From the NCBI RefSeq assembly GCF_001586275.1, contig NZ_CP014545.1, forward strand, positions 1,700,501 to 1,764,500: a DNA stretch of 64,000 nucleotides, in the 5' to 3' direction. Shown in pieces: positions 1 through 64,000 of this stretch (within the stretch, counting starts at the first letter, position 1; each line of letters begins with the position of its first letter). The notes under the pieces are model-generated. The model was not told the DNA's origin and made no database searches. It worked only from the letters and a program-made list of their open reading frames with translations. The translations under genes and the position numbers were made by a program. The stretch comes from Sphingorhabdus sp. M41 (lineage in GTDB: Bacteria > Pseudomonadota > Alphaproteobacteria > Sphingomonadales > Sphingomonadaceae).

Positions 1-2
1 TA

Positions 3-479
3 TTCGCGCTCTTCATCGTCGGATTTTCCTATCAACAGGAAATATTGGCTGTTTGGAACCGGGTATCTGGCGAAGTTACCGGGACTAATGAACAACTTGT
101 GGTTGGCGATACGGTCAGAATCCGACAATCCGCAGACGGTCATTTCTGGGTCGATGCAAAGGTTAACGCGCTACCGGTGCGGTTCCTGATCGACAGCGGC
201 GCAACGACAACGGCGATGACGCTGGAAACCGCAAAGCGCGCTGGCATCGACATCAGTGACAGCCCGTTTCCAGTCGTATTGACTACGGCCAATGGATCGG
301 TTTCGGCACAGCGTGGAACAATTCAGTCACTGCGAATAGGCCCGGTTTCAACGCGGGATCTGGCGGTTGTGGTTGCAGAGGAATTTGGTGAGTCCAATGT
401 GATTGGCATGAATTTTCTGTCAAATTTGCACAGCTGGCGTGTCGAGGGTGGTGTGATGGTGCTGGAACCCGCCCTGTAG
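3..479 (+). CDS. Retropepsin-like aspartic protease, 5'-truncated by window edge
   Basis: The reading frame is open from base 3, so the true start lies to the left of the window; the first in-frame start-like codon (TTG at 45) falls inside the protein. The visible N-terminus (FALFIVGF) is hydrophobic and is probably the end of a membrane anchor. The motif FLIDSGAT is the Asp-Ser-Gly active-site loop of retropepsin-like proteases, and NVIGMNFLS matches the conserved second motif of the clan AA TIGR02281 family. The family is a membrane-anchored single-domain protease thought to work as a dimer facing the periplasm. Substrates are unknown. Confidence 0.8.
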   Translation, partial: FALFIVGFSYQQEILAVWNRVSGEVTGTNEQLVVGDTVRIRQSADGHFWVDAKVNALPVRFLIDSGATTTAMTLETAKRAGIDISDSPFPVVLTTANGSVSAQRGTIQSLRIGPVSTRDLAVVVAEEFGESNVIGMNFLSNLHSWRVEGGVMVLEPAL

Positions 480-532
480 AATGATATCTAGTTTAACATA
501 ATATATATTATCAACCTTATTGATGGATCAGA

Positions 533-1288
533 ATGGATGCGCAATTGATCGACCCCCTGCTAGAAATCATGCGGCGCTTGCGCGATCCGAATAATGGTTG
601 CGAGTGGGACAAGGTGCAGACGTTCCAGACGATCGCACCTTATACGATCGAGGAAGCCTATGAAGTTTCCGACGCTATCGAACGTAATGACATGGTGGCG
701 CTGAAAGACGAACTTGGCGATCTCCTGCTCCAGGTTGTCTTCCACAGCCAGATTGCTGCTGATGCCAGGCAGTTTGAATTCAAGGATGTGGTTCAGTCGA
801 TCTGCGACAAGATGACCCGCCGGCATCCGCATATCTTTGGCGAGGCCGCCGAAAGTCCGGGATGGGAGCAGATCAAGGCGGACGAGCGCGAGCAATCCGG
901 ACAGCCGAGCGCACTCGACGGTGTCGCGCTTGCCCTGCCCGCTTTATTGCGGGCTCAGAAAATTCAGAAACGCGCTGCCCGCGTTGGATTTGACTGGCCC
1001 GACAAGGAACCGGTGAAGGACAAGTTACTCGAGGAACTGGATGAGGTCGCGGCCGCGACTAGCGACGAACAGGTGCACGAGGAAATCGGCGATCTGCTCT
1101 TTTCTGCGGTCAATCTGGCCCGTCACTACAGGGTCGATGCAGAACGCGCCCTGACCGATGCCACAACGAAATTCACCAAAAGGTTCAACCAGATAGAATC
1201 CAATCTTGGCAAAGATATGCAGGACATGACGATCGAAGAACTGGAAGTGGAATGGCAAAAAGCCAAGGCAATCCTCGCAGCTGGCTGA
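533..1288 (+). CDS. mazG: Nucleoside triphosphate pyrophosphohydrolase MazG
   Basis: A 251-residue protein of normal length for full MazG, which hydrolyses (d)NTPs to NMP and pyrophosphate and cleans the nucleotide pool. Two MazG repeats are visible. The first carries EEAYE followed by DELGD, the metal-binding E-x-x-E/E-x-x-D helices; the second carries LLEELDEV and EEIGD. It starts with ATG 53 bases after the protease gene and converges on hflX with only 4 bases between the stop codons, so the two transcripts must share a terminator region. Confidence 0.93.
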   Translation: MDAQLIDPLLEIMRRLRDPNNGCEWDKVQTFQTIAPYTIEEAYEVSDAIERNDMVALKDELGDLLLQVVFHSQIAADARQFEFKDVVQSICDKMTRRHPHIFGEAAESPGWEQIKADEREQSGQPSALDGVALALPALLRAQKIQKRAARVGFDWPDKEPVKDKLLEELDEVAAATSDEQVHEEIGDLLFSAVNLARHYRVDAERALTDATTKFTKRFNQIESNLGKDMQDMTIEELEVEWQKAKAILAAG

Positions 1289-1292
1289 TCAT

Positions 1293-2591
1293 TCAGTCAA
1301 GAGCGTGATACCTGCCCCAGTTTCGCGGTGACATTTCTACCTCCAGCAGCAGATCATCCCCTTGTTGTTCGCTGTTCAATACCCGACCGTTTTCGTGCAG
1401 CCATGCCATCCGTTTGCCATCAGACGCCGCAATCACTATCCGTTCGGACTTATAGCCTTCCGAAAGGGTCTTTGCGATAAGCTTGACCAGCGTATCGACG
1501 CCAGCTCCGGTTTCGGCGGAGATCGTGCAGACATTTTCCGGTAAAGGGGGTGAAATACGGGAATATTCCGGATCATCGACTGAAATCTTGTCGATCTTGT
1601 TCCAGGCTTCGATCACGGGAGGCCCCTCTCCTGCTTCTTCGGACACCCCTAGTTCTGCCAATATTTGCCTGACATCCCGGGCCTGTGCATCGCTTGCTTC
1701 ATGCGATATATCACGGACATGAACCACGATGTCCGCAGCGCTCACCTCTTCCAGCGTGGCCCGGAAAGCGGCGACCAATTGGGTTGGCAGGTCCGATACA
1801 AATCCTACTGTATCCGACAAAATGGCCTTGTCGTAGCCGGGTAACGGGAATTCCCGCATGGTCGGATCGAGGGTGGCGAACAGCAGATCCTCGGCAAAAA
1901 CATCAGCGCCGGTCAGCCGATTGAACAAGGTCGATTTTCCGGCATTGGTGTAACCGACCAGGGCAATAACCGGCCAGGGCGCGCGCTGACGCCGTTCGCG
2001 GTGCAGCGCGCGGGTCTTGCGCAAATGGGCAAGGTCCTTGCGCAATTTGGCCATGCGATCACGAATCATCCGGCGATCCGATTCGATCTGGGTTTCCCCC
2101 GGTCCGCCGAGAAAACCGAAACCGCCGCGCTGCCGTTCGAGATGGGTCCAGCTGCGCACGAGACGGCCCGCCTGATAGTCCAAATGCGCGAGTTCGACTT
2201 GCAGCCGGCCTTCCGCCGTCGCTGCCCGGGCACCGAATATCTCCAGAATGAGGCCTGTCCGGTCGATGACCTTGACGTCCAGCTTTTCCTCCAGGTTTCG
2301 CTGCTGAATGGCGCTCAAGCTGCCATCGACGATCAATATCGAGGCCTCTTGCTCCTCCATCATCTTGCGGATCTGGTCTACCTGACCCGATCCGAACAAT
2401 GTCGCCGGCTTGGGTTTGCGAACCGAAAAAGCATGGGAAGCTGTTGCGACCAAGCCGATGGCTGCTGCAAGACCAACTGCTTCCTCCAGACGGTTTTCCA
2501 GCTCGGACTGGCTAAGCGACACCATGTCCGGATGTACGATCAGTGCCCGGCGGCTCTTGCTGTCGAGGCTTTCCTTTTCAAAAGGTATCAA
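1293..2591 (-). CDS. hflX: Ribosome-associated GTPase HflX
   Basis: A 432-residue GTPase of the Obg-HflX superfamily that splits or rescues stalled ribosomes under stress. The N-terminal HflX domain is followed by a glycine-rich linker ([13 protein letters not shown]), then the G domain with G1 GYTNAGKST and G3 DTVGFV. It is the last gene of the dusB-ntr-hfq operon. The start is TTG, which overlaps the hfq stop as TTGA. It is preferred over the next Met (residue 23) because the intervening RALIVHPDM is conserved in the family. Confidence 0.93.
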
Positions 2592-3082
2592 TGCGCACCA
2601 TCATCTGCATTATTATAGTCGGCCAGATTCAGCGGCCCGCCAGGCTGCACGGTAGATATGGCATGTTTGTAGACCAGCTGCGACAAGCCTTCCCGTTCGA
2701 GCAAGATGCAGAATAGATCATAGGCTGACACTTCACCCTGCAGCATCACGCCATTGACCAGAAACATCGTGACCGGATCATTGCTGTCCCGGACCGCAGT
2801 AAGGAACACCTCTTGCAGCACCCCTGCTCTGGTCTTCGCATTGTCCATCAGGTCGGCAAACGGCTGTGTGTCGAGCGCGTCCGATGGCATGATCGTGGAA
2901 ATAGCGTGTTTATAGACGAGTTGTGATTGTCCGTCACGGCGGAGCAAGACAGAAAAATTGTCGAACCAGGTGACAATTCCCTGAAGCTTCACGCCTTTAA
3001 CGAGGAACATCGTCACGGGGGTTTTTGATTTCCGGAGGGAGTTCAGGAATAAATCCTGCAAATTATTCGATTTATCGGTCAT
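2588..3082 (-). CDS. hfq: RNA chaperone Hfq with two tandem Sm domains
   Basis: A 164-residue protein made of two complete Hfq domains, about residues 7-69 and 88-150, where ordinary Hfq has one. Each has the Sm2 signature YKHAIST and the proximal-site Gln (Q9, Q90) and Phe (F43, F124). The copies differ elsewhere. The basic rim RRER of E. coli Hfq is RKSK in domain 1 but RDSN in domain 2, and the distal-face Lys31 is kept as K32 but is M113 in domain 2. Hfq pairs sRNAs with mRNAs as a hexamer; three such chains could form a pseudo-hexamer with alternating surfaces (inference). It lies between ntrX and hflX, as in other alphaproteobacteria. Confidence 0.93.
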
Positions 3083-3213
3083 ATTTGACTCCAGTTATTG
3101 GCTATCTTTACGACAGCATTTTATGATTTATGCGGTGGCATCTGTCTTCTTGTGGACCTGCTTTTTTCATATATGGGATTCGCGGGTTCACGACAACCGC
3201 TTTACCGTCAAGG

Positions 3214-4596
3214 TCACTCGGCATCCGGTTTCTTCCGGGAAGCGAGCCCTAATATTTTCAATTTTCGGTGCAGCGCGGACCTTTCCATACCAATGAAATT
3301 GGCGGTTTTGGAAATATTGCCGGAGAACCGCCTGATCTGCACTTTCAGATATTCCCGTTCGAAACTCTCCCTCGCCTCTCTCAAAGGCGACCCCATTAGA
3401 GAAGCGACGCCCTGGTCGAGATCATCGTCATTGCCGAGCACTTCCGGCGGCAGCATTTCCACCTCGATTTTGCTGAAATTATCCTTGGGAGCTAATATTA
3501 TTGTGCGCTCGACAACGTTTCGCAATTGTCTGACATTGCCAGGCCAGTCGCAGGCCTGAAGTGCAGCCATTGCTTCATCGGAGATTTCCGGAGGATGCAG
3601 CCGCTGCTCGGCGGCAAAGCGGGCTGCATAATGTTCAACCAGCACCGGAATATCTTCGCGCCGCTGGTTCAGGGGTGGCAATATCACCGGCACAACGTTG
3701 AGCCGGTAGAACAAATCTTCCCTGAACCGCTTTTCGCGGATCTCTACCTCAAGATCCCGCGATGTTGCAGATACAACCCGAACGTCGACATTGACCTTCT
3801 GGGAACCGCCCAGCCGGTTAAAACTTTGCTCGGTCAACACCCGCAATATCTTGCCCTGGGTGTCGAGCGGCATGTCGGCGACTTCATCGATAAACAATGT
3901 CCCGCCATGCGCCTCTTCCATCAGGCCGGTCTTCTCGACCTTGCCATTGCGTTCGGTGCCGAAAAGCTCCTCTTCGACGCTTTCAGGAGAGAGGCGTGCC
4001 GCGCTGATGGTCACAAAGGCGGCATTGGACCGTGAGCTCCAATTATGCATCAGCCGGGCTGCAACTTCTTTCCCGACCCCCGCCGGACCGGAAATGAGCA
4101 AGCGACTGCCGGTGCCGGCAACCCGTTTCAACGTAGCGCGCACATTATTCACAGCGGCCGAATTGCCGGTCAACTCGTCAGCGAAGCCTACACGTGCTTT
4201 GAGAATTTCGTTTTCCCGGCGAAGACGTTCCGTCTCGGTCGATCTTGCCACGAGATGCAGCAGATGTTCGGCCTCGAAGGGTTTTTCGATAAAATCGACG
4301 GCGCCTTGCGATATCGCGGCGACCGCGGTGTCGATATTGCCGTGGCCAGAGATCACGATGATCGGCATTTTGGCGTCGAGCTGCTTCAATTCGGTCAGCA
4401 GCTCGAGACCGTCCAGACGCGACCCTCTGAGCCAGACATCCAGCAGCACCAGCGAAGGCCTCCGCTCGTTGACCGCAGCAAGAGCCGCATCACTGTCAGC
4501 GGCTACCCTGGTGGTGTAGCCCTCATCTTCCAGAACACCGGATATCAGATCACGAATATCGGGTTCATCGTCGACAACTAAAATATCTAACGCCAT
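3214..4596 (-). CDS. ntrX: Nitrogen regulation response regulator NtrX (lacks GAFTGA)
   Basis: A 460-residue NtrC-family regulator. It has a receiver domain (phospho-acceptor D53 in LVLLDVWL, KPFE near 105), an AAA+ domain with Walker A GPAGVGKE (about 170-177) and Walker B GTLFIDEVAD, and a C-terminal Fis-type helix-turn-helix (ISKTANFIGMERSALHRKL). Between ELFG and the Walker B strand the sigma54-contacting GAFTGA loop is replaced by TERNGKVEKTG, so it probably does not activate RNAP-sigma54 in the classical way. It lies 19 bases after ntrY, its cognate kinase. Confidence 0.93.
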   Translation of the reverse strand: MALDILVVDDEPDIRDLISGVLEDEGYTTRVAADSDAALAAVNERRPSLVLLDVWLRGSRLDGLELLTELKQLDAKMPIIVISGHGNIDTAVAAISQGAVDFIEKPFEAEHLLHLVARSTETERLRRENEILKARVGFADELTGNSAAVNNVRATLKRVAGTGSRLLISGPAGVGKEVAARLMHNWSSRSNAAFVTISAARLSPESVEEELFGTERNGKVEKTGLMEEAHGGTLFIDEVADMPLDTQGKILRVLTEQSFNRLGGSQKVNVDVRVVSATSRDLEVEIREKRFREDLFYRLNVVPVILPPLNQRREDIPVLVEHYAARFAAEQRLHPPEISDEAMAALQACDWPGNVRQLRNVVERTIILAPKDNFSKIEVEMLPPEVLGNDDDLDQGVASLMGSPLREARESFEREYLKVQIRRFSGNISKTANFIGMERSALHRKLKILGLASRKKPDAE

Positions 4597-4615
4597 GTTG
4601 AACCTCTAATCTCTA

Positions 4616-6904
4616 TTATTCAATTTCTACTGTTTGAACGTCACTCTCGTCAGAACCGGACTGCATCCCCCCGGAATCTTTGGCAGTGGCATGCGATAAT
4701 CGCGCCAATTTCGTGGGGCTGAGCCGGATGGTCACTCTGGTGCCCTCATTTGGCGCATCATCGAACTTCATCTCGCCAAAATGTTCCTCGACTATTTTTT
4801 TGACGATCGCGAGACCCAATCCGGTACCGCTAGCCCGGGTCGTCATATAAGGCTCGACGATCCGGTCGCGCTCGATCGGCAAGCCGATTCCATTGTCCGT
4901 CAATTCAATGACGACCAGCTGATTTTCTGACCGCACGGCTAGTTCGATCATGCCATCAGACACTTGAAAGTCAGGGCTGGTTTCGGCCCGTTGTTGAATC
5001 GCTTCCGCGGCATTTTTGATGATATTGGTGAGAGCCTGCCCCAATTGTCGGCGATCACACACCAGCGAAATTGGTTGATCATCAGCCACGAAATTAAAGG
5101 TGATGGACGGCCATGCGACATCCTGCATGAACAGCGCCTGCTTCAATATATCATCGAGATTCTCCTCCCGGAAAACCGGTTTTGGCATCCTAGCGAAGGA
5201 TGAAAACTCATCGACAATATTTCTCAAATCCCCAACCTGACGAACAATCGTGTTGGTCAGATTTTCAAATATGGCAGCATCGTCTGTTATCCGCGCCCCG
5301 AATCTGCGCTGCAATCGTTCCGCGGCCAATTGAATCGGGGTCAAAGGATTTTTGATTTCATGCGCGATGCGTCTCGCGACATCCGACCAAGCAGCCCGCC
5401 GTTGATCGAGCAATTGCTGGGTTATGTCTTCGAAGGTAATCACATGTCCGGTCGGGCCACCAACTATTTTCACCGCTAATGTCCGCATGTCTGAATCGGA
5501 AGCAAATTCGATGATGCTATTTTCCACGCCGTCCTGAATGAGCGCGGCAAATTGCGGAGCCGCTTTGCCTATGTCGACATCAAGCAGATCATCAATAGGT
5601 TTTGAAAGCAGCGATTGGGCTTGGGAATTGACCAGCCTGATCTCGCCTTTTTCATCCAGACTGATGATACCGGCGGTCACGGATTCGAGCACGGCCTCGA
5701 TAAACGCTCGCCGGCTCCCCAATTGCTCATTTGCTGTAATCAACGCAGTGGTTTGCGTCTCCAGCCGCTCGGTCATGCGGTTGAAAGCACGGCCCAAGGT
5801 TCCAATCTCGTCATTTTCAAAAGTCGTGGGCACTCTGGTCGCGAGGTCTCCCTCGGTCACCCGCTTGGCCGCGTGAACGAGATTGCTGACCGGCTTTACC
5901 ATCCGGTCTGCAACCAGCAACGCAATCCATAATACCAGCCCGACGATGAGAAGAGATATGACGAACAAGGCGATGTTGAACTGAAGTTGCAGGCTTCTGG
6001 ATCTTGAAAAAAGCACTTCATAATCGGCCAGCACCGATTGGGCCCTCTCCCACTGACTGAGCGCCAGCATATCGGAGTCCCGTGCAGCGTAGAGAAATAT
6101 ACGCGATTCGAGATCAAGCGCGGTCACCGCTTCAATCTTGTTCGGACGGGCCGTTACGACATATCCTTGCCCCTGCTGAAGCTGCTTCAGTACCGCATCG
6201 GTTATTTTAGGCTGCTGATCCCCGTCATCAGGATCAACGGCCGCTGCCGTTCTCGCTACGCCATCGGTGCCATATTCGATAATGGCCGATTCATTGAGTT
6301 TTCGCGATAACACCTGAAAAACATAGCCTTCGGCGAATTCCGGACTTTCCAGATCAGCCTGCTGCAAATAATTGCGTAAATCATTGGCCATGGTGATTGT
6401 TTCTTCACCCAGGTCGCGCTGATTTTGTTCATAATAGCCGCGGGCCAGATCATTGGCATTTTCCAACATGCCGCGGGCGCGGTCCGAAAACCAGAATTCG
6501 ACACCATATTGAAACAGCAGCGAAGCGAAGATCACGACCAACACCATCGGAATGCTGGCGACCAGGGAGAATAAGGCGACCAGTCGGACGTGCAGACGGC
6601 CCTTGCTGCCGATTGATGATTTGGCCGCCCTTCCCTTGGCGATGCGCCGACCGAAGAGGACGAGCAGCGTGATAGCCGGGATCAGATTTGCAACCAGCAG
6701 TGCGGCAGTCAATGGAGGAGAGATGAAATCGGTTTGATTGGATTGTCCGCTGAGCAGGAAATATGTGCCAAGCATTATTGCGCCAAACAGGAGCAACACG
6801 ATCCACTCAACCCGTCTCATGACGGCTTCTTTTTCTGTCATGAGCGCGAGCCGCCGTAGCCAATTGGGGACACGCTGGACCGAATTTTGGTTTGAAACCG
6901 TCAT
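4616..6904 (-). CDS. ntrY: Membrane sensor histidine kinase NtrY
   Basis: A 762-residue NtrY from the ATG at 6904; a longer frame starting 39 bases upstream is possible, but MTVSNQNS has purines (GAAAGCACA) just before it. Three or four N-terminal membrane spans surround an extracytoplasmic domain. They are followed by HAMP (VADRMVKPVSNLVHAAKRV), a PAS segment, the H-box VARRIAHEIKNPLTPIQLAA and an HATPase domain with DNGIGLP and GTGLGLAIVKK. It phosphorylates NtrX and in related bacteria links nitrogen, redox and envelope signals. It sits between ntrC and ntrX in one operon. Confidence 0.93.
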   Translation of the reverse strand: MTVSNQNSVQRVPNWLRRLALMTEKEAVMRRVEWIVLLLFGAIMLGTYFLLSGQSNQTDFISPPLTAALLVANLIPAITLLVLFGRRIAKGRAAKSSIGSKGRLHVRLVALFSLVASIPMVLVVIFASLLFQYGVEFWFSDRARGMLENANDLARGYYEQNQRDLGEETITMANDLRNYLQQADLESPEFAEGYVFQVLSRKLNESAIIEYGTDGVARTAAAVDPDDGDQQPKITDAVLKQLQQGQGYVVTARPNKIEAVTALDLESRIFLYAARDSDMLALSQWERAQSVLADYEVLFSRSRSLQLQFNIALFVISLLIVGLVLWIALLVADRMVKPVSNLVHAAKRVTEGDLATRVPTTFENDEIGTLGRAFNRMTERLETQTTALITANEQLGSRRAFIEAVLESVTAGIISLDEKGEIRLVNSQAQSLLSKPIDDLLDVDIGKAAPQFAALIQDGVENSIIEFASDSDMRTLAVKIVGGPTGHVITFEDITQQLLDQRRAAWSDVARRIAHEIKNPLTPIQLAAERLQRRFGARITDDAAIFENLTNTIVRQVGDLRNIVDEFSSFARMPKPVFREENLDDILKQALFMQDVAWPSITFNFVADDQPISLVCDRRQLGQALTNIIKNAAEAIQQRAETSPDFQVSDGMIELAVRSENQLVVIELTDNGIGLPIERDRIVEPYMTTRASGTGLGLAIVKKIVEEHFGEMKFDDAPNEGTRVTIRLSPTKLARLSHATAKDSGGMQSGSDESDVQTVEIE

Positions 6905-7000
6905 TGTGCTTTCAATACAACAGTTTCGTTGCAGGAAAAGCACTAATATTGCAAATATATCACGGTTCGGCGAATCAAAGCGTCAGTTCGTCGCGATATT

Positions 7001-8422
7001 TTATTTGGATTGGGTAGGATCAATCTGATATTCGTTGAGTTTCTTGCGCAATGTATTGCGATTTATCCCGAGAATTTTGGCCGCCTTGATCTGATTGCCA
7101 TGGGCGTGATGCATCATCTCGATCAGCAAGGGTTTTTCAAATTTTTCCAGCGCCTGTGCATATAGATTTTCCTTTTCAGGCGCTGCCATCAAACCCAATA
7201 CAATAGACTTGATATGGCCTTCGAATTCCATGTTTGTGGATTCGACCCGGTCTTCACCGCGCTCCGTAGCCAGGATCTGGCGGATGGCGTCTTCGGAAAG
7301 TGTCTCTTCCCTGCCGGTCACGACAAGGCGATAAATGACATTCTTGAGTTCACGAACATTGCCCCGCCAATAATGATGGCAAAGCAGGTTCATGCCCTCT
7401 TGAGAAATCTGCTTGTGAGGCAGACCTTCGGTCACCGCGAGTTTGAGAAAATGATTGGTTAGCGCCGGAATATCGCTGGCGCGTTCCCTTAGCGGAGGCA
7501 ATTCGATCGGAACAACGTTGATGCGGTAATAAAGGTCTTCGCGAAACTTACCTTGTTCGATCAGTTCGAGAAAATCATGGTTTGTGGCAGCTATGATCCG
7601 GACGTCGAGCTTGACCAGCCCTTTGCCGCCCACTCTATTGATTTCACCCGACTGCAGCGCTCGCAACAGGCGCGTTTGGGCATGCATCGGCATGTCGCCA
7701 ATCTCGTCGAGGAAAAGTGTGCCGCCCTGTGCCTGTTCAAATTTCCCCGACGCGCTGGCTACGGCGCCGGTGAAGGCGCCTTTTTCATGGCCGAACAATT
7801 CGGCTTCGATCAATTCCGAGGGGATTGCAGCCATGTTGACCGCGATGAACGGACCGGATTTTCGGTGTCCGAGACCGTGAATGGCTTCGGCGACCAGTTC
7901 CTTGCCGGTGCCAGATTCCCCGAGGACGAGGACCGACAGATCGTTCTTCAACAATCGCGCGATCATTCGATAGACATCCTGCATCGCCGGGCTGCGGCCG
8001 ACCAGCGGCAGGCTTTCTTCATCCATGGACGGTTCGATCGGCTGAATATTCTTGGGCTTCAATGCCTGCCCCACGACTTGTACCAGTTCGTCGAGATCAA
8101 AAGGTTTGGGCAGATATTCAAACGCACCGGTCTCGGAAGCGCGAACCGCAGTGTTGAGGGTATTCTGCGCGGAAATGATAATGATCGGGATATCGGGATG
8201 GGTCGCCTTCACGCTCCCGAGAGACGAGATGCCGTCTCCCTCGCCCTCACCCAGGCCGACGTCGGTAAGTAGCAGATCATAATGGCTGCTGGCCATCAGC
8301 GCATCGCGCTCGGTGATCGACTTGCAATTTTCAACGTCATAACCCTCGGCACGCAAGGCGGTGATGATGACGTGGCTGACCGAAAGATCATCTTCTACTA
8401 ATATGATTTTTTCATGGGCCAT
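7001..8422 (-). CDS. ntrC: Nitrogen regulator NtrC, sigma54 activator
   Basis: A 473-residue classical enhancer-binding protein. It has a receiver (D54 in LLLTDVGL), an AAA+ domain with Walker A GESGTGKE (about 169-176), an intact GAFTGA loop (about 215-220) and Walker B GTLFLDEIGD, and a C-terminal Fis-type HTH (IKAAKILGINRNTLRKKL). Phosphorylated NtrC activates sigma54 promoters of nitrogen-assimilation genes. It follows ntrB by 14 bases. Unlike its neighbour NtrX it keeps every residue needed for sigma54 activation. Confidence 0.95.
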   Translation of the reverse strand: MAHEKIILVEDDLSVSHVIITALRAEGYDVENCKSITERDALMASSHYDLLLTDVGLGEGEGDGISSLGSVKATHPDIPIIIISAQNTLNTAVRASETGAFEYLPKPFDLDELVQVVGQALKPKNIQPIEPSMDEESLPLVGRSPAMQDVYRMIARLLKNDLSVLVLGESGTGKELVAEAIHGLGHRKSGPFIAVNMAAIPSELIEAELFGHEKGAFTGAVASASGKFEQAQGGTLFLDEIGDMPMHAQTRLLRALQSGEINRVGGKGLVKLDVRIIAATNHDFLELIEQGKFREDLYYRINVVPIELPPLRERASDIPALTNHFLKLAVTEGLPHKQISQEGMNLLCHHYWRGNVRELKNVIYRLVVTGREETLSEDAIRQILATERGEDRVESTNMEFEGHIKSIVLGLMAAPEKENLYAQALEKFEKPLLIEMMHHAHGNQIKAAKILGINRNTLRKKLNEYQIDPTQSK

Positions 8423-8436
8423 GATTTGTCCTGACG

Positions 8437-9513
8437 TCAGTTTTTCGGTGCAACGGGAAGAAAAAGAGTGAACCGGCTCATCTCGTCCTGATTTTCGCGG
8501 TCATAGCGGATACGGCCGTTCATATCGCGCATCAGCTTCTTCACCAGAGCGAGGCCGAGGCCCTGCCCCTCTTTCTTGGTCGAGACAAAGGGCGAGAAAA
8601 TCTCCCGCTCCAACTCTGCCGGAACGCCGGGGCCATTGTCGCAGACCATGATCTGGATCGGCAGCCGGATCGCTTCGGTCTGCCCCTGGGCCGAGAGGGA
8701 GGCTCCAAAGCTGTAGCGGGTGATGATGCGAATTTGCGGGCTTGAGAGATGTTTGGTGGCGTCGACGGCATTGGCCAGCAAATTGGTCAAGACCTGCATC
8801 ATCGCGTCCGGATCAATCAAAGCATCGGGGAGCGAAGGATCGAACTTGTCGTTTATTTTCACGGCCTGGCCAGTCGCCGCTTCGATCGAGCGACGGGCGC
8901 GGTCGATCAGGGTGTGGATATTGACCGCCTTGGTCTGAGCAGGCTGATTGGAGGACAGGGTCTGCATGCGGTTGAGCAGGTTGACCACCCGTTCCACTTC
9001 TGCAGTAATCATCTGGGTCAGGGGTTTTTGGGTTTCATCCAGCTGACGATCGAGCAATTGCGCCGCGCCCTTGATGGCTGCCAGCGGGTTTTTGATCTCG
9101 TGGCTGAGTATGTCCGGCGCGCGGATGGCGAGATTGGACGGGTCGTTATTTTCATTCTCCAGAATTGGGCCATCCTGCGGCATCAGCGACAAGGATATCA
9201 GGCGCCATTTGGCATTGGAAGCCAGTGGATGAATGTCGAAATCGACGATCCCCAGCTTGCGGTCATCGCTGAAGACTATCACGCCGCGCGCCGTCAGGCT
9301 GATTTCCTGTTCGGTCAGAGCGGCGTCCAGTCTGGCATCGGAAAAATGCAGGACATGATTGATCTTGCGACCGACCAGATGCTTCGCACTGGTGCCAAAT
9401 AATGCTTCGCCCGCAGGATTGACCCGGGCTACATTGTGATCCGAATCGACGACCAGCAGAGCAAGACTAAGCCCGGCCAGAATCTGATCAGCCGGGGGAA
9501 AGCCGTCCATCAA
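8437..9513 (-). CDS. ntrB: Nitrogen sensor histidine kinase NtrB
   Basis: A 358-residue soluble kinase/phosphatase that sets the phosphorylation of NtrC in response to PII protein. It has an N-terminal PAS domain (about 10-110), the H-box [18 protein letters not shown] and a C-terminal ATPase domain with CDNGPGVP and [12 protein letters not shown]. No membrane segment is seen, as expected for NtrB. Its start overlaps the dusB stop by 4 bases, so it is translationally coupled to dusB. Confidence 0.94.
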
Positions 9514-10505
9514 GCCGCCGCTTGATTCAGCCAGGGCGTATAAAATTCCTCAAGCATTTCGAGTACTATATGCGGGTCGCCTTCGCTATTCGCCCGATTG
9601 CGAAATTCGGCCGAGCCCGTCAGGCCCTTGGTGTACCAGCCGATATGTTTGCGGGCGACTTTGACACCGACATCTTCGCCATAGAGCTTCAGCATGTCGC
9701 GATAATGTTCGTTGAGAATCGAATATTGCATGGCGATGTCGGGATCCGGCAGGCGCTCTCCGGTTTTGAACCAGTGCATGAACTGTCCCAATAGCCAAGG
9801 CTTGCCATAAGCGCCGCGCCCGATCATTACGCCATCCGCTCCGCTTTGTTCCAGCGCAGCCTGCCCGTCTTCGATCGAGCAAATATCGCCGTTGACGATG
9901 ACCGGCAGCGAAACCGCCTGCTTGACCTTGCTGACAAAGGCCCAGTCGGCGCTGTCCCGGTACATCTGGCAACGGGTACGACCGTGTACAACAATCATCT
10001 TAGCGCCGAGATCTTCGGCTATATGGGCCAGTTCCGGCGCGTTCAGACTTTGATGATCCCAGCCCATCCGCATCTTGACGGTGACCGGCACATTGACCGC
10101 CTCAACCGTCGCCTTAATCAGGGACGCCGCCAGAGGCAGGTCGCGCATCAAAGCGGAACCGGCATCGCCGTTGACGACTTTTTTCACCGGGCAACCCATG
10201 TTGATGTCGATAATCTGCGCGCCGCGGTCTTCGTTGAGCCTGGCGGCGTCCGCCATGGTGACCGGATCGCAGCCGGCAAGCTGCATCGACACCGGCTCTT
10301 CGGTCGGATCCCAGGCGCATTTCTGCAGCGACTGGCGCGTTTCGCGAATCATCGCCTGGCTGGCGATCATTTCGGTGACATTGAGTCCGGAGCCAAATCG
10401 CCGGACCAGCTTACGGAACGGCAAATCGGTGACACCGGTCATCGGCGCCAGAATGACCGGACTGTCAATTTTCAAATCGCCGATGAAGATGGGATCAAGT
10501 TTCAT
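9510..10505 (-). CDS. dusB: tRNA-dihydrouridine synthase DusB (NifR3-like)
   Basis: A 331-residue FMN-dependent enzyme that reduces uridine in the tRNA D-loop. The TIM-barrel start [13 protein letters not shown] and the active-site Cys motif [18 protein letters not shown] are typical of DusB. It is the first gene of the ntr operon, in the position called nifR3 in rhizobia and Rhodobacter. Its promoter should lie in the 92-base gap to the divergent ispDF; I see no clear -35/-10 there. Confidence 0.94.
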
Positions 10506-10597
10506 ATCTACTGCCTAAAATTTAAGCAGCCCTTATCGCCAAATCAATTTCGAGGCAAGAATTGCTTCATCTGTAATCTCAGAGTAGATCGCGCTGC

Positions 10598-11770
10598 ATG
10601 GTTGAAGCCAGCAATCCTTCCGACAAAACTCACGCGTTGATCGTGGCCGCCGGCGTCGGTGCGCGAGCAGCTTTGGACGTTCCGAAGCAGTTCCAGACCA
10701 TTGGCGGGAAGCCGATGGTCCGGCATAGCGTCGAGAAATTTTTGTCCCATCCCGACATCGATCAAATCTGGATCGTGGTTGCAGCGGGACAGGAAGATCA
10801 GTTGAATCAGGCCCTTGCCCCGCTTTCCTCCTATAAAATCGTGATCGGCGGGGCTACGCGGCAACAATCCGTTTATAAGGGACTCATGGCGATCCGACAG
10901 GCAGGTGGCGCCAAATATATTCTCGTCCATGATGCCGCGCGGCCCTTTGTGTCGAATCAGGTGATCGACCGTCTCCTCGACCGGCTGAAAAGCGCATCAG
11001 CTGTGATGCCGGCTCTCCCGAGTGTCGATACGATGGTACGTGTGCGCAATAATCAGCTCGATCAGACCGAGGATCGGAACAGCCTGTGGCGCGTACAGAC
11101 GCCGCAGGCCTTCGACTTTCAAAAACTCATCGACGCCCATGAAAATTTTGATGCTAACCGAGATGCCAGTGACGATGCGCAGATATTCCAGGCCGCTGGT
11201 CATTCCGTGGCGATCGTCGAAGGCGACGAAGCGCTCAAGAAATATACATTGCCCGCCGATTTTACCGAAACAGGGACAGAGGATATGCGCCAGATACGAA
11301 CCGGAATGGGCTATGATGTTCATCGACTGGCTGCAGGCGAAGAATTGTGGCTGGGTGGGCTCAAAATCGATCATGACAACGGGCTTGCAGGGCATAGCGA
11401 TGCCGATGTTCTGCTCCACGCACTGACTGACGCTTTGCTCGGAACGATTGCAGCCGGCGACATCGGTGACCATTTTCCACCTTCTGACCCGCAATGGCGC
11501 GGGGCGGCTTCATCGCGGTTTGTTGAACATGCTGCATCGCTGATTGCTGAAAAAGGCGGCGTGATCCAGAATGTCGACATGACAATCATCTGCGAAGCAC
11601 CCAAGATCAAACCGCACCGAGAGACGATCCGGGAGAATGTTGCAACCATGCTGAATCTTGACCGAGATAGAGTGAGCGTTAAAGCGACCACGACGGAGGG
11701 CCTGGGCTTCACCGGGCGTAGGGAAGGCATAGCGGCACAAGCCATAGCCACGATTATATTGGAAGGTTAG
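10598..11770 (+). CDS. ispDF: Bifunctional IspD/IspF isoprenoid enzyme
   Basis: A 390-residue fusion of two MEP-pathway enzymes. The N-terminal IspD part (about 1-225; ALIVAAGVGAR, LVHDAARPF) makes 4-diphosphocytidyl-2-C-methylerythritol. The C-terminal IspF part (about 230-390; GMGYDVHRL, GHSDADVLLHAL, TTEGLGFTGR) forms the cyclodiphosphate, with metal ligands in the DVH motif. The intervening enzyme IspE is not in the window. Such fusions are common in alphaproteobacteria and a few other groups. The next gene starts 4 bases after the stop. Confidence 0.95.
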   Translation: MVEASNPSDKTHALIVAAGVGARAALDVPKQFQTIGGKPMVRHSVEKFLSHPDIDQIWIVVAAGQEDQLNQALAPLSSYKIVIGGATRQQSVYKGLMAIRQAGGAKYILVHDAARPFVSNQVIDRLLDRLKSASAVMPALPSVDTMVRVRNNQLDQTEDRNSLWRVQTPQAFDFQKLIDAHENFDANRDASDDAQIFQAAGHSVAIVEGDEALKKYTLPADFTETGTEDMRQIRTGMGYDVHRLAAGEELWLGGLKIDHDNGLAGHSDADVLLHALTDALLGTIAAGDIGDHFPPSDPQWRGAASSRFVEHAASLIAEKGGVIQNVDMTIICEAPKIKPHRETIRENVATMLNLDRDRVSVKATTTEGLGFTGRREGIAAQAIATIILEG

Positions 11771-11774
11771 AGAA

Positions 11775-12293
11775 ATGAAAAAAATTGCTGGCTGCGTGAC
11801 TCTGCTCAGTGCATTCAACATCGGCGCCGTTCAGGCTGCTGAAATGCAAGCCTGCGTTTCACCCGAACAGGCCAACGCCATGTTCACTTACATCCTGCCG
11901 GTTGTTTTCGATGCTGCCGGATCGAAATGCAGTCCGTATCTGGACCAGAATGTTCCGTTGATGCAGCAAAAATCTGAATCCTATCAGAAATATGTCATTG
12001 CTTCAGAGCAGGCCTGGCCGACGGCCAAATACGGTATCCGGATCATGTTTGGTGACAAAATACCGGAACGTATGGATATAGAAGCGGTGCGCCCCTTCGT
12101 TGACGGAGTCTTCACGGCAATAGTCAGTGACGGGATCAAACCAAAAAGCTGCTCGACAATCAGCGAGGCCTATACTTTGCTGGAACCACTGCCCGCAGCC
12201 AATTTTGGCGGTTTGATCGGGTTGTTTATGAAGATCGGTGCCAAAGGTGACAAGAACCCTCCGATTAAAATTTGTGAAACCGGAGTGAAATAG
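11775..12293 (+). CDS. Small exported protein of unknown function
   Basis: A 172-residue protein that I do not recognise. Residues 1-20 (MKKIAGC to VQA) form a clear Sec signal peptide cut after AQA-like residues, so the mature chain is periplasmic. Four Cys in the mature part (near residues 27, 55, 123 and 169) could form two disulfides. A hydrophobic glycine-rich stretch, FGGLIGLFMKIGAKG, lies near the C-terminus. It sits 4 bases behind ispDF and 15 bases before pncC, so the three are probably co-transcribed. Confidence 0.75.
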   Translation: MKKIAGCVTLLSAFNIGAVQAAEMQACVSPEQANAMFTYILPVVFDAAGSKCSPYLDQNVPLMQQKSESYQKYVIASEQAWPTAKYGIRIMFGDKIPERMDIEAVRPFVDGVFTAIVSDGIKPKSCSTISEAYTLLEPLPAANFGGLIGLFMKIGAKGDKNPPIKICETGVK

Positions 12294-12308
12294 GCTAACC
12301 GCACCCCG

Positions 12309-12824
12309 ATGCAAAATCTTCTTCCCCCCGAGCTGGTCGCATTGGCGACCAAAGTGATTGAACAGAACCGCAAGATTGGCAGGCGGATCACCGTCGCCGA
12401 AAGCTGTACCGGCGGTCTGGTCGCTGCGGCGCTTACCGAGGTTGCCGGAAGCAGCGATGTGTTCGATTGCGGATTCACCACCTATTCCAACGATGCCAAG
12501 CAGAATATGCTGGGAGTGAGCGGCGACTTGCTTGAGACATTTGGCGCGGTTTCCATAGCGGTTGCCTGGGAAATGGCACAAGGTGCTCTGGAACGCTCAG
12601 GCTGTGATGTAGCTGTTGCCATCACCGGTGTCGCCGGACCTGGTGGCGGCTCCGAGAAAAAGCCGGTTGGCACTGTGGTGTTTGCCAAGGCTGAAAAAGG
12701 CAAAAGCGTCGATGACGTGGTTGCCGATCGCAAGAATTTTGGCGACGATAAAAGCCGCGCGGATATCCGGCTTCAGGCGGTGCTTGTCGCGCTCGAACTG
12801 CTGTTGCCCGAGGACAGCGAATAG
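12309..12824 (+). CDS. pncC: Nicotinamide-nucleotide amidohydrolase PncC (CinA C-terminal type)
   Basis: A 171-residue stand-alone CinA C-terminal domain, which deamidates NMN to nicotinic acid mononucleotide in NAD recycling. The active-site segment AESCTGGLVAAALTEVAGSS and the loop ITGVAGPGGGSEKKPVGTV are characteristic. The N-terminal MoCF-like half of full CinA is absent, as in E. coli PncC/YgaD. Its 3' end overlaps the convergent COQ10-like gene by 52 bases. Confidence 0.92.
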   Translation: MQNLLPPELVALATKVIEQNRKIGRRITVAESCTGGLVAAALTEVAGSSDVFDCGFTTYSNDAKQNMLGVSGDLLETFGAVSIAVAWEMAQGALERSGCDVAVAITGVAGPGGGSEKKPVGTVVFAKAEKGKSVDDVVADRKNFGDDKSRADIRLQAVLVALELLLPEDSE

Positions 12825-13258
12825 CTGTTTCCATAAATTTCGCCCGCGCGATCGACAAAGGCGCTGGTCATTTTGTGCAATGCCTTGGCGAACATCTGGC
12901 CGGCCAGCTTCTCGAACACCCGGTTTTTGAAGGTGAATTCGACATAGAAGTCGACATGACATCCGCCGCCTTCGCGAGACCGGAACCGCCATTCATTGTG
13001 CAACTGCTTCAGCGGCCCGTCGAGATAATCGACATCGATTGACTGGTTATACGATTTGATCACCCGTGACGAGAATTGCTCGCGGAGGCCTTTGAAACCG
13101 ACCAGGACGTCAGCCAGCATTTCGGTTTCGCTGTCGGCCCTGATCCGCGTTCCGACCACCCAGGGCAGAAATTCCTGATAACGGCCGACATCTGCCACCA
13201 GCGCGTACATTTGCGCGTTGCTATAAGGCAGATCGCGCGTTTCCCTATGGACGGGCAT
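12773..13258 (-). CDS. COQ10/RatA-like START-domain protein
   Basis: A 161-residue SRPBCC/polyketide-cyclase-like protein. The segment [23 protein letters not shown] and the central [23 protein letters not shown] match the Coq10/RatA family (COG2867), which binds ubiquinone or affects ribosome assembly. In a respiring alphaproteobacterium the ubiquinone role is the more likely. ATG at 13258 lies inside the last codons of lipA (14-base overlap) and begins the family-typical [12 protein letters not shown]; a longer frame adds 23 unrelated residues. The 3' end overlaps pncC tail to tail. Confidence 0.88.
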
Positions 13259-14198
13259 TCGAAGCACCCGAACGCGCCAGTTTCTCCTCGCGGGCCTGAC
13301 GCATTTTGGCGAAATCTTCACCGGCATGATAGCTTGACCGGGTTAGCGGGCTGGAGGCGACGAGCAGAAAGCCTTTTGCCCGTGCGACCGATGCATAAGC
13401 ATCAAAGGCCTGTGGCTTGACGAATTCGCTGACCTTCACATGTTTGGTCGTTGGCTGGAGATATTGGCCCATAGTCAGGAAGTCGACATCGGCGCTGCGC
13501 ATGTCATCCATGACCTGATGCACTTCGAGTCGCTGTTCGCTCAATCCGAGCATCACGCCCGACTTGGTGAAGATCGACGGGTCGAGCCGCTTGACCTGTT
13601 CCAGCAGGCGCAGTGAGGCATAATAACGCGCGCCGGGCCGGATCGTCGGATAGAGCCGCGGCACGGTTTCGAGATTGTGGTTATAGACGTCGGGACGGGC
13701 CGCAACGATGGCCTCGACCGCCGCTTCGGTCTTGTTGCGGAAGTCCGGAGTCAAAATCTCGATTGTCGTTTTCGGTGTCGTCCGGCGCAAGGCCTCGATC
13801 ACCTTGACGAACTGGCTGGCACCGCCATCGGCAAGATCATCACGGTCGACCGAGGTTACGACGATATGTTCCAGCCCCAGCTTGGCCGCAGCGTCGGCGG
13901 TATGTTGAGGCTCGAGCGCATCAACCGCCATCGGCATGCCGGTCTTGACGTTGCAGAAAGCGCAGGCGCGGGTGCAGACATCGCCGAGAATCATCACCGT
14001 CGCGTGCTTCTTGGTCCAGCATTCTCCGATATTCGGGCAAGCCGCTTCTTCACAAACAGTGTTAAGTTTATGCTCGCGCATCAACGCCCGGGTTTTCTCA
14101 AATTCAGCCCCCATCGGGGCTTTGACTCGAATCCAGTCCGGCTTGCGCTGGCGCTCTGGCGGGCTGTCTGGCGATATGATCTTGGAGATTTCGTTCAT
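13245..14198 (-). CDS. lipA: Lipoyl synthase LipA
   Basis: A 317-residue radical-SAM enzyme that inserts two sulfurs into octanoyl groups on lipoyl domains. The auxiliary-cluster motif [13 protein letters not shown], the radical-SAM motif CTRACAFCN and the C-terminal RSSYHAGE serine ligand are all present. ATG at 14198 (MNEISKI) is chosen; the open frame extends 12 more residues, to 14234, without family support. Its partner lipB lies in the same window at 37.9 kb but is not linked in an operon. Confidence 0.95.
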
Positions 14199-14262
14199 TT
14201 CTATCAAATAGGGAAAGAAAACCGCTCTTGCCACCCCCTAAACCGGTGATATGGATCGAAAC

Positions 14263-14904
14263 ATGACAAAATTCACTGATCTGCTCGATGGCTATCGCCG
14301 CTTCCGTTCCGACCAATGGAAAATGCAGCGCGAACGCTGGGATGAACTCAAGGAAGGCCAGAGCCCGAAGGTGATGATCATCGCCTGCAGCGACAGCCGC
14401 GTTGACCCGACTCAGATTTTCGATACCAACCCCGGCGAGACCTTCATTGTCCGGAACGTCGCGGCGCTGGTGCCGCCATTTGAAACGACTCCCGGCCAGC
14501 ACGGCGTATCTGCGGCGCTCGAATTTGCCGTACAGTTTCTCAAAGTCGACGAAGTCGTGGTCATGGGCCATGGCAGCTGCGGCGGCTGTGCCGCAGCGCT
14601 TTCCGAACAGATGAAGGACATGCCGCACGGCAAGGGCGGATTTATCGCCGACTGGATCACCCTGCTAGACGATGCCCGGGCCAAGGTGGCGCATGATCAT
14701 GGCGATCTCGGCAGCAATGCCGCGCAGCTGGCGATGGAGCATGAAGGCGTCCGCACCAGCCTGGCCAATTTGCGGACATTTCCCTGCATTCAGGAAAAAG
14801 AGGCCAATGGTTCGATTCGCCTGATCGGGGCCTGGTTCGCGATTGCCGAGGGCAAGTTGCATGTTCTGGATGAAGAAAGCGACAAATTCTCGGCTGTGGA
14901 ATGA
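14263..14904 (+). CDS. Beta-class carbonic anhydrase
   Basis: A 213-residue zinc enzyme that interconverts CO2 and bicarbonate. Zinc ligands and the catalytic dyad appear in CSDSRVDP (C-x-D-x-R) and GHGSCGGC (H-x2-C). The length is normal for the cytosolic beta class. ATG at 14263 (MTKFTDLLDGYRRFR) is preferred over ATG at 14251 because GGATCGAAAC precedes it; the difference is four residues. It is transcribed divergently from lipA, with 64 bases between the start codons. Confidence 0.93.
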   Translation: MTKFTDLLDGYRRFRSDQWKMQRERWDELKEGQSPKVMIIACSDSRVDPTQIFDTNPGETFIVRNVAALVPPFETTPGQHGVSAALEFAVQFLKVDEVVVMGHGSCGGCAAALSEQMKDMPHGKGGFIADWITLLDDARAKVAHDHGDLGSNAAQLAMEHEGVRTSLANLRTFPCIQEKEANGSIRLIGAWFAIAEGKLHVLDEESDKFSAVE

Positions 14905-15203
14905 AGATATTAGAACAATGAATTAATTTCAACGATTTGAGTCTGGCTCTTCAGGGGGCGTCAAACCTTGCCGGGCTATTTAATAAACCGGACCTCGCTT
15001 GAACTTTACAAACTTTACAGTGTTAAAATAAAAATTGTCTGTTCCCTGAACGGGGTCAAAAAAGGGTGCGCGCGCGATCGGGTTTCGCACGATTTTGGCG
15101 CTATTCCTGTCAAAGAACCGCTCAGAGCATAATCGATGTGGCACCCTGTAGGACAGTATTTTTTCCACTTGAACACCCTCCCCTCGCGGTCCATCTTAAT
15201 CAG
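14905..15203. other. 299-base intergenic region with a tandem 9-mer
   Basis: No gene is supported here. The region is AT-richer than its surroundings in its first half and contains a perfect tandem repeat of AACTTTACA (15002-15010 and 15011-15019). A run of T at 15160-15165 is not preceded by a convincing hairpin. It probably holds the promoter of the NYN-domain gene that follows. I could not place a confident -35/-10. Confidence 0.4.
15002..15019 (+). repeat. Perfect tandem 9-bp direct repeat
   Basis: AACTTTACA occurs twice with no spacer, about 185 bases upstream of the NYN-domain gene. It could be a regulator binding site. No known regulator of this consensus is assigned. Confidence 0.5.
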
Positions 15204-15962
15204 ATGAATCAACATAATGACAATATCGCCCTGCTGATCGATTCCGACAATGCCAGCCACAATGGTCTCGATCCCGTGCTGACCGCGCTGGCCGAGCTCG
15301 GTACGGTGAATATTCGCCGCGCTTATGGCAACTGGCGGAAACAGTCGCTCAAGGGCTGGGTCGATATCTTGCATAAATATGGCGTCGAACCGCAGCAGCA
15401 GTTCGACATGACCAAGGGCAAGAATGCCACAGACATGAAGATGACGATCGATGCAATGGACCTGCTGTTCCGCGGCAAGGTCACCGGCTTCGGAATCATG
15501 AGCAGCGACAGTGACTTCATGCCGCTGGCGATGCGGATCCGGCAGGAAGGCCTGCCAGTCTATGGTTTCGGCAGCGCCAAGACACCGGAAGCGTTCAAAC
15601 AGGCGTGCAGCCGCTTCATCGATGTCGATGCCCTGATCAAGGCGGACAAGCGCCACCGGGTAAGCAGTAAAAGTGACGTCAAGTCGTCGGCCAAGCCCGA
15701 AGCCGCGAATGGCGCCGGTGAGAGTAGCCGCAAGGTGGACGAGGAACTGCTCAACCTGCTGGTAGACGCCTATCAGGCGACAAAACGCGATGCCGAAGGC
15801 TATGCCAGCCTCAGCGAAGTCGGCAAGATTGCAGGCAACCGGTCGAGTTTCGATGTCCGCAACTACGGCTTTTCGCGGCTGTCTGAAATGTTCGAAGAGG
15901 TTCCGAACTTTCAAACCAAACGCGATGAAAACGGGCAGTTATTTGTGAAACGGTTGCGGTGA
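15204..15962 (+). CDS. NYN (LabA-like PIN) domain protein with OST-HTH/LOTUS domain
   Basis: A 252-residue protein. The N-terminal NYN domain (about 1-150) resembles PIN-type RNases; acidic residues sit where metal ligands are expected (LLIDSDNAS, ATDMKMTIDAMD, MSSDSDFMP). A linker rich in Ser/Lys/Ala is followed by an OST-HTH/LOTUS domain (about 175-252; LLNLLVDAY, GYASLSEVGKI, RLSEMFEEV) predicted to bind RNA. The family is known as DUF88/LabA-like; its RNA targets are unknown in bacteria. ATG at 15204 is chosen because the upstream frame extension is non-conserved in character. Confidence 0.88.
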   Translation: MNQHNDNIALLIDSDNASHNGLDPVLTALAELGTVNIRRAYGNWRKQSLKGWVDILHKYGVEPQQQFDMTKGKNATDMKMTIDAMDLLFRGKVTGFGIMSSDSDFMPLAMRIRQEGLPVYGFGSAKTPEAFKQACSRFIDVDALIKADKRHRVSSKSDVKSSAKPEAANGAGESSRKVDEELLNLLVDAYQATKRDAEGYASLSEVGKIAGNRSSFDVRNYGFSRLSEMFEEVPNFQTKRDENGQLFVKRLR

Positions 15963-15968
15963 GTGCTT

Positions 15969-16122
15969 CTTCTCCCTTGAGGGAGAATAAACATTTCCTC
16001 CCCGCTTGCGGGGAGGTGGCAGCCGGAACGGCTGACGGAGGGGCGGTTGGCCGAGGCGCTGCGTTCAGACGCGACCCCCCTCCACCACGCTTCGCGCGGT
16101 CCCCCTCCCCGCAAGCAGGGAG
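15969..16122. repeat. Palindromic intergenic repeat element A
   Basis: A composite of hairpins between the NYN gene and putP. TTCTCCCT/GGGAGAA occupies 15969-15987, the perfect palindrome CCTCCCCGC-TT-GCGGGGAGG occupies 15997-16016, and a near copy with one mismatch lies at 16103-16122. Between them GGAGGGG and CCCCCTCC face each other, so the whole 15997-16122 block can fold as one long cruciform. This is the style of the short palindromic repeats scattered through sphingomonad genomes. No reading frame is supported. Confidence 0.75.
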
Positions 16123-16237
16123 GATGGGAAGGCCGACAAGTCTGTTTTCCTGGTAAGCCTGAGTAGCATCTCGCAGCTGTCCACCCCTCCCGAAAGGCAG
16201 ATGGTGACATCGAAGTTAAAATCGCTATGACCGTCGG

Positions 16238-17707
16238 ATGCAAACCGGAGCCCTGATTTCACTCGCCCTTTATTTCGTTGGCATGTTGGCCATCGGCTTT
16301 TACGCCTGGCGCAAATCCACCGACAGTAGCGAAGGCTATTTGCTGGGGGGCCGGAACCTGCATCCCGCTGTGGCCGCGCTGTCTGCCGGGGCGTCCGATA
16401 TGTCCGGCTGGCTGTTGCTCGGTCTGCCCGGGGCGCTTTATGCGGCCGGTCTGGTCGAGGTATGGATCGGCATCGGGCTGTTTGCCGGCGCGCTGGTTAA
16501 CTGGATCGTGGTTGCGCCGCGGCTACGCGAGCAGACCGAACGCATGGGCAATGCGCTCACCATCCCCGAATTTCTCGCCAACCGCTTCCCTGACAAGGCT
16601 CTGGCCCTGCGGGTAACCTCGGCGATCATCATCGTCCTGTTCTTCGCCGTCTATACCGCAGCGGGACTGGTCGGCGGCGGCAAATTGTTCGAGACCAGCT
16701 TTGCCGGCCTGTTCGGCGATACGGGGATGAGCGACTATATGACCGGCATCTGGATGACCGCCGGCGTGGTGCTGGCTTATACGATGGTAGGCGGCTTTCT
16801 GGCGGTCAGCCTGACGGATTTTGTCCAGGGCTGCATCATGGTCGTGGCGCTGGTGCTGATGCCGCTGGTGGTGCTGACCGACGATGGCGGGATCAGTGCG
16901 ATCACCAGCCAGCTCGACGCCCTCGACCCGAATTTCCTCAGCCTGACCGCAGGCCTGTCCTTCATCGGCTTCCTCTCCGCCGTCACCTGGGGCCTGGGCT
17001 ATTTCGGCCAGCCGCATATCATCGTGCGCTTCATGGCGATCCGTTCGGTCCCGGACGTCGCGAAGGCGCGGACCATCGGCATGAGTTGGATGGGCGTTGC
17101 ATTGCTCGGCGCCATCGGCGTCGGAATCACCGGCCGCGCCTATGTCGAGATGAACGGACTGGCGCTCGCGGATCCGGAAACCATCTTCATATTGCTGGCT
17201 AACACATTGTTTCACCCGCTAATTACCGGATTTTTATTAGCCGCTCTTCTGGCTGCGATCATGAGCACGATCAGTTCGCAATTGCTGGTTTCTTCCAGTT
17301 CGCTAACCGAGGATTTCTACCGCCTGTTCCTGCGCAAGAATGCGAGCGAACGGGAAACCGTAAATGTCGGACGGCTGTTCGTCGCGCTGGTTGCCTTGGT
17401 CGCGATCTATATTGCCCGCGATCCGGACAGCAAGGTATTGGGACTGGTGTCAAACGCCTGGGCCGGCTTCGGCGCGGCGTTCGGGCCGCTGATATTGCTG
17501 TCGCTGACCTGGAAGCGGATGACCGGCGCTGGCGCTGTGTCCGGACTGGTGATAGGTGCCGGCGTAGTGATCCTGTGGATCGCCATGGGCTGGAACAAGG
17601 AGTTCCTGGGTGGTCCCGGGGTTTACGAGATTATTCCGGGCTTTGTCGCGGCGCTGGTGGCAATTGTCGGGGTTAGTCTTGCCGGAAGGCCAACCGCCAC
17701 CGTTTGA
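16238..17707 (+). CDS. putP: Sodium/proline symporter PutP
   Basis: A 489-residue SSS-family transporter with about 13 membrane spans. The N-terminus (YFVGMLAIGFYAWRKSTDS, then SEGYLLGGRNLHP, SAGASDMSGWLLLGLPGALY) closely follows E. coli PutP, including the Ser/Asp region involved in Na+ and proline binding. It imports proline with Na+. No putA neighbour is present; the gene stands alone between two palindromic repeat elements. ATG at 16238 has only a weak ribosome site. Confidence 0.9.
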   Translation: MQTGALISLALYFVGMLAIGFYAWRKSTDSSEGYLLGGRNLHPAVAALSAGASDMSGWLLLGLPGALYAAGLVEVWIGIGLFAGALVNWIVVAPRLREQTERMGNALTIPEFLANRFPDKALALRVTSAIIIVLFFAVYTAAGLVGGGKLFETSFAGLFGDTGMSDYMTGIWMTAGVVLAYTMVGGFLAVSLTDFVQGCIMVVALVLMPLVVLTDDGGISAITSQLDALDPNFLSLTAGLSFIGFLSAVTWGLGYFGQPHIIVRFMAIRSVPDVAKARTIGMSWMGVALLGAIGVGITGRAYVEMNGLALADPETIFILLANTLFHPLITGFLLAALLAAIMSTISSQLLVSSSSLTEDFYRLFLRKNASERETVNVGRLFVALVALVAIYIARDPDSKVLGLVSNAWAGFGAAFGPLILLSLTWKRMTGAGAVSGLVIGAGVVILWIAMGWNKEFLGGPGVYEIIPGFVAALVAIVGVSLAGRPTATV

Positions 17708-17744
17708 TACTGCCGGTCGATATTTCCTGAAATGATTGCGCTCG

Positions 17745-17906
17745 CCTTCTCCCGCGAGGGAGAAGGATGCGAAGACTTGCGAACTTGTTCGCTAGTCGTA
17801 GCTGGATGAGGGCGTTCCACATTCCAGAGTGCCGAACGCCCTCATCCAACGCCGCCTAATCGCTAAAGCGATAAGGCTCTGTATCCTTCTCCCTCACGGG
17901 AGAAGG
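17745..17906. repeat. Palindromic intergenic repeat element B, between convergent genes
   Basis: Two outer palindromes share the same arms, CCTTCTCCC and GGGAGAAGG (17745-17766 and 17885-17906). Between them is a 15-bp perfect inverted repeat, TGGATGAGGGCGTTC at 17803-17817 and its complement at 17834-17848. The element fills the gap between the convergent putP and ettA genes and could serve as a bidirectional terminator or mRNA-end stabiliser. It differs in sequence from element A on the other side of putP. Confidence 0.8.
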
Positions 17907-17914
17907 GGCTCAGA

Positions 17915-19594
17915 TTAACGCGTCAGCTTCTTGTAAGCCACCCTTGTCGGCCGGTCCGCCGCGTCGCCCAGACGCCTCCGCTTGTCCTCTTCATAGGCTT
18001 CGAAATTGCCTTCGAACCATTCCACATGGCTGTCGCCTTCGAACGCCAGGATATGGGTCGCAAGCCGATCGAGGAAGAAGCGGTCATGCGAGATGACCAC
18101 GGCGCAGCCGGCGAAGTTTTCCAGCGCGTCTTCGAGGGCGCGGAGGGTTTCGACGTCGAGATCGTTGGTCGGTTCATCGAGCAGCAGAACGTTGCCGCCT
18201 TCTTTCAGCATTTTGGCAAGATGGACGCGGTTGCGTTCACCGCCGGACAGCTGGCCGACCTTCTTCTGCTGGTCGACGCCCTTGAAGTTGAATGCGCCGA
18301 CATAGGCGCGGGTCTGGACTTCATTCTTGCCGAAGGTAAAAAAGTCGTGGCCGTCGGAAATTTCTTCCCAGATATTTTTCGACGCGTCGAGCGTGTCGCG
18401 GCTCTGGTCTACATAGCCGAGCTTGACCGTATCGCCGAGTTCGAGCGACCCGTTATCGGGCTGTTCCTGACCGGTGATGATCCGGAACAGCGTCGTTTTA
18501 CCCGCGCCATTGGCACCGATAATGCCGACAATGCCGCCGGGTGGCAGCGAAAATTCGAGATCTTCGAACAATAATTTATCACCATAGGCCTTGGTCAGAC
18601 CCTTGGCCTCGATCACCTTGGAGCCAAGCCGTTCCGGGGTCTGGATCAGGATCTGCGCCTTGCCGATCACCCGGTTCTCCTGCGAGGCGACCAGATCGTC
18701 GAACGACTTGATACGCGCCTTGGACTTGGTCTGCCGCGCCTTGGGGCTTTGCCGCATCCATTCCAGTTCGTGCTCGATCGCCTTTTGGCGGCTCTTGTCC
18801 TCGCGCTCTTCCTGCGCCATCCGCTTGGCCTTGGCATCCAGCCAGCTGGAATAATTGCCTTCGAACGGCAGGCCCTTGCCGCGGTCGATTTCGAGCACCC
18901 AGTTGACGACATTATCGAGAAAATAGCGGTCATGGGTGACTAGAATGACGTTGCCGGCATAGTCGATCAGATGTTTTTCGAGCCAGGCGACGCTTTCGGC
19001 ATCGAGATGGTTGGTCGGTTCATCAAGCATCAGGATTTCCGGCTTGTCGAGCAGCAGGCGGCAAAGCGCGACGCGGCGCTTCTCGCCACCGGAAAGATCG
19101 GTCACCGGGCTGTCGCCGGGAGGGCAGCGCAAGGCTTCCATCGCGATTTCCAGCTGATTGTCGAGGGTCCAGCCGTCGACTGCATCGATTTTTTCCTGCA
19201 GCTCACCCATTTCTTCCATCAGCGCGTCAAAATCGACGTCTTCCGGCGGGTCGCCCATGATCGTGGAAATCTCATTGAAGCGCGCGACCAGGTCGGCGAC
19301 TTCGCGGACGCCGTCCATGACATTTTCCTTCACCGTCTTGCTTTCGTCGAGCTGCGGTTCCTGCGCCAGATAGCCGACGCGGATGCCCTCGCCTGCCCAG
19401 GCTTCACCCTGAAATTCGTCATCCTGGCCCGACATGATCTTCATTAGCGTCGACTTACCGGCGCCATTCTTGCCGATGATGGCGATTTTGGTGCCTGGCA
19501 GGAACTGCAGGTGGATATTGTCGAGCACCGGTTTGGGGGCTCCAGGGAAGGTCTTGGTAAGACCTTTCATGACATAGCTATATTGGACGGCCAT
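17915..19594 (-). CDS. ettA: Energy-dependent translational throttle protein EttA (ABC-F)
   Basis: A 559-residue ABC-F protein with two ATPase cassettes and no membrane domain; E. coli EttA has 555 residues. Walker A GKNGAGKST and signature LSGGEKRRV lie in the first half, GANGAGKTT and LSGGERNRV in the second, with the charged linker (about residues 245-310) between. EttA binds the ribosomal E site and gates early elongation according to the ADP/ATP ratio. ATG at 19594 (MAVQYSYVMKGL) is the family start; the frame runs 22 residues further without support. Confidence 0.94.
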   Translation of the reverse strand: MAVQYSYVMKGLTKTFPGAPKPVLDNIHLQFLPGTKIAIIGKNGAGKSTLMKIMSGQDDEFQGEAWAGEGIRVGYLAQEPQLDESKTVKENVMDGVREVADLVARFNEISTIMGDPPEDVDFDALMEEMGELQEKIDAVDGWTLDNQLEIAMEALRCPPGDSPVTDLSGGEKRRVALCRLLLDKPEILMLDEPTNHLDAESVAWLEKHLIDYAGNVILVTHDRYFLDNVVNWVLEIDRGKGLPFEGNYSSWLDAKAKRMAQEEREDKSRQKAIEHELEWMRQSPKARQTKSKARIKSFDDLVASQENRVIGKAQILIQTPERLGSKVIEAKGLTKAYGDKLLFEDLEFSLPPGGIVGIIGANGAGKTTLFRIITGQEQPDNGSLELGDTVKLGYVDQSRDTLDASKNIWEEISDGHDFFTFGKNEVQTRAYVGAFNFKGVDQQKKVGQLSGGERNRVHLAKMLKEGGNVLLLDEPTNDLDVETLRALEDALENFAGCAVVISHDRFFLDRLATHILAFEGDSHVEWFEGNFEAYEEDKRRRLGDAADRPTRVAYKKLTR

Positions 19595-19625
19595 TAGACT
19601 TCTTTCTCGGATTGGCTCCGCTAAT

Positions 19626-19645
19626 CCTGAGCCCGTCGAAGGGTG
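19626..19645. repeat. Sphingomonad-type short dispersed repeat fragment
   Basis: The upstream region of ettA contains TCCTGAGCCCGTCGAAGG, a short motif that I recognise as very common between genes in sphingomonad genomes, usually as part of an inverted pair. Only one arm is seen here. Confidence 0.45.
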
Positions 19646-19792
19646 CTGGTTGAGTAGCATTCTCCGACAAGCGCTGTATCAACGGGATATGGGGCTTGTT
19701 TGATAGCTTATGTAGCTATTCCGCCCGCCTGTCGCAAGGGACCATTGGCCAGACTATTGGCAAATGGCAAAAGGCGGGTTAGTCAGCTGTCC

Positions 19793-21169
19793 ATGAAAAC
19801 ATTATCCACCCTGCTCGCCGGCGTCACCGCGCTTTCCCTGTCCACCGCCACTCTGGCTAATGATCATGATCCGATGGCCCTGCAGGCCAAGGCGCTGCAG
19901 GACGATGTGGCTTATGATATTGTCGAGGGTCTGACCACCGAAGTGGGGCCACGCCAGGCAGGAACCGAGGCGGAAGCGCGAGCACGGAATTGGGCCGTTG
20001 CCAAGCTGAACGCGCTTGGCTTCAGCAATGTTCGCAGCGAAGCTTATTTGATGCCGACCTGGATACGGGGCAAGGAAACGGCGGCAGTCGTCAGCCCTTT
20101 CCCGCAGGCGCTGGCGATCACGGCGCTCGGCAATAGCGGCAGCACCGGCGACAAGGGGCTGACCGCCGAGGTCGTATATTTCCCGACGCTGGCGGATCTG
20201 GTTGCGGCACCGGATGGCAGCCTGACCGGTAAAATCGCCTTTGTCAGTCATGAGATGAAGCCGACCCAGGACGGATCGAGCTATGGCGCCTTTGGCCCTG
20301 CGCGCTTTGTCGGCCCGAATATCGCCGCCAAGAAAGGCGCTGCGGCGATCATCATTCGCTCTGCCGGAACCGACCATCATCGCAATCCGCATACCGGGAA
20401 CACCAATTTCGAAGCTGGCGTGACGCCGATACCGGCGGGCGCGCTATCCATTCCCGATGCGGAAAATCTGGCGAGGATGTTCGCTCGCGGCAAGGCGGTG
20501 AAGCTCAAGCTGGTGCTGACCCCGCAGAATATCGGGCAGCAGCAATCAGGCAACGTGATCGCAGAACTGCCGGGCAGCGATCCGTCGCTCGGCATGATCG
20601 TGATTGCCTGCCATCTCGACAGCTGGGACCTGGGTACCGGTGCCATTGACGATGCTTCGGGCTGCGCCATCACTGCCGCCGCCGCAAAACAGATCATGGC
20701 TGCAGGCCAACCCAAGCGCACGATCCGGCTGCTCTGGGCCGGGGCCGAGGAAGTCGGCATCTGGGGCGGGAAGGCATATGGCGAAGCGCACACGGGCGAC
20801 AATCATGCGCTGGCAATGGAATCGGATTTTGGCGCCGACCGGATCTGGCGGGTCGAGTTCAATTTTCCCGATAGCGCGACCTCCGTCGCAAAAGAGATTG
20901 AACAGGCTTTGCAACCACTCGCGATCGGGCGTGGAACGCAGAAAGCCAGCGGCGGAGCGGATGTTCAATCGATCATCGCCAATAATAACCTGGCGATCAT
21001 CGATTTGCAGCAGGACGGCACGCGCTATTTCGACTTGCACCACACGCCGGATGATACGCTGGACAAGATTGACCCCGAGCAATTGCGGCAGAATGTCGCA
21101 GCATGGAGTACGGTGCTTGCGATAGTCGCCAATAGCGATGCCGATTTCACCATGCCGGCAAAACAATGA
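19793..21169 (+). CDS. Exported M28-family zinc aminopeptidase
   Basis: A 458-residue peptidase with a Sec signal peptide (residues 1-23, ending TATLAN). A PA-like insert (about 130-250) precedes the M28 catalytic domain. The two-zinc motif appears as CHLDSWDLGTGAIDDASG, followed by AGAEEVG (catalytic Glu), MESDFGADR and the last ligand in FDLHHTPDD. It probably trims peptides in the periplasm, and is similar to plasma glutamate carboxypeptidase-like enzymes. ATG at 19793 gives the signal peptide; the frame is open for 31 more residues upstream. The next gene overlaps by 4 bases. Confidence 0.9.
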   Translation: MKTLSTLLAGVTALSLSTATLANDHDPMALQAKALQDDVAYDIVEGLTTEVGPRQAGTEAEARARNWAVAKLNALGFSNVRSEAYLMPTWIRGKETAAVVSPFPQALAITALGNSGSTGDKGLTAEVVYFPTLADLVAAPDGSLTGKIAFVSHEMKPTQDGSSYGAFGPARFVGPNIAAKKGAAAIIIRSAGTDHHRNPHTGNTNFEAGVTPIPAGALSIPDAENLARMFARGKAVKLKLVLTPQNIGQQQSGNVIAELPGSDPSLGMIVIACHLDSWDLGTGAIDDASGCAITAAAAKQIMAAGQPKRTIRLLWAGAEEVGIWGGKAYGEAHTGDNHALAMESDFGADRIWRVEFNFPDSATSVAKEIEQALQPLAIGRGTQKASGGADVQSIIANNNLAIIDLQQDGTRYFDLHHTPDDTLDKIDPEQLRQNVAAWSTVLAIVANSDADFTMPAKQ

Positions 21170-21414
21170 GACTGGTTCCGCTTCTTGCGTTGACGGGGAT
21201 GATTCTCGCGGCCTGCTCCGAAACCCCGGTTGAGGAAAAAGGAGACGCTGCGATCGCCGAAATGGAAGCCGAAATCGAACAGGACGCCCAAACCCTGGAA
21301 GAAGCCGCCGATGAAGCGGTCAAGGCGCTGGCCGAGGATATTGATGCCGAACTGGCCGCCGAGGGCATTGGTGATCCAGCGGTAGAGACACCTACGGACG
21401 CAACGAAAAACTAG
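21166..21414 (+). CDS. Small acidic lipoprotein
   Basis: An 82-residue protein. Residues 1-17 form a lipoprotein signal with lipobox LAAC, so the mature chain is lipid-anchored. The mature part is a Glu/Ala-rich sequence with predicted helix or coiled-coil character (about residues 28-68) and very few basic residues. It overlaps the M28 peptidase gene as ATGA, so the two are translationally coupled. No family is recognised. Confidence 0.75.
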   Translation: MRLVPLLALTGMILAACSETPVEEKGDAAIAEMEAEIEQDAQTLEEAADEAVKALAEDIDAELAAEGIGDPAVETPTDATKN

Positions 21415-21457
21415 TCATCAGGCCACATTGCTGGCCGCCATTCTGTTCGACCGTTAT

Positions 21458-22861
21458 TCAACCGACCGGTAGCGCCAGCGTTGCGCGCAATCCGCCATCG
21501 TCCCGGTTCTTGAGGATGATATCACCACCATGATCCCGGGCGATAGCGCGTGCGAGCGTCAGACCCAGTCCGGAGCCGCCGGTAGCGCGATTGCGTGAGT
21601 CGTCTCCGCGCAAAAACGGCTCGAACATCGACTCGATTGTGGATTCCGGAATCCCCGGTCCGTCGTCATCGACATGTATCATCAACCTATCGCCAGACTT
21701 TTCCACAGAGATATCCGCAGCCTTGCCGTAGAGGATCGCATTTCCGATCAGATTGCGCAACGCCCGGCGCACCAGCGTCTCGCGGACGGGAGCAATTTGC
21801 TTGTCGCCGCGCTGGTAGCGGACTTCGTTACCCAGATCGGTAAACTCGTCGACAATGGTTTCGATCAGCGAGCGAATATCGACCGGGTCCGAATGTTCCC
21901 TGGAGCGACCCAGACGAGCGAGAGACAGGATATCGTCGAGCGTGTGATCGATATCTTCGATACCGGCGATCATCTTTTCACGGTCATCATCATCTTCAAC
22001 ATTCTCAACGCGCACGCGCAGAGCCGCCAGCGGTGTTCGCAGATCATGGCCGATAGCGCCCAGCATCACATCCTTTTCATCAATCATGCCGTTGACGCGG
22101 CGGCTCATGTCGTTGAACGCGCGGATCAATTCCCGTGTATCGGGAGGCCCCTGCTCTGTCAGTTCTCCGGATTCGCCAGGCTGAAAAGATTGCGCTTTCG
22201 CGGTGAGCGATTTCAACGGCCTCGAAATATAGCGCCCGAGAAGGATCAGCGGAACCAGCATCAGCAGATAGATGGTGATTGTCTGGAAAAGCAACGTCCG
22301 AACCAACAAGGGCGTGCGCTCGCGAACAACGGAAGCGATGCTGACCCACTGGCCATCAGCCTGTTGGGCCGAAATGATTACAAAGCCTCTGGTCTGCGAA
22401 GGTGACCGGTTACCGCCCATCGACCGGTTGATCGGATTGTCGCGCCACTCGCGCCGGTTTGCACCGATCAGATGGCCGCTCATGTCACCTGTCAGCTCCC
22501 GAATCGATGTGGCACGAATATCGGAGAAGGAGATGCCCATATTGGCAAAGGCCTGACCCGCCCGGGCTTCGAGCTCCGGCAAGCGCCTCATATCGTCGCT
22601 AACCGCACTTTCATCGCTATATTTTAACTGCCCCCAACGCCGCGCGCGCATATCTCCGTTTCGTCGGGCCGGACGATCGCCGGATTGTCGATCGAGACCG
22701 AAGGCGATGCGGGAGACTGCGGATGTGGAGGATTCGATCAGGTTTTGATTTTGCGCGCCGCGATAGAGCAGAAAACTGTTTATGCCCTGAGCCAGAAACA
22801 GCATCAGTGCAACGACCAGCAGAAGCTGTCCGACCAGATTATTGGGCCACAGCCGCTTCAC
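21458..22861 (-). CDS. EnvZ-type membrane histidine kinase
   Basis: A 467-residue kinase. One membrane span lies near residues 10-33 and a second near 195-217, enclosing an Arg-rich periplasmic domain of about 160 residues. A HAMP domain, the H-box AIGHDLRTPLAALRVR and an HATPase domain (VDDDGPGIP, GGSGLGLTLAR) follow. GHDLRTPL is typical of the EnvZ/OmpR-partner group. Its start overlaps the regulator stop by 4 bases. The signal is unknown; the adjacent EF-hand gene suggests envelope or divalent-cation sensing only as inference. Confidence 0.88.
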   Translation of the reverse strand: MKRLWPNNLVGQLLLVVALMLFLAQGINSFLLYRGAQNQNLIESSTSAVSRIAFGLDRQSGDRPARRNGDMRARRWGQLKYSDESAVSDDMRRLPELEARAGQAFANMGISFSDIRATSIRELTGDMSGHLIGANRREWRDNPINRSMGGNRSPSQTRGFVIISAQQADGQWVSIASVVRERTPLLVRTLLFQTITIYLLMLVPLILLGRYISRPLKSLTAKAQSFQPGESGELTEQGPPDTRELIRAFNDMSRRVNGMIDEKDVMLGAIGHDLRTPLAALRVRVENVEDDDDREKMIAGIEDIDHTLDDILSLARLGRSREHSDPVDIRSLIETIVDEFTDLGNEVRYQRGDKQIAPVRETLVRRALRNLIGNAILYGKAADISVEKSGDRLMIHVDDDGPGIPESTIESMFEPFLRGDDSRNRATGGSGLGLTLARAIARDHGGDIILKNRDDGGLRATLALPVG

Positions 22862-23577
22862 AGGGATTTCACCTCGCCGGCGAGCACATAGCCGCCGCCC
22901 CGGACAGTCTTGATGATTTCAGGGTTTTTCGGGTCGCTCTCGATTTTGCGACGCAGCCGACTGATCTGATTGTCGACGGCACGGTCGAAGGCATGGGCTT
23001 CGCGGCCCTGGGTGATATCAAGCAGTTGGTCGCGGTTGAGGACCTTGCCAGCACGGGACACCAGCGCCAGCAGCATCTGATATTCACCGGTGGAAAGGGA
23101 GATATTGACGCCATCGGCATCGATCAGGCTGCGCTTATCACATTTAAGCGTCCAGCCCGAAAACTGATATGCGCCGCCGGTGGTACCATTTTGCTTGGCG
23201 CTGCCTCGATCAGAACGGCGCAGAACGACCTTGATCCGGGCAACCAGTTCGCGAGGGCTGAAAGGCTTGGTAATATAGTCATCAGCGCCCAGTTCCAGGC
23301 CGATGATCCGCTCTGTTTCTTCGGTCTTGGCGCTGATGAAGATGACCGGGATATCGGTCTTGTCGGTGACAAAGCGGCACAGGCTGAGGCCGTCTTCACC
23401 GGGCATCATGATGTCGAGCAGGATTATGTCAAAATCATAAGCGTTGAGCAGAGATCTGGCGACGCTCGCGTCGCTGGCCTGCTGCACCTTATAACCTTGC
23501 TTGATCAGATATTCGGCCAGTGGCTCGCGCAATGTGGCTTCGTCATCGACCAGCAATATGTGAATCTTGTTCGTCAT
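22858..23577 (-). CDS. OmpR-family response regulator
   Basis: A 239-residue regulator with a receiver domain (HILLVDDEA, phospho-acceptor in ILLDIMMPGEDG, KPFSPREL) and a C-terminal winged helix (LSTGEYQMLLALVSRAGKVLNRDQLLD, then FDRAVDNQISRLRRKIE). It is the cognate regulator of the downstream kinase, to which it is translationally coupled. The upstream EF-hand gene is separated by 105 bases containing a terminator, so this pair has its own promoter. Confidence 0.9.
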   Translation of the reverse strand: MTNKIHILLVDDEATLREPLAEYLIKQGYKVQQASDASVARSLLNAYDFDIILLDIMMPGEDGLSLCRFVTDKTDIPVIFISAKTEETERIIGLELGADDYITKPFSPRELVARIKVVLRRSDRGSAKQNGTTGGAYQFSGWTLKCDKRSLIDADGVNISLSTGEYQMLLALVSRAGKVLNRDQLLDITQGREAHAFDRAVDNQISRLRRKIESDPKNPEIIKTVRGGGYVLAGEVKSL

Positions 23578-23600
23578 CGGATCGCCCTATCACAGGATAA

Positions 23601-23659
23601 ACAAAAAGAAACGGACCGCCAGCCAATTGGGGGAGAGGGGGAGATGGCTGACGATCCGT
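23601..23659 (-). terminator. Rho-independent terminator of the EF-hand gene
   Basis: Read on the minus strand, arms of 14 bases (23659-23646 and 23624-23611) pair fully if G-U is allowed, around a C/T-rich loop. They are followed by TTTCTTTTTGTTT. The hairpin lies just after the EF-hand stop at 23683 and ends its transcript before the response-regulator gene. Confidence 0.75.
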
Positions 23660-23682
23660 TCGTGAAAAGAGTGGTTCAGGGA

Positions 23683-24315
23683 TTAACCGCCTCTGTTATT
23701 CCGTTCGCCCTTATAGGCTGCACGAGCGGCCTGACGCTCTTCCTTGGTGAGCTTGCCGTCGTTATTGGTGTCGGCCTTGTCAAAGCGGGCCAGCGCTGCT
23801 GCGGTAAATTCTGCCTGGCTGATCTTCTGATCACCATTGGTATCGGCATTGCGCATCATAGCCATGCCATGACCACCACGCTTGTGGCCTTTACCGCGCA
23901 TGCCTCTGTCGCCGCGCTTGCCGTGCATCGCCTGGGCTTCTTCCTGGCTCAATTTACCGTTACCATCCTTGTCGGCGCGCGCAAATCGTTCCGCCCTACG
24001 AGCGCTGCGAGCGGCTTCCATCTCGGCCTGGGTCAATTCGCCATCGCCATTGGTATCCGCCTTGGCAAAACGCTCGCCGCGCTTGGCTGAACGGTCTGCA
24101 CGTCTGGCTTCACGATCTTCCTTTGAAAGCTGACCATCGCCATTCACATCCATCTTGGCAAAGCGGGTGTTCAGTGATGCGGTGAGTTCGGCGCGACTTA
24201 TTGCACCGTCGGCATTGGTATCCGCCCGCATGCCGCGATCGCCAGGAGCGGCAACTGCTATTCCGCCAGCCATCAACAAAGCGGTAGCGCTCGAGATCAA
24301 AATTGCTTTTTTCAT
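23683..24315 (-). CDS. Exported protein with six EF-hand motifs
   Basis: A 210-residue protein with a signal peptide (MKKAILISSATALLMAGGIAVAA). Six EF-hand loops of the D-x-[ND]-x-[DN]-G type follow: DTNADGAIS, DVNGDGQLS, DTNGDGELT, DKDGNGKLS, DTNGDQKIS and DTNNDGKLT. They are separated by Arg/Lys/Ala-rich helices (about residues 30-205). It should bind several Ca2+ ions in the periplasm. The Arg/Lys-rich linkers are unusual beside the acidic loops. It is transcribed upstream of an EnvZ/OmpR-type pair on the same strand. ATG at 24315 is chosen for the signal peptide; the frame extends to 24492. Confidence 0.9.
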   Translation of the reverse strand: MKKAILISSATALLMAGGIAVAAPGDRGMRADTNADGAISRAELTASLNTRFAKMDVNGDGQLSKEDREARRADRSAKRGERFAKADTNGDGELTQAEMEAARSARRAERFARADKDGNGKLSQEEAQAMHGKRGDRGMRGKGHKRGGHGMAMMRNADTNGDQKISQAEFTAAALARFDKADTNNDGKLTKEERQAARAAYKGERNNRGG

Positions 24316-24524
24316 AATATATTCCTCATTGTCCAATTCAGGGAAGCGGCCTTGTCGTTCCGCCATGAATGTTGTTCTAACGCCGAGATGTCGCTGAACT
24401 TTGTCAGAACGGACCAAAATTGTCGCAAAATGTAACAATGAGCAGCGATGGTTCATCTTCGCGACAGTTTGCAGCCACGAATGACGCTTCATCGCGATGA
24501 CACGGGCTCTGAGCCTGGCTTAGA

Positions 24525-25211
24525 TCATGACTGCATTATGGTGTAACGGGCAGCCCCCGGCAATTTGCACATGGTTTTCGAGACTTTCAGTTCCTCGCCA
24601 TCGACGATCACAATATCGGCCAGCACCATGCACGGCGTGCCATCGGGCAATGCGTTCTTCGACGAGACAGTCGAGCTTCCCGAGACATTCTCACGGACCC
24701 TGCTTTGCCATTCGACCGTCTTGCCAATCTCGCCGCCCTCGGTGGCGACCTGAGTCGCTTCTGCGGCTTGCTCTTGCTCTTCCGGATAGAGTCTGCACGA
24801 AATGGCCTGCGACAGGTTGTTTGCACTATCGACCAGAAAGTCGCCGACCAACGGTATCTTCCGGGTTACACTCGCCATGCGATCGGCCATGCCGAACAGG
24901 CCTTTGCGCTTTACCTTGGCTTCGGTTTCGTCCGGCTTGCCTTGCCCGTTTCCGCATAAGGTGCCGAACGAACTGGCGCCTGTTCTTTCCGTTGTTCCGA
25001 CTTCCCCATCAGGTGTGATGGTCGCTGTGTCGGGAATTTCTGACGCTGCGTCCCGATTGTCATTGCTTTGTGGAGCTTCGGTTTTCTCATTTTGGGATTT
25101 GCTGCCAAAGATGCCGCCAAATTGCGCAGACGCCGGAGCCGGCGCGACCGTCACCGCCATGGTCGTCGCCAAAAGCAGCGGCCTGAAGACTTTAACAAAT
25201 TCAATATTCAT
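24525..25211 (-). CDS. Exported protein with surface-antigen-like C-terminus
   Basis: A 228-residue protein. A signal peptide (residues 1-31, ending APASAQ) is followed by a low-complexity Glu/Asn/Thr region (about 35-85) and a basic middle (KVKRKGLFGMADRMASVTRKIP). The last 60 residues (VEWQSRVRENVSGSSTV, DGTPCMVLADIVIVDGEE, KTMCKLPG) look like the small C-terminal domain of 17-kDa surface antigens, with its paired Cys. The domain match is by eye and tentative. Start ATG 25211. Confidence 0.65.
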   Translation of the reverse strand: MNIEFVKVFRPLLLATTMAVTVAPAPASAQFGGIFGSKSQNEKTEAPQSNDNRDAASEIPDTATITPDGEVGTTERTGASSFGTLCGNGQGKPDETEAKVKRKGLFGMADRMASVTRKIPLVGDFLVDSANNLSQAISCRLYPEEQEQAAEATQVATEGGEIGKTVEWQSRVRENVSGSSTVSSKNALPDGTPCMVLADIVIVDGEELKVSKTMCKLPGAARYTIMQS

Positions 25212-25557
25212 GAAATTCCCTCTCGGTCTGAACCTTAGCCATGTGCAAAGGCGAAGCAAATGGATTAGCCGCCTATGATATGCCGACCGCTGATATTACA
25301 CTCCCCTGCTCAAGCTCAAGGAAGGTTCGTCTGTCGCGCGTGGCTGACGAATTCTTTGCTTGGCGGGCAATCGAAGCAACTGGGCAATTCCCGTCCTTCA
25401 ACCAAAGCCGTCGGCTGTCCGTGAAGCGACACTCGCAAATATACTTAGTGATTGATTGTATTCGATTGCCTAAAATATGATTTGTTTGACCAAGATTGGG
25501 AACCAGATGTGCGGTTCTCGCGTTAAGCATGCAATTACATTTTAGCGGACAAACATT
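25212..25557. other. 346-base divergent regulatory region
   Basis: The gap between the exported protein gene (minus) and the response regulator (plus). It carries the EcfG-type promoter described separately. The rest holds no supportable gene; small open frames on both strands lack ribosome sites and family resemblance. Confidence 0.5.
25499..25524 (+). promoter_or_regulatory. EcfG (general stress response sigma factor) promoter
   Basis: GGAAC at 25499-25503, a 17-base spacer, then CGTT at 25521-25524. This matches the GGAAC-N16/17-CGTT consensus of alphaproteobacterial EcfG sigma factors. It lies 34 bases upstream of the start codon of the single-domain response regulator, in the right orientation. 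It is the only such match I found next to a start codon in this window. Confidence 0.7.
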
Positions 25558-25962
25558 ATGACTTCTCAGATTATGATCGTCGAAGACGAATTTCTCATTG
25601 CCATGGAGCTGGAACAGATTGTGGGCAATTTGGGATATGATTGTATCGGTGTTGCCGATGACACAGAATCTGCGATCGAAATGGTTGCAAAGAAACCGGA
25701 CATTGCGCTCGTCGACGTCAATCTGAGCGATGGGCCGACCGGACCGATCATCGGTGCCCGGCTGGCCAACGAATTTGGCGTGAAGGTCGTATTCATCACC
25801 GCTAACCCCAAACAGTTGGGAGATGGTGTCGAAGGGACGCTTGGCGCGGTTTCCAAGCCGGTCGAAATCGAAGTATTAAAGGATGTTCTGCATTATCTGG
25901 TAGAGGTTTCCAATAACAATGATGACGTCGAACCTCCGCCACGGATGAAGCTGTTCGACTGA
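25558..25962 (+). CDS. Single-domain response regulator
   Basis: A 134-residue stand-alone receiver: MIVEDEF acidic pocket, phospho-acceptor in IALVDVNLSDGPTG, VVFITAN with the switch Thr, and the conserved Lys in SKPVEIE. There is no output domain. Similar regulators in Sphingomonas (SdrG type) relay phosphate from HWE/HisKA_2 kinases to PhyR in the general stress response. The EcfG promoter upstream and the convergent HWE kinase 6 bases away support such a role. The FAT-GUY motif of true SdrG is not exact here, so the assignment stays at family level. Confidence 0.85.
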   Translation: MTSQIMIVEDEFLIAMELEQIVGNLGYDCIGVADDTESAIEMVAKKPDIALVDVNLSDGPTGPIIGARLANEFGVKVVFITANPKQLGDGVEGTLGAVSKPVEIEVLKDVLHYLVEVSNNNDDVEPPPRMKLFD

Positions 25963-25968
25963 TTCCCG

Positions 25969-27045
25969 CTAGCTTCCCGTCAGGCGGGATTGCTGCACTT
26001 CCATCTCTATCTGCAAACCGGTGGGCAGCCATAGCCGTTCGAGCTTTCCGCCCAATTGCTGGGTAACCGACATCTCAACCAGTTTTGAGCCAAATCCCGA
26101 ATGAGACGGCGGCGTCGAGATTTCTTCCCCTCCCATTTCGGTCCATTTGAATATCACCATCTTGCCACTACTCGCTATCTCCAGATTGACCTGGCCTTGA
26201 TCCGCTGCCAGCGCGCCATATTTCATCGAATTGGTTGCCAATTCGTGGAATACCAGCGCGATCGGGGTTGCTGCGCGATCGCTTACCGTAATGTCTCCTC
26301 CGGTGATGCGCAGTCTTTTCTCCGAAAATGCCGGGTAGGAGGCAAATATCTCTGACAGAAGATGCTGAATTGTGACAGCGCCCGCCTCAGACTGCTCTTT
26401 GTCATTGTGCGGGCGTACATATTCATGAGCGCGCCCCAAGGCGGCAATCCTGCCCTTCAGGGTTTCCGCAGGCTCCCGGAAACTCTCATCTCCGCGTGCG
26501 GTCATGCTGATCAATCCGGAGATGATGGCGAATATATTCTTGATACGATGGCTCAGCTCCTGACTGAGTATCTCGTTCTGGCTTGCCGTCTGCTTGGCAT
26601 CCTCGATGTCTGTGCACGTGCCGATCCAGCGCTGTATTTTCTGGTCCGGCCCGATGATCGGCAGCGCCCGCCCGAGAACCCAGCGATATTGCCCGGAGCG
26701 ATGCCGAAGACGATATTCGACTTCATAGGGCTCGCCGGTTTCCAGACTGTGTCGCCACCGTTTCCACGCTTCTGGCTGGTCTTCGGGATGAAACATATCG
26801 GCCCAGGCTTCGCCATCGGTTGACCCGGCTGGTGCTCCGGTAAATTCATACCAGCGAGCGTTATAATAATCATGGTCACCGTCCGGTAGCGTTGACCAGA
26901 CCATCTGAGGCATCGTGTCAGCAAGTGCATGAAACGCATCACCGCTCAGCTGCAAGGCGCCCCGCGCCTGAAGCTTTGCGTCACGCCGCTGTTGGTCGCT
27001 ATATTCGTGCAACCTGAAATTTCTGATTTCGCTACGGGTTGGCAT
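25969..27045 (-). CDS. PAS-containing HWE-family histidine kinase
   Basis: A 358-residue soluble kinase. A PAS domain (about 30-155; YYNARWYEFTGAP, WADMFHPEDQPEAWKRW, PAC-type YRWVLGRALP) precedes the H-box SQELSHRIKNIFAIISGLIS and an ATPase domain with NSMKYGA and KWTEMGG, the W-x-E signature of the HWE family. Kinases of this kind feed the PhyR-NepR-EcfG general stress cascade in sphingomonads. It converges on the single-domain regulator; both stop codons lie within a few bases. The PAS ligand or light response cannot be judged. Confidence 0.88.
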   Translation of the reverse strand: MPTRSEIRNFRLHEYSDQQRRDAKLQARGALQLSGDAFHALADTMPQMVWSTLPDGDHDYYNARWYEFTGAPAGSTDGEAWADMFHPEDQPEAWKRWRHSLETGEPYEVEYRLRHRSGQYRWVLGRALPIIGPDQKIQRWIGTCTDIEDAKQTASQNEILSQELSHRIKNIFAIISGLISMTARGDESFREPAETLKGRIAALGRAHEYVRPHNDKEQSEAGAVTIQHLLSEIFASYPAFSEKRLRITGGDITVSDRAATPIALVFHELATNSMKYGALAADQGQVNLEIASSGKMVIFKWTEMGGEEISTPPSHSGFGSKLVEMSVTQQLGGKLERLWLPTGLQIEMEVQQSRLTGS

Positions 27046-27380
27046 ATTCAGCTTTCACTGTTTCTTGGGTCTGATGCTCAGGAGCTTTACCATCATAGGC
27101 TATGGCAACGGAGCCAATCAATTTAGCCTGTTTTCAGCAAATTTAAATAGAACTTTTTTGAATGGGTGGGTTTTAGATCACTTCTGCCAGGCAAATTGTC
27201 GAACAGAGTATCCTTTTACAGTCTGGCAGAGCACTCAGAGCAGCTTGTCGACAATGCAACGTATTAGCTTCTATGGAGTTGCACTGTAAATATCATATAT
27301 TTGAATTGTCGACCGTCATCACCATCCTTCGTAAAGCGCTCAACAATCCCGCGCTTTGCCCCATTGAAAGGGACTGTTTC
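27046..27380 (+). other. 335-base region with repeated TTGTCGA motif
   Basis: No gene is supported. ATTGTCGA occurs at 27195-27202 and 27305-27312, and the palindrome TTGTCGACAA lies at 27245-27254. CTGCCAG (27184-27190) and CTGGCAG (27223-27229) form an inverted repeat. Together they suggest an operator region or a structured leader for the FAD protein gene. The 5' part should also hold the promoter of the divergent HWE kinase. Confidence 0.45.
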
Positions 27381-28964
27381 GTGCGTGAGATTGGAATTGT
27401 GGGCAGCGGACCCATGGCAATTTACCTGCTGAAATATCTCGCTGCCAGCGAAGAACCGCTTTCGATCACCATTTTCGAAGCCTCGCCATCGGCAGGGATG
27501 GGCATGCCGTACGATCCCGACCTGAATGCAGATTATATGCTGTGCAACGCCTTTAGCCGCGAGATCCCTGCCCCTGTGCGGCCGCTGATTGACTGGCTCA
27601 AGGACCGTCCGGCCCGCGAACTCAGCGAGTGGGAATTATCTGCCCACGACCTGACAGCCCGCGCATTTTATCCCCGCGTGCTGATCGGGGAATATCTCCA
27701 TTCACAATTCGGTGAACTATGCGAAAATGCGCGCTCTGCTGGCCACAAAGTCAAAGTGCTTACGGACAGCCGCGTGACCGACCTTGAGGGCGCCGGCAAG
27801 GCGAAAGCGACCATTCACTATGTGTCAGCTCAGATCGATGAAACGGCACAGTTCGACATCGTCGTAATCGCTTCGGGCCATAGCTGGCCCGACATTCCCG
27901 AAATCGACGGGGTAAAGCTAGTATCGCCATGGCCCTATACGAATATCACCGACCTGGCCGAGAATGATATCGGTGTTCTCGGTTCCTCGCTGTCAGCGAT
28001 CGATATCGTGGTGGCCCTTGGTCATGCCCATGGTCAGTTTGAGGAAAACGGGGATAGAATCAGCTGGTTAGCGAATGATGTCGATGATGCGCTGCGGATC
28101 ACCATGGTGTCGCACATGGGAATCATGCCAGAAGGCGATTTCTATTATCCCTTTCCCTATCAGCCGCTGACATGCCTTACCGATGAGGCAATCGAGCAAG
28201 AGATTGACCGCGGACAACACGGTCTTCTGGATCGCGTGTTCACACTTCTATGTGACGAACTGGACTCGGTTGATCCCGAATATCTGGACAGTTTGCCCAA
28301 GACCGCGAGAACCGTAGAAGGCTTTGCACCGGCATATTTTTCTCGTCGACGCGAGCTCGGTGGGTTGCGAGCGGTCAAACGGGATCTGGCCGGATCGCGC
28401 GAGACCATGCGGCGCAAGGAAACCATCCCCCATCGCTATGCCTTGCTTCGCGGCCACGAGGCATTTGATCGCATATTGCGAGAGCTGACAGAAGCAGATT
28501 ATGCGCTTTTCCTCGATCATCTCATGCCGGTCTTTGCCGATTGTTATGCTGCTGTGCCGCACCTTTCTCTCGCTCGTGTCACAGCGCTGTACGATGCTGG
28601 TGTGCTTGAGCTTGTGGCAACTGAGGAAGGAGCCGAATTTAGATCAACGGAAGATGGTGGTATCGAGGTGGATACCGAGGATGGCCCCACGCGATTTGAT
28701 GTCATGGTTGATGCGCGCGGACAGGCTCCGGCAAGTTTGAAGGATTTGCCCTTTCCCGGACTGGTCAACGCTTTAAGCGATCCCGAAAGTCCGGTGTTGC
28801 AGCCGTTCGCGCTGGACTTTGCCCAGGATGTAGAAAGTCAGATTTACTGTCTGGCAATACCGCAGGTCTTGGAACGCCATCCGTTCTCGCAGGGTTTGGT
28901 CGAATGCTCGCATCAAGCACGCCGTGTCGCTGAGGATATATTGCGCGTTGCGACGGATGGCTGA
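27381..28964 (+). CDS. FAD/NAD(P)-binding protein
   Basis: A 527-residue protein with an N-terminal dinucleotide-binding motif, IGIVGSGPMAIYLLKYL (GxGxxA), and the following PYDPDLNADYMLCNAFSRE typical of the FAD-NAD(P)-binding family PF13454. A second nucleotide motif (IVVIASGHSWPDIPEI, then IGVLGSSLSAIDIVVAL) is also present. The reaction is unknown. GTG at 27381 is chosen: AAAGGGA lies about 9 bases upstream and the glycine motif begins at once, whereas the ATG at 27273 adds 36 unlikely residues. No enzyme partner is adjacent. Confidence 0.8.
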   Translation: MREIGIVGSGPMAIYLLKYLAASEEPLSITIFEASPSAGMGMPYDPDLNADYMLCNAFSREIPAPVRPLIDWLKDRPARELSEWELSAHDLTARAFYPRVLIGEYLHSQFGELCENARSAGHKVKVLTDSRVTDLEGAGKAKATIHYVSAQIDETAQFDIVVIASGHSWPDIPEIDGVKLVSPWPYTNITDLAENDIGVLGSSLSAIDIVVALGHAHGQFEENGDRISWLANDVDDALRITMVSHMGIMPEGDFYYPFPYQPLTCLTDEAIEQEIDRGQHGLLDRVFTLLCDELDSVDPEYLDSLPKTARTVEGFAPAYFSRRRELGGLRAVKRDLAGSRETMRRKETIPHRYALLRGHEAFDRILRELTEADYALFLDHLMPVFADCYAAVPHLSLARVTALYDAGVLELVATEEGAEFRSTEDGGIEVDTEDGPTRFDVMVDARGQAPASLKDLPFPGLVNALSDPESPVLQPFALDFAQDVESQIYCLAIPQVLERHPFSQGLVECSHQARRVAEDILRVATDG

Positions 28965-29004
28965 AGCAAATTCTTTTCAGAGGTGCATTTGCTAATGGGA
29001 GGGT

Positions 29005-29078
29005 TGGAGCGGGTGAAGGGAATCGAACCCTCGTCGTAAGCTTGGAAGGCTTCTGCTCTACCATTGAGCTACACCCGC
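29005..29078 (-). tRNA. tRNA-Gly (anticodon TCC)
   Basis: A 74-base tRNA with encoded CCA. The acceptor stem GCGGGTG/CACCCGC, D-arm GCTC/GAGC, anticodon loop CTTCCAA between GAAGC and GCTTA, and T-arm GAGGG-TTCGATT-CCCTT all fold. The anticodon TCC reads GGA/GGG glycine codons. It lies downstream of glpD on the same strand and converges on the FAD-protein gene. Confidence 0.95.
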
Positions 29079-29132
29079 ATTTCCAGATCGACCGGATGGG
29101 CCGCTATTGCCACTGCTTTTATGGTCCGTCAA

Positions 29133-30653
29133 TCAGGAAAGGTCGAGATTTGCCTTTGTGTGCTGTTCCCGTTGATCAAACCATCGTGCCACAGCCTGCT
29201 GCTCGGCGTCGGTCATATGCAGACCCAGTTTTGAACGGCGCCAGAGGATATCCTCGGCCGTGCAGGCAAATTCCCGATCGATCAGCCAGCGGATCTCGTT
29301 TTCCGTCAAACCGGCACCGAATAACTGGCCCAAATCCGAAACGGTCTTGACCTTTTCAAGAATGATCGCGGTATCGGTGCCATAGGCTCGAACAAGACGG
29401 TGCAGGGTGGATCGCTCGATAAAATCCCATCGATCCGCATATTTATCGACCAGGGCGTCAAAACCGTCGGGCAGAAAATCACCGCCGGGCAGAGCTGCTC
29501 CTTTTGTCCAGTCATCGCCATCTACATCCAGAGCGTCCGACAGCGTCCGGATTGCTTGCAGCGCCAGCACCCGATAAGTCGTAATCTTGCCGCCGAAGAT
29601 CGAGAGCACCGGGGCACCATTTTCCTTATCATAATCAAAGACAAAGTCGCGCGTTACCGTGGCAGCGCTGCGGCTGTGATCATCGAACAATGGGCGGACT
29701 CCGGAATAAGTCCACTGGATATCGTCCGGGGTAACCGGCTTTGCGAAATATTCGCTGGCGGCATCGCATAAATAGGCAATCTCGTCGTCACTGATCTTGG
29801 CATCGCCCTCGGCATAGCTCCATGGCTCGTCGGTTGTGCCGATGAGCGTGTGATCGCCTTCATAGGGAATCGCGAAGATGATACGGCCGTCCTTGTTCTG
29901 GAATATATAGCTGTGATCGCCCCGATATTTGCGTTTCACGACGATATGACTGCCCTTGACCAGACGCAGCTTCGCCGCATGGTTGCTGCGGTCATATAGC
30001 GCCGTGACCGGATCAACCCAGGGGCCAGCGGCATTGACGAGAATCTTAGCCTGCTCGGTCCTTGTCTCTCCGTGCCGCCGGATCTGCAAATCCCAGTGAT
30101 CCGCACTTCGATCCAGTCCGACACATTCCGCTCGAGTCCGGATCTCGGCACCCCTGTCAGCGGCATCGCGGGCAGTCAGCGCCACAAGCCGGGCATCCTC
30201 GACCCAGCAATCGGAATAGGCGAAGCCTTTTTTCAGGCGCTTCTGCAACGGGTCACCACGATGATCCTTAAGTAAGTTGAGGCTCTTAGTGCCCGGTAAT
30301 ATGTCGCGACCACCCAGATGATCGTAGAGAAACAGACCAAGGCGCAGCAGCCAGGCAGGCCGCATGCCTTCATCAACGGGCAGGACAAAGTGCATCGGCC
30401 AGATGATATGCGGGGCTGCGCGCAACAGCACTTCGCGTTCCTTCAGCGCCTTGCGAACGAGATTGAACTCATAATGCTCGAGATAGCGCAGGCCGCCGTG
30501 GACCAATTTGGTGCTGGCAGACGAAGTATGCGAGGCAAGGTCGTCGCGTTCGACCAGCAGGACCTTAAGCCCCCGGCCCGCTGCGTCGCGCGCAATTCCG
30601 ACGCCATTAATGCCGCCGCCAATGATGGCCAGATCATACATCGCCGCCGTCAT
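29133..30653 (-). CDS. glpD: Aerobic glycerol-3-phosphate dehydrogenase GlpD
   Basis: A 506-residue membrane-associated flavoprotein that oxidises glycerol-3-phosphate to DHAP and feeds electrons to ubiquinone. The FAD motif YDLAIIGGGINGVGIARDA, the HTSSASTKLVHGGLRYLE segment and IGTTDEPW are characteristic. ATG at 30653 or 30641 may be used; neither has a strong ribosome site. It is divergent from glpK with 107 bases between, so both may share an operator for a GlpR-type repressor, which is not in the window. Confidence 0.94.
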   Translation of the reverse strand: MTAAMYDLAIIGGGINGVGIARDAAGRGLKVLLVERDDLASHTSSASTKLVHGGLRYLEHYEFNLVRKALKEREVLLRAAPHIIWPMHFVLPVDEGMRPAWLLRLGLFLYDHLGGRDILPGTKSLNLLKDHRGDPLQKRLKKGFAYSDCWVEDARLVALTARDAADRGAEIRTRAECVGLDRSADHWDLQIRRHGETRTEQAKILVNAAGPWVDPVTALYDRSNHAAKLRLVKGSHIVVKRKYRGDHSYIFQNKDGRIIFAIPYEGDHTLIGTTDEPWSYAEGDAKISDDEIAYLCDAASEYFAKPVTPDDIQWTYSGVRPLFDDHSRSAATVTRDFVFDYDKENGAPVLSIFGGKITTYRVLALQAIRTLSDALDVDGDDWTKGAALPGGDFLPDGFDALVDKYADRWDFIERSTLHRLVRAYGTDTAIILEKVKTVSDLGQLFGAGLTENEIRWLIDREFACTAEDILWRRSKLGLHMTDAEQQAVARWFDQREQHTKANLDLS

Positions 30654-30760
30654 AAAGTAACTGGCGATTTCCGCAATGCTGCAATGCAATATAACGGGCT
30701 TTTGCTTGCCTTTTGGATGCGAACTTTTAGCGTGTAACGGATTAGCGAGAGCAGGATTTT

Positions 30761-32230
30761 ATGGCACAGAATATATTGGTGATCGACGAGGGTACGACAT
30801 CTACCCGAGCGATGCTGTTCGACCGGCAGGGCATGCTCCACGGGTCGCAGCAGGAAGCCTTGCAGCAATTTTATCCGGCACCCGGCCTGGTCGAGCATGA
30901 TGCAAAGGAAATCTGGGACAAGACCCTGCGCTGTTGTGAAAAAATGATCGAACAGGCAGGCGGTGCCGACAAAATCTCTACGATTGGCATCACCAATCAG
31001 CGGGAGACCGTTGTCGCGTGGGACAAACGCAGCGGCGAGCCGCTGTGCAGGGCAATCGTCTGGCAGGATCGACGGACAGCGGAGACATGCAACAGATTGA
31101 AGGCCGAGGGTCTGGAACCGATGGTTCAGGCCAAAACCGGCCTGCTGCTTGACCCCTATTTTTCCGGCAGCAAAATCGGCTGGATGCTGGAACACTATCC
31201 GGAGGTCCGAGCAGCGGGAGACAATCTGGCGTTCGGCACAATCGAATCCTATCTTATCTACCGGCTGAGTGGCGGGCAACATGTCACGGATGCCAGCAAT
31301 GCCAGCAGAACCATGCTGATGGCGCTGGATGGCGATGACTGGGACAATGAACTGCTGGCAATGTTCGATATTCCCAAATCAGCGCTGCCGCGGATTGTCG
31401 ACTGTGCGGGAGAAATTAGCTGCACCGCTGCTGATATGTTTGGCGGCTCTATTGCCATTAGTGGCGCGGCTGGCGATCAGCAGGCGGCAACCATCGGTCA
31501 AGCTTGCCTGGAGGTCGGTCAGACCAAGGCGACCTTCGGTACCGGCGCGTTCATTCTCACCAATAGTGGAGATATCGCTCCCAGATCGGAGAACCGGCTG
31601 CTGTCGACCGTCCTCTATCAGCACCAGGGCAAAAGGACCTACGCTCTGGAAGGATCCGTTTTTGTCGCCGGCAGTCTGATGCAATGGCTGCGAGACGATA
31701 TTGGCTTGCTGAAATTTGCCGGCGAAAGCGAGGAACTGGCAAGGTCCGTCCCCGACAATGGTGGGGTCTATCTGGTCCCTGCCCTGTCAGGACTGGGCGC
31801 ACCACATTGGCGTGCCGATGCCACCGCGAGCATTTCCGGGCTCAGCTTTTCCTCGAAAAAGGCCCATATCGCCCGGGCTGCACTGGAATCCATGTCCTAT
31901 CAATGTCACGATTTGAAAACTGCCTTTTCGGCTGATGGGGTCGACTGGCAAAATCTGCGGATCGATGGCGGTATGGTGGCGAATGACTGGATGGTGCAGG
32001 ATCTCGCAGACATATTGGATATTACCGTCGAGCGACCGGAATTTTTTGAAACCACCGCATTGGGAGCTGCAATGCTGGCAGCGGTAGGTTCCGGGATTTA
32101 TGCTTCACTTGCAGAAGCGTCAGTGATGATATCCGGGCTCACCGCCTATGAACCGTCGCTCGACGACGATATTCGTGCGGAGCGTCTCGCAGGATGGCAA
32201 AGAGCTGTGGACGGAGTGCTGCGCACCTAG
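30761..32230 (+). CDS. glpK: Glycerol kinase GlpK
   Basis: A 489-residue FGGY-family kinase that phosphorylates glycerol to glycerol-3-phosphate for GlpD. The N-terminal ATP-binding loop VIDEGTTSTRAMLFD, the GITNQRETVVAWD segment and IDGGMVANDWMVQ near the C-terminus are diagnostic. A GAGCAGGA ribosome site precedes the ATG. A strong bidirectional terminator follows, separating it from petC. No glpF uptake facilitator is adjacent. Confidence 0.95.
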   Translation: MAQNILVIDEGTTSTRAMLFDRQGMLHGSQQEALQQFYPAPGLVEHDAKEIWDKTLRCCEKMIEQAGGADKISTIGITNQRETVVAWDKRSGEPLCRAIVWQDRRTAETCNRLKAEGLEPMVQAKTGLLLDPYFSGSKIGWMLEHYPEVRAAGDNLAFGTIESYLIYRLSGGQHVTDASNASRTMLMALDGDDWDNELLAMFDIPKSALPRIVDCAGEISCTAADMFGGSIAISGAAGDQQAATIGQACLEVGQTKATFGTGAFILTNSGDIAPRSENRLLSTVLYQHQGKRTYALEGSVFVAGSLMQWLRDDIGLLKFAGESEELARSVPDNGGVYLVPALSGLGAPHWRADATASISGLSFSSKKAHIARAALESMSYQCHDLKTAFSADGVDWQNLRIDGGMVANDWMVQDLADILDITVERPEFFETTALGAAMLAAVGSGIYASLAEASVMISGLTAYEPSLDDDIRAERLAGWQRAVDGVLRT

Positions 32231-32298
32231 ATTGTGCAGCTTTAAATATTGCCGCAGTCGCTAGCGCAACAGGCCAGATAATCCTGTTCGCTGGACAT

Positions 32299-32328
32299 AA
32301 AAAAGCCCGCGGTTAAGCGGGCTTTTTT
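32299..32328. terminator. Bidirectional terminator between glpK and petC
   Basis: A perfect 12-base inverted repeat (32299-32310 and 32317-32328) with a GC core (GCCCGC/GCGGGC), a 6-base loop, and A/T runs on both flanks, so it works on both strands. It lies 68 bases after glpK and 17 bases past the petC stop. Confidence 0.9.
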
Positions 32329-32345
32329 CACATATCAGACTGTGA

Positions 32346-33194
32346 TCAGTCTTTCTTTTTCTGCGCTTTCAAGTCCGCCCAGATATATTGGTAGGACATA
32401 TAGGCCAGGATTGTCGCGATCAGCAGGAAGGCCAATACCGCCCAGCCCGTCTGGTGCCGTTCTTCCAGCTTGGGCTCTGCAGTCCAGATCAGGAAAGCCG
32501 AGACGTCTTCTGCCATCTGAGAGACCGTCGCCTTGGTGCCGTCAGAATAACTGACCTGATCTTCCGATACCAATGGCGGTGCCATGGCGAGGTTCAGGTT
32601 CGGGAAATAGGGATTGTGATGCAATCCCGGTCCCGGACGTTCTGCTTCCGGCAGTTTAGCCAGTTTGGCAGGGTCGGTTTCATAGCCAGTCAGCAGCGAA
32701 TAGACATAGGGACCGCCATTGGGGCGCGCCTTGGTCATCAACGACAGGTCCGGCGGAATTGCGTTGTTGTTGGCAGCGCCAGCAGCAATATCATTAGCAA
32801 ATGGCTTGGGAAATTTATCCGCTGGCAAACCGGGACGCGTGGTCATTTCGCCGGTATCCGGATCAGCATCCGGTGTTCCGATCGACCAGTTGGCAGCAAT
32901 CGCCTTCACTTCGTCTTCATTATAGCCGATTTCTTCCAGGTTACGGAAGGCAACGAGCCGCAGTGAATGGCAGGCTGAGCAGACCTCTTTATAGACCTGA
33001 AAGCCGCGCTGAAGTTGCTGGCGATCAAATTTCCCCAGCGGTCCGTCGCTGGTGAAAGAGATATCCTTAGGCTCAGGCACATGATGCGATTCAGGCAGCC
33101 CTTCGCTGACAACCGTCACCGCGCCCATCACGAAGGACACCAGCAGCCAACCGCTAAAGAACAGGCCAACCAACAATCCGAAAATTCTTACCAT
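32346..33194 (-). CDS. petC: Cytochrome c1 of the bc1 complex
   Basis: A 282-residue subunit that passes electrons from the Rieske cluster to cytochrome c. It has an N-terminal signal/anchor (GLLVGLFFSGWLLVSFVMG), the haem-binding CSACHSLR (C-x-x-C-H), the conserved PPDLSLMTKAR loop, and a C-terminal membrane anchor (VLAFLLIATILAYMSYQYIW) followed by a Lys tail. It is the last gene of the petABC operon, 22 bases after petB. Confidence 0.94.
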   Translation of the reverse strand: MVRIFGLLVGLFFSGWLLVSFVMGAVTVVSEGLPESHHVPEPKDISFTSDGPLGKFDRQQLQRGFQVYKEVCSACHSLRLVAFRNLEEIGYNEDEVKAIAANWSIGTPDADPDTGEMTTRPGLPADKFPKPFANDIAAGAANNNAIPPDLSLMTKARPNGGPYVYSLLTGYETDPAKLAKLPEAERPGPGLHHNPYFPNLNLAMAPPLVSEDQVSYSDGTKATVSQMAEDVSAFLIWTAEPKLEERHQTGWAVLAFLLIATILAYMSYQYIWADLKAQKKKD

Positions 33195-33216
33195 TTCTTC
33201 AAATCCTCAAAATACT

Positions 33217-34485
33217 TTAGCTGGCTTTTTCAAGCGGCTTGCCGGTCACGGCTTCGGTGATGCTGTTGGGCAGCGGCAACGGTTTTTCGATCCGCGACAG
33301 CAGCGGCAGGATGATCAGGAAATAGGCGAAATAATAGGCGCCTGCGACCTGGCTCATCATCACATATGGTTCAGCCGCCGGGGCACCACCACAATAGAAC
33401 AACACGGCGGTGGCGAAGAGCAGGATCCAGAAAGCCATCCGCATTTTAGGGCGATAGGTACCCGACCGCACCGGACTTGTATCGAGCCATGGCAGGAAGA
33501 ACCAGACCAGGATCGCCGAGAACATCGCCAGTACGCCGAGCAATTTTGCCGGGATGAACAGGAAGTCAAAGGTGAAGGCACGGAGAATCGCGTACCACGG
33601 CCAATAATACCATTCAGGAACGATATGCGCCGGTGTCGAAAGCGGGTTGGCCGGAATATAATTGTCCGGATGGCCCAGCGCGTTCGGCAGGAAGAACATC
33701 ATGATCGTGAAGATGATCAGGAATACGCCCAGTCCGAAACCGTCTTTGGCGGTATAATAGGGATGGAACGGGATCGTGTCCTGAGGCCCCTTGATATCAA
33801 CGCCCGTAGGATTGTTGGAACCGGGAAGGTGCAAAGCCCAGATATGCATGATGATCACGCCAGCGATTACGAATGGCAGCAGATAGTGCAGCGAGAAGAA
33901 ACGGTTGAGCGTAGCATTGTCCGGCGCAAAGCCACCGAGCAACAATTCCTGAACCGGCTTGCCGACAAGCGGAATGGCTTCGAACAGACCGGTAATCACC
34001 TTCGCACCCCAGAAGCTCATCTGGCCCCATGGGAGCACATAGCCAAGAAAACCGGTAGCCATGGCAAGCAGATAGATAACCACGCCGAGCAGCCAGACCA
34101 TTTCGCGCGGCGCCTTGTAGGAACCATAAAAGAGACCGCGGCCAATATGCAGGTAAAGGGCGATGAAGAAGAAGCTGGCACCATTGGCATGGGCGTAGCG
34201 AATCATCCAACCGCTGTTCACATCGCGCATGATATGCTCGACCGAATCAAAAGCGAGACCGGCATTGCTGGCATAATGCATGGCCAGGATGATTCCGGTC
34301 ACGATCTGGATGACCAGTGCAACGCCGGCAAGCGAGCCGAAATTCCAGAAATAGTTCAGATTGCGCGGAGTCGGATAGCCTGCGCCAACACTATTGTACA
34401 TCAAACGCGGCAGGGGGAGTTTTTCATCCATCCACTGCATGAAGGGATGGGATGGCGTATATTGTTTTGCCCAAGGAAAGCTCAT
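33217..34485 (-). CDS. petB: Cytochrome b of the bc1 complex
   Basis: A 422-residue membrane protein with eight spans carrying both b haems. The quinol-site PEWY motif is present in [18 protein letters not shown], and the paired haem His lie in the second and fourth spans (TGIILAMHY and [33 protein letters not shown]). It oxidises ubiquinol and pumps protons by the Q cycle. Order and short gaps (13 and 22 bases) show an operon with the Rieske and c1 genes. Confidence 0.95.
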
Positions 34486-34498
34486 TTTCTTCTGTCCT

Positions 34499-35062
34499 TT
34501 AGCCGATTTTCACGACGGTATCTGATAGAAATTCATATTCTGGCACATCCAGATTTCTGGGCGCCGGACCTTTGCGAATGCGGGCAGCTGTATCGTAGCT
34601 CGAACCGTGACAAGGGCAGAAATATCCGCCAAACTCGCCCTTGTCTTCGCCCTCGGAAGCGCCGAGCGGAACACAACCCAGATGGGTGCAAACACCCAAG
34701 GTGATCAGCCAGTTTTCCTTACCGGCCTTGGTCCGTTCTCCCAAGGTCTGCGGATCGCGCAGCGAGGAAACATCCACCGCATTGGCTTCACCGATTTCCT
34801 TGTCGGTCAGATTGCGAACAAAAACCGGCTGCTTGCGCCAGAGGATTTTGATCGCCTGTCCGCGATCAATAGCCGAAATATCGAGATCGACCGACGCCAG
34901 CGCGAGAACATCTGCGCTTGGATTCATCTGATTGACCAACGGGAATACGGTAGCAACCGCCCCGGCACCAGCGAAGCTCACTGCTGCGATATTGATAAAG
35001 TCCCGGCGGCGAACGCCGCTTTCTTCTGCGACTGCCGTTTCAGCTGTTTCAACCGTTGCCAT
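34499..35062 (-). CDS. petA: Rieske iron-sulfur subunit of the bc1 complex
   Basis: A 187-residue subunit. A twin-arginine signal/anchor ([21 protein letters not shown]) is followed by the soluble domain with the 2Fe-2S ligands [10 protein letters not shown] and CPCHGSS and the disulfide Cys between them. It shuttles electrons from quinol to cytochrome c1. ATG at 35062 is chosen because it directly precedes the Tat region; the frame is open for 81 more residues, which run antisense to trmL. Confidence 0.95.
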
Positions 35063-35238
35063 GCAAACAAGCCCTATAGAAAATTTATGACCCCTGAACT
35101 GCCTGGGTATTCGATGCTGCGTTACAACAGATTGAACAGGCAGTGAATTGCGGGCCTGATAGCCGCGAAGGATAGGGTTTGCCAACAGGGAATTTTCGAT
35201 TGACCAAACATTCACTTCTCGGTCATGGTGACCGGCCC

Positions 35239-35697
35239 ATGAGGATAGCATTGTATCAACCCGAGATTGCGGGAAATTTAGGAACAATATTAAGGACTTG
35301 CGCATGCCTAGACGTGCCAGTCGACATCATAGAACCTTGTGGATTTCCGTTCAGCGACCGTAGTTTAAAACGAGCCGGAATGGATTATTTCGAGCATGTT
35401 CGGTATACCAGACATGCCGACTGGGATGCATTCCGTGCAACTGTTGATTCCCCGGAATCAAGGATTATCCTGCTCTCCAGTAAAGCAGAAGCACCGCATC
35501 ACAGATTCGCCTATCGCGAGAATGATATTCTTTTGTTTGGATCGGAAGGATCAGGAGTTCCCCTGACTATACATGACCAATGCGATGGTCGAATCACTAT
35601 CCCGATGAAACCGGGCATGCGCAGCTTGAATCTGGCGGTATCGGCTGGCATGGCCTTGGGCGAAGCACTTAGACAAACAGGACAATTTCCGGAATGA
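35239..35697 (+). CDS. trmL: tRNA (cytidine/uridine-34 2'-O)-methyltransferase TrmL
   Basis: A 152-residue SPOUT methyltransferase that 2'-O-methylates the wobble base of tRNA-Leu. The knot motifs are complete: IALYQPEIAGNLGTILRTCA, LLFGSEGSGVP and IPMKPGMRSLNLAVSAGMAL. ATG at 35239 (MRIALYQPE) is the family start. It is divergent from petA and overlaps hemF by 4 bases. Confidence 0.93.
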   Translation: MRIALYQPEIAGNLGTILRTCACLDVPVDIIEPCGFPFSDRSLKRAGMDYFEHVRYTRHADWDAFRATVDSPESRIILLSSKAEAPHHRFAYRENDILLFGSEGSGVPLTIHDQCDGRITIPMKPGMRSLNLAVSAGMALGEALRQTGQFPE

Positions 35698-36551
35698 CCT
35701 CAGCATTGGATGATCAGCAACGCACGACCCAGACGTGGTTCAAGGAACTGCGCGACCAGATTTGTGCGGAATTTGAAAAAATTGAGTCGGAGGCGGGCAG
35801 CGAAGCCGCCTTCGAATATATTCCATGGGATCGGCTGAATCCCGATGGCAGCCCTGGTGGAGGCGGTACCCAGGGTCTGATGAAGGGAAAAATATTTGAA
35901 AAGGTGGGAGTGAATATCTCCACCGTGGACGGCGTGTTCAGTGAAGAATTCAAGGCCCAGATCAACGGCGCGGAAGAAGATCCGCGATTCTTCGCCACCG
36001 GGATCAGCCTGGTTGCCCATATGGCAAACCCCCATGTTCCGGCCGTGCACATGAACACCCGCTTCCTGTGCACCACCAAGCGCTGGTTTGGCGGTGGTGC
36101 CGATCTCAATCCCGCGATTCCCTATGACGAAGATACCGAGGCGTTTCACGCCCGCTTCCGTTCGGCCTGCGCCTTGCACAATCCGGAATATTATCCGCGG
36201 TTCAAAAAATGGGCGGATGACTATTTCTATATTCCCCATCGCAAGGTGCATCGCGGCGTCGGCGGGATATTCTATGACCATATCGAACTGGACAAAGAAG
36301 CAGATTTTGATCGCCACTTTGCCTTCACGCAGGACGTCGGACGAGCGTTTCTGGACATATTCCCGAAACTGGTGCGCAAGCGCATGAATATGGAATGGAC
36401 CGCGGAAGAAAAGCAGCAACAGCTGGAATGGCGCGGTCGCTATGCCGAGTTCAATCTGGTCTATGACCGGGGTACGACATTCGGGCTCAAGACCGGCGGC
36501 AATGTCGATGCTATCCTGATGAGCCTGCCGCCGGAAGCCAAGTGGGTCTGA
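35694..36551 (+). CDS. hemF: Oxygen-dependent coproporphyrinogen III oxidase HemF
   Basis: A 285-residue enzyme that decarboxylates coproporphyrinogen III to protoporphyrinogen IX with O2. The motifs GGGGTQGLMKG, HMNTRFLCTTKRWFGGGADL, FYIPHRKVHRGVGGIFYDH and EFNLVYDRGTTFGLKTGG are family hallmarks. It is translationally coupled (ATGA) to trmL. The location beside the bc1 operon fits haem demand, but it is on the opposite strand. Confidence 0.95.
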   Translation: MTSALDDQQRTTQTWFKELRDQICAEFEKIESEAGSEAAFEYIPWDRLNPDGSPGGGGTQGLMKGKIFEKVGVNISTVDGVFSEEFKAQINGAEEDPRFFATGISLVAHMANPHVPAVHMNTRFLCTTKRWFGGGADLNPAIPYDEDTEAFHARFRSACALHNPEYYPRFKKWADDYFYIPHRKVHRGVGGIFYDHIELDKEADFDRHFAFTQDVGRAFLDIFPKLVRKRMNMEWTAEEKQQQLEWRGRYAEFNLVYDRGTTFGLKTGGNVDAILMSLPPEAKWV

Positions 36552-36561
36552 ATATCTGACG

Positions 36562-37140
36562 ATGGCACCGCAAGACGTCCCCACCGGCCGGGTCGCGACG
36601 ATCATCACTCATCTGGAGATGAACGAGAAGCCGGCCCTGCCCCCAGTCAATTCCAGCCTTTTACTGGAAAGCTGGCCGAATCCGGCGGTCGAGGAATATT
36701 GCGCGCTGTTCCGAAAAGTTGGTGAACCCTGGATGTGGATATCGCGGCTGTTGACGGCTCCAGATGAACTGGAGGCGATTCTTGATGATCCGGCGGTGGA
36801 AATCTCGATCGTTCGCGATGGCAACCAGCCTGTCGGCTTCATCGAACTGGATTTTCGGGTGCCCGGCCAGTGCGAAATTGCCTTTTTCGGGCTGGTACCC
36901 TCCATGAATGGCAAGGGCCATGGCCGCTGGATGATGAATCAGGCGCTGAATCTGGCGTGGCGCGACGGGATTGAGCGGGTCTGGCTACATACGTGTACGC
37001 AGGATTCGCCGCGCGCCCTGCCCTTTTATCAGCAATGCGGCTTCCGAATTTTCAAACAACAAATCGACATGATCGAGGATCCGCGTCTGACAGGCCATTT
37101 GCCGATGTCAGCCGCTCCGCATGTGCCGATTATCCGCTGA
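36562..37140 (+). CDS. GNAT-family N-acetyltransferase
   Basis: A 192-residue protein with a GNAT fold at about residues 55-175. Acetyl-CoA-binding motif A is seen as FFGLVPSMNGKGHGRWMMNQAL (Q/R-x-x-G-x-G/A variant, GKGHGR), and motif B as HTCTQDSPRALPFYQQCGF. The substrate is unknown. Two starts are possible (ATG 36562, or ATG 36622 giving MNEKPALPP). It lies 10 bases after hemF and converges on the membrane protein gene with 4 bases between stop codons. Confidence 0.82.
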   Translation: MAPQDVPTGRVATIITHLEMNEKPALPPVNSSLLLESWPNPAVEEYCALFRKVGEPWMWISRLLTAPDELEAILDDPAVEISIVRDGNQPVGFIELDFRVPGQCEIAFFGLVPSMNGKGHGRWMMNQALNLAWRDGIERVWLHTCTQDSPRALPFYQQCGFRIFKQQIDMIEDPRLTGHLPMSAAPHVPIIR

Positions 37141-37144
37141 AAGC

Positions 37145-37888
37145 CTAGAAAACGATGTCGGTTTTCTTGCCGCTCAACTCGATGTAGATTGATACAATCA
37201 CGGCCGTGAGGATGAGTTGAAAAGCGGTCCCGGTTAGCGAAGCAATCAGATTTTCAACAAATGGCCAGCCTGTGCCACCGGTAGCCAGGCCAGCAACGAC
37301 GCCGACGACCGCTCCAAGAACGCCAATGGTGATCGTACCGACTACCGCGATAATCAGGATGAAGAGCAAGATCGAAAAACCGTTGCCTTTGGTCAATGCC
37401 CAGCTTCTTTTAAGCAATTCGACAGGATTGCGTTCCCCTTGATCGGCGAGCACTACCGGCACCAGAACCAGTCGACTGGTAAGATAAAGGCCGGGAATGA
37501 TAAACAGAAAGAATCCCGGCAATGTCACTAGCGCAGTCAGCAAATTGGCAATCAGATAAAACACGAACAATTTGAGCGCAGCGATCAAATTTTCTGCGAC
37601 GGTGTTGCTGCGCGAAGGGGCAAGAGAGAAATAGATCGCCAGGCCACCGAAGCTGATCACGAGATTGGAAGCCAGTATCGAAAAGGCGTTTTCGTTAAAA
37701 TAGGCCGAATATATAGCGATAATTCCACTCATATCCTCATCGCCGTTAAAAACCGGCGGGACGACATATTGAGCGAATAATATGGTTGGCAAAAAGAGAA
37801 AGACACCTGCAATTGCGAGTATTGCCTCTTTATGCGTGCCGAGCAGGGCCATCGCACCATTCCAGCATTGCATATAGTTGAGCTTCAT
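37145..37888 (-). CDS. Multi-span membrane protein, YciC-like
   Basis: A 247-residue integral membrane protein with about six spans (for example [58 protein letters not shown]). The loop [21 protein letters not shown] is typical of the YciC/UPF0259 and 'glycerophosphoryl phosphodiesterase membrane domain' groups, whose function is unknown. Its 5' end is divergent from lipB, 72 bases away. Confidence 0.75.
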
Positions 37889-37960
37889 ATTTTCTGTCCC
37901 GGATCCATTACTCTATTGTCCGCTCTTGCCACCCGGCCAGCAAAAGTGCACGAAATTTCT

Positions 37961-38665
37961 ATGAACAGCCTTAATGATATCGAGTGGCGCGTTTCGTCCG
38001 AAAAGGTCGAATATCCAGACGCGCTTGCAGAAATGGAGCAGCGCAACGCTGCGGTTCACGCGGGGGATGCGAAGGAGCTGATCTGGCTGCTCGAGCATCC
38101 GCCACTCTATACAGCCGGCACCAGTTCCGATCCGACGGAGCTGCTCAGCCAGGCTTTCCCTGTCTTTGATACCGGCCGCGGCGGCCGTCATACTTATCAT
38201 GGTCCGGGCCAGCGGGTCGGCTATGTGGTTTTGAACCTGAAGACACGCAGCGCAGATGTGCGCGCTTTTGTCCACGCCATGGAGGATTGGGTAATCGCGG
38301 CGCTGGCAGAATTTGGCGTTGCGGCGCGGGCTGTGGAAGGACGTGTCGGCATCTGGTGCGATACACCTGACGGTCAGGAAGCCAAGATCGGCGCGATCGG
38401 TATTCGCATCCGCAAATGGGTGACGATGCACGGATTTTCGGTCAATGTTGATCCTGATCTCAGCCATTTCGGCGGGATCATTCCCTGCGGGATCAGCGAG
38501 TATCCTGTGACCAGCCTGGCTCAACTGGGTGTCGCGGTAACGCTGGAGCAGTTCGACAAAGCATTGCAAAAAACGGCCGGTAGCTTCCTGAAGGCGATTG
38601 ATCAGGACCAATTGCAGGCTATGAAGCCCCGATTACCCATCGACGATGAGAGGACAAGATCATGA
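37961..38665 (+). CDS. lipB: Octanoyl-[ACP]:protein octanoyltransferase LipB
   Basis: A 234-residue enzyme that transfers octanoate from ACP to lipoyl domains, the step before LipA. The motif [17 protein letters not shown], the catalytic Lys in [10 protein letters not shown] and the catalytic Cys in GIIPCGI are present. ATG at 37961 ([11 protein letters not shown]) is chosen; the frame is open 43 residues further upstream into the divergent gene. It overlaps the next gene by 4 bases. Confidence 0.94.
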
Positions 38666-38934
38666 TGAAATTTACCAGAATTATCGCTGCTGCAGCGGTC
38701 GCACTAACCATTTCGGCCTGTTCCGGCAACGACGCATCGGACTCCGGTGAAGTGACCGAAACCCGCATGGATGATGTTGATGTGATCGACGGCACGATCA
38801 GCGACGACATGGTCGATGTCGATACAATCAAGGAGGTCGATGCCACTGGCGAAGAAACCACGGATTCATCGGACAAAAAAGAAGAATCAGTGTCCGGCGA
38901 AGAAGCCGATTCAACTGACAAAGCGGCAGAATAA
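38662..38934 (+). CDS. Small, highly acidic lipoprotein
   Basis: A 90-residue protein with a lipoprotein signal and lipobox ISAC at about residue 20. The mature chain is dominated by Asp, Glu, Ser and Thr ([18 protein letters not shown]), with almost no hydrophobic core, so it is probably unstructured and could bind cations. It is coupled to lipB by an ATGA overlap. In style it resembles the 82-residue lipoprotein at 21.2 kb, but I see no clear sequence homology. Confidence 0.7.
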
Positions 38935-38936
38935 TA

Positions 38937-39581
38937 TCAGGCCAGGCCGAGAATCTTGTGAGTTTGCAAGGACAGCCGCCATTTCGGATGGGCTTGCACA
39001 AATGCAATAGCCTGTTCGAGATGGTTCTGGCTGGCGGCCGGATCCGCAATCGCGTCTTTCGGTTGTAGCAGCAGGTTGGCGAAGCTCCAGCTTTCCATAT
39101 CCTGCCAATCGCTGTCAGCTTGCGGCCAGACCAGTTTCAGTTCGTCGCCGGATCGCTGGACCGTTTCGCTTTGCGCTTTCGGACTGATGCAGATCCAGTC
39201 GATCGTCCGCGGTACTGCCAGTGTCCCGTTCGATTCAATGGCAATGAAAAAGCCTTCGGCGTGCAGCGCGTCGATCAGCGCCTGATCCACTTGCAACATT
39301 GGTTCTCCACCAGTCAGAACCACGAAGCGCGATTCCCGGCCTTCCCCCCATGTCTCCGAAGCAGCCTTGGCGAGATCATCGGGCGTCTTGAAACGCCCGC
39401 CGCGTTCACCATCCATTCCGATAAAGTCCGTGTCGCAAAATTGGCAAATTGCCGTAGCGCGGTCTCGTTCCAGCCCGGACCAGAGATTGCAGCCGGCGAA
39501 ACGGATAAAAACCGCTCGGCGTCCGGCATGCACCCCTTCACCTTGCAAAGTCAGAAACATCTCTTTGACGGCGTAGCTCAT
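38937..39581 (-). CDS. queE: 7-carboxy-7-deazaguanine synthase QueE
   Basis: A 214-residue radical-SAM enzyme of queuosine biosynthesis that contracts carboxytetrahydropterin to CDG. The cluster motif is the long CX14CX2C form (CNLWSG...ICQFCDTDF) typical of QueE rather than CX3CX2C. FLTLQGEGVHAGRRAVFIRF and VLTGGEPMLQ are conserved. It overlaps queC by 4 bases. Two further queuosine genes (queD, queF) are not in the window. Confidence 0.94.
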   Translation of the reverse strand: MSYAVKEMFLTLQGEGVHAGRRAVFIRFAGCNLWSGLERDRATAICQFCDTDFIGMDGERGGRFKTPDDLAKAASETWGEGRESRFVVLTGGEPMLQVDQALIDALHAEGFFIAIESNGTLAVPRTIDWICISPKAQSETVQRSGDELKLVWPQADSDWQDMESWSFANLLLQPKDAIADPAASQNHLEQAIAFVQAHPKWRLSLQTHKILGLA

Positions 39582-40264
39582 ATTGCTGCGTATCGCGTCG
39601 GGTCGATGATGCCGGCTTCATCAAAGCCCTTTTGCCGCAAGCGGCAGCTATCGCAAAGACCGCAGGGCAGATTGCTGTCGGCCGGATCGTAACAGGACCA
39701 GCTCCAGGCGGGGTCGAGTCCAAGCCGCACGGCTTCTCTGGCGATATCAGCCTTGGTCATATGCTGCAGCGGTGTCCGGATGTGAAAGCCGCTGCCCTGG
39801 TCTCCCGCCTTGGTGGCCAGATCAGCCAGTCTTTCAAACCCTTCGATAAATTCAGGGCGGCAATCCGGGTAACCCGAATAGTCCAGCGCGTTGACGCCAA
39901 TGAAAATATCCCTGGCGTTTCTTGCTTCGGCCAGACCGAGTGTCAAAGAAAGAAAGATCAGATTGCGGGCGGGAACATAGGTGACCGGGATATCATCGGT
40001 AACCCCGGATTTCGGCACATCAATATCAGCAGTCAGCGCAGACCCGCCAAAGCGGCTCAGATCGAGTGGCAGGACAATATGTTCGACAACCTCAAGCTCG
40101 GCTGCAATTTTCTGGGCGGACTGCAATTCGATCTTGTGCCGCTGATTATAGTCGACGGTGAGCGCGATCAGGCGATAACCCTGCTCGGCGGCAATCGCCG
40201 CGGACACCATTGAGTCCAGTCCACCGGACAATAATATGATCGCTGTTTTTGATTCGGAAGTCAT
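39578..40264 (-). CDS. queC: 7-cyano-7-deazaguanine synthase QueC
   Basis: A 228-residue ATP-dependent enzyme converting CDG to preQ0. The PP-loop LLSGGLDSMVSAAIA, the YVPARNLIFLSLTLGLAEA segment and the C-terminal zinc site (CGLCDSCRLRQKGF, with C in WSCYDPAD) are all present. First gene of the queC-queE pair. I looked for a preQ1 riboswitch upstream and did not see one. Confidence 0.95.
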   Translation of the reverse strand: MTSESKTAIILLSGGLDSMVSAAIAAEQGYRLIALTVDYNQRHKIELQSAQKIAAELEVVEHIVLPLDLSRFGGSALTADIDVPKSGVTDDIPVTYVPARNLIFLSLTLGLAEARNARDIFIGVNALDYSGYPDCRPEFIEGFERLADLATKAGDQGSGFHIRTPLQHMTKADIAREAVRLGLDPAWSWSCYDPADSNLPCGLCDSCRLRQKGFDEAGIIDPTRYAAI

Positions 40265-40334
40265 GATGCGCCCCGCTAATGACCTTGGCCGCGCGGTGCA
40301 AGTTTTGTACGCAAATTGCGCGCGCGGTCAGGAT

Positions 40335-40742
40335 CTAGCAATTGCCGGTGCGGCGACCCTCGAGATTGATGGAAAAGGGTGCGTTATTGCGGAACCCTTG
40401 GGAAAATATCTGCACCAAGCTGCTGGATTCCTGCTTGATTTCGGTAACGCCCTGACCGGCGTTTCCGCATTTATAGCTGACACGAAGCTTCTTCGGGCCA
40501 TTTTCGATCACGTAACGGGTGCAATTCGCATTGCCATGCTGAATTTGCAGCAGCAATTCCGGATTTCCCAGGCATAGTTTCTGGCCGGGGTCGCGAGATC
40601 CCCGCTCTTTCAGCGTCCATTCGCCCGGCACAAGGCCGTCGAGCAAAGCCAATCCAGGCGTCTGAGCCGGGGCAGCCATCGCAAACCCCGACAGGACGGC
40701 GGCTGTTGCGCTGATAATTTTGATCAGTTTCAAGCCTTTCAT
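40335..40742 (-). CDS. Exported DUF3617-like protein
   Basis: A 135-residue protein with a signal peptide (residues 1-26, ending AAPAQ). The mature part begins LVPGEWTLKERG, followed by a Cys-containing segment (KLCLGNPELL, ANCTRYVIENG, YKCGNAGQGVTEI) like DUF3617 proteins, which are small periplasmic proteins of unknown role common in sphingomonads. Four Cys could form two disulfides. It is monocistronic as far as visible. Confidence 0.72.
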   Translation of the reverse strand: MKGLKLIKIISATAAVLSGFAMAAPAQTPGLALLDGLVPGEWTLKERGSRDPGQKLCLGNPELLLQIQHGNANCTRYVIENGPKKLRVSYKCGNAGQGVTEIKQESSSLVQIFSQGFRNNAPFSINLEGRRTGNC

Positions 40743-40859
40743 TGATAATCTCCTGTCATGTTGGTTGCGTGAATACCTTAGACGCGCGCCGGATTATTAT
40801 GGAAATACGGCCAATATCGTCCCTAATTATGTCGATCGATAGGAATTTTTAGACGTTCT

Positions 40860-40882
40860 CGCCTGATTGCCATATTCAGGCG
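40860..40882. terminator. Weak hairpin after hslO
   Basis: A perfect 7-base inverted repeat, CGCCTGA/TCAGGCG, with a 9-base loop, 6 bases past the hslO stop. No T-run follows on the minus strand, so it may only be an mRNA-end stabiliser. Confidence 0.4.
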
Positions 40883-40887
40883 GGGAT

Positions 40888-41790
40888 TCAGTTGTTCAGG
40901 CTGGTGCCGGTAATCGTGAATGTCTTGCTGCAAAAGGCGCAATCAATCGCAATATTACCCTGTTCGTCTACCATATCGTCCTTATCTTCTCTCGGGAAGC
41001 GTGCGATCACGTCCCTGATATGGTCTTCATTACAACGGCATCCCTTAACGCACGGTTTACCGCTCAATAGCCTCACCTCGTCGCTCTCGCTGAACAGCCG
41101 CCACAAAATATCCTCCAGCGGCAATGTGATATCGGTCAATTCCTCAGACCGAACGCTACTGCCCATGATCTCGACATGCTCCCATTCTGGATGATCAAGT
41201 TGCGCATGGAGCCGTTCACGACCAGCTTCCCCTTCTGGCAGATGCTGGACAAGGAGACCACCGGCGGAAATGCGACCATCCGTCTCCTCAATCGCCACCC
41301 GGATGAGCGTCGGAATCTGCTCGGACTGGAAGAAATAATTCTGCACAGCCTCTGCCAGGCTGGCGCCTTCCAGCGGCACGATGCCCTGATTGCGGCCACG
41401 GGGGGCCGGCTGGTCAAAGGTGATCGCGAGATAGCCTTTGCCAAATAGCGCCATCAAACTGGGTTCCAGCGGCTGGGCGGCGAGCCGTTCCCGATCAAAT
41501 TGGACATAGCCGCGCAGAGCGCCATTTTTATAGTCGCAAGCCAGGAGGCTGATCACGCCAGCCTCGGTTTGCGCCTGCAATGTCAGTTGCGATTCTTCAT
41601 CCTTAAGCAACGCGCCCAGCATCGCTGTCAGACAGACCGCTTCCGCCAATATGTCCCGGATCATTGGTGGATAGGCATGCGCTGCCAGAATATCATCCAG
41701 CACGGGACCAAGACGGACCACCCGCCCGCGGCAATTTTTCGCGGGAATGGCAAAGGACAATATGCTGTCGGTCGGGGAGATCTCTATCAT
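40888..41790 (-). CDS. hslO: Redox-regulated chaperone Hsp33
   Basis: A 300-residue holdase activated by oxidation. The C-terminal zinc switch is CVKGCRC (C-x-C inside) plus CAFC, the four Cys that bind zinc when reduced. The N-terminal domain contains GYVQFDRE and the EQIPTLIRVAI segment. ATG at 41790 is preferred over the one at 41808 because it overlaps the argF stop as TGATG, a coupling signal. Being near katG may be chance, but both act in oxidative stress. Confidence 0.92.
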   Translation of the reverse strand: MIEISPTDSILSFAIPAKNCRGRVVRLGPVLDDILAAHAYPPMIRDILAEAVCLTAMLGALLKDEESQLTLQAQTEAGVISLLACDYKNGALRGYVQFDRERLAAQPLEPSLMALFGKGYLAITFDQPAPRGRNQGIVPLEGASLAEAVQNYFFQSEQIPTLIRVAIEETDGRISAGGLLVQHLPEGEAGRERLHAQLDHPEWEHVEIMGSSVRSEELTDITLPLEDILWRLFSESDEVRLLSGKPCVKGCRCNEDHIRDVIARFPREDKDDMVDEQGNIAIDCAFCSKTFTITGTSLNN

Positions 41791-42716
41791 CAAATCTGGC
41801 CGAAACACCAGCGGAGAACGGATTTCTGCGCGTGAATCCGGTTTTCCGCTTCGTCCCAGATGACTGACTGCGGACCATCGATCACCGAGGGCATGACTTC
41901 CTCGCCGCGATGGGCAGGCAGACAGTGCAGGAACAATGCATCGGACTTGGCTTGCTCCATCAGAACCTCATTGACCTGATAGGGCATCATGGCAGCAAGT
42001 TTTTCCTCCGCATGCTCCTGGCCCATCGACACCCATGTATCTGTCACGACTACATCTGCGCCTGCAACGGCTTCATTCTCATTCCTGTGGATCGAGATAT
42101 TGGCGCCCGCAGCCCGGGCGTTCTTGATGAACTCCGGGTCGGAATCATAGCCTTCGGGACAACCAATCCGGACGTTGAACTTCATCAGGCCAGCGGCTTC
42201 GACGATGCTGTTGAGCACATTATTGCCATCGCCGAGCCATGCGATTTCGAGGCCCGGCAATGACTTGCCATGTTCGACGAGGGTCAGCAGATCGGCAACG
42301 ATCTGGCAGGGATGTGAGAGATCGGTCAGACCGTTGATCACCGGCACGCTGGCATTGGCTGCCATTTGTTCGATTTTAGCATGATCGTCGGTACGGATCA
42401 TGATTGCGTCGCACATGCGGGAAAGGACCCTGGCGGTGTCCGCCACTGTTTCGCCGCGCCCGAGCTGCATCGAACCGCTGTCCATGACGACACTGGTACC
42501 GCCTAGCTGGCGGATGCCGATATCGAAAGACACCCGGGTCCGGGTACTGCTCTTTTCAAAGATCATTGCCAGCACATGATCAGCCAAAGGCTTGTCGCCG
42601 TCCGGCTTGCCCTTGAGCCAGCCAGCCCGTGCCGCCTTGCGATCGATCGCGTCATTGATCATCGCTGCAATAGCATCTCCGCCCGCGTCGGCGAGGTTGA
42701 GAAAATGCCGGCTCAT
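41790..42716 (-). CDS. argF: Ornithine carbamoyltransferase ArgF
   Basis: A 308-residue enzyme making citrulline from ornithine and carbamoyl phosphate in arginine synthesis. The motifs [15 protein letters not shown] (carbamoyl-phosphate site), [14 protein letters not shown] and [11 protein letters not shown] are intact. It is the middle gene of argD-argF-hslO; its start overlaps argD by 4 bases and its stop overlaps hslO. Confidence 0.95.
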
Positions 42717-43897
42717 GATTCAGTCGCCTGATAATCGGCTGCGCCGGCGGACAGTTTCTCGATGAATGTAGCGATATGACTGTCATCGATGTTGAGGGGC
42801 GGCAATATCCGTAGAGTATTGTCTCCGGCGGCCACCGTCAGCAGGCCGTGATTGTCACGCAGATGAGCGACGAAGCTGCGCGCTTCCTGCGTCATCATGA
42901 TGCCGAGCATCAGGCCCTTGCCCCGGACGCCAATGAACAGATCGGGGTAATTACCAATGAACTGTTCGATTGCCGCGCGCAGCTTGTCGCCAGTGGTCCG
43001 GACATTTTCGAGAAATTCGTCATTGGCGACCACGTCCCAGACCGCATTGCCTGCTGCCATCGCCAGAGGATTACCGCCATAGGTCGAACCATGGGTTCCA
43101 ACCACCATGCCGCGGGCCGCTTCTTCGGTTGCCAGACAGGCCCCCAGGGGAAAACCTCCGCCAAGGCCCTTCGCGGTCGCGACGATGTCCGGCTTTATGC
43201 CGTATAGCTCATATGCATAGAGAGCACCGGTGCGCGCGACACCGCATTGCACTTCGTCGAGCGCCAGCAAGATGCCGTGCTTGTCGGCAAGATCGCGCAG
43301 CCCCTTCATAAATGCATCCGAAGCCGGACGGACACCGCCCTCGCCTTGTATCGGTTCGACCAGAAATGCTGCGGTTTTATCAGTGATCGCCGCTTCGGCC
43401 GCTGCCAGGTCGTCAAACTCGACATATTTGAAGCCGGCGAGCAAGGGCGAAAAGCCGTGGTGCATTTTCTCCTGATTGGACGCCGAGATGGTCGCCATCG
43501 TCCGGCCGTGGAAGGCGTTCTTGAAGGTGATGATCTCGAACCGGTCGCTGCCCGCTGATTGATGATAGGCACGCGCGGTCTTGATCGCGCATTCCACCGC
43601 TTCAGCGCCGCTATTGGTGAAGAACACGGTATCGGCAAAGGTTGTATCGACCAGACGCTGCGCGAATTTCTCGCCCTGCGGGCTGCCATAGAGATTCGAA
43701 ACATGCATCAGGGTTGCCGCCTGATCCTGGATTGCCTTGGTCAGATGCGGATGGCCGTGGCCAAGCAGATTGACCGCGATGCCGCTGGCAAAGTCCAGCG
43801 CCCGGGAACCGTCTTCGGAAATCAGCCAGGCGCCCTCGCCTCGGACAGGACGAAAACCGCACCGGGGATATACGGGCATGAGCGGAGTAATCGTCAT
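42713..43897 (-). CDS. argD: Acetylornithine aminotransferase ArgD
   Basis: A 394-residue class-III PLP aminotransferase of arginine (and possibly lysine) synthesis. The PLP-Lys lies in [43 protein letters not shown] and [14 protein letters not shown] are family motifs. A clear GGAAGGA ribosome site precedes the ATG. A terminator-like hairpin lies 43 bases upstream of the start codon in its leader. Confidence 0.93.
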
Positions 43898-43929
43898 CTT
43901 ATTTTCCTTCCAACAACTGGACGCATATA

Positions 43930-43960
43930 GAAAAAGAAAAGGCGACCCGATTGGCCGCCT
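43930..43960 (-). terminator. Terminator-like hairpin in the argD leader
   Basis: On the minus strand an 8-bp stem (AGGCGGCC pairing with GGTCGCCT, one G-U) with a 5-base loop is followed by TTTCTTTTTC. It ends about 33 bases before the argD start. No minus-strand gene is visible upstream, so it may end readthrough from antisense transcription, act as an attenuator for argD, or lie upstream of the argD promoter. Confidence 0.6.
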
Positions 43961-44136
43961 CTCGAATTAGTATGCCCTTATATGCCGCTTCATGAAGCCG
44001 GTCAATCGTGGTACTATGCAGTGGCCGACATGCTGCAATCGATCGGCCTGATTGACTATTCTGATCACTGAGACCGGGATAATTCGTTTAGCGGGACCGT
44101 CGCCATATAGTAGACGATGGTATCGGTGACTGTTGA

Positions 44137-46365
<2,229 letters not shown>

Positions 46366-46385
46366 CAACATCTGAATACCCGCAG

Positions 46386-46419
46386 GAACGGCCCGTTGAA
46401 AAAAATCAGCGGGCCGTTC
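46386..46419 (+). terminator. Hairpin after katG
   Basis: A perfect 10-base inverted repeat (GAACGGCCCG / CGGGCCGTTC) with a 14-base A-rich loop lies 20 bases after the katG stop and is followed by TTGGTT. The T-run is short. It probably ends katG and could also serve the convergent GFA gene. Confidence 0.65.
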
Positions 46420-46445
46420 TTGGTTATACCGCTCCGGCGAGAAAT

Positions 46446-46823
46446 CTAGTCCAACCCGGCTTTCGCCGCCTCCCAATTCTGACCATCAAAATTTGTGATG
46501 CTCGGTTTCAGATCGTGGCCGGCGTCGAGGCAGTTGTAATTCACGCTCCAGCAATCCGGATGGGATCTTGGCTGGTAAAAGCTTTTGACACCGCAATGGC
46601 TGCAGAACAGATGATCCGCCTGCCCACTGCCAAATCGGTAGCTGGTGAGTTCGCCCTCGCCTTTCAGCAACATAAACTCCTGATGCGGCACAATCAGATG
46701 CAGAAAGCCGGTGCGCGCGCAGATCGAGCAATTGCAGTCGAGCAATACCGGTGCGGCTTCGACCTGCGCTTCAAAGCGGACGGCGCCGCAATGACAGCCG
46801 CCATGAATGGTTGGCGCGGTCAT
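46446..46823 (-). CDS. GFA/CENP-V family zinc protein
   Basis: A 125-residue protein with the zinc-binding Cys pairs of the glutathione-dependent formaldehyde-activating fold: GGCHCGAVRF, DCNCSICARTG and FCSHCGVKSFY. Most members of this family have no proven substrate. ATG at 46823 overlaps the kinase stop as ATGA and is preferred to one seven residues upstream. The coupling to a HisKA_2 kinase gene is unusual, and its meaning is unknown. Confidence 0.85.
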   Translation of the reverse strand: MTAPTIHGGCHCGAVRFEAQVEAAPVLLDCNCSICARTGFLHLIVPHQEFMLLKGEGELTSYRFGSGQADHLFCSHCGVKSFYQPRSHPDCWSVNYNCLDAGHDLKPSITNFDGQNWEAAKAGLD

Positions 46824-47854
46824 GGAGTTTCTGCCAATCTGCAAATGTGCCGCGTTCCCTGCTCGCTCGTTTCGGAATCCAGTTCCCCCTTTGCCATTTG
46901 AGCAAAGGCGTTGAGAAACTGCGTCCCCTGCGCTCCGTCCCGAATGATATCGGGCAGACCGACGCCATCATCCCTGACCTCCAGCACCGCACCGTCAGAT
47001 ACGGCCCGCAACTCCACTCTGATGGTTCCCTTGTCGCGATCAACAAAGGCATGTTTTACCGCGTTTGTGACCAGTTCGTTGACCAACAGCCCGACTGCGC
47101 CGGCACGATCGCGCGAGAGCTGACACGGTTCGGCGGCAACGATCAGCTTGATTCGGCCGTCAAGCGTCAGAGCCTCTCGCAGCGAACCACAAAGTCTGTT
47201 CAAAAAGTCCTGCATATCGACGATCGCGATATTGTCGAGATTGTCATATCGCAAGCTTTCATAGGCTTTCGAAAGGCTGTGGACACGGCCTGCCGCTCTC
47301 CCAAGCGCTGATTTCACTTCACTATTTTCGCTTTTTTGCTGCTGCAATGCGAGCAGACTCGAGAGGATCGCCAGATTATTTTTCACGCGATGGTCGACTT
47401 CGGCAAGCAGCATATCCCGTTCTGCAATATGCTGCTCTTTTTCAAGCAGCAGCCAACGGCCAGCCGTTCGAGCCGCATCTCCCAGGCAAACTATGATCAA
47501 GCCAATTGCTGCATTCACGAAAGTTCGGGCTCGGTCTCCGGAGTCATCAAACATAAAACTGCCCGTGACGGGCAATACATAATACCAGGAATAAATTGTT
47601 GTCAGAACCAATGTTAAAAATCCGGCGCGAAACCTTCCAAAAAGCGTCGCGAGCAATATAAACGGAACATTAACGGCAAAAGGCGCCGCACCAACCGCCC
47701 AATTGTTGATCGCTTCTCGCGCGGCTATGGCAATAGCGGTAAATGTAATTGCCACGAGGATCTGTACGGCCGACGGAAAAAAGCGCGGCATGAGATCGAT
47801 CAAATCTAGCCGGTTGATACGTGCCAGCGAATTGGTATTAAAACTGCCAAACAT
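46820..47854 (-). CDS. HisKA_2-type membrane histidine kinase with DUF4118-like sensor
   Basis: A 344-residue kinase. Four closely spaced membrane spans (about 15-120) resemble the DUF4118 (KdpD-type) sensor. They are followed by the H-box LAEVDHRVKNNLAILSSLLA of the HisKA_2 family and an ATPase domain (LVNELVTNAVKHAF, VRDDGVGLP). ATG at 47854 is chosen because AGAAGG lies 8 bases before it; upstream Met at 47860 and 47980 are less likely. No response regulator is adjacent, so it may signal to the general stress regulators (inference). Confidence 0.85.
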   Translation of the reverse strand: MFGSFNTNSLARINRLDLIDLMPRFFPSAVQILVAITFTAIAIAAREAINNWAVGAAPFAVNVPFILLATLFGRFRAGFLTLVLTTIYSWYYVLPVTGSFMFDDSGDRARTFVNAAIGLIIVCLGDAARTAGRWLLLEKEQHIAERDMLLAEVDHRVKNNLAILSSLLALQQQKSENSEVKSALGRAAGRVHSLSKAYESLRYDNLDNIAIVDMQDFLNRLCGSLREALTLDGRIKLIVAAEPCQLSRDRAGAVGLLVNELVTNAVKHAFVDRDKGTIRVELRAVSDGAVLEVRDDGVGLPDIIRDGAQGTQFLNAFAQMAKGELDSETSEQGTRHICRLAETP

Positions 47855-48040
47855 TTGCATTGCCTTCTTAAGGAGAGGCCCATTTACATCGGTTTGAAAC
47901 GGCTGAATATAACATAGATCGACATTATCATTTAATTCTGACGCAGAAAGACTGTCCTCGCACAGATCAAGCTTTGGCAATCGGGAAGTTGTGGCGCGTT
48001 TCGGCGTGCGCTTGAACGCGGATGCCGCCGATTTCGGCCT

Positions 48041-48592
48041 TCACTCGGAATCGGACCGATCCGCATTTCCTTCGGTCCGCGGCTCAAAAGAAAGGGACAG
48101 CGGAGTGATGAATCCACTATTGTTAACGCGGATCATTACGATGCCCTGCAATCCCGGGTTAGCGAGCTTTTCCTGATAATCGCGGGCGGATTTCTGGGGA
48201 ATGTAAATACGATCGCGAACCAGGCCATCATCCCCTTCTTCGCTCCACGGGTTCACTTCAGCCATTGAATCACACATAAAGCCCGACGATTGCTCCGGCC
48301 TGATCTTATCTTGCAATACAACGCTTTCAACCGTTGGCGGAGATCCCTTGATGCACAGGGTTTTTCGTGAACCGGACCAGGTCGGGATGTCACCTTCCTC
48401 AAGGGCAGGCCAATCATAACGAAATTGCACATAATGTCCGCGCAACAAATCCCGCGGATCATAGCCGGTAATCGGCACAGCCCATTCGGTTCCCTGATGC
48501 GATTCTCTATCCGTCAGTAGCCAGATCAGGCCGAGACCGACCAATGGCAAAAGCAGCGCGAACGGAAGAAAGAAGCGATGATATCGGTTCAT
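48041..48592 (-). CDS. GDYXXLXY-family membrane-anchored protein
   Basis: A 183-residue protein with one N-terminal membrane anchor (FFLPFALLLPLVGLGLIWLL) and an outward domain. The segment ITGYDPRDLLRGHYVQFRYDW is the signature of the GDYXXLXY family; a second feature is DRIYIPQKSARDYQ. Function is unknown. It is coupled by a 4-base overlap to the DUF2157 gene, a pairing seen in many bacteria, which suggests that the two proteins form a complex. Confidence 0.85.
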   Translation of the reverse strand: MNRYHRFFLPFALLLPLVGLGLIWLLTDRESHQGTEWAVPITGYDPRDLLRGHYVQFRYDWPALEEGDIPTWSGSRKTLCIKGSPPTVESVVLQDKIRPEQSSGFMCDSMAEVNPWSEEGDDGLVRDRIYIPQKSARDYQEKLANPGLQGIVMIRVNNSGFITPLSLSFEPRTEGNADRSDSE

Positions 48593-49758
48593 TGAGCGTC
48601 CCCTTCACCCTTTTGTCCTAAGGGCTGGGCCGTGTCGGGAGCAAATGCCTTGGAAAAGCGATATGCCGCGACGGAAATGCCAATGGTCAATATGCCTGCC
48701 AATATCAGGCCCAGCCCGCTGCTCAAAAGATCAGAGGCCAGTTCGAAACTCAAAAAGATAAGGCGCAGCGCAATGATCGTAACAACGACTTGGAACAGAT
48801 TTCGCCATCCCGAATAGATCGCGCTCCAGCCAATGGCGGTCCAGAAAGCCATGAATAATATTGCGTTACCCAAGGGTTCGGTCGATTGTGCAATGCTGCC
48901 GATAAGGCTGGTAAGCGCAGCGGCGATCAGAATTGTAGCTATGCTGATACCGGTGGCGGTTCGATGCAGGCGAAAGGCCAATAACGCTGCGGCACTCCAT
49001 AGCACCAAGTGAATGATGGCGATTTTTTCTGCATTGCCTTCATAACCAAACAAACCACCTGCGGACAAGCCATCTGCGATCAGCTTGAGAGACACACCGC
49101 CGACAAAGGACGCCAGAGCAAATTGCCCGACTTGCATCCAGAAAGGCCCTCGCGAGCCAAAGCGCTTCGCAAAAACACCCGTGAGCAGCGCAAAAACTGG
49201 CAAGCTGGTGATTGTCGCGATGTAGATCGGGGATGGGTTCCCGGTTTGCTGCATATACCATCCCCAATGCGCGATGCCCGTGCCCAGAAGGGCCACTACC
49301 CAGAGCAGGGAGATCAACCAGCCTCGACCCGACAACAGCAAGAGAGGTGAAAACAGAAGCAGCCAGGCGGTCATTGGCTGCCATAACGGCGAGCTTGTCT
49401 GGTAGACTTGGCCGAGGTGGCCGAAAAATGTTGCACCGAGAACGGCCAGGATGAACAGCAGGACGTCCTTCAGATAAAGACCCAGAAAGCCATTGCGTGG
49501 CTGGAGGAGGTATATTCCTGCGCCAGTTCCTGCGATCAGCAATCCATGAACCGCGAGACGAACCATCCCGGGAATTTCGTCCCAATTTGCGGCAACCAGA
49601 GAGACAATACCCAGCCCAATAGCCAGAGTGCCCAGTCCGATCAGAGACCAGAGTCCCAAAGGCCTTGATCTATCTGCTTCATAATTCCGGATGCGCAGAG
49701 CTGTTTCCGAGTCAATCAGACCAGCATTCAGCCAGATATCGATTTTCCTGTCAGACAA
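48589..49758 (-). CDS. DUF2157 multi-span membrane protein
   Basis: A 389-residue protein. A short soluble N-terminus (KIDIWLNAGLIDSETALRIRNYE) typical of DUF2157 is followed by about ten membrane spans beginning LWSLIGLGTLAIGLGIVSLVAANWDEIP. No catalytic motif is seen. It is the first gene of the pair with the GDYXXLXY protein. Function is unknown. Confidence 0.85.
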   Translation of the reverse strand: MSDRKIDIWLNAGLIDSETALRIRNYEADRSRPLGLWSLIGLGTLAIGLGIVSLVAANWDEIPGMVRLAVHGLLIAGTGAGIYLLQPRNGFLGLYLKDVLLFILAVLGATFFGHLGQVYQTSSPLWQPMTAWLLLFSPLLLLSGRGWLISLLWVVALLGTGIAHWGWYMQQTGNPSPIYIATITSLPVFALLTGVFAKRFGSRGPFWMQVGQFALASFVGGVSLKLIADGLSAGGLFGYEGNAEKIAIIHLVLWSAAALLAFRLHRTATGISIATILIAAALTSLIGSIAQSTEPLGNAILFMAFWTAIGWSAIYSGWRNLFQVVVTIIALRLIFLSFELASDLLSSGLGLILAGILTIGISVAAYRFSKAFAPDTAQPLGQKGEGDAQ

Positions 49759-49850
49759 ACATTGATCCCCGCTGCAACAAAAAAATTATACGACACCGGC
49801 AAATGAGGCCAATCCAGCGCTCAGGAGCAGATGCCCGTGCTGCTGCCGGA

Positions 49851-50291
49851 TTAATCCCGGACCTCTACAGTGTGAATGTCAATTCTGTTTTCCAGCGTCC
49901 GGTGGACCGGGCATTTTAGCGCGATTTCCAAGAGTCTCTGACGCTGTTCATCGGTCAGGTCGCCGTGCAGGGTGATTGCGCGATCGATCACATCAATACG
50001 GTTGTCATCATTATTGCAGCTTTTGCAATCTTCGACATGTTCGCGGCTATGTTCCAGTTCGATATGCACGCCGTCGAGCGGAATGGACTTGCGGTCCGCG
50101 TACATTTTCATGGTCATTGAAGTGCAGCTTCCCAGCGCAGCGAGCAGCAGGTCATAAGGCGATGGGCCGCTATCTGTCCCACCGAAGGTTTCAGGCTCAT
50201 CAGCCAGGAAGACATGCTTTCCGACCCGCACCGTCTGCTGGAACTTGCCGCGTGCCGTCTCTACCGAGACGATAGAGGGATTTGTTGCCAT
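49851..50291 (-). CDS. OsmC-family peroxiredoxin-like protein
   Basis: A 146-residue protein of the OsmC/Ohr superfamily, which reduces organic hydroperoxides with two Cys. Both are present: LGSCTSMTMKMYA and LKCPVHRTLEN; GGTDSGPSPYDLLLAALG is the family lead-in. It resembles the YhfA/OsmC-like subgroup more than Ohr. ATG at 50291 lies 2 bases after the glmS stop, so the two are co-transcribed; the longer open frame is antisense-derived noise. Confidence 0.9.
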   Translation of the reverse strand: MATNPSIVSVETARGKFQQTVRVGKHVFLADEPETFGGTDSGPSPYDLLLAALGSCTSMTMKMYADRKSIPLDGVHIELEHSREHVEDCKSCNNDDNRIDVIDRAITLHGDLTDEQRQRLLEIALKCPVHRTLENRIDIHTVEVRD

Positions 50292-50293
50292 GA

Positions 50294-52117
50294 CTATTCC
50301 ACCGTTACCGATTTGGCGAGATTGCGGGGCTGATCGACATCCGTCCCCTTCGCGACAGCGACATGATAGGCGAGCAGCTGGACCGGCACTGCGTAAACCA
50401 GCGGTGCGATCAGTGGATGCACTTTCGGCATTTCGATCACCGCCATGCACCCTTCTCCCGCTTCGGCAATTCCTTCGGCGTCAGAAATCAGCACAACTTT
50501 CCCGCCGCGTGCCATGACTTCCTGCATATTGGATACGGTTTTTTCGAACAACGGGCCAGATGGCGCGAGTACGATGACCGGGACAGCTTCGTCGATCAGG
50601 GCGATCGGCCCATGTTTCATCTCGCCCGAGGCATAGCCTTCGGCGTGGATATAGCTGATTTCCTTGAGCTTGAGCGCGCCTTCCAGGGCGAGCGGATATT
50701 CGGGGCCGCGGCCCAGATAGAGCACGTCACGGGCGGGCGCGATGAGATGCGCCATATTGGAAATATCGTCATCATGGGCCAAAGCGGCATTGAGCGCAGC
50801 TGGCGCTTCTGTCAGATGCTTGACGACTTCCCGTTCCTCATCGCGGGTCATTTTTCCCTTCACCACAGCAAGATGTGCCGCAAGCGCGGCCAGCACGGCG
50901 AGCTGGCAAGAGAAGGCCTTGGTCGAGGCAACCCCTATTTCAGGGCCGGCGTGCGTTGGCAGCAGAAGATCGGCTTCCCGGGCCATGCTGCTGGTCGGAA
51001 CATTGACAACCACCGCGATCTTCTGGCCATTTTCTTTTGAATGACGCAGCGCGGCCAGCGTATCCGCCGTCTCCCCAGACTGGGAAATGAACAATGCCAG
51101 ACCGCCCGGTTCGAGCACCGGATCCCGATAGCGAAATTCAGAAGCAAAATCCAAATCAACCGGCATACGGGCAAAGGTTTCAAACCAATATTTCGCGACC
51201 ATTCCGGCATAATAGCTGGTTCCGCAGGCGACGATGGTCACGCGCTTGATATCGCGCAAATCAAAATCCATTTGCGGCAGCGCCACTTGCTGTTCGAGCG
51301 AGCGGATATAGCTTTGCAGAGTTTGCGCGACCACGGTCGGTTGCTCGAAAATTTCCTTCTGCATGAAATGGCGGTAATTGCCTTTTTCAATCGCCGCAGC
51401 GGAAACGCCGGACGTGGTGATTTCGCGCTCTACCGGAACATTGTCCATGTCATATATTTCCGCACCATCGCGGCTGATGACCACCCAGTCGCCTTCTTCG
51501 AGATAGGCAATTTTCTGTGTCAAGGGTGCCAGCGCCAGGGCATCAGAACCGAGATAGGTTTCGCCATCTCCATAGCCGACCACCAGTGGTGAGCCGAGCC
51601 GGGCACCGATTAACAGATCAGGCTGGGAGCGAAAGGCAATGGCCAGCGCAAAGGCGCCGCGCAGCTGCGGCAAGACCGCTTTGACGGCTTCTTGTGGTGA
51701 TTTCCCGGCCTCGACCTGTTCGCTGACCAGATGCGCGACCACTTCTGTGTCGGTTTCGCTCTCGAAGGACCGCCCGCGCGCGCTCAACTCTTCACGCAAG
51801 CTTTTGAAATTCTCGATAATGCCATTGTGAACCAGCGCCAATTCATCCGTCGCATGAGGGTGGGCATTGTTGGTGGTCGGCGCACCGTGCGTAGCCCAGC
51901 GTGTGTGCGCAATCCCGACATTTCCTGCGGCATCGTCAGTCTTTAGAACAGAGACAAGATTGGCGAGCTTGCCCTCTGCCCGGCGACGGATCAGCTGGCC
52001 ATCATGCACAGTACAAACACCGGCGCTGTCATAGCCGCGATATTCCATCCGCTTCAAACCATCGACGAGACGGTCCGAGACAGGTTCTTTGCCAACAATT
52101 CCAATAATTCCGCACAT
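50294..52117 (-). CDS. glmS: Glucosamine-6-phosphate synthase GlmS
   Basis: A 607-residue glutamine-fructose-6-phosphate aminotransferase, the entry to UDP-GlcNAc and hence peptidoglycan and LPS. It begins MCGIIGIVG with the catalytic Cys2, followed by the class-II amidotransferase domain (about 1-220) and two SIS domains (about 285-600). It ends NLAKSVTVE, the conserved C-terminus. glmU lies 1.4 kb upstream on the same strand, separated by vapBC and a lipoprotein gene; no glmS ribozyme is seen. Confidence 0.96.
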   Translation of the reverse strand: MCGIIGIVGKEPVSDRLVDGLKRMEYRGYDSAGVCTVHDGQLIRRRAEGKLANLVSVLKTDDAAGNVGIAHTRWATHGAPTTNNAHPHATDELALVHNGIIENFKSLREELSARGRSFESETDTEVVAHLVSEQVEAGKSPQEAVKAVLPQLRGAFALAIAFRSQPDLLIGARLGSPLVVGYGDGETYLGSDALALAPLTQKIAYLEEGDWVVISRDGAEIYDMDNVPVEREITTSGVSAAAIEKGNYRHFMQKEIFEQPTVVAQTLQSYIRSLEQQVALPQMDFDLRDIKRVTIVACGTSYYAGMVAKYWFETFARMPVDLDFASEFRYRDPVLEPGGLALFISQSGETADTLAALRHSKENGQKIAVVVNVPTSSMAREADLLLPTHAGPEIGVASTKAFSCQLAVLAALAAHLAVVKGKMTRDEEREVVKHLTEAPAALNAALAHDDDISNMAHLIAPARDVLYLGRGPEYPLALEGALKLKEISYIHAEGYASGEMKHGPIALIDEAVPVIVLAPSGPLFEKTVSNMQEVMARGGKVVLISDAEGIAEAGEGCMAVIEMPKVHPLIAPLVYAVPVQLLAYHVAVAKGTDVDQPRNLAKSVTVE

Positions 52118-52136
52118 GGTTTTTTCGGGCTTTCTT

Positions 52137-52502
52137 CTAGAGGCTATAAGGTATCCGGATGCCCGGCATATTGGCCGGGAAATTCTTTGTGTTCCGCGTA
52201 ATCAAGATAGCACCATTGATCTGCGCAGTAGCAAGTATCATCGCATCAAGGAGCTTCATCCCTGTCCGATAGCGGATATCCGCCGCTGCATCACCTATTC
52301 GTGCATCCAGTTCGACGATTTCGAACGGAGACAGCAGATCCTGCACGTTGCGCCGGGTCTCCAATGGTTCTCCTGCCATCACTTCCGTCCAGACAATGCG
52401 GCTAATTCTATGCTTTGCATAGCGCTGCAACTCGGCCGCCGCACCGGGCCGGTCCTGAAGCCAGTCAATGATGATATTGGTGTCGAAGAAGGGTGTGGAC
52501 AT
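52137..52502 (-). CDS. vapC: VapC-type PIN-domain toxin
   Basis: A 121-residue PIN-domain RNase. The acidic metal ligands lie in FFDTNIIIDWL, IVWTEVMAG and LLDAMILATAQ, followed by ILITRNTKNF, typical of VapC. Such toxins cut specific RNAs (often tRNA or rRNA) until bound by antitoxin. It follows the antitoxin gene by 6 bases. Confidence 0.9.
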   Translation of the reverse strand: MSTPFFDTNIIIDWLQDRPGAAAELQRYAKHRISRIVWTEVMAGEPLETRRNVQDLLSPFEIVELDARIGDAAADIRYRTGMKLLDAMILATAQINGAILITRNTKNFPANMPGIRIPYSL

Positions 52503-52508
52503 ATATTG

Positions 52509-52742
52509 TTATGTGGATTCGCGGTCGGCGCGGATTGCACGCTGATATGCGACGCTGTCACCAATATCATCGCGATCCTTCCAATATCCGCGACCTTTGG
52601 AAATCCAGTCCTTGCTTGCTTCGGCGCGAAAACCGGCTACTGCCTCCCGCAGCAACTGCGCCCGCGATTTTCCCTGCTCTGCTGCTTGCGCGTCGAGCCA
52701 TTTCACATCATCTTCGGGAAGGTCTGCCAGGATACGGGTCAT
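52509..52742 (-). CDS. vapB: VapB-type ribbon-helix-helix antitoxin
   Basis: A 77-residue protein. The N-terminus TRILADLPEDDVKWLDAQAAEQGKS RAQLLREAV has the strand-helix-helix pattern of CopG/RHH DNA-binding proteins; the acidic C-terminal tail (about 45-77, rich in Trp/Asp/Arg) would wrap the toxin. It precedes vapC and should repress their shared promoter at the twin TGATATCA boxes directly upstream. Confidence 0.85.
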   Translation of the reverse strand: MTRILADLPEDDVKWLDAQAAEQGKSRAQLLREAVAGFRAEASKDWISKGRGYWKDRDDIGDSVAYQRAIRADREST

Positions 52743-52752
52743 GATGATATGT

Positions 52753-52773
52753 TGATATCATATCGTGATATCA
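52753..52773. promoter_or_regulatory. Twin-palindrome operator of vapBC
   Basis: TGATATCA, a perfect 8-base palindrome, occurs at 52753-52760 and again at 52766-52773, centred 13 bases apart and starting 11 bases upstream of the vapB start codon. Closely spaced repeats of this kind are typical binding sites for RHH antitoxins. Confidence 0.6.
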
Positions 52774-52892
52774 TGTCAATCCGATACTGTAAATTTGTCT
52801 GACGTTTCTGTGATTCGGAGCTCAGTCCGATTTTTGCCACTTTCAACCCATGTATCGCAGGTTAGTCAGCGAATACTCGTGTTGGCAATTGT

Positions 52893-53540
52893 CTACTCTC
52901 CCGGGATGATAAAGGCGTCATCCGACTTATCAGCATATGCCGAGGCCAGATCATAATTGACCGGAACGACATCGGGATCCGCACAAACAAGGTCGCTGAC
53001 CGTCTGCTTCCCTTTCAGCACCATGACGCCGTCAGTCATTTCGGGATTATTAGGCTCGCCTGCCTTGAAGTTGGTTCTCACCATGCGGCTGTAGACAACA
53101 TAGGTCACATCACCGCGCGAGAAGCTAAGCTGGGCCTCGCCGCCACCCGAATAGGGCACGGAAGAAAAGCTCAGCCTGTCCTTGCCCGCGGCTGCCGGCC
53201 AGACCAGTTCGGGTGATTTTCCGTGGGTGCCAAAACGATATTGCGCTGCCTTGATGCCTGCGCCATTTTCTGTGCCGCAGACTGATACAACCTTTCGGCT
53301 TTTCAACTGACAGGAAAATATGACCGGCTCCTTGGTGCTACACCAACCTGTTGCCTTGGTCTGTTCGGCAGCAGCCTGGCCAGAGTCGTCTTCGGTTAAA
53401 GGAGTTGCTTCAACACCCGGATTTTCGGTAGGTTCGACTGGCGCTTCTGCCTGCTCTGCGGGCACCTCTGCACTACAAGCAGCAATACTGAAAATGATCG
53501 GAATGACGGAGGAAAATCTTAGGACTGTGGTCCGGCTCAC
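52893..53540 (-). CDS. Lipoprotein of unknown function
   Basis: A 215-residue protein. The signal ends in lipobox IAAC at about residue 22, then a Glu/Pro/Ala-rich spacer (about 23-62) leads to a globular domain with four Cys (GWCSTKEP, FSCQLKS, SVCGTENG, LVCADPD). No family is recognised. The start is GTG, overlapping the glmU stop as GTGA, so it is translationally coupled to glmU. Confidence 0.72.
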   Translation of the reverse strand: MSRTTVLRFSSVIPIIFSIAACSAEVPAEQAEAPVEPTENPGVEATPLTEDDSGQAAAEQTKATGWCSTKEPVIFSCQLKSRKVVSVCGTENGAGIKAAQYRFGTHGKSPELVWPAAAGKDRLSFSSVPYSGGGEAQLSFSRGDVTYVVYSRMVRTNFKAGEPNNPEMTDGVMVLKGKQTVSDLVCADPDVVPVNYDLASAYADKSDDAFIIPGE

Positions 53541-54895
53541 GATTTCGAATCCTTGGCTTTTTTCCTCGCACTCACTTCATTGAACCGGTTCGCCCAGCCC
53601 GCTTTCACGGTCTGCTGCGCACGAACCAGTGCCAAATCACCTGCAGCAACATCCTTGGTAAGCGTCGCCCCTGCCCCGACGATCACGCCGTCACCCACTG
53701 TCACTGGCGCCACCAGTGCGCTGTTCGAGCCGATAAACGCACCTTTGCCGATCACTGTCTTATATTTGAAATAGCCGTCATAATTGCAGGTAATCGTGCC
53801 CGCGCCGATATTGGCGCCCTCGCCCACCTCGGCGTCGCCGAGATAGGTCAGATGATTGGCCTTGGCGCCTTTGCCGAGCGTGGTTTTCTTCATTTCGACA
53901 AAATTGCCGACTTTGGATCCTTCTTCCATCACCGAACCGGGACGCAACCGCGCAAAAGGGCCGACATTGCAATTCGGACCAATGGTCGCGCCTTCGATAT
54001 GGCTGTGGCCGTATATTTTCGCGCCCGATGCGATGGAAACACCGGGACCGAAAATCACATTGGGTTCGATTACGACATCGGCAGCAACCTCTGTATCATG
54101 CGAGAACCAGACCGTGTCGGGCGCAATCAGGCTGACACCATCAGCCATGGCCTGTTCGCGGCGGCGAGACTGCCATTCACCTTCGACGGCGGCGAGTTCG
54201 GCGCGGCTGTTCACGCCAGCGACCTCGGCCGGATCATCGACTTCGATCACGGCGCTTTTCTGACCGGAGAGCATAACGATGTCTGGCAGATAATATTCAC
54301 CCGCAGCATTATCGTTGCTGATCTGGTCGAGGAGAATGAACAAATCGGTTGAGCGCGCCGCCATCAGCCCGCTGTTGCACAGGTTTACATGGCGTTCCTG
54401 ATCAGTGGCATCCTTATATTCAACCATTTTCTCGATTTCGCCCTGATCATCGGCGATGATGCGGCCATAGGCACCCGCGTCATCGGGACGGAAACCCAGC
54501 ACGACAGCCCGCGGGTCGGTACCGTTGTTCAGACGATAGATCATGTCGCGCATGGTATCAGCGCTGACCATCGGGACGTCACCATAGAGTATCAGCACAT
54601 CGCCGGCGAAACCTTTGAGCGCGTCGTGCGCCTGCGCCACGGCATGGCCAGTGCCAAGCTGGTCTTCCTGCACGGCGATCGCGACATTGCGTCCTTTGAC
54701 GCTCTCTTCAATCTGCTCGCGGCGCGCGCCGACGACAATAACAGTGCGCTCGACGCCGATGGAGTCGACGGTATCCAGCAGATGGTGAAGCATCGGCTTG
54801 CCGGCAATCGGGTGCAGCACCTTGTGCTTTTCCGATTTCATTCTCGTGCCTTGTCCGGCGGCCAGGATGATTGCGGCTAGCGGGCGATCTGACAT
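53537..54895 (-). CDS. glmU: Bifunctional GlmU (GlcNAc-1-P uridyltransferase/GlcN-1-P acetyltransferase)
   Basis: A 452-residue enzyme completing UDP-GlcNAc synthesis. The N-terminal pyrophosphorylase domain begins AAIILAAGQGTRMKS and carries YGDVPM and GTGHAV; the C-terminal half is a left-handed beta helix of hexapeptide repeats (PNVIFGPGVSIASGAKI, then the conserved NFVEMKK and GAGTITCNYDG). ATG at 54895 gives MSDRPLAAIILAAG; the frame runs 16 residues upstream without support. Confidence 0.96.
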   Translation of the reverse strand: MSDRPLAAIILAAGQGTRMKSEKHKVLHPIAGKPMLHHLLDTVDSIGVERTVIVVGARREQIEESVKGRNVAIAVQEDQLGTGHAVAQAHDALKGFAGDVLILYGDVPMVSADTMRDMIYRLNNGTDPRAVVLGFRPDDAGAYGRIIADDQGEIEKMVEYKDATDQERHVNLCNSGLMAARSTDLFILLDQISNDNAAGEYYLPDIVMLSGQKSAVIEVDDPAEVAGVNSRAELAAVEGEWQSRRREQAMADGVSLIAPDTVWFSHDTEVAADVVIEPNVIFGPGVSIASGAKIYGHSHIEGATIGPNCNVGPFARLRPGSVMEEGSKVGNFVEMKKTTLGKGAKANHLTYLGDAEVGEGANIGAGTITCNYDGYFKYKTVIGKGAFIGSNSALVAPVTVGDGVIVGAGATLTKDVAAGDLALVRAQQTVKAGWANRFNEVSARKKAKDSKS

Positions 54896-55007
54896 CGATA
54901 TTCTCCGAACAAAGTTGGTCAATAGAGGCCATTTCTCGGCCAATTGCAGCGGCTAATGCCATGCAAAGCGGGCTTAAGCCAGCCTGTTTATTTGCCCGAT
55001 GGCGGGT

Positions 55008-56042
55008 TCAGTTCGACGGCTTCCCGCCCTTGCGCCACTTGGTCCACAAATGCCGTGCCAGCATCATCGGCGGCATCCGCAGCCAGTGCGAGCGGACGTA
55101 GAAAGCGAAGCGGGTGAACTTGCGCGTTTCGCGGCCAAATCCGTCGCGCGCGAGCAGTCGGCGGATGTAGAAAGAATCTGCCGAAGCAGACCGGTCAGCC
55201 AGACCTTGATCAACCGGCGTGCCATAGAGCGAGGCAGCAAGGCGCAATGCCCTTGCCAGTTCGTCGCCCAGTCCGTGGACTTTTGCACGGGCACCCAGTT
55301 CGTTCCAGAATTGCTGATCCGCTCCACAAAATTCGCGCAGCAGATGATTGATGTCCCACAGGTTCCGCAAGCCGCCGGCCAGATCGCCGTCTGCGAACAG
55401 ATGGGCGATGGAATGCAGCACCATGTCGGCAGGAGCCATGACATACAGACCGTCGTCCAACCGAACCGCGCTTTCAAGAATTGCAGCCGCATCTGGCGTC
55501 GGACCTGCGGTCAGCGGCAAAATTGTATGGTGAACATCGATCATCCGGTCACGCTCGCGGTGAATCAGCGGCGGCAGTTCGTGCATATGATCGCGGTAAT
55601 ATTGGTCGTCATAGGGGTCCGGCTTGACCCATTCCCAACCCGCATCGAGCAAAGAGGCTTCAACGACAGGCAAGTCTTTCCGGTCGACCATGATATCAAG
55701 ATCGCCGATGCTGCGGCCTACGCCGGCTGCCCTATTCCCCGCGACATAGGCAGTGCCTTTCATCAGGACGATCTTGCCGGGATAGTCGGCGAGCGCCCGT
55801 CGGGCACAGTCGGCTTCCCACAAGGCCTGTTGCCGCGCCAGATCATGCGCCTCGATGGCATCCTGCAGAACCGCGCGAACGCTATCGGGCACGGTCACTG
55901 GTTTGAGCCGGTGAGCGAGCGAACCAATCAGCGATTCCGCCCGTGCTATGCTGATCAAGTCGGTCCACTGCCTGCCGTTCAGCGCCTCGACGCTGGCCGG
56001 TTCCCGCAGAGCATTCACCAACGGGCGCGCGTCCCGCATCAT
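55008..56042 (-). CDS. Nucleotidyltransferase-family protein of the HPr-rel-A cluster
   Basis: A 344-residue protein of the 'uncharacterised nucleotidyltransferase' group (PF14907-like). The metal-binding G-D-x-D motif is in GRSIGDLDIMVDRKDLP, preceded by VLMKGTAYVAG and followed by IDVHHTILPL. It could transfer a nucleotide to a protein or small molecule; the substrate is unknown. ATG at 56042 overlaps the kinase stop as ATGA and is preferred over the GTG at 56057. Members are often found beside HPr-kinase-like and PqqD-like genes, as here. Confidence 0.82.
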   Translation of the reverse strand: MMRDARPLVNALREPASVEALNGRQWTDLISIARAESLIGSLAHRLKPVTVPDSVRAVLQDAIEAHDLARQQALWEADCARRALADYPGKIVLMKGTAYVAGNRAAGVGRSIGDLDIMVDRKDLPVVEASLLDAGWEWVKPDPYDDQYYRDHMHELPPLIHRERDRMIDVHHTILPLTAGPTPDAAAILESAVRLDDGLYVMAPADMVLHSIAHLFADGDLAGGLRNLWDINHLLREFCGADQQFWNELGARAKVHGLGDELARALRLAASLYGTPVDQGLADRSASADSFYIRRLLARDGFGRETRKFTRFAFYVRSHWLRMPPMMLARHLWTKWRKGGKPSN

Positions 56043-56908
56043 GGCAACCGGCTCCACAGGCCGTCGATCAATTCTTCTGCCTGCTCGGCCGATTGATAAT
56101 CCATTGCCTTGGTCGGAACCTGATCGACGAACCGGGTCAGGGCGCGAAAGCCGGCCTCGCCAAGCGCGACATAATTGGTCGAAGCCTGGGTCAGTCGAAC
56201 GAATATTTCCGATTTCCCCATGTCGCGCAATTCGGGTGCATGACCAAAGCGGGGAAAGAGCAGCAGCGCCGGTTTGGCAGGTTCGTCCATCTTGGCGATT
56301 GCATTCGCCGGCGGAACAAGATGGCGGATATCGCCCTTCGGCGTGGCCTTCATCTCCGGGCCGAAACGGTTCGCCGGCGCCACTTTCTGCATCGCCTCAA
56401 TCGACTGATTTTTCAAGCTGATCAGACGTGGAAACGCCGTGATCTCGCCAGAATCGAGGCCCAACAAGGCAAATTCATCGCCCATGAAACGCCAGCCTCT
56501 CTCGGCCAGCATCGCGGATAATGTCGACTTTCCCGAGCCCGACAGACCGGTCATGACCAGCGCCTTGCCGTCCTTTTCAACGCTGCTGGCATGGAGCAGC
56601 AAATGCCGCCGCCAGCCCAGCGCCATTTGCAGGTTCATGCCCATTTCTGCGGCGAGTAATCCCTGGCTGAGCGGCAGGGGCGCGGCATCGGGGAGCCAGA
56701 AGTCACCGCCAATATGCACCGACGGACGAATATAGCGGCGCCAGGGTTTCTCGGGCTCAAGAAGGACGGTAAAATCCACGCTATCACCAGTCGGTACCGG
56801 ATAGTCCTGATAAAGGCCTTTTAATTGTTCCAGCGGCTGTCGCCAGGCCGAGGCAATCCGGAACGCGGCGGGTCCAATTTTGAGCGAGATCCGGTGCATG
56901 TCCTGCAT
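56039..56908 (-). CDS. HPr-kinase-related protein (HprK-related kinase A type)
   Basis: A 289-residue protein. The C-terminal two-thirds resemble HPr kinase: LLLHASSVEKDGKALVMTG leads to Walker A GLSGSGKST (121-129) and then FMGDEFALLGL with the expected catalytic Asp (D144). It lacks the full HPr kinase N-terminal domain. HprK-like enzymes in lasso-peptide clusters phosphorylate peptide C-termini, so a protein or peptide kinase role is plausible. It is coupled to the PqqD-like gene by TGATG and to the nucleotidyltransferase by ATGA. Confidence 0.85.
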   Translation of the reverse strand: MQDMHRISLKIGPAAFRIASAWRQPLEQLKGLYQDYPVPTGDSVDFTVLLEPEKPWRRYIRPSVHIGGDFWLPDAAPLPLSQGLLAAEMGMNLQMALGWRRHLLLHASSVEKDGKALVMTGLSGSGKSTLSAMLAERGWRFMGDEFALLGLDSGEITAFPRLISLKNQSIEAMQKVAPANRFGPEMKATPKGDIRHLVPPANAIAKMDEPAKPALLLFPRFGHAPELRDMGKSEIFVRLTQASTNYVALGEAGFRALTRFVDQVPTKAMDYQSAEQAEELIDGLWSRLP

Positions 56909-57192
56909 CAGCCAGACACTCGCGAAACCAGGCCCAGTGCTAAAAGTTCTTCCATGCGGGCGAGAACAATATTTTCTGAATCAGCACCCGCTTCGACGTC
57001 GAAGGATGCAGTCAATCGTGATGCAATTTCAGCGGCGCTAAGCGGAGCATCTTCCATCACCTCGATTATGGCCGGCACAGGATCGGCCAGCATATGGGTG
57101 ATCCCGGACGGTCGATGAAATATCAGCGTCATGCTGTCCAGGTCATGCCAGATGAGATCATCTTTCGGCGCAGCCCGATATTTCTGGATCAT
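56908..57192 (-). CDS. PqqD-family peptide chaperone of the HPr-rel-A system
   Basis: A 94-residue protein with a PqqD/RRE-like fold: beta strands YRAAPKDDLIWHDLDSMTLIFHRP-type N-terminus, PAIIEVMEDAPLSAAEIASRL, then a helix-turn-helix-like end (ENIVLARMEELLALGLV). PqqD-like domains bind leader peptides of ribosomally made, modified peptides. In this operon it is the likely substrate-recognition part for the kinase. The stop overlaps the kinase start as TGATG. Confidence 0.82.
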   Translation of the reverse strand: MIQKYRAAPKDDLIWHDLDSMTLIFHRPSGITHMLADPVPAIIEVMEDAPLSAAEIASRLTASFDVEAGADSENIVLARMEELLALGLVSRVSG

Positions 57193-57264
57193 GATGGATT
57201 ACCTGCGAATCTGCTGCGACATAGCGATCTGATAGCAGGCAAATGTTAAAATTGGACGGATATG

Positions 57265-57696
57265 TCAGCGAGGCATTTGCAGCGAGGCATAGCAAGTGAA
57301 TCCGCTCTGTCCGGATTGCAGTCTGCGAATATAATTCACATAAGCCTGCGACTGGTCATAGGAGGTGCCCGGCAACGTGCGACCGTTCATCGCCTGCAGC
57401 ACTTCTTCACCGGTAAAATTGCGTCCTGCTGCCGGAAAGGCTCCCGGAGTGTCGGCAGTAACCACCCGGCCGTCCGCTGCGATATAGCCGCCTGCGGCAT
57501 GGTTGCCGGGAACCGGGATTTCGCAATTGAGAACCGAACCGGCAGTCTGGGCCAATGCCGGCTTGATACTGACCACGGCGGAAGCGGTTATCGCACCCAT
57601 CATCAAGGCGCGCCGGCGGATTACAATTCCGTTATTCTGGTCAGTTTCCGCTGACGTTTCAGATGGAAGGCCGTCTTTCATCGAATTTCTATCCAT
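57265..57696 (-). CDS. Exported Cys-containing protein, possible substrate of the HPr-rel-A cluster
   Basis: A 143-residue protein that I cannot assign to a family. A long polar N-region (1-26) leads to a Tat-like IRRRALMMG and a hydrophobic stretch ending KPALAQ (about residue 50). The mature domain has exactly two Cys (C58, C135), a GGYIAADGRVV segment, and ends in YASLQMPR. It lies 72 bases upstream of the PqqD-like gene on the same strand, so it may be co-transcribed and modified by that cluster. GAGAA precedes ATG 57696. Confidence 0.7.
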   Translation of the reverse strand: MDRNSMKDGLPSETSAETDQNNGIVIRRRALMMGAITASAVVSIKPALAQTAGSVLNCEIPVPGNHAAGGYIAADGRVVTADTPGAFPAAGRNFTGEEVLQAMNGRTLPGTSYDQSQAYVNYIRRLQSGQSGFTCYASLQMPR

Positions 57697-57944
57697 GGTT
57701 TCTCGAGCTTCAGATAACCGCACATAAGCAGAAATCGGGAAAAAAGCGAGCAAACTGTCTCTCGCCGCAAATCGCGTCTATATTCGGGACATAGACATGG
57801 AAATCGTTAATATTGCCTATATATTATATCGGCACAGCCGATTCCCGAGTCACTCGCATCGAAATATTTCGCGGCAATATTCCCGTTGCGGTCCTAGCGC
57901 TGCCAAGCGTAAACAGGAAAAATGAAAATGTCAGAATCGGCGAG

Positions 57945-59216
57945 ATGACCTCGGTTTCTCCATTTCGTTTGCTTATTGCCCTCACGTTCATCGTGGGCGG
58001 CGCGATTTTGGCGAGCCTGTTGCCGCAATCCGGGCAACAGTTGATCGTGGTTATCGCAACCGGTGCCATTGCACTGTTCACGGTTCTGCAGGACCGCCCT
58101 GCCCCGCCATTGCCGGACTCGGCGACGCTCGAACGGCAGCGCAAGCGGATATTATATCAAGGGCGCTCCGAAGCCTATCAGGATATCATCAACCCGATTA
58201 CGGATCCGATATTGCTGGTCCGCAATGCAAAAGTCGCAGCGGCCAATCCAGCAGCAGCCAAAGTTCTGGGAGATCATATCGTCGGAGAGGACGTGCGCAT
58301 AGCAATTCGTCATCCGGCAGCGGCGGATCGGCTAGCCAACCCAGACGCCCAGCATACAGGAGAACCGATTCTGCTCGTGGGCGTCGGCAGCACCGAACAG
58401 AGATGGGAGTTGCGAATAAACACGCTGCAAGACGGTTTGAAGCTGGTTCAGCTATCGGATCGGAGCAGCCGCTATGCGGCCGAGCGGATGCGCACGGATT
58501 TCGTAGCCAATGCCAGCCATGAACTGCGTACACCGCTAGCCGCGATAAAGGGGTTCCTCGAAACGCTCGAGGACCCAAAGGCCGGTAAGGATGATGCGAC
58601 ACGGGCCCGATTCCTGAAAATCATGTACGACGAAGCCGACCGCATGCAGCGGCTGATCGAAGATCTGATGTCACTTTCGCGAATCGAGGCGGAAAAATTC
58701 GAGCTTCCATCCGATCAGATTGATCTGAGGGAACTGGTTGAAGAAGCTCGCGATTTTTACATTAACAGCCGCGGCAAAAAGGAAAGCGAGATACCGGCAA
58801 ATCTTCCCGCCGACATACCGCTGATTCATGGTGATCGGGCCCAATTGTCCCAGGTCATAAATAATCTGCTGAGCAACGCGTTTAAATATGGAAAAAAGGG
58901 AGCACCGGTTACGATCAATGTCGCGCCCAACAAAGCCGGAACGATGTTATATCTTTCGATCAGCGATCAGGGGGATGGCATTGCCCCGGAACATATCCCC
59001 AGGCTTTCGGAACGTTTTTACCGCGTCGACAAAGGCCGCAGCAAGTCCATTGGTGGTACCGGCCTTGGACTTGCCATCGTCAAGCATATTACCGAACGGC
59101 ATGGCGGACGGATGGAAATTACCAGTGAAGTTGGCAAAGGTACGACCGTGTCAGTATTGCTGCCGATCGCTAGCGCTTCTCTCGGCCAGGACAATAGTCA
59201 GGGAGGCGCCTCGTGA
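57945..59216 (+). CDS. phoR: Phosphate-regulon sensor kinase PhoR
   Basis: A 423-residue kinase. Two N-terminal membrane spans (about 6-55) with a tiny loop, a PAS-like segment (about 85-185), the H-box FVANASHELRTPLAAIKGFL and an HATPase domain (ISDQGDGIAPEHIPRL, GGTGLGLAIVKHI) match PhoR of alphaproteobacteria. It senses phosphate through the Pst transporter and phosphorylates PhoB, which must lie outside the window. ATG at 57945 is tentative; the frame is open from 57813. pst genes follow directly. Confidence 0.9.
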   Translation: MTSVSPFRLLIALTFIVGGAILASLLPQSGQQLIVVIATGAIALFTVLQDRPAPPLPDSATLERQRKRILYQGRSEAYQDIINPITDPILLVRNAKVAAANPAAAKVLGDHIVGEDVRIAIRHPAAADRLANPDAQHTGEPILLVGVGSTEQRWELRINTLQDGLKLVQLSDRSSRYAAERMRTDFVANASHELRTPLAAIKGFLETLEDPKAGKDDATRARFLKIMYDEADRMQRLIEDLMSLSRIEAEKFELPSDQIDLRELVEEARDFYINSRGKKESEIPANLPADIPLIHGDRAQLSQVINNLLSNAFKYGKKGAPVTINVAPNKAGTMLYLSISDQGDGIAPEHIPRLSERFYRVDKGRSKSIGGTGLGLAIVKHITERHGGRMEITSEVGKGTTVSVLLPIASASLGQDNSQGGAS

Positions 59217-59264
59217 AATGGTGGCCCCGCCGAATAGATCTACAGATAGGCATGTAACGGCCTG

Positions 59265-59293
59265 CTGTAACATATCTGTAACATATCTGTAAT
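59265..59293 (+). promoter_or_regulatory. Pho box array upstream of pstS
   Basis: CTGTAAC at 59265-59271, CTGTAAC at 59276-59282 and CTGTAAT at 59287-59293, each separated by ATAT, giving an exact 11-base period. This is the PhoB-binding direct repeat (CTGTnAn-N4-CTGTnAn), here with three half-sites, that is two overlapping Pho boxes. A further ATGTAAC lies at 59252-59258, off the period. It lies about 107 bases before pstS. Confidence 0.85.
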
Positions 59294-59399
59294 GATCAGG
59301 ACATTGCGCCTCCCTAGAAGCCACCCCAACAAGTCGAGCTTTCTGGTTCATGGCGGCGTTTGGCCATCGGTGGAAAAGCGACGAATTAGGGATTTTTGC

Positions 59400-60443
59400 A
59401 TGTTAAGAAAACTCGCCTTGCTGGCGGTCTCCACTCTTGCCCTTTCTGCTTGTCAGGATCAGGCTTCCGGCGGCCAGGGCGGAACCCGGAGTGAAATCCG
59501 GATCGTCGGGTCTTCTACCGTATTTCCCTTTGCCAAGGCGGTCGCCGAACAATTCAGTATCAATGGTGCGAATCCTTCGCCGATATTGGAATCGACAGGA
59601 ACCGGCGGCGGCATAAATCTTTTCTGTGCGGGAGTCGGAGCCGACACGCCGGATGTTGAAAATGCTTCCCGCCGGATCAAGGCTTCCGAACTGGAATTGT
59701 GCCAGAGCAACGGGGTCACCGATGTAGTTGAAGTACAAATCGGCATCGACGGCATCGCTATCGCTCAGGCAAATAACGGCGCTTCCTTTTCACTGACACC
59801 GGTGCAAATTTACAAGGCCATTGCTGAACGTCCATTTGGCAAAGAAAATACTGCAGAAAAATGGTCGGATATTGATCCGTCGCTGCCGAAATTTGCGATC
59901 AGCGTATATGGCCCGCCATCGACCTCCGGTACGCGTGACGCGCTCACCGAACTGATCATGGAAGTCGGCTGCATTACCGATCCGGCTACCAAGGCGCTCA
60001 AGGAAAGCGATAAAGCGGAATTTGAAGCGGTCTGCCATGAAGTCAGGGCCGATGGTGCCTATATTGACGCCGGCGAAAATGACAATCTCATCGTCCAGAA
60101 GCTGAAGGCCAATCCGAATAGCGTTGGCATTTTTGGCTATAGTTTTCTCGAAGAAAATCTCGACAGCGTTCGCGGCATTTCGGTTTCAGGCGTCAACCCG
60201 ACTTATGATGCCATTGCCTCCGGTGAATATCCCGGCGCCCGTCCGCTGTATATCTATGTGAAAAAGCAGCATGTCGGGGTGATACCGGGGCTGCAGGATT
60301 ATCTCATGGAATTCATCAATGCGGGTGCGCGGGATGGCTATCTGGTAAAGGCCGGATTGATTGCATCTCCTGATGATGTGCGGCAAAAAATGACCGAAGT
60401 GGTGCGCAATATGACGCCGCTGGCGATTAGCGACCTCAAATAA
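59400..60443 (+). CDS. pstS: Phosphate-binding lipoprotein PstS
   Basis: A 347-residue solute-binding protein of the Pst ABC transporter. A signal with lipobox LSAC (about residue 17) suggests lipid anchoring. The phosphate-site motifs IRIVGSSTVFPFAKAV, STGTGGGINLFC and STSGTRDALTE are present, the last typical of the larger alphaproteobacterial PstS group. ATG at 59400 gives the signal peptide; the upstream open frame reads through the Pho boxes and is not coding. Confidence 0.93.
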   Translation: MLRKLALLAVSTLALSACQDQASGGQGGTRSEIRIVGSSTVFPFAKAVAEQFSINGANPSPILESTGTGGGINLFCAGVGADTPDVENASRRIKASELELCQSNGVTDVVEVQIGIDGIAIAQANNGASFSLTPVQIYKAIAERPFGKENTAEKWSDIDPSLPKFAISVYGPPSTSGTRDALTELIMEVGCITDPATKALKESDKAEFEAVCHEVRADGAYIDAGENDNLIVQKLKANPNSVGIFGYSFLEENLDSVRGISVSGVNPTYDAIASGEYPGARPLYIYVKKQHVGVIPGLQDYLMEFINAGARDGYLVKAGLIASPDDVRQKMTEVVRNMTPLAISDLK

Positions 60444-60503
60444 GCGCAGCTAAGCGGTGCATTTTTTTAAGTTGATTTTGATACAAGGGCGGAACCAGAT
60501 ATT

Positions 60504-61889
60504 GTGACAAGTGCGACGCTCCTTTTCCTCGTCATCGGCCTGGGCCTTGTTGCGTGGTTTTTCGGACGCCTGAAGGCGTCGGGAATGCAAACCGCCGGCA
60601 AAAGCTCTCGCTCGGCCCTGCACTCGCTGCCCAACTATCATGGCTGGTATGTCGCTTTATGGGCGATTATACCCGCGACAATTTTCATGATGGTCTGGAG
60701 CTTCGTCAGCCCGGCCCTGATAACCGATGCCGCGCTCACCAGCCCTGCCGCCGCGGGCATGCCGCAAGACGCATTTTCCCGCGCAGCCATTTTGTCGGAA
60801 GCACGCGCTATCGCTTATGGCAATCAGGTCAATGCGTTTAACCCGCTATCCCAATCCATGGTAGAGCCCTATCGCGACGCGATCACTTATTACCAGATGA
60901 TCGGGGCGATCGCAGCGCTGCTCATGGTCTTTGCATGCGGCGTCTATGCTTGGCTTCAGATCAAACCGGATCTGAGAGCGCGTACAAAAATCGAGCGGGT
61001 GACAATGTTTGTTCTGTTGCTCGCATCGCTGATCGCCATCGTCACCACCGTCGGCATTTTCCTCTCGCTGGTGTTTGAATCGGCGCGGTTCTTCTCCATG
61101 GTTTCACCCATCGACTTTCTGTTCGGCACCGAATGGAACCCGAAGGCGGTTGCCGGACCAAGGGGCGAAACCGGATTTGGCGCGATCCCGCTTTTCTGGG
61201 GCACGGTCTTCATCGGCGCGATTATCGCGATGATCGTGGCGATCCCGCTCGGCTTGCTGAGCGCCATCTATCTGACCCAATATGCGCCAGCGAAATTTAG
61301 GGCCTGGATGAAGCCGATCCTGGAGGTACTCGCCGGAGTACCGACCGTGGTCTATGGCTATTTCGCTGCCTTGACCGTGGCGCCGGCGCTGCGCGACTTT
61401 GCCGTTTCGATCGGGATATCGGGCGCTTCTTCGGAATCCGCTCTGGCTGCCGGTGTGGTGATGGGCATCATGATCATTCCGTTTGTTTCGTCGATGGCCG
61501 ATGACAGTATTGCTGCAGTCCCCAGCGCCATGCGCGACGGTTCGCTGGCAATGGGCGCCACCCATAGCGAGACAATCAAGAAAGTGCTGATCCCGGCTGC
61601 CCTGCCAGGTGTTGTCGGCGGCGTTCTGCTGGCAGTCAGCCGCGCCATTGGCGAAACAATGATTGTCGTTATGGCTGCGGGTCTCGCGGCCAATATGACG
61701 GCCAATCCCTTTTCCAGCGTTACTACCGTCACCACCCAGATCGTCCAGTTGCTTACCGGCGACCAGGAGTTTGACAGCCCCAAGACGCTGGCTGCCTTTG
61801 CGCTCGGGCTTGTCCTGTTTATCGTGACTTTGTTGCTCAATCTCATCGCCCTGCGCGTGGTCAAAAAATACCGGGAAGCTTATGAATAG
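60504..61889 (+). CDS. pstC: Phosphate transporter permease PstC, extended form
   Basis: A 461-residue permease; E. coli PstC has about 319. It has extra N-terminal spans and a periplasmic segment (about 50-130) before the usual six-span permease, whose EAA-like loop is SMRDGSLAMGATHSETIKKVLIPAALPG. The start is GTG at 60504, with GGCGGAA about 16 bases upstream, so initiation is not certain. It overlaps pstA by 8 bases. Confidence 0.92.
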   Translation: MTSATLLFLVIGLGLVAWFFGRLKASGMQTAGKSSRSALHSLPNYHGWYVALWAIIPATIFMMVWSFVSPALITDAALTSPAAAGMPQDAFSRAAILSEARAIAYGNQVNAFNPLSQSMVEPYRDAITYYQMIGAIAALLMVFACGVYAWLQIKPDLRARTKIERVTMFVLLLASLIAIVTTVGIFLSLVFESARFFSMVSPIDFLFGTEWNPKAVAGPRGETGFGAIPLFWGTVFIGAIIAMIVAIPLGLLSAIYLTQYAPAKFRAWMKPILEVLAGVPTVVYGYFAALTVAPALRDFAVSIGISGASSESALAAGVVMGIMIIPFVSSMADDSIAAVPSAMRDGSLAMGATHSETIKKVLIPAALPGVVGGVLLAVSRAIGETMIVVMAAGLAANMTANPFSSVTTVTTQIVQLLTGDQEFDSPKTLAAFALGLVLFIVTLLLNLIALRVVKKYREAYE

Positions 61890-63144
61890 TCTCACCGAAA
61901 CGAAGCGTCGCCCCACCGACTGGCAGGGACCCGATATGCAGAAGCGCATCGCTCGGCGCTATGCAGCCGAGCGCCGGTTCAAGGCCATGGGCATGGGAGC
62001 GATCATGCTCTCGGCCGGTTTTCTGGCCTTTCTGCTGGTGGTGATGGTCGGCAATGGCTTTCGCGGCTTCACCCAGACAGAATTGCCGCTCGAAATAGAT
62101 TTTCCGGCAGTCACTGGCGGTGCCTCACCCAGTCAGTTCGAAGGCCCCAATGCCAATGCAAATTTGCAGGTCATGGGATTGCGCGAGATTGTCGATAGCA
62201 GCATCGAAATCCAATATGGTCAGAATGGTACCAATCTGTTTTCGCCCGGAGGCTGGACAGCGGTAAACGCCATGATCCTGAACGATCCGAAAATAGTGGA
62301 GCGAAAAGCGACCGTATATCTGCCGGTCATTTCAGATATAGACGTTGCCTATAAGGACGAGGGCAACGCCGAAGCCGAGCAGAAGGTTCGCGAATTGGGC
62401 GATCAATTGTCGACTGGCTTCAACTGGAATTTCCTGAGCAATTCGGATGCTACCGATCCGATGCAAGTCGGCATTTGGGGTGCGTTCAAGGGCTCGCTGA
62501 TCACCATGATCGTGACCTTGCTATTGGCTTTCCCGGTCGGCGTGTTCGCGGCTCTTTATCTTGAGGAATATGCCCCCAAAAACCGCCTGACCGACCTGAT
62601 CGAGGTTTCGATCAACAATCTCGCCGCCGTGCCTTCGATCATCTTTGGTCTGCTGGGCCTCGCCGTGTTCCTGAACTTTTTCGGCATGCCGCGATCCGGC
62701 GCGCTGGTTGGCGGTTTGACGCTGGCGCTGATGACCATGCCGGTGATTGTCATTACCGGGCGCAACGCGGTAAAATCGGTGCCACCTTCGATCCGCGAAG
62801 CGGCGCTGGGAATTGGCGCCAGTCCGTTGCAGGTCGTGTTCCACCATGTTCTGCCGCTGGCGCTACCCGGGATATTGACCGGTACCATCATCGGCATGGC
62901 GCGCGCGCTGGGCGAAACGGCTCCTCTGCTGATGATCGGCATGCGTGCCTTTATCGCCACGCCTCCGAGCGGCATTACCGATCCTGCTACCGTATTGCCG
63001 GTTCAGATATTCCTGTGGTCCGACGAAGTCGATCGCGGTTTTGTCGAGAAAACATCAGCGGCGATCATCATATTATTGCTGTTCCTGCTGACCATGAACG
63101 CACTGGCGATCTATCTCCGCAACCGCTTTGAAACCCGCTGGTAG
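61882..63144 (+). CDS. pstA: Phosphate transporter permease PstA, extended form
   Basis: A 420-residue permease; E. coli PstA has about 296. After the first span (about 38-58) there is a large extracytoplasmic insert of some 130 residues before the standard permease core. The permease loop [28 protein letters not shown] and the core [13 protein letters not shown] are conserved. It pairs with PstC to form the channel. The insert could dock the unusual PstS (inference). Confidence 0.93.
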
Positions 63145-63149
63145 ATATC

Positions 63150-63995
63150 ATGATGAATGATGACCAGAAAATGCAAGAATCGATTGAAAGCATAAATATG
63201 ACAGATTCGGCCAAGACAGGCATGACAACGGAAACAGCAGCGCCTAAAATGACGGCTCGCCATGTTGACGTATATTATGGTGACAAACAAGCGATCAACG
63301 ACGTGTCCATCGATGTCAACATGGATAGCGTCACCGCGTTCATCGGGCCCTCTGGCTGCGGAAAATCGACCTTTTTGCGCTGCATGAACCGGATGAACGA
63401 TACCATCCCGATCGCTCGCGTCACCGGCGATATCATGCTCGAGGGACAGGATATATATGCGCCGCAGATGGATGTTGTCCAATTGCGCGCCCGGGTCGGC
63501 ATGGTGTTTCAGAAGCCCAATCCCTTCCCCAAGTCGATCTATGACAATATCGCTTATGGCCCCAGGATCCACGGCCTGGCGACCGGCAAGGACGAACTGG
63601 ACGGGATCGTCGAATCATCGTTGCAACGCGCTGGTCTCTGGGGCGAAGTGAAAGACCGGTTGCAGGACAGCGGAACGGCGCTGTCTGGCGGCCAGCAGCA
63701 GCGACTGTGTATCGCGCGTGCAATCGCGGTTGATCCCGAAGTCATCCTGATGGACGAACCCTGTTCCGCGCTCGATCCGATCGCGACCGCGAAGATCGAA
63801 GAGCTGATTCATGAATTGCGCGGCAAATATGCTATCGTCATTGTCACGCACAATATGCAGCAAGCGGCGCGCGTCTCCCAAAAAACCGCCTTTTTCCATC
63901 TCGGCACCCTGGTGGAATATGGCGAAACAACCGATATTTTCACCAACCCGCGGGAAGAAAAAACCCGGGACTATATCACCGGGCGTTACGGCTGA
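63150..63995 (+). CDS. pstB: Phosphate transporter ATPase PstB
   Basis: A 281-residue ABC ATPase. Walker [10 protein letters not shown], signature [14 protein letters not shown], Walker [14 protein letters not shown] and the PstB-type segment [20 protein letters not shown] are present. The first 30 residues form a non-conserved polar extension, so a start at a later Met (for example [11 protein letters not shown]) is possible. It follows pstA by 5 bases. phoU and phoB would be expected next, beyond the window. Confidence 0.95.
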
Positions 63996-64000
63996 TATCT

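What the first reader, a model, noticed from the sequence alone, without database searches (positions are those of the whole stretch)
55008..57696. Coupled PqqD-like / HPr-kinase-like / nucleotidyltransferase unit with a candidate exported substrate
Seen: four same-strand genes. The last three are translationally coupled (TGATG, ATGA). The products are a 94-aa PqqD/RRE-like protein, a 289-aa HPr-kinase-like protein with intact Walker A and Asp, and a 344-aa nucleotidyltransferase with a G-D-x-D motif. Known: PqqD-like domains bind leader peptides, HprK-like enzymes phosphorylate peptides in lasso-peptide clusters, and an 'HPr-rel-A' neighbourhood is named in protein family models but has no assigned function, as far as I know. 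Inference: the 143-aa Cys-containing exported protein just upstream is the substrate, recognised by its long polar N-region, then phosphorylated and/or nucleotidylated before or during export. No protease or cyclase is present, so it is not a lasso cluster.
Basis: partly seen in the sequence, partly recalled or inferred. Interest (0 to 1): 0.78.

Follow-up and report, generated by a model that had tools for sequence, protein, structure and literature searches.

The report
Kinase cassette with its exported target
A small gene set, known by name only, encodes a peptide-binding protein, a kinase and a nucleotidyltransferase, and it usually sits beside a gene for an exported protein that it probably tags before export.

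Summary
The four genes are real and intact. Two products pass NCBI's models of the unassigned "HPr-rel-A system" (PqqD_rel_X, HprK_rel_A); a third is a PF14907 nucleotidyltransferase. The PqqD-like protein models as a leader-binding RRE domain, nearest to lasso-peptide B1 proteins. Of 147 Sphingomonadales genomes, 81 carry the kinase, and all 81 have an RR-signal partner with [ST]CxxS near its C-terminus (75 within 3 kb upstream of the kinase). In the window's family (64 genomes) partner and kinase occur together in 23 and are both absent in 41. Outside the order an RR-signal protein usually still precedes the PqqD-like gene, but its mature part mostly differs. The shared element is the signal, with a [P/S/G]-hydrophobic-[T/S]-hydrophobic core (75 of 93 signals, 13 of 462 other RR ORFs; motif defined after seeing the signals). 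This favours the signal core, not the variable polar N-region, as the recognition element. Proposed: RRE holds the signal, the kinase phosphorylates a hydroxyl (most likely the CxxS serine), the nucleotidyltransferase extends it, export follows. Binding and chemistry are inferred. New variant of RRE-guided tailoring.

The parts
57265..57696 (-). Exported partner protein, 143 aa, the probable substrate
   Evidence: ORF and translation; no Pfam or NCBIfam family; found in 23 of 23 same-family genomes that have the kinase (one weakly) and in 0 of 41 that lack it
57547..57618 (-). Core of the signal, residues 27-50 (RRRALMMGAITASAVVSIKPALAQ), the probable recognition element
   Evidence: R28, R29, S43 and P46-A-L-A-Q50 invariant in 28 aligned sequences, the window's included; signal profile and control
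57283..57297 (-). C-terminal TCYAS motif, residues 134-138; Ser138 is the candidate acceptor
   Evidence: Ser three residues after the last Cys in 69 of 75 upstream candidates chosen by signal only in the order; T134, C135 and S138 invariant in the 28 close relatives
56908..57192 (-). PqqD-like RRE protein, 94 aa (TIGR04353)
   Evidence: 56.4 bits against cut-off 35; AlphaFold2 mean pLDDT 93.8; nearest solved structures TbiB1 and TfuB1 with leader peptides
56039..56908 (-). HprK-related kinase A, 289 aa (TIGR04352)
   Evidence: 244.6 bits against cut-off 200; G124, G126, K127, S128, T129, D144, E145, T189, K191, G192 invariant in 22 aligned sequences
55008..56042 (-). PF14907 nucleotidyltransferase, 344 aa
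   Evidence: 4.9e-46; K100, G101, G114, R115, D119, D121, D174, H176 invariant in 18 aligned sequences, numbered on the 349-aa frame; natural fusion to the kinase in L141

Best explanation
The cassette is an RRE-guided tailoring unit for one dedicated exported protein. The partner is made with a twin-arginine signal whose conserved core is bound in the cytoplasm by the PqqD-like RRE protein. That protein presents it to the HprK-related kinase, which uses ATP to phosphorylate a hydroxyl, most likely the serine of the C-terminal [ST]CxxS motif in this class of partner. The PF14907 nucleotidyltransferase then decorates the phosphate, as reported for a lasso peptide that receives hexoses. The tagged protein is exported and its signal removed. 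Shown: gene content, conservation, co-occurrence, predicted RRE fold, intact catalytic residues, kinase-nucleotidyltransferase fusion. Inferred: binding of the signal, the acceptor residue, the order of steps, the chemistry, and Tat as the route.
For: 81 of 147 Sphingomonadales genomes carry the kinase: 79 over the cut-off plus G093 (197.7 bits) and G006 (187.8) just below. All 81 have a PqqD_rel_X match at E 0.001 and 79 a PF14907 match. An RR or RK signal ORF with [ST]CxxS in its last 60 residues lies within 3 kb upstream in 75 of 81; the same test on upstream antisense, kinase antisense, downstream sense and downstream antisense gave 0 of 81 each. The other six: beside PqqD on another contig (G045); beside a displaced PqqD (G053); unlinked to the cassette (G035, G080, G097, G119). 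Selected by signal alone, 75 of 81 have a candidate and 69 of these 75 have Ser at +3 from the last Cys. In 50 named loci outside Sphingomonadaceae, 47 have an RR or RK signal ORF in the same place. Signal-core motif 75 of 93 against 13 of 462. RRE fold. Fusion. A lasso-like cluster of the same order, L151, holds PF14907, PqqD and Asn synthase, with a weak kinase match in the same stretch (G039 C6).
Against: The CxxS tail is not universal: outside the order 30 of 53 genomes have it, some of the 23 misses being short contigs, and only 3 of 50 named loci, which is the level of that call's own controls there (1, 2 and 3 of 50; in its sphingomonad set 2 of 30 downstream). Most of those partners have a different mature domain, so the acceptor there is unknown. 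The window's family has Ser, not Pro, at the first place of the signal core, and with Pro strictly the motif is in 57 of 93. The core motif was defined after seeing the profile. The signal-only count of 47 of 50 has no chance control. The generic Tat model found nothing in this genome, so Tat rather than Sec is not settled. Co-occurrence shows a functional link, not a modification. The partner's model is weak (mean pLDDT 64.5, residues 4-53 under 50) and matched nothing.
Confidence: 0.6

Rival explanations
1. The exported protein works with the cassette but is not modified by it; the kinase and nucleotidyltransferase act on a small molecule or glycan, and the RRE-like protein is a scaffold.
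For: Only co-occurrence and position link them; partner mature domains differ widely; Pfam calls PF14907 an uncharacterised nucleotidyltransferase.
Against: An RRE-fold protein has no obvious use without a peptide; the partner's signal core is far commoner than in other RR ORFs; PF14907 and PqqD also occur beside a lasso-type Asn synthase, and in lasso systems such enzymes tailor a peptide (review PMC8498205, passages).
Confidence: 0.17
2. It is a RiPP system proper: the partner is a precursor whose C-terminal piece is cut off and released as a small phosphorylated peptide.
For: RRE plus tailoring enzymes; short conserved C-terminal piece after a variable, often low-complexity middle in many order partners; an 82-aa mini-partner in L113 is little more than signal plus SCLDSFNGL.
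Against: No protease or cyclase in the cassette; no Transglut_core3 in the genome; many partners have a conserved mature domain of about 100 or more residues.
Confidence: 0.13
3. The kinase is a spare HPr kinase acting on HPr or another PTS protein, and the neighbours are incidental.
For: Weak match to HPr kinase P-loop.
Against: A short protein matching Pfam Hpr_kinase_C over its cut-off (82.6 bits against 33.3) lies elsewhere in this genome, between a ChvG-like sensor kinase and RapZ; in the order the cassette kinase comes with a PqqD match in 81 of 81 genomes and a PF14907 match in 79 of 81.
Confidence: 0.03

Closest known systems
HPr-rel-A system of NCBIfam (TIGR04352, TIGR04353)
   Same: Kinase and PqqD-like protein pass the curated cut-offs; NCBI's annotation of a Sphingomonas parapaucimobilis plasmid shows hypothetical protein, HPr-rel-A system PqqD family peptide chaperone, HprK-related kinase A, nucleotidyltransferase family protein in this order.
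   Different: The names cover the enzymes only; the upstream protein is annotated as hypothetical. No held paper carries these names; the models' own comments could not be read here.
Lasso-peptide tailoring sets with HprK-like kinase and nucleotidyltransferase (paeninodin, pseudomycoidin)
   Same: RRE (B1), HprK-like kinase and nucleotidyltransferase in one set; [quoted passage not shown] the original papers were not held).
   Different: No Asn-synthase cyclase and no B2 protease here; the partner is a 143-aa protein with a signal, not a short precursor. Whether the pseudomycoidin nucleotidyltransferase is itself PF14907 was not tested.
Tat proofreading chaperones (DmsD, TorD; recalled, from no call)
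   Same: A small cytoplasmic protein thought to hold a twin-arginine signal while the cargo is completed.
   Different: Different fold; here an RRE is the proposed holder, and binding is not shown.

Membership tests
HPr-rel-A system (NCBIfam) | HprK_rel_A over curated cut-off | tested here: met
   244.6 bits, cut-off 200
HPr-rel-A system (NCBIfam) | PqqD_rel_X over curated cut-off, adjacent | tested here: met
   56.4 bits, cut-off 35; its stop overlaps the kinase start
RRE proteins | Winged-helix PqqD-like fold | tested here: met
RRE proteins | Binds a leader or signal peptide | not testable with these tools
   No complex prediction on hand
Lasso-peptide cluster | Transglutaminase-like B2 protease (PF13471) | tested here: not met
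   0 matches in the whole genome at E 0.001
Lasso-peptide cluster | Asparagine-synthase-like cyclase beside the cassette | tested here: not met
   11 neighbouring proteins between 48589 and 63144 scanned with Pfam, none has Asn_synthase; the one Gln-amidotransferase neighbour is GlmS, 808.5 bits against 418
HPr kinase/phosphorylase (HprK) | Pfam Hpr_kinase_C or TIGR00679 over cut-off | tested here: not met
   15.6 bits against 33.3; 17.1 against 240
Tat substrates | Generic twin-arginine signal model | tested here: inconclusive
   TIGR01409 no match in the genome; TatC present, 2.8e-73; RRxLLK-like consensus in relatives

The most novel reading that the evidence does not exclude
Export signals double as leader peptides: a stand-alone RRE binds the core of a twin-arginine signal, holds the cargo back from export, and hands it to a kinase and a nucleotidyltransferase that put a phospho-linked group on it. 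Across Proteobacteria one signal type would serve several unrelated cargo domains.
Probability: 0.4. Interest if true: 0.88.

Novelty: new variant of a known kind. Interest (0 to 1): 0.74.

Why it matters
It gives a named but unassigned system a defined partner family, so its function becomes directly testable with one protein and three deletions. If the signal is the leader, it would join two fields that are kept apart: RRE-guided peptide modification and quality control before protein export. Ten diverse partners reach no Pfam or NCBIfam cut-off, the cassette occurs in many Proteobacteria, and the work would show what PF14907 enzymes do.

Tried and rejected
Lasso cluster: rejected, no B2 protease in the genome and no cyclase among 11 neighbours. 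Canonical HPr kinase: rejected.

Phosphate-regulon control of the partner: a PhoR relative lies divergently upstream in 47 of 81 order loci (only 40 of the 81 were held with more than 2.6 kb upstream) and in 0 of 53 outside. A Pho-box-like scan found no match between partner and phoR; the best ones, at 59265-59304, precede pstS, and the scan as a whole barely exceeded chance (40 against 30.7 expected, 8 of 100 shuffles as high). Not pursued.

Recognition by the polar N-region: rejected, variable. Structure of the partner: weak model, no match. Solved relatives of the nucleotidyltransferase: none credible. A universal CxxS tail: rejected by the named non-sphingomonad loci. Plasmids: 4 records carry a relative of the nucleotidyltransferase, 1 of the partner; the Vibrio alfacsensis one has an RR-signal protein before the kinase but no PqqD gene listed.

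Rows dropped before counts. The 53 genomes outside the order are those over the cut-off, less G583, whose kinase is split at contig ends; G232, G330, G462, G508 and G664, below the cut-off, were fetched (L190-L194) but not counted. For the signal profile I left out G122, G119, G550, G062, L259, L275, L198, L199, L200, L203 and L215, and at least L221 and L222 among the 93 kept look like wrong picks. In one search the picks for G122, G119 and G062 are wrong stretches but are in the 75. In one search the other RR ORFs were 690 in all, of which 228 were excluded as resembling the partners. In one search, 9 of 50 loci were left out (L259, L275, L235, L239, L241, L244, L262, L267, L264) and 3 had no candidate; of the 38 left, 20 have [ST][PH]G with W within two residues and 29 have [ST][PH][GA].

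Papers: searches returned none. One search listed 3 and one search listed 16; I read passages of PMC8498205 and PMC7533575 and only the listings of the rest. Only CC-licensed PMC text is held.

Full report
What is there. Four minus-strand genes at 55008-57696 are real and intact. The 94-aa, 289-aa and 344-aa products are PqqD_rel_X, HprK_rel_A (both over curated cut-offs) and a PF14907 nucleotidyltransferase. The 143-aa product matches no family. It has 3174 relatives at E 0.001 or better, the best 120 listed; those with a name are hypothetical proteins, several of Parasphingorhabdus and Sphingorhabdus. Downstream lie glmU and glmS; divergent lie a PhoR-like sensor kinase gene (295.7 bits against a cut-off of 334) and pst-type genes. 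The same order is annotated in Sphingomonas parapaucimobilis, where the fourth protein is called hypothetical.

Spread. The kinase is over the cut-off in 79 of 147 genomes of the order, in 8 of 289 of the class sample (two of them from the window's family) and in 61 of 398 of the phylum sample, 13 of these from the order.

Co-occurrence. In the order, two genomes at 197.7 and 187.8 bits are counted with the 79. All 81 have a PqqD_rel_X match and 79 a PF14907 match; the two without, G023 and G113, have the kinase at a contig end. A profile of the 143-aa family finds 26 of 147 genomes, all with the kinase; two of these matches (G010, G017) are weak, hold a stop and are probably chance. Within the window's family of 64 genomes the table is 23 both, 0 and 0 single, 41 neither (Fisher p 6.8e-18, not corrected for kinship); one of the 23 (G053) is weak, 8e-7.

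Distant partners. Outside the family the 143-aa profile mostly fails, yet a protein of the same plan lies upstream: RR signal, a Cys soon after it, a variable and often low-complexity middle, and a tail [ST]C-x-x-S. A fixed test finds it in 75 of 81 order genomes and 30 of 53 genomes outside. Controls on the same loci: 0 of 81 for upstream antisense, kinase antisense, downstream sense and downstream antisense in the order; 1, 0, 0 and 2 of 53 outside. The six order misses all have a partner with the tail elsewhere: G045 on the contig with its PqqD, G053 beside a displaced PqqD, and G035, G080, G097 and G119 away from the cassette. In G053 and in all four of the latter the partner lies next to a PhoR relative, the cassette's usual neighbour, so the locus was split and every part kept. 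Chosen by signal alone, 75 of 81 order genomes have a candidate and 69 of those 75 have Ser at +3 from the last Cys; outside, 44 of 53 and 28 of 44.

A second set. A scan of genome contigs gave 80 named loci. Of 30 sphingomonad loci 27 have the linked partner with the tail; the other three are two Sphingopyxis and an unnamed Sphingomonadaceae, whose genomes I did not search for an unlinked partner. Of 50 others (Massilia, Nitrosomonas, Thioalkalivibrio, Rhodoferax, Accumulibacter, Methylococcaceae and more) only 3 have the tail, within that call's controls there of 1, 2 and 3 of 50; in the sphingomonad set the controls were 0, 2 and 0 of 30. But 47 of 50 have an RR or RK signal ORF at the same place, and the 3 without hold under 900 bases upstream; two of the 47 picks are doubtful (L259, L275). 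I ran no chance control for this signal-only count. By rough pattern the 47 fall into 30 with an [ST]PG stretch, 3 with [ST]CxxS, 2 with a third tail and 12 others; the largest group has a different mature domain around C-x-G-x-[ST]-P-G-Y-W. In L235, L239 and L125 the tail reads A-[FY]-x-S with Ala for Cys, which favours Ser over Cys as the point that matters; three cases only.

The signal. In 93 non-redundant signals the RR is all but invariant, one core position is P (70%), S or G (11% each), the fourth residue after it is T or S (92%), and the next is L in 67%. The motif [PSG]-hydrophobic x3-[TS]-hydrophobic, written after seeing this profile, is present in 75 of 93, against 13 of 462 other RR ORFs of the same loci. 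With Pro strictly it is 57 of 93 against 6 of 462. The window's own signal has Ser at that place (S39-A-V-V-S43-I). Since mature domains differ and the signal does not, the signal is the likeliest handle for the PqqD-like protein. This is inference.

Mechanism and precedent. Review PMC8498205 (passages) reports HprK homologues that phosphorylate the C-terminal Ser of lasso precursors, in Proteobacteria with several phosphates, and a nucleotidyltransferase that adds one or two hexoses to the phosphorylated peptide; the original papers were not held. PMC7533575 (passages) notes HPr kinase, PqqD and nucleotidyltransferase with ruminal lasso clusters. So the cassette looks like the tailoring half of a lasso cluster put to work on an exported protein. 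It is not a lasso cluster.

Verdict. Partner as substrate: about 0.8 likely. Signal as recognition element: about 0.5. CxxS serine as acceptor in this class: about 0.5. The system has a name; its partner family and a mechanism were not found in print in the library searched.

Noticed in passing
window 59265-59304: Three overlapping Pho-box-like repeats (CTGTAACATAT) upstream of pstS.
   Followed up: partly
L153 4637-7585: A different cassette: PqqD, HprK-like kinase, an 85-aa small protein with a KRKNLKK signal, and PF14907 nucleotidyltransferase.
   Followed up: partly
L151 6405-10356 and L154 9212-15351: Lasso-like clusters with Asn synthase and PF14907 nucleotidyltransferase (PqqD too in L151) in Sphingomonadales genomes that also carry the HPr-rel-A cassette.
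   Followed up: partly
L276 2897-3589 and relatives: An exported family with an RR signal and C-x-G-x-[ST]-P-G-Y-W upstream of HPr-rel-A cassettes in many Beta- and Gammaproteobacteria; the L276 member matches no Pfam or NCBIfam family.
   Followed up: partly
L069 6731-8320; L163; L175: Two tandem partner genes before one cassette.
   Followed up: no
L113: An 82-aa mini-partner, little more than the signal and SCLDSFNGL.
   Followed up: no
window 52137-52742: PIN-domain gene with a ribbon-helix-helix gene upstream, a likely toxin-antitoxin pair.
   Followed up: partly
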